Virus record (IMG/VR): IMGVR_UViG_3300035698_005927
Location: 1 to 23,126 of that record
DNA: 23,126 nt
From: a virus
Direction: 5' to 3' (one strand)
In this document: piece after piece, positions 1 to 23,126 of the stretch
Layout of the letters: the number at the start of each line of letters is the position of its first letter
Position numbering within the stretch: the first letter of the stretch is position 1
The notes under the pieces: generated by a model
The model's input: the letters and a program-made list of their open reading frames with translations, nothing else
Told to the model about the DNA's origin: nothing
Databases searched by the model: none
Position numbers and translations under genes: made by a program

Positions 1-39
1 CAAGATATCAAAGAACTTAATAATTATATATATAATTAA
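1..39 (+). CDS. 3' end of an upstream gene (partial, tentative)
   Basis: The first twelve codons are open in frame 1 and end at TAA 37-39, giving a short Lys/Asn/Tyr-rich tail (DIKELNNYIYN). That is compatible with the end of a phage gene cut by the window edge. It is too short to assign, and other frames are also open for a few codons. The palindrome TTATATATATAA (24-35) overlaps this tail. Confidence 0.25.
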   Translation, partial: QDIKELNNYIYN

Positions 40-69
40 AAAATAATGATTTTTTTCTATTTATTTAAA

Positions 70-114
70 GTCAAATTCATCTACGACACTAAAGATGTCG
101 TAGTTTTCTTTGAC
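70..114. terminator. Stem-loop E1 with loop CTAAAGA
   Basis: A perfect 8-bp stem (CTACGACA 81-88 with TGTCGTAG 96-103) encloses the 7-nt loop CTAAAGA (89-95). After an internal loop an outer 6-bp helix can form (GTCAAA 70-75 with TTTGAC 109-114). On the plus strand the inner stem is followed by TTTTCTTT, so it could act as an intrinsic terminator for the gene ending at 39. The same loop recurs in two other hairpins in this window (970-994 and 23009-23033), so a second role is possible. Confidence 0.55.
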
Positions 115-152
115 AGATATATAAAATATTCGATAAAAAAATTGAAGAATCT

Positions 153-794
153 TTGTTAAGAACAAAAGTCAATCTAAAATGCAAAAATCTTAATCAAAAA
201 AAGTTATCTAAAATGATTGATAACAATCAAATAACTTTATGTATAGGTCCAGCCGGTGTTGGTAAAAGCTATATTAGTGTGGTGAAAGCTTTGGAATTAT
301 TAAAAAAACCAAATAATAGTTATAATAAAATCGTAATCATCACACCCATAGTAGAATTAGAAGAACGGATCGGCTATCTTAAAGGTAATTTATCGGAGAA
401 GCTGGATCCATATCTTTTTTCAACATATTACTTAATTGATAAAGTTATAGGTAAAGAAAATAGAGAAAAATTAGTGGAATTAGATATCATTAAACCACTA
501 GCCATAGCTTATCTTCGTGGAATCAATATTAACAATTCAATTGTTATATTTGAAGAATCCCAAAATTCTACTAAAAGAGGAATGAAAACATTTTTAACAA
601 GAATAGGTTATAATTCTAAATTTATCATATCGGGGGGTATTGAACAAATCGATAGATTTAAGGATGTAAATGAAAGTGGATTAAAAGATATATTTGATAA
701 ATTGAAAAATGTGGATGATGTAGGTATAATGGAATTTAATAATGATGACATAGTTAGAAATCCTTTAATATCCAAAATATTAGAGAAATATTAA
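153..794 (+). CDS. PhoH-like P-loop ATPase
   Basis: PhoH-family proteins are ATPases related to superfamily 1 helicases and are common in large phages; their role in infection is not settled. The 213-residue product has a Walker A motif GPAGVGKS (32-39), the family-typical IGYLKGNLSEKLDPY stretch (73-87) and an acidic Walker B region VIFEES (131-136). It then reads SGGIEQID (160-167), where most PhoH proteins have a Gly-Asp pair, so one conserved acidic residue seems replaced by Gly. The start is uncertain. TTG at 153 is the first standard alternative start and no ATG precedes it in frame, yet the frame stays open upstream to a TGA at 111-113. Those extra codons (YKIFDKKIEES) look coding, so initiation at a rarer codon is possible. 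Confidence 0.85.
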   Translation: MLRTKVNLKCKNLNQKKLSKMIDNNQITLCIGPAGVGKSYISVVKALELLKKPNNSYNKIVIITPIVELEERIGYLKGNLSEKLDPYLFSTYYLIDKVIGKENREKLVELDIIKPLAIAYLRGININNSIVIFEESQNSTKRGMKTFLTRIGYNSKFIISGGIEQIDRFKDVNESGLKDIFDKLKNVDDVGIMEFNNDDIVRNPLISKILEKY

Positions 795-921
795 AATAAG
801 ATAATGAAATTATATCGAGAATAATTCTTCCATATAATTTCTAATATATTTTATTTTTTGATTTTTTCTTAAATTTATAAATTGTTTTAATATTATTGTT
901 TTTGGCAATTTCTTTAATTTT

Positions 922-1010
922 TGCATAATCTATGAAACGTTTAAAGAGAAGGAACTTTATGTTCCCGAAACCACTACATCTTTAGTGTCGTGGTAGCTTC
1001 TTTTGTCCAT
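922..1010. other. Two-hairpin element E2, inverted relative of E1 and E3
   Basis: Hairpin I pairs ACCACTACA (970-978) with TGTCGTGGT (986-994) with one mismatch around the loop TCTTTAG, the reverse complement of the CTAAAGA loop in E1 and E3. Hairpin II pairs GGAAC (951-955) with GTTCC (961-965). The flank GCATAATCTATGAAACGTTT (923-942) closely matches the reverse complement of 23064-23083 near the window end. About 60% of bases agree over the roughly 75-bp element, with both hairpins kept although their stem sequences differ. On the plus strand hairpin I is followed by a T-rich tract, so it may also terminate transcription of the PhoH-like gene. Confidence 0.5.
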
Positions 1011-1112
1011 TTTTTCCTTTTCTTTATATATTAAAAAAGGAATTCCATTTATTCTTATTTTGAATATTTTAATATAATTAAAAAACTTCAGCAGATGTAT
1101 AGTTCATTAAAA

Positions 1113-1133
1113 AAAATAGATCAAATCTATTTT
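1113..1133. terminator. AT-rich hairpin upstream of the 398-aa gene
   Basis: AAAATAGAT (1113-1121) pairs perfectly with ATCTATTTT (1125-1133) across a 3-nt loop. It lies between the E2 element and the promoter-like palindrome at 1148-1157. The stem has few GC pairs, so a terminator role is only a possibility. Confidence 0.35.
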
Positions 1134-1178
1134 ATGAATATAGATTTTTATATATAATATATAAAAAAATATAATAGA

Positions 1179-2375
1179 ATGATTAAATTTAATGAATTTT
1201 TTATACAGGAATCAAATTTATATGAAGATAAGTTAAATAACAAAGAAATTATCATATCGTCTAAACTTGAAAATAGATTTAGAGAATTAAAACTAAAAAA
1301 TGAAAAACTAAAAGTTGGGGATTTAATTTATGCAAAAAAAAATTCAAATACCAAATTATCAAATGATGCAAATAATTATTTAGAATCAAAAAATACATTT
1401 GAAGTATTAAAAATAAATGATAATGGAAAAATAGATATAGGATTTCGTTATTATAAGATAGTACTTCCGTCACCTGAGATTCAAAAAGAAGGAAAACAAG
1501 TTAAAGTAATATTTTACTATAATCCAAGTAGATTTCATAATTTAAATGAGTTAGATCCAATTGCTAGAGTTTTTTTATCATTAAAACATATAGATAAAAA
1601 TAATATAGTGGATAATCCAATTAATTTTCTTGATGTTGATGATAGAGGTAATTTAACATATTTACCAAATCGATATTATGATGCAAACCAAGATCCTTTT
1701 ACGGCACCAAGAAGACAAATGTTAAAATTAAATAGACTTTTATTAAAAATAATAACAAAAGATTATTATGATAGAACAATATTTCCAAAAGATATAGAAA
1801 TATTTTTGAATAAATGGAGATTGATGTTTGATGATAGTTATAATATTAGAATATTAGAAGGTGATGATATATTAACAGCATATACTACAGAAAATCTTAG
1901 TAAAGGTTGGACGGCATCATCGTGTGCTAATTTTTCTAAAAAACCACCTATTGGAGAATTTAATGTTTACACTGAAAATTCTGAAAATATAAAATGTTTA
2001 GTAGTTTATCATAAAGGTAAAATACATGGTAGAAGAATGTTATTTACAGGAATTCAAACAGAGACACATGGGAAATTTAAAAAAGGACAAGTATATACTT
2101 TATTAAATTATATGTATGGTGAAGGTGGTAGAAAGTCAAAAGTAGATCAATTAATGATAAGATGGGCTAAAGATAATGATGCTGAATTAATTGACAACAG
2201 GAGTAGTGTTAATATATTTAGAATAAAAATAAAAAACACTTGTTATGCCATATATCCTCCATGGGATTCTATGTTTGTTAATTTCGATACTAATGAAATA
2301 TCAGATAGTAGTAAAGCTGGAGGAAAGGGAAGATGGAATAACTCATATCATGCTAGATGTCCCAAAAAAAAGTAG
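1179..2375 (+). CDS. 398-aa phage protein of unknown function with a capsid-targeting-like N-terminus
   Basis: The product begins MIKFNEFFIQES, resembling the N-terminal capsid-targeting peptide of T4 internal proteins, with I-Q-E matching the (L/I)-x-E cleavage pattern of the T4 prohead protease. The C-terminal half has a Cys in TASSCANF (about 245-252), then FNVYTEN (260-266), KIHGRRMLF (280-288), GQVYTLL (303-309) and a Trp-rich end. This order (SSC, YTEN, GR..L, then a Trp-Ala-Lys helix) recalls a family of uncharacterised proteins in large phages, but I know no function for it. ATG at 1179 is chosen because it gives the leader peptide and lies 21 nt after TTATATATAA. The upstream region is A-rich with no Shine-Dalgarno sequence. 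Confidence 0.8.
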   Translation: MIKFNEFFIQESNLYEDKLNNKEIIISSKLENRFRELKLKNEKLKVGDLIYAKKNSNTKLSNDANNYLESKNTFEVLKINDNGKIDIGFRYYKIVLPSPEIQKEGKQVKVIFYYNPSRFHNLNELDPIARVFLSLKHIDKNNIVDNPINFLDVDDRGNLTYLPNRYYDANQDPFTAPRRQMLKLNRLLLKIITKDYYDRTIFPKDIEIFLNKWRLMFDDSYNIRILEGDDILTAYTTENLSKGWTASSCANFSKKPPIGEFNVYTENSENIKCLVVYHKGKIHGRRMLFTGIQTETHGKFKKGQVYTLLNYMYGEGGRKSKVDQLMIRWAKDNDAELIDNRSSVNIFRIKIKNTCYAIYPPWDSMFVNFDTNEISDSSKAGGKGRWNNSYHARCPKKK

Positions 2376-2403
2376 TTCCATAAATTAGAATAATTTGAAT
2401 ACT

Positions 2404-3912
2404 ATGAAATATAATATATATGAAGATATTTTTAATAATTCTCCTATTAATATGGAGATACTTGATAAAAATGGAATTATAATGGGAATTAATAAATCTT
2501 TTATTAATTTATTTGAAATAAAAAACCCAAATGAATTAATAAATAAATTTTGTTTATTTGATGATCCAAATATTTCATATGAAGTTAAATCAATGATGAA
2601 AAAACAAGAAATCGTTCAATATGAATCAACAATAGATAAAAAAACAGGAGAATTAAATTTATCTTATATTATTTCTCCAATATTTGATAATAATATACTA
2701 GAATATTATTTAATACAAGTAAATGTTAAAGAAATTAAAAAATATCAAAAAAATTTAGATTCTCTTGATGAAATTTTAAAAACTTGTCGATGTGCAGATT
2801 CTCAAAGTAGAATAAATGATGTTTTACAAGAAATATTAAAGATATTTAATGTTGATAGAGTTTGGTTACTTTATCCATGTGAATCAAATATAAAAACATG
2901 GAATATACCATTTGAGTATTCATTAAAGGAATATTCATATTATTATCCATCTAATAAAAATATTAAAATACAACCAGAAGTATCAGAATTATTTAATAAA
3001 ATATTAGAGAATAAAAACGATATTGTCACATATTATTCTGATGATAATACTAATTTTTCTACATTATCACAAATGTATATTCCGTTATATTCATATGTTG
3101 ACAAACCATGGGTACTCGGATTGCATCAATGTTCATATAAGCGAAAATGGATACCAAGTGATAAAATATTATTTCGGAAAATCACTCAAAAGTTAAATGA
3201 AGTATTATCAAATATGTTATTTATACGTAATATTCAAGAACAAAATAAAGATTTGGATGATTTTTCACACACTGTTGCACATGATTTAAAAAATCCACTA
3301 GGAAACATTATGGGGTTTTCAGAGTTGTTAATTGAAAATAAATTAACCAAAAAAGAATATAAAACATATACAGAAGCAATAAACAATAGTGGTAATAAAA
3401 TGTTAAGAATTATAGATAGTTTACTTCTCTTATCAAAAATACGAAAAACGGATATTCAATTAGAACCATTAAAAATGGAAGAAATTATAAAAGAATCAAT
3501 AAATCGTATAACAACATTAATAAAAGAACATAAAGTCGATATAATAAGTGTATCGAAAAAATGGCCTGTTGTTATGGGTATACCCTCATGGATAGAAGAA
3601 GTATGGGTGAATTATTTAATTAATGCTATTAAATATGGGGGACGAAAAATAAAAATAGGTTATGATGAAATTGATGGTGATATAATAAATTTTTGGATAC
3701 GTGATAACGGTATAGGGATATCTTCAGAAAATCAATTGAAATTATTTAATAAATTTGAAAGATTAAATCAAATAAGTACAAAAGGATATGGTTTGGGGTT
3801 ATCTATAGTGGATCGTATTATTGATAAATTAGATGGTAGGGTTGGGGTTAAAAGCGAATTAGGAAAAGGTAGTACATTTTATTTCTCTTTGCGAAAGAAA
3901 AATGAATACTAA
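2404..3912 (+). CDS. Sensor histidine kinase (PAS-GAF-HisKA-HATPase_c), soluble
   Basis: A complete 502-residue histidine kinase. Residues about 5-115 look like a PAS domain (EILDKNGIIMGINKSF). About 120-275 look like a GAF domain. A HisKA dimerisation helix carries the phospho-acceptor H293 in VAHDLKNPLG. The HATPase domain has the N box around N407 (YLINAIKYG), the G1 box DNGIGI (434-439) and the G2 box GYGLGL (461-466), so all catalytic motifs are intact. There is no signal peptide or membrane segment, so it should act in the cytoplasm. No response regulator is nearby, so it may signal to a host regulator. A TTG at 2395 is in frame, but ATG 2404 is preferred because the PAS fold starts right after it. 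Its stop overlaps the stop of the opposing minus-strand gene (CTAA, 3909-3912). Such kinases are typical of bacteria and uncommon in phages, which suggests capture from a host. Confidence 0.9.
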   Translation: MKYNIYEDIFNNSPINMEILDKNGIIMGINKSFINLFEIKNPNELINKFCLFDDPNISYEVKSMMKKQEIVQYESTIDKKTGELNLSYIISPIFDNNILEYYLIQVNVKEIKKYQKNLDSLDEILKTCRCADSQSRINDVLQEILKIFNVDRVWLLYPCESNIKTWNIPFEYSLKEYSYYYPSNKNIKIQPEVSELFNKILENKNDIVTYYSDDNTNFSTLSQMYIPLYSYVDKPWVLGLHQCSYKRKWIPSDKILFRKITQKLNEVLSNMLFIRNIQEQNKDLDDFSHTVAHDLKNPLGNIMGFSELLIENKLTKKEYKTYTEAINNSGNKMLRIIDSLLLLSKIRKTDIQLEPLKMEEIIKESINRITTLIKEHKVDIISVSKKWPVVMGIPSWIEEVWVNYLINAIKYGGRKIKIGYDEIDGDIINFWIRDNGIGISSENQLKLFNKFERLNQISTKGYGLGLSIVDRIIDKLDGRVGVKSELGKGSTFYFSLRKKNEY

Positions 3913-4370
3913 CATAACCAATCAGCAGCTTTTGTTGCTATCCACCCATTTGGTTTAGATTCAACATTATAACCCAATCCTTTTAAATAACCAACAGCAC
4001 TATCATGTACTATATATGATTTTTCTTTTTTATTATTATTAATATCAATATGAAGTGTGATGATTTTTTTTTCAGTATTGTTTATGTGTTTTTCCAGATC
4101 ATCTGCTACTAATCTAGAATATTCTATTTCATTCCATAATCTTGAAAAAATATCTTTTATCTTTTTTGTTCTTTTTGATTTATAAATTATATGAACACCT
4201 TTTCTGGGTTTTATCATTCCAATTACAGTAACATAATTAGTATATTTTTTATATTGCTCGGAATCTGTTCCTACAACAATCTTGGTTTCAGGATAATTTT
4301 TCAAATAATTTTTAACATATTTGATCTCATCATTAATTTTATTCCCATTAAAAAATTTAAATTCATTCAT
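3909..4370 (-). CDS. YkuK/DUF458-like RNase H-fold protein
   Basis: The 153-residue product matches the pattern of the DUF458 (YkuK) family, thought to adopt an RNase H-like fold. It has KIVVGTDSEQY (about 30-40) with the first acidic residue, a central helix with a conserved Glu (LWNEIEYSRLVADDL), a second strand ending in an acid-Asn pair (LHIDINNN), and the family-typical end GYLKGLGYNVESKPNGWIATKAADWLC. Asp in GTDS, Glu in NEIE, Asp in HIDIN and Asp near the C-terminus are the natural metal-binding candidates. Nuclease activity is inferred from the fold. The gene is convergent with the histidine kinase and overlaps its stop by three bases. A 16-bp inverted repeat lies just upstream (4389-4426). 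Confidence 0.75.
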   Translation of the reverse strand: MNEFKFFNGNKINDEIKYVKNYLKNYPETKIVVGTDSEQYKKYTNYVTVIGMIKPRKGVHIIYKSKRTKKIKDIFSRLWNEIEYSRLVADDLEKHINNTEKKIITLHIDINNNKKEKSYIVHDSAVGYLKGLGYNVESKPNGWIATKAADWLC

Positions 4371-4388
4371 AAAATTTAAAATATTTTT

Positions 4389-4426
4389 AAATAAATCACT
4401 TTTAAAAAATTAAAAGTGATTTATTT
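4389..4426 (-). terminator. Bidirectional intrinsic terminator
   Basis: AAATAAATCACTTTTA (4389-4404) is perfectly complementary to TAAAAGTGATTTATTT (4411-4426) around a 6-nt A-rich loop, a 16-bp stem. It lies just after the S1 gene on the minus strand and before the start of the YkuK-like gene, so it probably ends S1 transcription. T-rich runs flank it on both strands, so it may work either way. Confidence 0.75.
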
Positions 4427-4447
4427 TATTTTTCTTATATATAAAAT

Positions 4448-5608
4448 TTATTTTGTAAGAGACAAATAAATTTTCCTATCATCTCTCATAATGCTTAATA
4501 CTTTAACTTTAATATTTTCTCCAACTTTTAATTTTATGTTGTTCTTTTGTATATATGAGTTTTGTATTAATCCATTTGTTTCTTGATCTAATTGTATTAG
4601 AGCTCCAAATGGTTTTATAACTAGAACTTTACCATCAATTATTTTATCTTTTTTAATTGTGTCCCAAAGAGATTCTCTTAATATTTGAGTAAGTATAATT
4701 TTTTTCTTTTTAAATATAATTTCTTTAATATAAAAACTTATATCCATACCAGGTACAATTTTTTTCCATTGTTCGTTAGATGTCCATTGTTCATTAACAT
4801 TATATCGATGAATCATACCAGTTAAACATTTATTAAATTCAACAAATATTCCAAATTCTTGACATCCTGTTACACACCCATTATATATTTTGTCTTTATT
4901 TTTATCATAATCTACTTTTATTCTTTTAATTTCATCATTTATTAGACTTTGTAAATATCTTCTTCTGGATACAACATATATTCCTTTATCTTGTTGTAAT
5001 GTTTCTAACATAACTTCAATTTCTTGATTAACTAATTGATTTTTTTGATCATCGGTTAGTTTATTAATACCCGCTAGGGTAGTAGGCATAAACGCATTTA
5101 TAATAATATTATCTATATTAATATCTAATAAAAATCCAGCGGGTTTTATTTCTTTAACGATTGCTGTAAAATAAATATTATGTTTATAATACCCATTTAA
5201 TTTTTCAATAACATTTAATTTTATAAGATCGGTTATGGATCCTTTTAATACAAAAGGATTATCATTTATTTCCGTAATGACAACATCTATATTATCATCT
5301 ATATTAAAATCTTTAATAATATCAATATCAGATGCTTTATTATCTATATAAAGATAATCTTTATATTCAATATCAAGAATTATTTCTTTTTTATTTAATG
5401 CGACAATTTTACCATTTATTATTTCACCTTTTTGTATAGATCTAAATTCATTATCTCGATTAATAATCTCCATAGCAAATTTTTTGTAATCATCATTTAA
5501 TGATGATATGCTATCGTCTCCTTTAATTTTTAAAATTTTTGATTCATTATCAATAGTATCGAAAATATCTGGTAATGATCCAATATTTACTCCTTCAATT
5601 AATTCCAT
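4448..5608 (-). CDS. Ribosomal protein S1-like, four S1 RNA-binding domains
   Basis: The 386-residue product contains about four S1/OB-fold RNA-binding domains: roughly 60-125 (KGEIINGKIVALNKKEIILD), 141-215 (ending in GIYVVSRR), 239-308 (GCVTGCQEFGIFVEF, with a G-M-I-H patch and ending KKIILT) and 322-385 (DGKVLVIKPFGALIQL, ending KIYLSLTK). The last two are the clearest. Cellular bS1 binds mRNA on the 30S subunit and helps load messages lacking a Shine-Dalgarno sequence; S1-like genes are known in some huge phages. It may steer host ribosomes to phage mRNA, which here has A-rich start regions without obvious Shine-Dalgarno sites. It is shorter than bacterial S1, which usually has six domains. 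It is transcribed divergently from the methyltransferase gene. Confidence 0.85.
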   Translation of the reverse strand: MELIEGVNIGSLPDIFDTIDNESKILKIKGDDSISSLNDDYKKFAMEIINRDNEFRSIQKGEIINGKIVALNKKEIILDIEYKDYLYIDNKASDIDIIKDFNIDDNIDVVITEINDNPFVLKGSITDLIKLNVIEKLNGYYKHNIYFTAIVKEIKPAGFLLDINIDNIIINAFMPTTLAGINKLTDDQKNQLVNQEIEVMLETLQQDKGIYVVSRRRYLQSLINDEIKRIKVDYDKNKDKIYNGCVTGCQEFGIFVEFNKCLTGMIHRYNVNEQWTSNEQWKKIVPGMDISFYIKEIIFKKKKIILTQILRESLWDTIKKDKIIDGKVLVIKPFGALIQLDQETNGLIQNSYIQKNNIKLKVGENIKVKVLSIMRDDRKIYLSLTK

Positions 5609-5721
5609 GTTGTTTTTTTTATAAGTTATATAATAATTTTAATTAATTCTTTTATAGAATAACTTTATAAAAGTTTAGAACAATTTATATTTTATTTTAT
5701 ATAAGTTAAAAAAATATAAAT

Positions 5722-6432
5722 ATGAAATATATGGGGAGTAAAAATAAAATTTCAAATGAAATTTTATCAATTATATTAAAAAATAGAAAACCAAATCAAT
5801 GGTATGTAGAACCATTTTGTGGTGGACTAGGTACAATGGATAAGGTTGATGGACTCAGATTAGCATCTGATAAAAATAAATATTTAATTGCCATGTGGAA
5901 AGGTCTACAAAAAGATATGAAACGACCAACTATAATTGATAGAAATATGTATTCAAGAGCAAGAATAGAATATAATAATGGTACTAATTTAGAATTTGAT
6001 GATTTTATGATTGGGTGGATAGGATGGATGGCATCTTATAATGGTAGATTTTTTGATGGTGGATATAGCGGTAAATCTAATGGTAGAAATTATATTAATG
6101 AACAAATTCAAAATACTGAAAAACAATTGGATAAAATTAAAGATATTTGTTTTAAAATCGGTAGTTATGATGAAATATACTACCCCAATGAATGTATTAT
6201 TTATTGTGATATTCCTTATATGGGAACAAAACAGTATGCAATATCAAAGAAATTTAATCATGATAAATTTTGGAAATGGTGTAGATATATTAATGAGTGT
6301 GGTCATAAAGTATTTATTTCCGAATATTCTGCTCCTGATGATTTTATTGTAGTGTGGGAAAAACAAATAACAAATTCAATGAGTACTATTAAAACATATA
6401 AACCTGTTGAAAAATTATTTATTTTAAAATAA
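5722..6432 (+). CDS. D12-class adenine-N6 DNA methyltransferase (Dam-like)
   Basis: The enzyme should transfer a methyl group from S-adenosylmethionine to adenine N6 in DNA. The 236-residue product opens with the family-typical MKYMGSKNKI, has the cofactor motif VEPFCGG (29-35) and the acidic loop DKNKYLI (50-56), and has a catalytic motif IV reading CDIPY (162-166) in place of the usual DPPY. The Pro-Tyr pair and the leading Asp are kept, so activity is plausible. In phages such enzymes often protect the genome from restriction or mark it for regulation. No partner restriction gene is near. The start is the first ATG after an A-rich stretch, and the next residues match the family N-terminus. 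The target sequence cannot be predicted from this reading. Confidence 0.85.
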   Translation: MKYMGSKNKISNEILSIILKNRKPNQWYVEPFCGGLGTMDKVDGLRLASDKNKYLIAMWKGLQKDMKRPTIIDRNMYSRARIEYNNGTNLEFDDFMIGWIGWMASYNGRFFDGGYSGKSNGRNYINEQIQNTEKQLDKIKDICFKIGSYDEIYYPNECIIYCDIPYMGTKQYAISKKFNHDKFWKWCRYINECGHKVFISEYSAPDDFIVVWEKQITNSMSTIKTYKPVEKLFILK

Positions 6433-6473
6433 TATATTTATATATAGAATAGTGTAAAAAAATAAAAAAAAAC

Positions 6474-6713
6474 ATGGTAAAAAAATTTAATGATTTTATA
6501 AATGAAAATTATATGAATGTTGAAAGAGAATCAGTTATAAACAAGTTACTTGATGGTGGTAATTTGTCAAAATTAGATAAAAGTTTAATGACCAAATTGA
6601 CACAAAATTTAACTATTGGTCAATTATCAGAAGAAGAACAAGAATTGTATTATGAAATGTTGAGGGGTAAAAAACAAAATAAAATAGATAGAAAGAAAAT
6701 ATATAGTGGATAA
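6474..6713 (+). CDS. 79-aa protein with a capsid-targeting-like leader
   Basis: This small protein begins MVKKFNDFINENYM, closely resembling the leaders of the 398-aa and 283-aa proteins in this window and the T4 internal-protein capsid-targeting peptide. F-I-N-E would fit the (L/I)-x-E cleavage pattern of a T4-type prohead protease. The rest is charged and helical (LLDGGNLSKLDKSLMTKLTQNLT, then an acidic EEEQELYYEML and a basic tail KKQNKIDRKKIYSG). I do not recognise a family. It follows the methyltransferase by 41 bp in the same direction and is convergent with the next gene. Confidence 0.65.
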   Translation: MVKKFNDFINENYMNVERESVINKLLDGGNLSKLDKSLMTKLTQNLTIGQLSEEEQELYYEMLRGKKQNKIDRKKIYSG

Positions 6714-6737
6714 ATTTTACTAATATATTATCATTGT

Positions 6738-7391
6738 TTAGTTTTCATTGTTTAACTTCGTTTTATTTGGGAATTCTGGTTGATTATCATTATACCCTTT
6801 TGATCTGGATATATCAAATACACTAGTTGATTCATCATTATGTTGATTTCGTAAATTCCAATTAATATCTAACCAATTATATCTAAATGTTATAGAAAAT
6901 GTTTTTTCTGAAACATCTTGTTGTTGATAACTCATTCTAATTTCTGAAATAGATTTTAATATAATATCCTTAAAATTTGTAGTATAAATCAAATCTCCAT
7001 GTTTATCTAATATTTGTAATGCAAATTCTGGGATATATTGTTTTCTATTATTTAGATAAAGTTCTATTAAAATTTCTACTAACATAAAATAATTCATATA
7101 TGAATCAACGGATTTAAATGTAATATCTAATTCATTTTGAAATTTATCAAAAATATTACCAGTTTCTTTCCATTCAATACTTTTACTTTTCCAAAATGTC
7201 ATTTTTTTTGAATCAAATGACATGCTGGGAAAAACAACTTCTTTTATGGTGCTGTTGATATAATCCAAAACACTATCGTAAGGCATATGATTGTTATCTA
7301 ATATTCTCTGAAATTTAGTGTATAAATCTTCGTCTATAAAATCAACAGGAAGTTGGAATATAAATTGATTTGATTGAGCGTTTAATCTCAT
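6738..7391 (-). CDS. Probable virion (tail or baseplate) protein
   Basis: The 217-residue protein has no signal peptide or membrane segment. Its central part (TFKSVDSYMNYFMLVEIL, then LQILDKHGDLIYTTNFKDIILKSISEIRMSY and FSITFRYNWLDINW) has the 'D.hG..i....f.....ISE....Y......F...F.YN..D' pattern seen in tail-tube-like and baseplate proteins of T4-like phages. The N-terminus (QSNQFIFQLPVDFIDEDLYTKF) also looks structural, while the C-terminal 40 residues are polar and probably flexible. It sits 18 bp downstream of the 687-aa gene and is likely co-transcribed with it. The exact role is inferred from pattern and context only. Confidence 0.6.
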   Translation of the reverse strand: MRLNAQSNQFIFQLPVDFIDEDLYTKFQRILDNNHMPYDSVLDYINSTIKEVVFPSMSFDSKKMTFWKSKSIEWKETGNIFDKFQNELDITFKSVDSYMNYFMLVEILIELYLNNRKQYIPEFALQILDKHGDLIYTTNFKDIILKSISEIRMSYQQQDVSEKTFSITFRYNWLDINWNLRNQHNDESTSVFDISRSKGYNDNQPEFPNKTKLNNEN

Positions 7392-7409
7392 TTATTTATT
7401 GTTTTTTTT

Positions 7410-9473
7410 TTAACGATATGTGGTTTTTGGAATTATATCCCAACCAAAATTCAATTTAAGTTGAATAACATTTTCCACATATCCGATTTCTGATAAATTC
7501 TTAATTTTATTAACATGTACTCTTTCTAATACATATGTATCAACATATTCATAATAAATTGATAATCCTAGTGATTCTATTTGTGATTTAACTGTATTTT
7601 TTTCGGTTGTTGTTATATCATTTTTCATATAAATTATTATATTTCTATAATAATTTAATTCATTTTGATCACTTAATGGTCTAATAGGTAAGTTTTCTTC
7701 TTTAAATAAATCATTTTTATCTAATTTATCATCAAGATAAAATGAATTTTTTGGTTTTGGGGTAGTAATTATTTTAGGTATTTTAGTTGATAATTCATCT
7801 GATGGTAATAATAAATTAATAGATTCATCATTTAAAAATTTAACATCTTCGAATATTTTAAATTTACCAGAATATAATAAAGTCCTAGTATTATTACTAA
7901 CAATAGTTAAATAAAAATTATCATCATTTTCTTTTAATTTTTTTATTACTTTTATATCACTTTCTAGAACTTTAAATACTACAACTCCTAACTTTATATT
8001 ATTATCATCACTTTCATGGAATATTTCTTTTTCAATCATTTTAGTGTCAGATTTAAAAACTAATGTAAGTTTAGCATTACTAAGAATTTCTGACATGTTA
8101 TATGCTTCAGGGGATCCTTTTTTATTTATTTGTTTAGCTATTTTAAATTTTATAACATTATCAAATGGGGTTAATAATAAAGTCATTGTACCAAGAGTTT
8201 TATATTCACTTTCATCCAGTTGACTTTTCGAACTATTTAATAATATTTTATAATTAGTAATTAATAATGGATAAGGAACTTTAGTTATTCCATAGGTATT
8301 AATATGTGATATATTATTATTTGTATTTATTGAGTGGTCAGATCGGTAATTATAAATTTTAGGTATATTTATTGTATCAATTTGCAATCTAGATAATTTT
8401 TTTCCGTATTTAAATAAATTTGTTGTTAATCCTAGTGATGTTTCTCTTACAATAGTTGTATTATCTACTAAGTCAATAATATTCATTTTTACATCAATAG
8501 ATGCAGTTGTATTAGAATATTTAAATATTGGTCTATATTCTATTTTTTGGGAAAAATTATCATCAACCACAAATGTAATAGGGAAACCACTTTGTATTTC
8601 TTCTTCGTATAATGTAACAACATATTCTATATTAATTCTTTTACCATTATTTTCTAAATTTCTTACAAAGTTGTCCAAATTTTCATTTGAATCATTATAA
8701 AAACCATATATTTCAAAGAAATCCCATTCTTCTGATTCTTCTATAGTAACACCGATTGATTGATATTCTGGTGTTTTTGATATACTGGTATCAAATGTAT
8801 CTCCTAAATAATAATATGTCTTATCTAAAACAGTTTCTCTACTGGTAATAAAAGAAATATCTATAAAAATTGGAGTAATTAAACTTAGTCCAATATTATT
8901 TGATGGTATATTATAATTTATTGAATCACTTGATGGTAAGTTGGTTGTTGTTGTAATGGTTCTATCATTTGAAACATTTTCAATTGACGGGATTGATATT
9001 GTTAAGTATTTTCCCCATTCTTTCCCCCCATATCTGAAAGGGGTATTTAATTGCATTAATTTTTCTATATTAATGTCTGTTTTATCATAAAAATAATTAG
9101 AAAAATAAACATAATTCTTGTTTTCAAAATCATATACATATATTTTTAATAAAAACCCAATGTAACTATCGAAATCATAATTAAATGGAAAATAGATATT
9201 TATTTTATCATATTGAATAGGGGCCGAAAAATAATCTTGTAATTTTAAAAAATTAAAATCCTCTAAATTTACCTTTGCATATTTTTTAAGTATAGAATCA
9301 ATGTTAAAAAGAGAATAACTTATTTTATTATTATTTGTTTTAGATACAAAATTTCTTTTTTGAGTTTTTAAATTTGTCCATATTGAATAATTTTCTGATA
9401 TATTCCCATTATTATATATCCATTCTATTAATATATTCTCATGGATATTAATAAATTTCTTAGTATCACTCAT
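7410..9473 (-). CDS. Large probable virion structural protein, 687 aa
   Basis: I do not recognise a family. The protein is rich in Asn, Ile, Thr, Ser and Tyr with alternating beta-like segments and no membrane helices, as is typical of baseplate or tail proteins. A polar Ser/Thr/Asn stretch (TITTTTNLPSSDSINYN) near residue 175 looks like a linker. The last 90 residues form a compact-looking segment (NIIIYMKNDITTTEKNTVK, then SIYYEYVDTYVLERVHVNKIKNLSEIGYVENVIQL) that may be a small alpha/beta domain like those in subtilisin-propeptide folds. The gene lies between the lipoprotein and the 217-aa gene, all on the minus strand, next to the tail operon. An AATATATAA motif precedes its start (about 9507-9515). 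Confidence 0.6.
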   Translation of the reverse strand: MSDTKKFINIHENILIEWIYNNGNISENYSIWTNLKTQKRNFVSKTNNNKISYSLFNIDSILKKYAKVNLEDFNFLKLQDYFSAPIQYDKINIYFPFNYDFDSYIGFLLKIYVYDFENKNYVYFSNYFYDKTDINIEKLMQLNTPFRYGGKEWGKYLTISIPSIENVSNDRTITTTTNLPSSDSINYNIPSNNIGLSLITPIFIDISFITSRETVLDKTYYYLGDTFDTSISKTPEYQSIGVTIEESEEWDFFEIYGFYNDSNENLDNFVRNLENNGKRINIEYVVTLYEEEIQSGFPITFVVDDNFSQKIEYRPIFKYSNTTASIDVKMNIIDLVDNTTIVRETSLGLTTNLFKYGKKLSRLQIDTINIPKIYNYRSDHSINTNNNISHINTYGITKVPYPLLITNYKILLNSSKSQLDESEYKTLGTMTLLLTPFDNVIKFKIAKQINKKGSPEAYNMSEILSNAKLTLVFKSDTKMIEKEIFHESDDNNIKLGVVVFKVLESDIKVIKKLKENDDNFYLTIVSNNTRTLLYSGKFKIFEDVKFLNDESINLLLPSDELSTKIPKIITTPKPKNSFYLDDKLDKNDLFKEENLPIRPLSDQNELNYYRNIIIYMKNDITTTEKNTVKSQIESLGLSIYYEYVDTYVLERVHVNKIKNLSEIGYVENVIQLKLNFGWDIIPKTTYR

Positions 9474-9532
9474 TTTGTTTAATTATTTTTTAACGCAAGT
9501 TATATATTAAATATAATTAATCAAAACTAAAA

Positions 9533-9567
9533 AGTAGAAAACGAAATTCCCAAATTCGTTTTCTACT
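9533..9567 (-). terminator. Intrinsic terminator after the lipoprotein gene
   Basis: AGTAGAAAACGAA (9533-9545) pairs perfectly with TTCGTTTTCTACT (9555-9567), a 13-bp stem with a 9-nt loop. On the minus strand it follows the lipoprotein stop by about five bases and is followed by TTTTTAGTTTT. It would separate the lipoprotein transcript from the 687-aa gene. Confidence 0.8.
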
Positions 9568-9572
9568 AAATC

Positions 9573-10373
9573 CTATCTTCTTTTAACTTTTGACGGGGTT
9601 CTATATACTGGAGGCGAATATTGTCTTGATCTTGATGGTGTTCTGTATGGGGTTGAATATCGTTTTGGTTTTGATGTCGTTCGATATTTTGGTGATTTTG
9701 ATGGCGTTCGATATTTTGGAGATGGCGTTTGATATTTTGGTGATTTTGATGGCGTTCGATATTTTGGTGATTTTGATGATTTTGATGGCGTTCGATATTT
9801 TGGTGAATGTTGTTTTGAATTTGATATTCTATATTTTGGTGGATATTGTTTTGATTTCGTATGTCTTTTTGATGGAAAATAAATTGAAGATTTATATATA
9901 TTCGGGTCATTGATTCCTGATATTCTTTTTGTATTTTTATGTCGATATAAATTACCTACATTATTTCCTCCTCGTGAATTTCTATGCCCATAATAATATG
10001 AATTATTATTGTAATAATAATTATTGTAATAATATGGATTATTGTATTGATTCCAACTATAATTGATATAATACAAGTCATTTGAATACCACCAAGTCCA
10101 ATTATTGTAATAATTCCAATAATTATATGAGTACACCCAATTCCAATAATTTAATTTATTGTAATAAAAGTCTATATAATGGTATCTCGTTATTGTGACA
10201 TCAGAATAATTTTCTATTTCAATGATTTCATTTGTTTCTGGTGACTGTGCTGATGGTTGTTCTAAAGTATCATAATCATAATTCCGGTAATAAACATCAT
10301 CGTATACAAATAGATTTGGTGTACAAGAGAATAAAAATAATGATAATAACAAAGGTAGAATTAAATTTTTCAT
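9573..10373 (-). CDS. Surface lipoprotein with Tyr/Trp/Asn-rich core and repetitive tail
   Basis: The 266-residue product starts with a lipoprotein signal peptide, MKNLILPLLLSLFLFSC, with a lipobox LFSC and the lipid-bearing Cys at 17. Next comes VYDDVYYRNYDYD, an acidic linker, a core extremely rich in Tyr, Trp and Asn (about 70-130), and a basic Ser/Pro/Lys/Tyr tail with repeats of PKYRTPSKS. Bacteroidota cells encode many lipoproteins of this design (lipobox, then a DDVYY-like motif, then a Tyr/Asn-rich region and a Ser/Arg-rich tail), so capture from the host is likely. It would be anchored in the cell envelope, not in the virion. Possible roles are superinfection exclusion or altering the host surface. 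It is transcribed divergently from the tail sheath and ends at its own terminator. Confidence 0.75.
   Translation of the reverse strand: MKNLILPLLLSLFLFSCTPNLFVYDDVYYRNYDYDTLEQPSAQSPETNEIIEIENYSDVTITRYHYIDFYYNKLNYWNWVYSYNYWNYYNNWTWWYSNDLYYINYSWNQYNNPYYYNNYYYNNNSYYYGHRNSRGGNNVGNLYRHKNTKRISGINDPNIYKSSIYFPSKRHTKSKQYPPKYRISNSKQHSPKYRTPSKSSKSPKYRTPSKSPKYQTPSPKYRTPSKSPKYRTTSKPKRYSTPYRTPSRSRQYSPPVYRTPSKVKRR
9678..9806 (-). repeat. In-frame tandem repeats in the lipoprotein tail
   Basis: About five imperfect units of 24-27 bp (core GTTCGATATTTTGGTGAT on the plus strand) encode K-S-P-K-Y-R-T-P-S on the minus strand. Unit length varies by whole codons, so the frame is kept. Arrays like this can expand and contract by slippage. 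Confidence 0.8.
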
Positions 10374-10387
10374 AATTATATTTTTTT

Positions 10388-10399
10388 TTATATATATAA
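10388..10399. promoter_or_regulatory. Promoter-like palindrome TTATATATATAA in a divergent gap
   Basis: This 12-bp perfect palindrome lies 14 bp before the lipoprotein start, in the 161-bp gap shared with the oppositely transcribed tail sheath. The same 12-mer occurs in the other divergent gap at 20318-20329 and at 24-35. Its core recurs at 1148, 4435, 14457 and 21190. A phage promoter element is the simplest reading, though AT-rich DNA makes chance matches easier. The sheath side of the gap also has TTAATATATAAAA (10482-10494). Confidence 0.45.
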
Positions 10400-10534
10400 C
10401 AAATATTATGCCTTATTATTATATATAATATTTATTATTGTTTAATTATTTTTTAATGTGGTATAATTTGAAAAAAAAAAATTAATATATAAAAACGATT
10501 ATTCATTAAATTGAAAAAAATAAAATATATAAAC

Positions 10535-13500
10535 ATGTCAATTAGCGATAGAAACTTAGGAAAATATAAAGTTCCTTCAATTTATATTGAAGAGGATGAT
10601 AAATCTATCATAGAGCTTCCTATACAAGAAGTTTTAATAAATTTAGTACCTGGTTTTTCAAAAAAAGGACCTTTTAATAAACCAGTTAAAGTAAGCACTC
10701 CACAGGAATTTGAGGAAATCTTTGGTACATTAGATAAATATTTAGAAAATAAAGGATCATTTTTTCATAGAACAGTATTAACAATGTTAGATCAAGGACC
10801 TGTTTGGGCTTTGAATTTATTAAACACAGATCTAACTAGAGATAAATTAAAATGGAAATCAATATCATTATCATCACAATATGATAATGGATCATTAATA
10901 TCTTCACCATATGAAAGATTTTTTAATAGACAAGATTTTTGGGAAAGAGACGATGATTCTTTTAATGATATTGTTGTAGAAAATAATAGTGGGGTTGAAG
11001 ATGATGATAGATTATTTCATATTACAAATATGTCAGATAAAACAATTACCTCTTTTATGTATAAATCAAATATTACAGGATTCGATATTCCGGCGGAAGA
11101 TTGGTATAATGGGCAGGATAAAGTACCATTATTTATGAATAAAAAAGATTGGATTTCTGATTATATGATTAGTGTTCTAGTAGTAAATGGGGATTGGTCA
11201 AATTATACAGAATTAAGTTCAGATAGTATTTGGAGTACATATTTTAATGAAAATGGATTAATAAAAAGTAAAATTGAAGATTTTGCAAATCATAGATTAG
11301 TAACTAGATTAGCTTTTTATGATGTGTCTTTAATTCCTAATTTTAAGGATTTAGATAATAGAGATATGTTTATTAAAAATGTCATTAATAATGATACAGA
11401 TAAAACTGGATTATTTTGTTCTTATAATGATAGTGAATTATTAGGTTCTGATTATTATAAAGGAAAAATTGATTTAATTGGTCAGACATTAGTTGGATTA
11501 GATGGTGATTCCGTTACAGTTGGTACACAACCGAAAACATCAATTGATTTTTTATCATATGAAACATCTATTAGTGAATCAATAACATTTGATACCAAAG
11601 AGTTAAATTCATCAAGTAATGTTTTTGCTAATTATGCATCAGATATGAGGTCAGTATATATGTCAGGGAGAACAGGAGATTATACTAACTGGTATACTGC
11701 TGATATAGATTATGACACGTCATCATCAACACATACCAGTCTTATATCATGTGATGGGACAACTCTTACTTTGTCTTCTACTACTTCATTATCTGTTGAT
11801 GATATAATTTATTTCAATGTAGATTTTGGTATTATTGATAAATCAACTTCATATTATGTAAATTATATAAGTGGGGATGATATAAAAATAACAACAGAAT
11901 TAGATGGACCAGATTTAAATGGAATAGTTTCAGGTACTACTGAAGATATTGCTATTTATAAAGTATCTTATGATTTTACTAGTACTTCAGGATATTATAA
12001 TATAGGTGGATCCAGATATTATTTAACAGGGTCTACAAATGCTTATATTAATCCATTTACGATATCAAGTACTGGTGCAACATATAGTAAATATGATGTG
12101 TTTTATTTGAATAGTGATAATACAAAAATTAACTCTCTTGCTGGTGTCCAATATGTTGGTACATCTCCAACAAAACCAAATTATATATTGGATAATAATA
12201 ATACAATAATTCTTGGTTATGGAAAAACTACCTATACAGCAGGCGTATTTACTCAAGAATACACCGCTGTTACTGTAGATACTAGTGGGTATAAGACATT
12301 AAAAAATGCTAATCTAACAAATCTTAGTGGAACAACATCATCACTCATTAACTATATGGATATTATATTTAATGATACTTCGGGTTCTAGTAGTGATTGG
12401 ACAAATTATGATAAATTAAGATACTTAAAAATTTATAATGAAATATCGACTAATTTGGTATTAGGTAAAGGAGATATAATAAATCTAGTAACTGGTTATA
12501 AGTTTCCAATAGAAACTGTTTCAAGTTATGATGCAACCCTAGTGGATAATGCTAGGATAAGAATTTACTTTGATGATACTGAACAACCTTATGAATACAT
12601 GAGTGCTATTAGTGATGGATCAACTGTAACAAATAGAGTTATTTTATATTATACTGATGATGAATTTGATGTAGGGACCGGTGATATTGCTGAAATAGTA
12701 AGTTATAATTCGCCAGTATCTACTACAAACGGTATTGTTGGTAAATATTCATCACTTTATTTATCTTATTTTAATGGTAATATAAATAATGGCGATTATA
12801 TATGGATGAATAATGATTCTGGTACAACTCAAAAATATTGGCTAAAAATCTATTTAGATGGAGATAGCAATATGATATTAACTTTCTTAGATCAACTATT
12901 ACCACCAAATACAACGACTATATCAGGTTTTAGTACTGATTATAATAATCAATTAATAGTTTATTCTGATAAAGATAATTTGAAACAAACATTAGAAATA
13001 GAGAATCCTGGTTCAATAACTGATTTAACTAATACAACAACTATTTATGTGAATAAGTCAAGATATTCTGAAGTCACAAAAGGATCATTCTTAGAAGCAT
13101 ATTATGATATATCATATTATGATTCACCAGGTCAAGGGTATATAAATGGTGAAATGCCTAAAAAGTTTGTTAGAATTGAAAATGTTATAAATGATACAGT
13201 TGATACAACTCTTAAAATCATTTATACTGATGGTCCAATAAAAGTATCAAATAATTTAACAGGTGGTACTGATTATTATACAACAACATATACTTCAATT
13301 GATAATTATGTTACCGAATATAAGGGTATAACAATTACACCATTTATTGTACATTCTGATTCTATACCAAACGGAACAGAAGCACGTCAAACAACAATTA
13401 TGAATGCTGTTGAAAAAGGAACAAGATTATATAGTGGATTGATTAATAAAAATAGAATATCGTGGAGATATTTAGTTGATCCATTTGGATTAGGTTTAAT

Positions 13501-14356
13501 TGCAAATTCTAAGCAACAATTTGTTGATTTATGTGGATATAAATTGAATTGTTTAGGTTTTCTTAATATGCCTAGTGCTAGAATGTTTAAAAAATCAACA
13601 AATCCAATATTTATAGATTCTGATTATTCTATTAATATGAATTATGTTAAAGAAGGTGGAGATTCAAGTAAGAATCCTGATTTTTATTATTCATTTGGTG
13701 AAGGTATTGGTCAATCATGTGTATCTTATTGGTTTCCTTATATTAAAACCGATGAGGAATCACAGAAATTTATACCCCCATCAGCAGAAATTGCTAAAAC
13801 ATATATGAATAAATTCACATCAGTTAATAGTAATATAAAACCTTGGACAATTTTGGGTGGTGTAATTAAAGGAAATCTATTTAATGTTAAAGAAACTGAA
13901 ATTAGGTTTACTAATGAGGATTTAGAACCATTACATGAAATGAATAGTAACCCAATTGATTATGTTGAAAATTATGGTTATATAATTAATAGTGATAATT
14001 CAGCTCAATCATATCCATATTCATCATTAAGTTTAATTCATACTAGAGAAGTATTAATAGAATTAGAAAATAGACTTTATGATATGTTGTTAAATTACCA
14101 TTGGAGATTTAATACTCCGGAAATTAGATCAGAAATTAAATTTAGAGCAGATCAAATTTGTAAAGAATTAAAAGAATCTGATGCATTATATAATTTTAAA
14201 AACGTTTGTGATAAAACAAACAACACTGATTATATAATAGGTTTACAAAAGGGAATATTAGATACATATGTTGAAGTTATAAAGGGAATGGGAATTATTA
14301 TTAATCAAATTACTATACTCAAAAAAGGAACTATTGATTCATCTGGGTTCAGATAA
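10535..14356 (+). CDS. Contractile tail sheath protein, unusually long
   Basis: The sheath polymer surrounds the tail tube and contracts on infection. The N-terminus fits the family: a short lead-in (KYKVPSIYIEEDD), VPGFSKKGPFNKPVKVSTPQEFEEIFG (about 48-75) and VLTMLDQGPVWALNLLNT. So does the C-terminal third: GTRLYSGLINKNRISWRYLVDPFG, the long GVIKGNLFNVKETEIRFTNEDLEPLHEMN segment, a helix with Arg (LLNYHWRFNTPEIRSEI) and the final strand INQITILKKGTI. At 1273 residues it is about twice T4 gp18 (659). The extra length is a Ser/Thr/Tyr/Asp-rich beta-like region at roughly 330-920, probably surface domains. A TTG at 10511 is in frame, but ATG 10535 starts the recognisable protein. A strong terminator follows. 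Confidence 0.9.
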   Translation: MSISDRNLGKYKVPSIYIEEDDKSIIELPIQEVLINLVPGFSKKGPFNKPVKVSTPQEFEEIFGTLDKYLENKGSFFHRTVLTMLDQGPVWALNLLNTDLTRDKLKWKSISLSSQYDNGSLISSPYERFFNRQDFWERDDDSFNDIVVENNSGVEDDDRLFHITNMSDKTITSFMYKSNITGFDIPAEDWYNGQDKVPLFMNKKDWISDYMISVLVVNGDWSNYTELSSDSIWSTYFNENGLIKSKIEDFANHRLVTRLAFYDVSLIPNFKDLDNRDMFIKNVINNDTDKTGLFCSYNDSELLGSDYYKGKIDLIGQTLVGLDGDSVTVGTQPKTSIDFLSYETSISESITFDTKELNSSSNVFANYASDMRSVYMSGRTGDYTNWYTADIDYDTSSSTHTSLISCDGTTLTLSSTTSLSVDDIIYFNVDFGIIDKSTSYYVNYISGDDIKITTELDGPDLNGIVSGTTEDIAIYKVSYDFTSTSGYYNIGGSRYYLTGSTNAYINPFTISSTGATYSKYDVFYLNSDNTKINSLAGVQYVGTSPTKPNYILDNNNTIILGYGKTTYTAGVFTQEYTAVTVDTSGYKTLKNANLTNLSGTTSSLINYMDIIFNDTSGSSSDWTNYDKLRYLKIYNEISTNLVLGKGDIINLVTGYKFPIETVSSYDATLVDNARIRIYFDDTEQPYEYMSAISDGSTVTNRVILYYTDDEFDVGTGDIAEIVSYNSPVSTTNGIVGKYSSLYLSYFNGNINNGDYIWMNNDSGTTQKYWLKIYLDGDSNMILTFLDQLLPPNTTTISGFSTDYNNQLIVYSDKDNLKQTLEIENPGSITDLTNTTTIYVNKSRYSEVTKGSFLEAYYDISYYDSPGQGYINGEMPKKFVRIENVINDTVDTTLKIIYTDGPIKVSNNLTGGTDYYTTTYTSIDNYVTEYKGITITPFIVHSDSIPNGTEARQTTIMNAVEKGTRLYSGLINKNRISWRYLVDPFGLGLIANSKQQFVDLCGYKLNCLGFLNMPSARMFKKSTNPIFIDSDYSINMNYVKEGGDSSKNPDFYYSFGEGIGQSCVSYWFPYIKTDEESQKFIPPSAEIAKTYMNKFTSVNSNIKPWTILGGVIKGNLFNVKETEIRFTNEDLEPLHEMNSNPIDYVENYGYIINSDNSAQSYPYSSLSLIHTREVLIELENRLYDMLLNYHWRFNTPEIRSEIKFRADQICKELKESDALYNFKNVCDKTNNTDYIIGLQKGILDTYVEVIKGMGIIINQITILKKGTIDSSGFR

Positions 14357-14380
14357 AATACATATGTTTTATGAAAAAAA

Positions 14381-14407
14381 AAATAGAGGTTTTTTAAACC
14401 TCTATTT
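14381..14407 (+). terminator. Strong intrinsic terminator after the tail sheath
   Basis: AAATAGAGGTTT (14381-14392) pairs perfectly with AAACCTCTATTT (14396-14407) across TTT. The stem extends through A and T runs on both sides and is followed by a long T tract. The flanking A run makes it usable from both directions. Confidence 0.9.
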
Positions 14408-14484
14408 TTTTTTATTAAAAAATTTTTATTTTTTATAAAAAACGAATTTTATATTTTTATATATAAAGTAAGAAAATATCAAAA

Positions 14485-14513
14485 ATATAGTAAACTTATA
14501 AAATTTACTATAT
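14485..14513 (+). promoter_or_regulatory. 5' leader hairpin of the tail tube gene
   Basis: ATATAGTAAA (14485-14494) pairs perfectly with TTTACTATAT (14504-14513) around a 9-nt loop, ending 26 bp before the tube start codon. If transcription begins near the palindrome at 14457, the hairpin lies in the mRNA leader, where it could stabilise a highly expressed message. The role is inferred. Confidence 0.4.
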
Positions 14514-14539
14514 AATGAGTAAAAAATAAATTAAAAATT

Positions 14540-15103
14540 ATGCCATTAGCACACTTTACAAACATAAAATCTCATAATGAATTATGGGAACCAGTTCATA
14601 AAAATTTATTTGAAATTGATTTTACACTTCCACCATCACTTCTATCTGTTGAGGGTGATAATAATTTATTAATGGAAAATGCAATAAGTACAACATTACC
14701 AACATATCCAGATTTGACAACAGTAGATCAGAGATTTAAATATTCAACTAGATTATATGTTATGATGCCAACAACGACATCAAGAGCTGATTTATCAATA
14801 ACATTTAATTTATTAAAAAATAATGCACATCAAATATTTGTTTTTAGAAAGATAAAAGATTGGTATGATCTTTCATGGAATAATGAAACAGGTGAACTTA
14901 ATTATAAATCCACAACAACTGGTACTATTACTGTTAATGTTCATGATAAAGATGGTATTATAATTAGAAGGGTTATCTATCATAATGCTGTTTGTAGAGC
15001 ATTTACAGGGTTTGAAACTCTTGATTGGGCAACAACTTCAGAGGTACAAGGTCCTTTGGAGGCAACATTTGCAGCTGATTATTGGGAAGATTTTTATTAT
15101 TAA
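14540..15103 (+). CDS. Tail tube protein (T4 gp19-like)
   Basis: The inner tail tube carries DNA into the cell. The 187-residue product has the expected size (T4 gp19 is 163) and pattern: ELWEPVHKNLFEIDFTLPPSL (15-35), ENAISTTLPTYPDLTTVDQRFKYSTRLYVMMPTTTSRADLSITFNLLKNN (about 47-95), IRRVIYHNAVCRAFTGFETLDWATTSEVQGPLEATFAADYWED (about 140-184). The 'W.....NLFEV.F' start and the 'E....F.ADYWED' end are typical of myovirus tube monomers. It lies directly downstream of the sheath, the standard T4-like order, with its own promoter-like motif. Start ATG 14540 is the first in frame and leads straight into the conserved region. Confidence 0.85.
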   Translation: MPLAHFTNIKSHNELWEPVHKNLFEIDFTLPPSLLSVEGDNNLLMENAISTTLPTYPDLTTVDQRFKYSTRLYVMMPTTTSRADLSITFNLLKNNAHQIFVFRKIKDWYDLSWNNETGELNYKSTTTGTITVNVHDKDGIIIRRVIYHNAVCRAFTGFETLDWATTSEVQGPLEATFAADYWEDFYY

Positions 15104-15202
15104 AAAATGGGTATTCGACATCCAAATTTAAAAATCACATTAATTAAATAATTGATAGAAATAAAATTTTTAAAAAAATATAAAGATACCTTGAAAGTGA
15201 AT

Positions 15203-15490
15203 ATGAAAATAATTAAAGAGAATTATAAAAATATTGATTTTAATGATTGGGATATCGAAGAAAATAATGGTTTTATACCTGGTGATGTGGTAGAGCAATG
15301 TGGGAGAAATGTAACGTATTATAATGGTACTAGAGGGTGGACAACTATTTCTCTTTTAAACAGACACCTTATTGTAAAATATGTTAATGATAATATTAAT
15401 AATTTTAATATAGATGTAATAAAATTGGACGGTCATTGGCCTTGGTTTAAATCTGATGGTTTTCGTCTTGTAAAAAAATCATTTTTATGA
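15203..15490 (+). CDS. Small protein of unknown function
   Basis: I do not recognise this 95-residue product. It is acidic at the start (FNDWDIEENNGFIPGDVVEQCG) and has a Trp/aromatic-rich end (LDGHWPWFKSDGFRLVKKSFL). Length and composition fit a small soluble beta protein. ATG 15203 is used; a TTG at 15152 would add 17 residues. It lies between the tail tube and gp26-like genes in the same direction, but small accessory genes are often inserted in such positions, so a tail role cannot be assumed. Confidence 0.55.
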   Translation: MKIIKENYKNIDFNDWDIEENNGFIPGDVVEQCGRNVTYYNGTRGWTTISLLNRHLIVKYVNDNINNFNIDVIKLDGHWPWFKSDGFRLVKKSFL

Positions 15491-15598
15491 AAAATGAAAA
15501 ATAATGAAATCCCATTTTATCATTTGATTCCTAATTCCACCTCATTAAATTTAATTTGAACCTTATCATCTAAATATATAAAATAAAAACATATTATT

Positions 15599-16552
15599 AT
15601 GGATAATGAAAAAGATGATATTTTAAATAAATTTATACAAGAAGAAACAACTAAAAACCAACAACAACCAACAATTGAAAATCATCCGGTTAATATGGAA
15701 ACTCAAAGAGAAGAAATATTATTTGGTAGAGAATATTTTGCAATAGATCCTAATACATTACCAGCTGGAATTTTCTATAAACAAGGAATTAAAATAAGTA
15801 TTAGAGCAGCATCAGTTGCAGATGTACAAGAATATTCGGTTGTTGATGATGCTAATATTATAGATGTAACAGAAAAAATGAATTTAATATTATCAAGATG
15901 TGTAAGAATTACATACGATAATGGATTACCTGGAACATATAAAGATATAAAAGATAATGATAGATTATCTTTTATTTTTATGATACGTGAATTAACATTT
16001 CAGAAAGGAAATAATTTAGCAAAAGAAATAACATGTGATTGTGGGAATGAATTTAAAATTGAATTTAGAGCAACAAATACTCCTCATAGTGAGAAAACAT
16101 TCACTCATTTTGAAATGGATAATGAATTAAAAGATTATTTTAATCCACATACAAAAACAATTGATATATTAATCAATGATAATTTATGGAAATTGGCACC
16201 ACCAAGTATTGGTTTACAAGAAATATTTTTTAATAACTTAAAAACAAAAGTTCAAGTTAATAATAAGACACCTAATATATCATTTCTGAAAATAATTCCA
16301 TTTACGTTATGGGATAGAAATAAAATAAGTGAAGATGGTATAAAATCAAAAGAAAAAGAATATAAAGAAATGGATATGGATACATTTCAAACATTAAATT
16401 ATTGTGTTGATAAAATGAAATTCGGTGTTAGTGGTTTAAAAGACAAATGTCCAATCTGTGGTGGGGAGGTCCACAGTGATATGTCGTTTCCCGATGGATC
16501 GTCAAATATTTTCGTTATTTCAAGTCCACTTAGAGGGGTTAAGAAAAAATAA
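15599..16552 (+). CDS. T4 gp26-like baseplate hub/assembly protein
   Basis: The 317-residue protein fits the T4 baseplate (gp26-like) family. After a disordered N-terminus (1-40) it has a conserved start (YFAIDPNTLPAGIFYKQG, then ISIRAASVADVQEYSVVDD), a central domain with a C-x-C pair (TCDCGNEF, C146 and C148) and, near the end, CPICGGEV (C284, C287). The four cysteines probably bind zinc. The family acts in assembling the central baseplate hub. Its last codons run through an A-rich stretch (GTT AAG AAA AAA TAA), and the next frame is open across the stop into the 70-aa gene, so a frameshift fusion is possible (see findings). It lies in the tail gene cluster. Confidence 0.75.
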   Translation: MDNEKDDILNKFIQEETTKNQQQPTIENHPVNMETQREEILFGREYFAIDPNTLPAGIFYKQGIKISIRAASVADVQEYSVVDDANIIDVTEKMNLILSRCVRITYDNGLPGTYKDIKDNDRLSFIFMIRELTFQKGNNLAKEITCDCGNEFKIEFRATNTPHSEKTFTHFEMDNELKDYFNPHTKTIDILINDNLWKLAPPSIGLQEIFFNNLKTKVQVNNKTPNISFLKIIPFTLWDRNKISEDGIKSKEKEYKEMDMDTFQTLNYCVDKMKFGVSGLKDKCPICGGEVHSDMSFPDGSSNIFVISSPLRGVKKK

Positions 16553-16562
16553 ACTTGAATTC

Positions 16563-16775
16563 ATGATTCAAGGTAATCAACAAACATCAACAGTTGATAT
16601 GTGGCCATACTATGAATTTGAGGATTTTATAAGACTTCTTAATAAAAGGAATGAAGAAGAAAAGAAAGCCAAAGAAAAGAGTGAAAAGGATCAAAAAACT
16701 CCTAATTTATCAAATTATAGTAATATGATGAAAACACCAAATTTTAAAGTTCCAAATTTTAATATACCTAAATAA
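16563..16775 (+). CDS. Small tail/baseplate assembly protein, possibly also made as a frameshift fusion
   Basis: The 70-residue product starts MIQGNQQTSTVDMWPYYEFEDFIRLL, followed by a charged helix (NKRNEEEKKAKEKSEKDQK) and a low-complexity tail. An 'MWPYYEFEDFI' helix just after a gp26-like gene is reminiscent of the second partner of two-gene tail or hub assembly chaperones. The frame is open upstream from 16458 through the end of the gp26-like gene, overlapping it by 95 bp in the +1 frame. The protein could start at ATG 16563 or be made as a C-terminal extension of the gp26-like protein. I infer an assembly role from position and sequence pattern. Confidence 0.65.
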   Translation: MIQGNQQTSTVDMWPYYEFEDFIRLLNKRNEEEKKAKEKSEKDQKTPNLSNYSNMMKTPNFKVPNFNIPK

Positions 16776-16841
16776 TTAAAATGATTTTATTTTTTTTATA
16801 TATATTATATTATTAAAATATTAAAAAAAAATAGAATAAAA

Positions 16842-18080
16842 ATGAATGAATTTCATGTTTTTGATTTAGATGGTACATTATGGAATATTAAATCAGATAT
16901 ATGGATAATTGATAAAGAAACATCTAAACCTATAATAACTATATCTTGGTTGGAATTTTCTTTAATAAGAAATGGAATTTATCAAAATGATAATATACCA
17001 TTAGAATATAATGGTAATAAATTTTTTATAAGTAGAGAATTATATGATAAGATATATAAAAAAACTAAATTTGAAAATATTAAAAGATTAGGTATATCTT
17101 TTAATAGTTTTTATAATAAAAATATATTAGATAAATCCCCAATTAATTATACATTAGATAATATAACCCATTTAAGAGGTAAAAAAAATATTAGTATTGG
17201 AATATTAACAGCAAGATCAAATCTAAAAACCCATTCAAATGTTCTTAATAAGTTAAGAATTGAGTTAAAAAACATAGGAATATCTATAGATAAGATATAT
17301 TTTGTAGGTGATAAATTAAGTTTTTATCATAATATTGAGCCATGTCGTTTGGAAAATAATACTCAAATAAGTTTAAAAAAGGTTTATGTCTTATTAGAAC
17401 ATTTATTAGGATTTAAAATCAAAAAAAATAAATTTGTTTTTTTAAAACAAGATTGGTTTACTAATGTTTATTTTTATGATGATAATAAAATAAATATTGA
17501 TTATGCTAATGATTGTCAGACAATTTTGAATAATTTATTAAAAAACACGGATAATGAGTTATTCAATCTTATTATTGATAGAATTAAATCAAATTCATTA
17601 AAATTATATAATAATTTAATTACAAATAATGAATTAAATAAATTTGAAATTAATTTAGTAAATATTGATACTCCACATAAATTTCCTTTATTTGAAAATG
17701 TTGTTTATTATACGGGTAATTTTGTTGATAAAAAAAAAATAAAAAAGGAATTAAAAACTGATATAAAAAATATTATAAATTTTTTTATCTTAAAACCTAT
17801 TTTTGATTATAAAATTACAAATTTCATAGTTAATGTAATAAATGATAATAAGATTATAGAAATAATAATATTTGGTATTGGTAAACCAGATATTGATGTT
17901 AATAAATTGAAAGATGATCCTTTAATTAAATTAGTATTTACTAAAAAAAATATATGGTTATCTAAATATATGAAATCTAAAGTATATAAAAAAATTCAAT
18001 ATAGAAATACTGAAATTACAACAGAAAATCTTTTTAGTATAAGAGATAATGTGTTAGAATATCTTAACAAAAAGAAATAA
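16842..18080 (+). CDS. HAD-superfamily hydrolase domain with unknown C-terminal domain
   Basis: The N-terminus holds the HAD phosphatase motif I, FDLDGTL (D8 and D10), within MNEFHVFDLDGT. Motif II is probably ILTARS (121-126), and FYDDN (211-215) supplies the acidic motif IV. These residues fit a phosphomonoester hydrolase using an Asp nucleophile, similar to phosphatase domains in phage nucleic-acid repair enzymes. A long stretch between motifs I and II (about 25-105) could be a cap domain. The C-terminal half (about 225-412, with NLVNIDTPHKFPLFENVVYYTGN) matches nothing I know. The 412-residue product has no Walker A motif, so it is not a polynucleotide kinase fusion. A start-proximal A-rich leader and a TATATATATTATATT promoter-like run precede it. 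Confidence 0.7.
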   Translation: MNEFHVFDLDGTLWNIKSDIWIIDKETSKPIITISWLEFSLIRNGIYQNDNIPLEYNGNKFFISRELYDKIYKKTKFENIKRLGISFNSFYNKNILDKSPINYTLDNITHLRGKKNISIGILTARSNLKTHSNVLNKLRIELKNIGISIDKIYFVGDKLSFYHNIEPCRLENNTQISLKKVYVLLEHLLGFKIKKNKFVFLKQDWFTNVYFYDDNKINIDYANDCQTILNNLLKNTDNELFNLIIDRIKSNSLKLYNNLITNNELNKFEINLVNIDTPHKFPLFENVVYYTGNFVDKKKIKKELKTDIKNIINFFILKPIFDYKITNFIVNVINDNKIIEIIIFGIGKPDIDVNKLKDDPLIKLVFTKKNIWLSKYMKSKVYKKIQYRNTEITTENLFSIRDNVLEYLNKKK

Positions 18081-18097
18081 AATTAAAATGTTAGGGA

Positions 18098-18691
18098 ATG
18101 AAATACATAAAAGAATATAATGAATATATAGATCCTTTTAATGAGGAGGATTGGAATGAAGTAGAACCTGATGGTACATTTCTTACATGGTTAAAGATTA
18201 ATTATCCTGATGAAGATACATGGAAAGATATAACATGGATTAATTGTTCTAATAAAGAATTAACTGATTTAATTGGTATTGATAAATTAATTAATTTAGA
18301 ATATTTATTTTGTGATAATAATCAATTGACTGAATTAGACGTTAGTAAGAATATTAAATTAAAAACTTTAACTTGTTCTAATAATCAATTAACTAAATTA
18401 GATGTAACTAAAAATATTAAATTAGAAGAATTATATTGTGATAATAATTCATTAACAGAATTAGATGTAACTAAGAGTATTAAATTAAAAGAATTATCTT
18501 GTTCTAATCAATTAACAGAATTAGATGTGACTAAAAATATTAATTTGGAAAAATTATTTTGTGATAATAATCAGATAATTGAATTAGATTTAACTAAAAA
18601 TATTGAATTAATAACTTTAAATTGTGATAATAATCCATTAAATGAATTAGATGTAACTAAGAATATTAAATTAAAACATTTTAAGAAATGA
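18098..18691 (+). CDS. Leucine-rich-repeat protein, tandem copy 1
   Basis: The 197-residue protein has an N-terminal domain (1-60: MKYIKEYNEYIDPFNEEDW, then TWLKINYPDEDTWKDI) followed by six or seven 21-residue leucine-rich repeats of the form L-x-C-D-N-N-Q-L-T-E-L-D-V-T-K-N-I-K-L. Each repeat has a Cys before the Asn-Asn pair, giving a Cys/Asn ladder; one repeat lacks an Asn (SCSNQ, about 135). LRR proteins bind other proteins. The N-terminus K-E-Y-N-E-Y-I resembles the capsid-targeting-like leaders of other genes here. The stop TGA overlaps the ATG of the next copy (ATGA, 18688-18691). There is no signal peptide, so it acts inside the cell or in the virion. Confidence 0.8.
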   Translation: MKYIKEYNEYIDPFNEEDWNEVEPDGTFLTWLKINYPDEDTWKDITWINCSNKELTDLIGIDKLINLEYLFCDNNQLTELDVSKNIKLKTLTCSNNQLTKLDVTKNIKLEELYCDNNSLTELDVTKSIKLKELSCSNQLTELDVTKNINLEKLFCDNNQIIELDLTKNIELITLNCDNNPLNELDVTKNIKLKHFKK

Positions 18692-18887
18692 AATACATAA
18701 AAGAATATAATGAATATATAGATCCTTTTAATGAGGAGGATTGGAATGAAGTAGAACACATGGAAAGATATAAAAGAAATTAATTGATATATCTAAAAAT
18801 GTTAATTTAACAGGTTTATATTGTAATAATTATTTAACAGAATTAGAAGTTATTAGATAAGAATATTAAATTAAGAGATATTAAGAA
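18688..18887 (+). pseudogene. Collapsed LRR gene, tandem copy 2
   Basis: The copy starts almost identically to copy 1 (MKYIKEYNEYIDPFNEEDW and on to NEVE), but about 65-70 bp are missing after GAAGTAGAAC compared with copies 1 and 3. The frame then runs into TAA at 18781-18783 after 31 codons. The rest (18784-18887) still carries recognisable LRR remnants (GGTTTATATTGTAATAAT, ACAGAATTAGAAGTTA) with further stops. A short truncated peptide could still be made. Confidence 0.8.
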
Positions 18888-19421
18888 ATGAAATATATAA
18901 AAGAATATAATGAATATGTTGATCCTTTTGATGAGGATGATTGGGATGAAGTAGAACCAGATGGTAAATTTCTTACATGGTTAAAAATTAATCATTCTGA
19001 TGAAGATACATGGAAAGATATAAAAGAAATTAATTGTGGTTATCAAAATTTAACTGATTTAATTGGAATTGATAAATTAATTAATTTAGAATATTTAATT
19101 TGTGATTATAATCAATTAACTGAATTAGATTTAAGTAATAATATTAATTTAAGAGTTTTATCTTGTTATGATAATCAATTAACTAAATTAGATGTAACCA
19201 AGAATATTAAATTAGTAGGATTATATTGCGATCATAATCAATTAACTAAATTAGATGTAACCAAGAATATTAATTTAAAATTTTTAGAATGCGATCATAA
19301 TCAATTAACTAAATTAGATTTAAGTAAGAATATTAAATTAATAGATTTATATTGTGAAAATAATCAATTAATTGAATTAGATGTAACTAAAAATATTAAA
19401 TTAAAATATTTTAATAAATGA
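18888..19421 (+). CDS. Leucine-rich-repeat protein, tandem copy 3
   Basis: A 177-residue paralogue of copy 1 with the same N-terminal domain (MKYIKEYNEYVDPFDEDDWDEVEPDG) and about five or six 21-residue repeats (LTELDLSNNINLRVLSCYDNQ and similar). It has fewer repeats than copy 1 and several substitutions at variable positions after the Cys (CDYNQ, CYDNQ, CDHNQ, CENNQ), the residues expected on the concave binding face. The two adjacent CDHNQ units look like a recent internal duplication. Its stop overlaps a truncated fourth start (ATGA at 19418). Function is unknown; binding of a host or virion protein is plausible. Confidence 0.8.
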   Translation: MKYIKEYNEYVDPFDEDDWDEVEPDGKFLTWLKINHSDEDTWKDIKEINCGYQNLTDLIGIDKLINLEYLICDYNQLTELDLSNNINLRVLSCYDNQLTKLDVTKNIKLVGLYCDHNQLTKLDVTKNINLKFLECDHNQLTKLDLSKNIKLIDLYCENNQLIELDVTKNIKLKYFNK

Positions 19422-19441
19422 AATACATAAAAGTTTGTTAA
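19418..19441 (+). pseudogene. Truncated start of LRR copy 4
   Basis: ATGAAATACATAAAAG repeats the exact start of the LRR genes but then changes sequence and stops after MKYIKVC. It overlaps the stop of copy 3 as the other copies do, and marks the downstream edge of the array. Confidence 0.7.
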
Positions 19442-19449
19442 ATTTTTAT

Positions 19450-20301
19450 TTAAGTAATTGTAAAATTTTTATTTTTTGAAATTAATCTTCCTATTTTATC
19501 GGTATATGGATTTATTTCTTTGTCGTTTTTATTTGTTGCTTTAGTAACTTTACCACCAACAACCTCTTTTATTGTTATTTCTGTTTCATCACCTCCGGAT
19601 GTTGTGTATTTATATAATTGACCAACTTTATATTCTGGTTTTTCTACATCACCACTTTCAACTTGTTGTTGTAAATCTATTGTATTTTTTTTCATTTCTT
19701 TCGCTATAATAGTTCTTTGTTTTTGTATATTTTTAATAGCTTCTTGATTTCCAATTGTATTATAAAACCCCATCCACTTTCCATAAACATAGTCTTTCAT
19801 TTGACCGTCAGCAATCAAAATAGCGAGTTCTAATTTTCTTGGTATTTCATTATTTACAGCAAAAGTCTTTTTTAACATATTTAATTCTTTGTTAAAATCG
19901 ACTACAATTTCATTTATTCTTTTTTTTATGATATTTATTTTTTGATTTATTTGTTTTTTTATCTTTGTTTTAATATCATTAGGTTGTGATGTTGTTTGTT
20001 CGGATTTTGGTTTGGGATACCCCATTTTTTTATCCATATCCTCAGCTTCATATATAAAAGATTCGTCTATTCCTACTTTTGTATTTTTATTTGCAGCTGA
20101 TTTATTTTGTTCTTCGGTTGATAATTGAGTAAAAACACCATCTAATTTCTTTTTATAATTAGTAGTGATTTCTTCTAATTTATTACCTCCTTTTACTTTA
20201 TTATATAACTTTGATATATTTTTGAATAATCCTTTTAAGAAATTAAAAAACCCTTCATTTACCATTGAATCATTTAAAAATTCATTATATGTTTTTAACA
20301 T
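19450..20301 (-). CDS. Probable internal virion protein with a capsid-targeting-like leader
   Basis: The 283-residue protein begins MLKTYNEFLNDSMVNEGFF, very similar to the T4 internal-protein capsid-targeting peptide (K-T-Y-x-E-F-[IL]). V-N-E followed by G-F-F is a plausible prohead-protease site. Next come an amphipathic helix (FFNFLKGLFKNISKLYNKV), a polar Gln/Lys-rich stretch with predicted coiled coil (KIKKQINQKINIIKKRINEIVVDFNKELNMLKK, about 110-145), and a C-terminal beta domain (KVGQLYKYTTSGGDETEITIKEVVGGKVTKATNK, about 224-258). I do not know the family. It is divergent from the split ATPase gene and convergent with the LRR array. Confidence 0.65.
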   Translation of the reverse strand: MLKTYNEFLNDSMVNEGFFNFLKGLFKNISKLYNKVKGGNKLEEITTNYKKKLDGVFTQLSTEEQNKSAANKNTKVGIDESFIYEAEDMDKKMGYPKPKSEQTTSQPNDIKTKIKKQINQKINIIKKRINEIVVDFNKELNMLKKTFAVNNEIPRKLELAILIADGQMKDYVYGKWMGFYNTIGNQEAIKNIQKQRTIIAKEMKKNTIDLQQQVESGDVEKPEYKVGQLYKYTTSGGDETEITIKEVVGGKVTKATNKNDKEINPYTDKIGRLISKNKNFTIT

Positions 20302-20317
20302 TTTATTTACTTTTTTA

Positions 20318-20329
20318 TTATATATATAA
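20318..20329. promoter_or_regulatory. Promoter-like palindrome TTATATATATAA in a divergent gap
   Basis: Identical to the 12-mer at 10388-10399. It lies 16 bp before the minus-strand internal protein start and 61 bp before the plus-strand ATPase start, in an 89-bp divergent gap. A shared or bidirectional promoter element is the simplest reading. Confidence 0.45.
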
Positions 20330-20390
20330 AAAATATATTCTAAAATTCATATTAAACTTAACCAATAAAAAAGATATAAAAATAAAAACA

Positions 20391-21170
20391 ATGAATTCAA
20401 TGGAGAAATATGTAGATAACAATTTGTTTTCAATACTAAAAAGTAATGGTAAAAGTAAATCAATTGATGATTTTAATATTTGTGAAGAATATATTAAAAG
20501 ATTTAATGAAACCCCTTCAGTTTTAAAAATAGTTAATGATGATATAGATTTTTTTAATGTAATTATAATAAGAGAAGAATTAATAAAAATTTTTCCAAAA
20601 ATAAAATTATTATTTAAGGATTCTAGTTATTATTTAAAAAATAAACGAAATATATCTAAAAGAGAAATATGGTTAATAGATGATGGGTATATTATGGATT
20701 TAAGTATCGATAGGGCGTATTCGTTTTTTAATGATCCTAAAAATGATTTAGGTGTCGATAAATTTTTTGAATTATGTGATTATAATATTGTCGCTATTCC
20801 AAATAACACATCTAAATTTTATAATGAAGAAATTAATAAAAAATTATATCAAATTTTTGATAAATCAATAATAAAAGAAAATAAAAGATCGTCTATCGGT
20901 ATGGTTGCCATTGATAATGGAGAGTTATATGTTAAAGATTTTAGTTTTAGAAAAAATATCATTTTAAGGAATATGGATTTGCATTATGGGGATGGATTTA
21001 CTATTTTTGATAAGAAATTAATAAAAAAATTAAAAAAGGATAAAAAAGGATTAGTACTATTTCATGGATTACCTGGTACTGGTAAGTGTGTAAGAAAAAA
21101 TACAAATATTACAGTTAGGAATAAAATTACTGGTGAAATTGAAAACATTAATATATCTGATTTAATGTAG
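20391..21170 (+). CDS. AAA+ ATPase N-terminal half fused to a 27-aa N-intein
   Basis: The 259-residue product is the first half of an AAA+ ATPase cut in the middle of its P-loop. Residues 1-232 are the N-extein: an N-terminal domain, then LVLFHGLPGTGK, a Walker A motif stopping at its Lys. C233 starts an N-intein of 27 residues (CVRKNTNITV, then GEIENINISDLM), with the catalytic first Cys and block A followed by an immediate stop. ATG 20391 is chosen because the frame upstream covers the divergent promoter gap; ATG 20400 is an alternative. After trans-splicing with the product of 22125-22997, Lys232 should be joined to Thr to restore GLPGTGKT. Alone this half lacks Walker B and should be inactive. 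Confidence 0.85.
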   Translation: MNSMEKYVDNNLFSILKSNGKSKSIDDFNICEEYIKRFNETPSVLKIVNDDIDFFNVIIIREELIKIFPKIKLLFKDSSYYLKNKRNISKREIWLIDDGYIMDLSIDRAYSFFNDPKNDLGVDKFFELCDYNIVAIPNNTSKFYNEEINKKLYQIFDKSIIKENKRSSIGMVAIDNGELYVKDFSFRKNIILRNMDLHYGDGFTIFDKKLIKKLKKDKKGLVLFHGLPGTGKCVRKNTNITVRNKITGEIENINISDLM

Positions 21171-21175
21171 TTTTT

Positions 21176-21187
21176 CCATTACCAGGT
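21176..21187. repeat. Inverted near-copy of the P-loop coding sequence
   Basis: CCATTACCAGGT is the reverse complement of ACCTGGTAATGG, matching 11 of 12 bases of the P-loop codons ACCTGGTACTGG at 21071-21082. The two copies bracket the N-intein coding segment and could pair in RNA, or be a remnant of the insertion event. Confidence 0.45.
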
Positions 21188-21189
21188 TT

Positions 21190-21202
21190 TTATATATAAA
21201 TA
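21190..21202 (+). promoter_or_regulatory. Promoter-like motif of the endonuclease gene
   Basis: TTATATATAA (21190-21199) overlaps TATAAATA (21195-21202), identical to the T4 late promoter -10 consensus. It lies 12 bp before the endonuclease ATG in the short gap after the first ATPase half, so the endonuclease may be transcribed separately. Confidence 0.4.
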
Positions 21203-21214
21203 TAAAAATTTATT

Positions 21215-22123
21215 ATGAAAAAGAAACGAATAACAATATATCATGAAGATTATTGGTTGAGAAAAGGATACACGCAAGAAGAATCAATAAAAAAAATAAA
21301 ACAATGTAAAAAAGAAACATCGTGTTGGAATAAAGAATTTTGGATTAAAAAGGGATTTAATGAAAATGATGCAATTGAAAAAGTCAAAGAAAAACAATTT
21401 CAAAATCAACAAAGACGAAATAAAGAATCATATTCTACTATGTTAAATCCTTATCAAAAAGAATATTGGATAAAGAAGGGTTATACCCAAGATGAATCAA
21501 TAGAAAAAATAAAACAATGTAAGATAAAATCAAATCCTTATAACGTTTTGAGTAAAGATGATAAAGAAAAAATGTTAGATAATAGAAAGAAAACTTATTA
21601 TTCTAAGAGTGTAGAAGAAAGAAATAAGATAAATAAAAGTCGTGGAATAACAAAAGATAAATTAATTGAAAAATATGGATTATTGATTGCTAATGAAATG
21701 ACTAAAAATAGAGGAAGAAGATTAAAAAATGTATTTTTAAGATATAGTAAAATATCTAAAATGTTTTTTGATAAAATTCAAGATAAATTACCAGATATTG
21801 ATTTGTATTATGGAAATGATGAAAAATGGATAAGAAAAAATAAAAATAAAGGTTATTTTATTGATATGGTAATAGGAGAAACAAATAAAATAATTGAGTT
21901 TAATGGAGACTTTTTTCATGCAAATCCTAAACTATATCATGAAAAAAGTCTAATAAATATATCAAAAGATAAAAAATTATATGCTAAAGATATTTGGATT
22001 AAAGATAAAGAAAAAATAGATTTTTTATCAAAAGAATATGACGTTTATATAGTTTGGGAAAATGATGTTAAAACTAATATAGATAATGAAATAAATAAGT
22101 GTATAGATTTTATAAAAAAATGA
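21215..22123 (+). CDS. Free-standing homing endonuclease, Vsr/EDxHD-like
   Basis: The 302-residue protein has three copies of a DNA-binding-type helix repeat, Y/F-W-h-K/R-K-G-[YF]-[TN]-x-[DE]-[ED]-[SA]-I-x-K (13-31, 42-58, 84-102), then a helix with KLIEKYGLLIANEMTKNRGR (149-168). A C-terminal nuclease domain follows: GYFIDMVIGETNKIIEFNGDFFHANP (213-238), with D217, E228, D232 and H235 as catalytic candidates, and an end reading KDKEKIDFLSKEYDVYIVWENDV, the 'L...GY.V..IWE.D' signature of Vsr-like endonucleases. Homing endonucleases cut an intein-less allele so that the element is copied in by repair. Its position between the two halves of a split-intein gene matches the known 'fractured gene' arrangement. 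The stop is one base before the ATG of the second half, suggesting coupled translation. Confidence 0.85.
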   Translation: MKKKRITIYHEDYWLRKGYTQEESIKKIKQCKKETSCWNKEFWIKKGFNENDAIEKVKEKQFQNQQRRNKESYSTMLNPYQKEYWIKKGYTQDESIEKIKQCKIKSNPYNVLSKDDKEKMLDNRKKTYYSKSVEERNKINKSRGITKDKLIEKYGLLIANEMTKNRGRRLKNVFLRYSKISKMFFDKIQDKLPDIDLYYGNDEKWIRKNKNKGYFIDMVIGETNKIIEFNGDFFHANPKLYHEKSLINISKDKKLYAKDIWIKDKEKIDFLSKEYDVYIVWENDVKTNIDNEINKCIDFIKK

Positions 22124-22124
22124 A

Positions 22125-22997
22125 ATGATTATGGATAAGAAAATAGTTAATACAAAAATTTTGAATGATTATGAAGTGTTAAGTGAAGATGGTTGGAAAA
22201 ATATAAAAGCAATACATAAAACAATTGATTATGAAATTTATATTTTTAAAACAGAAAATAAAATGTTGGAATGTGCTGATAATCACATTGTGTTTTTAGA
22301 TGGGTATGAAAATATATATGTTAAAGATTTGAAAATAGGCGATAATATAATCACTAAGGATGGCATTGAAGAAATAATTGATATTAAAAAAACTGGATAT
22401 TATGAAGAAATGTATGATTTAGAATTAGATGATAATAATTTTAAGTATTACACAAATGATATATTAAGTCATAATACATATTATATTAGATATTTATTAT
22501 CTAAATTAACTAAAGAAGATAAAAATATATTATATTTCCCCCCATCTATGATAAATTCTATAACAGATCCAAGTTTTGTTAATTTTATTAATTCATGGAT
22601 TAATGATAATGAAAAAAGTTGTATTATATTGATAGAGGACGCTGAACCATTACTTGTATCAAGAAATAATGATGATAGAAATATGGGAATTACTAATTTA
22701 CTAAATCTAACAGATGGGGTATTGAATGATATATTTGGCATTCAGATTATTGCAACATTTAATACAGATTTGAATAGTTTAGATGACGCTCTTCTAAGAC
22801 CTGAAAGATTAATAGCTCGAAAAGAATTCAACCCCTTATCAAAAAATAGATCAATTGAATTATTTGAAAAATTAAAAATAGATAAAAATCGAGTTAAAGA
22901 CAATATGACATTAGCTGAAATATATTCTATAAAAAAGAAAAATGAAATATTATTACATGATGTTAATGATAAAAGAATTAAAATAGGATTTAATTAA
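22125..22997 (+). CDS. 117-aa C-intein fused to the AAA+ ATPase C-terminal half
   Basis: Residues 1-117 are a C-intein. It has a block B variant LECADNHIVF (H54), the following VKDLKIGDNIIT (66-77), block F MYDLELDDNNFKYY (96-109) and block G NDILSHN (111-117) with the penultimate His116 and terminal Asn117. Thr118 is the first C-extein residue and completes Walker A. The C-extein (118-290) has Walker B CIILIEDAEPLL (E171, D172), sensor 1 ATFNTD (N213) and the arginine-finger segment LDDALLRPERL (219-229, R225), typical of AAA+ ATPases of the BCS1-like type. There is no endonuclease domain within the intein. The spliced ATPase would have about 405 residues. ATG 22131 is an alternative start. 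The substrate is unknown. Confidence 0.9.
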   Translation: MIMDKKIVNTKILNDYEVLSEDGWKNIKAIHKTIDYEIYIFKTENKMLECADNHIVFLDGYENIYVKDLKIGDNIITKDGIEEIIDIKKTGYYEEMYDLELDDNNFKYYTNDILSHNTYYIRYLLSKLTKEDKNILYFPPSMINSITDPSFVNFINSWINDNEKSCIILIEDAEPLLVSRNNDDRNMGITNLLNLTDGVLNDIFGIQIIATFNTDLNSLDDALLRPERLIARKEFNPLSKNRSIELFEKLKIDKNRVKDNMTLAEIYSIKKKNEILLHDVNDKRIKIGFN

Positions 22998-23006
22998 TAT
23001 TATGAA

Positions 23007-23126
23007 CTACACACAAACTAAAGATTTGTGTGTTTCCGACCTTGAAATTAAGGTTTTCTTTTTCAACGCTTCATTGCTTATGCCATCAAATGATGGTCTA
23101 ATTTTGGCTCTGCGTTTGTAATCGGA
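23007..23126 (-). CDS. Possible 3' end of a minus-strand gene (partial)
   Basis: On the minus strand 39 codons are open from the window edge to TAG at 23009-23007. They encode a charged, natural-looking segment (KRRAKIRPSFDGISNEAL, ending in THKSLVCV). Bases here are clearly richer in G+C than in the neighbouring genes (codons such as CGC, GCC, GCG and TCG), which suggests foreign origin. The plus strand also carries an ATG-started ORF of 39 codons (23002-23121) in the matching codon register, so which strand codes, if either, is undecided. It overlaps the E3 hairpins. I do not recognise the family. Confidence 0.35.
   Translation of the reverse strand, partial: SDYKRRAKIRPSFDGISNEALKKKTLISRSETHKSLVCV
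23009..23054. terminator. Two-hairpin element E3 with loop CTAAAGA
   Basis: Hairpin I pairs ACACACAAA (23009-23017) with TTTGTGTGT (23025-23033), 9 bp, around CTAAAGA. Hairpin II pairs ACCTT (23039-23043) with AAGGT (23050-23054) and is followed by TTTCTTTTT. It may terminate the ATPase transcript on the plus strand. The layout matches E2 in reverse orientation, and the loop matches E1 and E2. Confidence 0.55.

What the first reader, a model, noticed from the sequence alone, without database searches (positions are those of the whole stretch)
20391..22997. AAA+ ATPase gene fractured in its P-loop by a split intein, with a homing endonuclease gene between the halves
Seen: one ORF ends GLPGTGK-C...stop and another has ...SHN-T followed by Walker B, sensor 1 and arginine-finger motifs, so joining them restores an intact P-loop (GLPGTGKT). 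Known: split inteins trans-splice two polypeptides, and 'fractured genes' with a split intein and an intervening Vsr-like endonuclease have been described from environmental phage sequences, mainly for helicase, reductase and similar genes. Inferred: this is such a locus in a BCS1-like AAA+ ATPase, so enzyme activity depends on splicing between two separately translated proteins. I cannot tell from sequence alone whether this host gene and site are already described.
Basis: partly seen in the sequence, partly recalled or inferred. Interest (0 to 1): 0.9.

Follow-up and report, generated by a model that had tools for sequence, protein, structure and literature searches.

The report
Phage ATPase gene split by intein
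In this fragment of a very large bacterial virus, an ATPase gene is cut in two at its ATP-binding loop by a mobile 'split intein' that should join the two protein halves after they are made, with a DNA-cutting homing gene between them; the arrangement is of a known type but sits in a gene where I found no earlier report of it.

Summary
Residues 1-232 of an AAA+ ATPase are followed by a 27-residue intein N fragment and a stop. A 302-residue endonuclease gene follows, then a 115-residue intein C fragment joined to the remaining 173 ATPase residues. The joined 405-residue protein aligns end to end, with no gap at the P-loop join (GLPGTGK|T), with uninterrupted proteins of a 735-kb phage (51% identity) and other viral contigs. 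The intein belongs with the 'atypically split' terminase (TerL/VidaL-type) inteins; the endonuclease has the Vsr/I-Bth0305I fold. Four further independent contigs carry the same arrangement in the same gene (one is cut off before the C half). In the two pairs tested, the mobile part has about half the synonymous divergence of the flanking ATPase, as expected if it homes. An 80-locus survey shows relatives of this intein fracturing the Walker A motifs of terminase, DnaB/gp41-like helicase, Clp and SMC-like ATPases. Splicing and DNA cleavage are inferred, not shown. 'BCS1-like' fits only the AAA core; no BCS1 N-terminal domain was found. Verdict: a real, probably functional fractured gene; a new host gene for a known kind of element.

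The parts
20391..21086 (+). N-terminal extein of the AAA+ ATPase (232 aa), ending in Walker A ...HGLPGTGK (GLPGTGK codons 21066-21086)
   Evidence: Translation; 50.7% to uninterrupted LR756501 protein across the join; dN/dS 0.33 against L107
21087..21170 (+). Intein N fragment, 27 aa (CVRKNTNITVRNKITGEIENINISDLM) plus TAG stop
   Evidence: aligned with TerL inteins; same length and same stop position in L107, L029, L041 and L129
21171..21214 (+). Non-coding spacer between the IntN stop and the endonuclease; first 38 nt identical to L107; AT-rich, possible promoter
21215..22123 (+). Free-standing homing endonuclease gene (302 aa); helical N-terminal repeats, Vsr/I-Bth0305I-type nuclease domain at about residues 175-302 (about 21737-22120)
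   Evidence: Translation; invariant D217, E228, H235, D264 in eight relatives; fold match to Vsr and I-Bth0305I; relative lies inside a fractured helicase gene in L108
22131..22475 (+). Intein C fragment, 115 aa, with block B (CADNH), block F and block G (DILSHN)
   Evidence: profile hit to VidaL 3e-11
22476..22997 (+). C-terminal extein (173 aa and stop), starting with the Walker A Thr; Walker B (ILIEDAE), sensor 1 (IATFN), arginine finger (LRPERL)
   Evidence: 60% to LR756501 over this part

Best explanation
It is a 'fractured gene'. A naturally and atypically split intein of the TerL/VidaL family (IntN 27 aa, IntC 115 aa) sits between the invariant Lys and Thr of the Walker A loop of a phage AAA+ ATPase, with a free-standing Vsr/I-Bth0305I-type homing endonuclease gene between the halves. 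The two precursor proteins are made separately; IntN and IntC associate; Cys1 and Thr+1 carry out the acyl shifts; Asn115 cyclises; and a 405-residue ATPase with an intact GLPGTGKT loop is released. The endonuclease is expected to cut uninterrupted alleles near the P-loop codons so that repair copies in the whole cassette (homing). Shown: anatomy, homology, conserved catalytic residues, purifying selection, empty and occupied sites, lower synonymous divergence of the cassette. Inferred: splicing, DNA cutting, homing, and dependence of ATPase activity on splicing.
For: Join restores an AAA domain and aligns gaplessly with uninterrupted homologues. Intein catalytic residues and blocks conserved against TerL inteins at the same Lys|Thr site and the same split loop; VidaL profile hit. 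Endonuclease fold. Same arrangement in L029/L030, L041, L129 and, to the contig end, L107. dN/dS 0.13-0.48 for all segments in the two closer pairs. Cassette dS 0.38 against extein 0.72 (window-L107, bootstrap P 0.019) and 0.66 against 1.23 (L029-L041, 0 of 2000). No RNA intron found.
Against: No splicing or cleavage measured. Generic intein models score below their cut-offs (Pfam 17.1 against 35.8 bits; NCBIfam likewise). Foldseek match of the endonuclease is not significant on its own. The dS comparison is a simple method on AT-rich, diverged sequences.
Confidence: 0.9

Rival explanations
1. The two halves work as a two-subunit ATPase without splicing; the intein pieces are inactive remnants that at most hold the halves together.
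For: No splicing data exist; intein halves can bind each other with high affinity (own knowledge).
Against: The break lies inside the Walker A loop between Lys and Thr, where a covalent loop is needed. Cys1, block B His, HN and Thr+1 are all kept, and IntN and IntC are under purifying selection.
Confidence: 0.05
2. A dead ATPase gene: the endonuclease cassette has destroyed the gene and the halves are decaying pseudogene pieces.
For: Selfish endonucleases can inactivate genes; many uninterrupted relatives exist.
Against: Exteins have dN/dS 0.13-0.34 in the closer pairs, both halves are intact in the window, L029, L041 and L129, and the motifs after the join are intact.
Confidence: 0.03
3. An RNA-level intron (group I or II) carrying an endonuclease gene, or an assembly artefact, mimics the split.
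For: Group I introns with endonucleases break terL and other genes in some huge phages (PMC12363816).
Against: No Rfam match of any kind in 20391-22997 at E up to 1. Both ends encode conserved intein blocks. Independent contigs share the arrangement.
Confidence: 0.02

Closest known systems
Fractured genes with split inteins and a Vsr-like homing endonuclease (Dassa et al. 2009, doi 10.1093/nar/gkp095; text not held, known from citations and own knowledge)
   Same: Two gene halves, split intein, free-standing endonuclease gene between them; a relative of this endonuclease sits in a fractured DnaB/gp41-like gene in L108
   Different: Host gene is an AAA+ ATPase; IntN is only 27 aa rather than the long IntN of gp41-1-type split inteins
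TerL P-loop inteins and the atypically split inteins VidaL, AceL-TerL, GOS-TerL
   Same: Homologous intein, same Lys|Thr site of Walker A, same split loop, short IntN
   Different: Sits in a different P-loop family (AAA+ instead of terminase); in SCTP-2 and VmeM-32 the TerL halves lie far apart and without this endonuclease
I-Bth0305I / EDxHD homing endonucleases (PMC3943268)
   Same: Vsr-like nuclease domain with a long multi-part N-terminal region
   Different: I-Bth0305I is encoded in a group I intron in recA (own knowledge); here the gene is free-standing between intein halves
Uninterrupted AAA+ proteins of huge phages (LR756501; MIJ3 'AAA+ ATPase and BCS1 domain protein')
   Same: Full-length homology (51% and about 29%), same Walker A site
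   Different: No intein; one continuous gene

Membership tests
Split intein, TerL/VidaL (atypically split) type | Nucleophile at position 1, block B His, penultimate His, terminal Asn, +1 Cys/Ser/Thr | tested here: met
   Cys1, CADNH, SHN|T conserved with TerL inteins
Split intein, TerL/VidaL (atypically split) type | Halves encoded as separate polypeptides with a short IntN | tested here: met
   27-aa IntN then stop; 33 in-frame stops to IntC
Split intein, TerL/VidaL (atypically split) type | Sequence homology to known members | tested here: met
   VidaL 3e-11 by profile; TerL inteins 5e-17 over full length
Split intein, TerL/VidaL (atypically split) type | Protein trans-splicing activity | not testable with these tools
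   Needs co-expression
Fractured gene | Uninterrupted homologues align across the join | tested here: met
   LR756501, L010, L011, L122, L123, L126
Fractured gene | Free-standing Vsr-like endonuclease gene between the halves | tested here: met
   Own start and stop, 44 nt after the IntN stop; fold match to Vsr and I-Bth0305I
EDxHD homing endonuclease (I-Bth0305I) | Vsr-like catalytic fold | tested here: met
   Z 10.7 over 93 residues, rmsd 2.4; Foldseek E 0.087
EDxHD homing endonuclease (I-Bth0305I) | The E-D-x-H-D catalytic residues | tested here: inconclusive
   D217, E228, H235, D264 invariant in eight relatives, but not mapped residue by residue on I-Bth0305I
EDxHD homing endonuclease (I-Bth0305I) | Site-specific cleavage of the empty allele | not testable with these tools
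   Needs purified enzyme
AAA+ ATPase (PF00004) | AAA domain with Walker A, Walker B, sensor 1, arginine finger after joining | tested here: met
   41.5 bits against cut-off 21.2 over 222-345; motifs
BCS1 | BCS1 N-terminal domain | tested here: not met
   No such Pfam match at E up to 1

The most novel reading that the evidence does not exclude
One lineage of split inteins, with its Vsr-type endonucleases, has specialised on Walker A codons as such and has moved between unrelated P-loop ATPases of huge phages (terminase, DnaB/gp41-like helicase, both Clp P-loops, SMC-like, this AAA+), so that several related split inteins must pair correctly within one phage.
Probability: 0.4. Interest if true: 0.7.

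Novelty: new member of a known kind. Interest (0 to 1): 0.5.

Why it matters
It extends fractured genes to another ATPase of huge phages, gives natural split inteins with a 27-residue N piece (useful for joining proteins to synthetic peptides), and provides matched empty and occupied alleles on which homing into a P-loop can be tested. Automatic annotation will miss such ATPases because neither half alone looks complete.

Tried and rejected
Single-sequence scan of IMG/VR with the C half found nothing; alignment-based scans were needed. A C-extein-only scan found only the uninterrupted relative. A search of LR756501 with an N-fragment sequence that I made up found nothing and is not evidence. 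The inverted repeat between P-loop DNA and spacer (21071-21085 / 21173-21187, 87% complementary) was considered as an RNA element and rejected: it is not kept in L107, L029 or L041. A T4-type late promoter (TATAAATA) before the endonuclease was considered, but the motif is rarer than chance in the window (8 against 17.5 expected). RNA introns: no Rfam match. Structure of the C half: pLDDT 49, not used. Proof that the AAA intein came from TerL or Clp: deep branches are unresolved, and the endonuclease tree does not repeat the weak AAA-Clp link of the intein tree. Literature: no fractured AAA+ or Clp gene found in the held open-licence library, but key papers (Dassa 2009 and the AceL-TerL and VidaL papers) are not held (for Dassa), so absence is not shown.

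Full report
Observation. The window is a 23,126-base virus record. At 20391-21170 lies a 259-residue ORF ending HGLPGTGK-CVRKNTNITVRNKITGEIENINISDLM-stop; at 21215-22123 a 302-residue ORF; at 22131-22997 a 288-residue ORF with ...YYTNDILSHN-TYYIRYLL.... The N-half frame contains 33 stop codons between the intein Cys and the terminal Asn. The finding is described correctly.

The join. The C half alone scores AAA at 5.5e-5 and the N half scores no AAA. The joined 405 residues score 2.2e-10 over 222-345, across the join, and PHROG 14322 improves from 3.6e-13 to 6.4e-20. Uninterrupted relatives exist: LR756501 (735-kb uncultured phage, 50.7% over residues 1-404, no gap at the join), IMG/VR L010 (51%) and L011 (31%), L006 (31%), L122 (45%), L123 (44%), L126 (38%) and L124 (29%, cut by the contig end), and more distant jumbo-phage proteins. 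A 1281-residue protein of the window (10511-14356) is 57% identical to one of LR756501, so the window probably comes from a related huge phage.

The intein. The joined 142 residues match TerL inteins of Vibrio phage VAP7 and relatives over their whole length (5e-17), Kuttervirus TerL inteins such as Det7, and split TerL inteins of Salicola phage SCTP-2, Vibrio phage VmeM-32, Delftia phage phiW14 and Agrobacterium phage Atu_ph07. All lie between the Walker A Lys and Thr of TerL (GK|C or GK|S ... SHN|T). The split loop is the same; IntN lengths run from 27 here to 43. A four-sequence profile hits the solved intein VidaL (3e-11) and gp41-1. PMC10189870 states that natural split inteins typically have an IntN of about 100 residues and that atypically split ones with a short IntN have recently been identified. 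Insertion between Lys and Thr of the P-loop is called 'classic' in PMC5050341.

The endonuclease. Pfam finds nothing. The model built with seven relatives (pLDDT 80) aligns over about residues 175-302 with Vsr (Z 11.4) and with the catalytic domain of I-Bth0305I (Z 10.7), although Foldseek alone gave no E below 0.001. D217, E228, H235 and D264 are invariant in eight relatives. A relative (31%) lies between the halves of a fractured DnaB/gp41-like helicase in L108.

Recurrence. The same order (ATPase N half with a 27-residue IntN ending DLM-stop, endonuclease, IntC with ATPase C half) is found in L029/L030 (identical stretches of a 111-kb and a 405-kb contig), L041 and L129; L107 has the N half and an 82% identical endonuclease before the contig ends. 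IntC starts at or just after the endonuclease stop in the window, L029 and L041, which suggests that the C half is translated from the endonuclease message (inferred).

Evolution. In the two closer pairs every segment is under purifying selection (dN/dS 0.13 to 0.48). Synonymous divergence of the cassette is about half that of the exteins: 0.38 against 0.72 (window-L107, bootstrap P 0.019) and 0.66 against 1.23 (L029-L041, 0 of 2000). This is expected if the cassette spread by homing after the ATPase genes had diverged; dS here is a simple estimate on AT-rich sequences, and the first pair covers only part of the endonuclease. AAA IntCs form one clade (98/83) and AAA endonucleases form one clade (100/100), so this is a cassette specific to this ATPase.

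Wider family. A scan of IMG/VR found 288 relatives of the intein; the best 80 were read. By extein they fall into TerL, Clp D2, DnaB/gp41-like helicase, Clp D1, SMC-like and this AAA+. After removing duplicates, 32 of 57 have a related endonuclease next to IntC. Clp D1 inteins nest among Clp D2 inteins with support, so moves between P-loops have happened at least within Clp; the deeper order is not resolved.

Verdict. Real, and most likely a working fractured gene. The kind is known (fractured genes; TerL-type split inteins); the host gene appears new in what could be searched, but the held literature is incomplete. Splicing, cleavage and the need for splicing remain inferred. The role of the ATPase in the phage is unknown, and it is not shown to be a BCS1.

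Noticed in passing
L093:1445-7152; L106:2547-7116; L073:1933-7161: Clp-type ATPase genes broken at both Walker A sites by related split inteins: in L093 and L106 the middle ORF starts with an IntC and ends with an IntN, so three polypeptides and two trans-splicing events would be needed.
   Followed up: partly
L022:2857-3249 with L013:5007-5900 (SCTP-2); L023:2448-3125 with L014:1102-3216 (VmeM-32): TerL halves of the same intein family lie far apart in the genome: about 173 kb in SCTP-2 and about 77 kb in VmeM-32.
   Followed up: partly
record of L076 (306,333 bases, G004): Eight matches to the intein profile in one phage record, so several related split inteins may have to pair correctly in one cell.
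   Followed up: no
L013:5007-5900; L031:8167-8961; L097:8068-9312: TerL genes with what looks like a second split-intein site downstream of Walker A (the SCTP-2 C piece ends in another IntN-like stretch; L031 and L097 have a second ...HN|C junction).
   Followed up: no
L017:5890-8169: LR756501 carries an IntC-like stretch before TerL whose end reads LNLN|T instead of SHN|T; its N half was not found. It may be a decayed or variant intein.
   Followed up: no
window 21168-21208 and L107:4946-4986: 41 nt from the IntN stop into the spacer are identical between two contigs whose coding parts differ clearly; it may hold a promoter or be recently transferred.
   Followed up: partly
window 1179, 6474, 18098, 18888 (+) and 20301 (-): Several unrelated ORFs start with a similar leader (MIKFNEFF, MVKKFNDF, MKYIKEYNEY, MLKTYNEF), also seen in L005 and L107 ORFs; it resembles capsid-targeting leaders of T4-type internal proteins (own knowledge).
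   Followed up: no
window 18098-18691 and 18888-19421: Two adjacent leucine-rich-repeat-like ORFs that look like a recent duplication.
   Followed up: no

What the first reader, a model, noticed from the sequence alone, without database searches (positions are those of the whole stretch)
21087..21167. Very short (27-residue) N-intein: atypical split point
Most natural split inteins break after about 100 residues, at the former endonuclease site. Here the break falls after only 27 residues, just past block A, with block B and everything else on a 117-residue C-piece. This resembles the rare atypically split class (AceL-TerL and VidaL types, N-pieces of about 25 residues). The 144-residue total is that of a complete mini-intein.
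Basis: partly seen in the sequence, partly recalled or inferred. Interest (0 to 1): 0.75.

Follow-up and report, generated by a model that had tools for sequence, protein, structure and literature searches.

The report
Short-N split intein in phage ATPase
A phage gene for an ATP-using enzyme is broken in two by a self-splicing protein element whose first part is only 27 residues long, with a likely DNA-cutting gene sitting between the halves; the kind is known, but this one comes with an unusual flipped copy of the target sequence that may control the DNA-cutting gene.

Summary
The 27-residue N-intein (21087-21167) is a complete natural piece. A profile built from relatives, without the window, finds it at E = 1e-12, and relatives in the same host gene stop at the same residue. 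The C-intein (22125/22131-22475) holds block B and everything after it; its nearest solved structures are VidaL and Cat, both atypically split. Splicing would rejoin GLPGTGK|TYYIR, the Walker A loop of a BCS1-like AAA ATPase. Among 80 homologues of this ATPase in viral contigs, 76 are uninterrupted there. A Vsr-like endonuclease gene (21215-22123) lies between the halves, a "fractured gene". The split point is not rare in this clade: 53 of 59 distinct loci with both halves found are split there, nearly all at Walker A sites of P-loop proteins.

The new part: between the intein stop and the endonuclease start lies an inverted, slightly altered copy of the uninterrupted target site (21169-21186; 17 of 18 bases match an empty allele). 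The signal recurs, host-specific, at non-TerL loci and replicated in a second set of loci. It resembles the I-TevI autorepressor operator. Splicing, cleavage and repression are untested.

The parts
20391..21086 (+). N-extein: N-terminal half of a BCS1-like AAA ATPase, up to Walker A GLPGTGK
   Evidence: (42% to LR756501, residues 1-233); the ORF could also start at TTG 20265
21087..21167 (+). N-intein, 27 residues (Cys1, block A)
   Evidence: HMM E = 1e-12, window excluded from the model
21168..21170 (+). TAG stop of the N-half
21169..21186 (-). inverted copy of the uninterrupted Walker A target site (CCTGGTAATGGAAAAACT); candidate operator-like homing-site mimic
   Evidence: 17/18 to intein-free allele L159 (-15..+2), 15/18 to the window's own site (-16..+1); crosses the insertion point
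21191..21208 (+). AT box TATATATAAATATAAAAA just before the endonuclease ATG, late-promoter-like
   Evidence: weak by itself at 23% GC
21215..22123 (+). free-standing Vsr-like (probable EDxHD) endonuclease, 302 aa, N-terminal YWIKKGYTxxES repeats
   Evidence: phrog_22677 3.1e-25; AF2 pLDDT 85, Foldseek I-Bth0305I prob 0.99 and Vsr 0.92, E-values weak
22125..22475 (+). C-intein, 117 aa (115 from ATG 22131): block B CADNHIVF to SHN
22476..22997 (+). C-extein: Thr+1 and the C-terminal half of the AAA ATPase
   Evidence: PF00004 5.6e-05; phrog_14322 3.6e-13; 60% to LR756501

Best explanation
It is a natural, atypically split class 1 intein in a fractured phage gene. Two polypeptides are made: ATPase N-half + 27-residue N-intein, and 115-117-residue C-intein + ATPase C-half. 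They associate, fold into one Hint domain and trans-splice (Cys1, block B His, His-Asn end, Thr+1), rejoining GLPGTGK-TYYIR so that the Walker A loop is whole. The endonuclease gene between the halves would cut intein-free alleles at this site and so spread the whole cassette by homing. Shown here: anatomy, homology, the predicted fold of the C-piece, and empty-site alleles. Inferred: trans-splicing, cleavage, homing.
For: N-intein E = 1e-12. C-intein matches VidaL and CatC by sequence and fold. Catalytic residues invariant across 66 C-inteins: H52, H114, N115. Uninterrupted homologue in LR756501...HGDPGTGKTFYIRYLL. 76 of 80 viral-contig homologues of the C-extein are uninterrupted at exactly this point, 4 carry the intein. 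The same arrangement is found in the same host gene in L008-L010, L103, L105, L106. The endonuclease resembles 'putative VSR endonuclease' proteins lying between split intein halves in Aeromonas phage polymerase genes. 25 of 37 aligned endonuclease-position ORFs match phrog_22677.
Against: No splicing or cleavage was measured. The Pfam intein model is below its cut-off for the C-piece (13.5 against 35.8 bits), as is NCBIfam intein_Cterm (11.8 against 15.6). The endonuclease has no Pfam hit at 0.01, and its best Foldseek E-values are above 0.02. The two halves were not folded together.
Confidence: 0.93

Rival explanations
1. The TAG is an assembly error or a recoded codon, and the N-intein is really longer, with a canonical split or a contiguous intein.
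For: One locus, L017, has in-frame stops inside its C-intein, so recoding or decay does occur in the clade.
Against: Read-through adds 15 unrelated codons and then TGA. A 302-aa endonuclease fills the gap, and the other frames of that segment hold 31 and 54 stops. N-inteins of 27-60 residues recur in 53 distinct split loci. Four same-gene relatives end at the same residue.
Confidence: 0.02
2. The cassette is a decayed relic: the halves no longer splice and the ATPase is dead.
For: Activity is untested. Some relatives have lost the endonuclease: L078 keeps only a 72-aa fragment, and 36 of 116 split loci have no gap ORF of 150 aa.
Against: All three ORFs are open, the catalytic residues are kept and the ATPase C-half keeps its conserved blocks.
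Confidence: 0.05
3. The inverted Walker A-like sequence at 21169-21186 is the 3' arm of an mRNA hairpin with the N-extein, not a homing-site mimic.
For: It is complementary to the window's own Walker A coding sequence (15/18). At some ClpB-type loci (L038, L073) the match to the actual gene exceeds that to the joined empty site (15.5 against 9.5; 20 against 14).
Against: The window copy matches some intein-free alleles better (16 against 12; 14 of 67 alleles beat its own site), and 57 of 58 alleles scoring 9 or more match across the insertion point, which no contiguous stretch of the window's transcript contains. Mismatches are not of the G-U-tolerant kind (5 against 11).
Confidence: 0.2

Closest known systems
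AceL-TerL / GOS-TerL / Cat atypically split inteins
   Same: Short N-intein (25, 37, 30 aa; PMC11766414, passages read), block B on the C-piece; CatC matches by sequence and fold.
   Different: Those have Cys+1; this one has Thr+1, Walker A of a BCS1-like AAA ATPase as site, and an endonuclease gene between the halves.
VidaL intein
   Same: Best PDB match by sequence (6vgv, 1.7e-12) and by fold (TM 0.82); atypical split (class recalled).
   Different: 27% identity over the fold alignment; host gene not compared.
PolB16 OarG split intein (15/168 aa)
   Same: Atypical split near the N-terminus (PMC10189870, passages read).
   Different: Ser1/Ser+1, in PolB; weak PDB profile match only (0.0052).
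Fractured genes with EDxHD/Vsr-like endonucleases (Dassa 2009; Aes123 PolB)
   Same: Intein halves on either side of a Vsr-like endonuclease gene (Aes123 record; window endonuclease 29% identical over 177 columns).
   Different: Most split inteins break at the endonuclease position, about 100/40 residues (PMC11923092, passages read); here the gene lies at the S1 point. The Dassa paper is not held and is known only from recall and citations.
I-TevI operator (T4 td intron)
   Same: Sequence like the homing site (15/20) just upstream of the endonuclease ORF at a late promoter; bound, but cleaved about 100-fold less (PMC2988022, passages read).
   Different: Here the copy is inverted, in a split-intein cassette with a Vsr-like enzyme; no binding data.

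Membership tests
Atypically split (S1) intein | N-intein of roughly 15-40 residues ending between blocks A and B | tested here: met
   27 residues; HMM E = 1e-12; alignment with contiguous relatives
Atypically split (S1) intein | Homology of the C-piece to a known atypically split intein | tested here: met
   VidaL 1.7e-12, CatC 7.7e-10; Foldseek VidaL and Cat ranks 1 and 2
Atypically split (S1) intein | Trans-splicing of the two pieces | not testable with these tools
   needs expression
Class 1 intein | Cys/Ser1, block B His, C-terminal His-Asn, Cys/Ser/Thr+1 | tested here: met
   Cys 21087; H52, H114, N115; Thr at 22476
Fractured gene with a free-standing endonuclease | Endonuclease ORF between the N- and C-intein halves of one host gene | tested here: met
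   21215-22123 between the halves; host halves match the two parts of one ORF in LR756501
EDxHD (Vsr-like) homing endonuclease | Vsr/PD-(D/E)XK fold and catalytic motif | tested here: inconclusive
   Conserved D217, E228, G231 and H235 columns; Foldseek I-Bth0305I prob 0.99, Vsr 0.92, E-values 0.06-0.1; the motif name is recalled
EDxHD (Vsr-like) homing endonuclease | Cuts the intein-free allele near the insertion point | not testable with these tools
   needs a cleavage assay
Homing-site operator of the I-TevI kind | Copy of the homing site upstream of the endonuclease ORF | tested here: met
   17/18 to an empty allele; recurrent in non-TerL loci; the homing site itself is inferred from the intein insertion point
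Homing-site operator of the I-TevI kind | Overlaps the promoter of the endonuclease gene | tested here: inconclusive
   AT box 21191-21208 lies next to it; 34 of 116 leaders hold TATA[AT]A[AT]A against 12.7 +/- 3.3 shuffled
Homing-site operator of the I-TevI kind | Bound and repressed, but not cut, by the endonuclease | not testable with these tools
   needs binding and reporter assays

The most novel reading that the evidence does not exclude
In these fractured genes the Vsr-like endonuclease controls its own gene through an inverted, cleavage-resistant mimic of the very host site it attacks. Each cassette outside TerL would carry a mimic fitted to its own host gene, between the N-intein stop and the endonuclease start, so the leader reveals the endonuclease's target and which bases of it matter.
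Probability: 0.4. Interest if true: 0.75.

Novelty: new variant of a known kind. Interest (0 to 1): 0.52.

Why it matters
The intein itself adds a Thr+1, 27-residue member to a class used for protein labelling, and shows that the atypical split is the usual state in one phage clade that sits in the Walker A loops of several unrelated P-loop enzymes. If the inverted copy is an operator, it gives a way to read a homing endonuclease's target and its forbidden bases directly from sequence, for many cassettes at once, and extends a regulation known from T4 intron endonucleases to split inteins.

Tried and rejected
Recoded or mis-sequenced TAG: rejected. RNA hairpin for the inverted copy: disfavoured for the BCS1-like host, but not excluded for ClpB-type hosts, where the match to the actual gene is sometimes better. 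Recent capture of the copy from another allele is not excluded: L009's copy is 15/15 to L108. Of the eight BCS1-type loci taken singly against the 67 empty alleles, only the window and L008 exceed all 100 shuffles (16 against 14, 16 against 15); the other six do not (L009 and L010 15 against 16, L078 and L105 12 against 14, L103 13 against 16, L106 11 against 15). TerL hosts show no copy: 3 of 17 and 3 of 22 loci at p<0.05, and swapped pairs score as well. The forward-strand control in the first set was also slightly above swapped pairs (p = 0.005); in the second it was not (p = 0.47). Protein-level matching favours third-position mismatches by design, so the codon-position count rests on DNA-only picks: 8/11/27 against 227/211/306 in cross-family control pairs. 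Shuffles were single-base shuffles, and loci are related, so p-values are not independent.

Exact-peptide scan with the window C-half gave no relatives; the profile scan worked. L062, L296 and L324 first looked like in-frame endonuclease domains inside the intein; the endonuclease is in the +1 frame. Host labels were set by patterns on the flanks, not by function; L030 (ClpX-like) was first put with BCS1 and moved in later counts. The tree is the quick version; the careful search did not finish and most forks are open. PMC10448857, PMC3229294 and PMC7765530 were searched for split inteins with endonucleases and gave nothing beyond reference-list entries or unrelated lines.

Full report
What is there. 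The window is a 23,126-base virus record with a tail sheath, tail tube and PhoH-like gene, 23% GC. At its right end lie three ORFs on the + strand: 20391-21170, 21215-22123 and 22125-22997. The first ends in Walker A and then CVRKNTNITVRNKITGEIENINISDLM and TAG. The third starts with a C-intein ending SHN at 22475 and continues TYYIRYLL. Joined at protein level they give HGLPGTGKTYYIRYLL.

Is it an intein and is the split real? A profile of 48 N-inteins from relatives, without the window, hits this stretch at E = 1e-12; the next of 490 window segments has 0.38. The C-intein profile finds VidaL, gp41-1 and CatC in the PDB. Its AlphaFold model (66 rows, pLDDT 93) matches VidaL and then Cat. Against five contiguous relatives nothing conserved is missing. 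The TAG is a working stop.

How common is it? The C-intein profile found 413 relatives in IMG/VR, of which 80 were kept. With 8 named phage loci and the window (75 distinct C-inteins of 89 loci), 53 are split with N-inteins of 27-60 residues, 6 are contiguous, and in 16 no N-intein was found. L017, counted as split, has three stops in its C-intein; L062, counted as contiguous, is the dual-frame case listed in passing. In a second sample of 79 new distinct loci, 59 are split (29-57 residues), 4 contiguous and 16 without a found N-intein. In 56 of 57 split loci the N-extein ends in GK and the C-extein starts with T or S, the Walker A point; in L068 the insertion lies five residues earlier. By flank pattern the hosts are TerL 17, ClpB-like 12, BCS1-like 9, DnaB/gp41-like 8, gp44-like 3, other 8. 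Host labels cluster on the C-intein tree (36 changes against 87 shuffled) with several switches.

The host gene. Of 80 viral-contig homologues of the C-extein, 76 are uninterrupted at this point and 4 carry the intein. These four (L103, L105, L106 and L107, the last alike to L106) have 27-residue N-inteins, and the three examined have a 297-338-aa endonuclease ORF in the gap. The huge phage record LR756501 has one uninterrupted ORF matching both halves.

The endonuclease. The 302-aa ORF belongs to phrog_22677, as do 25 of 37 aligned ORFs (34 gap ORFs of IMG/VR loci, the window's own, and those of Campylobacter phage F379 and Aeromonas phage Aes123). Its model (28 rows, pLDDT 85) resembles I-Bth0305I and Vsr, with good probability but weak E-values. 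Aes123 has the same order in its polymerase gene: N-intein, putative VSR endonuclease, C-intein. Of 116 split loci, 80 have a gap ORF of 150 aa or more.

The inverted copy. Between the N-intein stop and the endonuclease ATG, on the minus strand, the window reads CCTGGTAATGGAAAAACT (21169-21186). It matches the window's own site at 15 of 18 and the empty site of L159 at 17 of 18, from -15 to +2, across the insertion point. In 57 distinct split loci the reverse complement of the leader matches its own host site better than swapped leaders do (mean 7.32; within host family 6.30; between families 5.91; none of 20,000 permutations as high; forward strand p = 0.005). At protein level 29 of 57 loci reach p < 0.05 and 21 reach p < 0.01; TerL 3 of 17. 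The second sample, scored the same way with 100 shuffles in place of 200, gave 16 of 59 on the reverse strand and 3 of 59 on the forward strand; swapped-pair p = 0.0006 for 37 non-TerL loci and 0.75 for 22 TerL loci. Mismatches in DNA-only picks fall 8/11/27 on codon positions 1/2/3. For the eight BCS1-type loci taken singly, only the window and L008 beat all 100 shuffles against the 67 empty alleles.

What it may do. The closest precedent is I-TevI, whose operator is 15/20 identical to its homing site, lies just upstream of its ORF at a late promoter, is bound equally and is cut about 100-fold less (PMC2988022, passages read). The position, the host specificity, the crossing of the insertion point and the tolerance at third codon positions fit a homing-site mimic. 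The AT box at 21191-21208 fits a late promoter, but the genome is AT-rich; over 116 leaders TATA[AT]A[AT]A occurs in 34 against 12.7 +/- 3.3 in shuffles. Repression, binding and cleavage are inference.

Known or new. Atypically split inteins with N-pieces of 15-37 residues are known (PMC10189870, PMC11923092, PMC11766414; passages read). Split inteins with an endonuclease between the halves are known (Dassa 2009, not held; MIJ3 PolB, PMC6892783, passages read). Nine paper searches showed no report of an inverted homing-site copy in such a cassette; the library lacks most subscription papers, and only listings and the passages named were seen. The finding is therefore a new variant of a known kind.

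Noticed in passing
L062:3017-4345, L296 and L324 (Cys to SHN, 443-451 aa): Three TerL inteins keep one open frame from block A to SHN while an endonuclease (Vsr-like in L062 and L296, HNH-like in L324) is encoded in the +1 frame over about 300 codons: 0 stops in the intein frame against 16-19 on average (minimum 6-11 of 2000) in synonymous shuffles. It looks like dual coding instead of splitting.
   Followed up: partly
L007:1075-3213; L028, L031, L046, L062 downstream of the first C-intein: Several TerL genes carry a second intein or N-intein-like stretch downstream in the C-extein, so TerL would be interrupted twice.
   Followed up: no
L017:4001-4348: C-intein reading frame with three in-frame stop codons: a decayed copy or a recoded phage.
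   Followed up: no
L078:3769-3984: Only a 72-aa C-terminal fragment of the endonuclease remains between the intein halves, an endonuclease-loss stage.
   Followed up: no
window 21239-21319 and 21452-21532: The endonuclease's N-terminal part is built of YWxxKGYTxxES repeats, 79% identical at DNA level between two copies; similar repeats occur across the family.
   Followed up: no
window 18098-18691 and 18888-19421: Two neighbouring leucine-rich-repeat paralogues starting MKYIKEYNEYxDPF.
   Followed up: no
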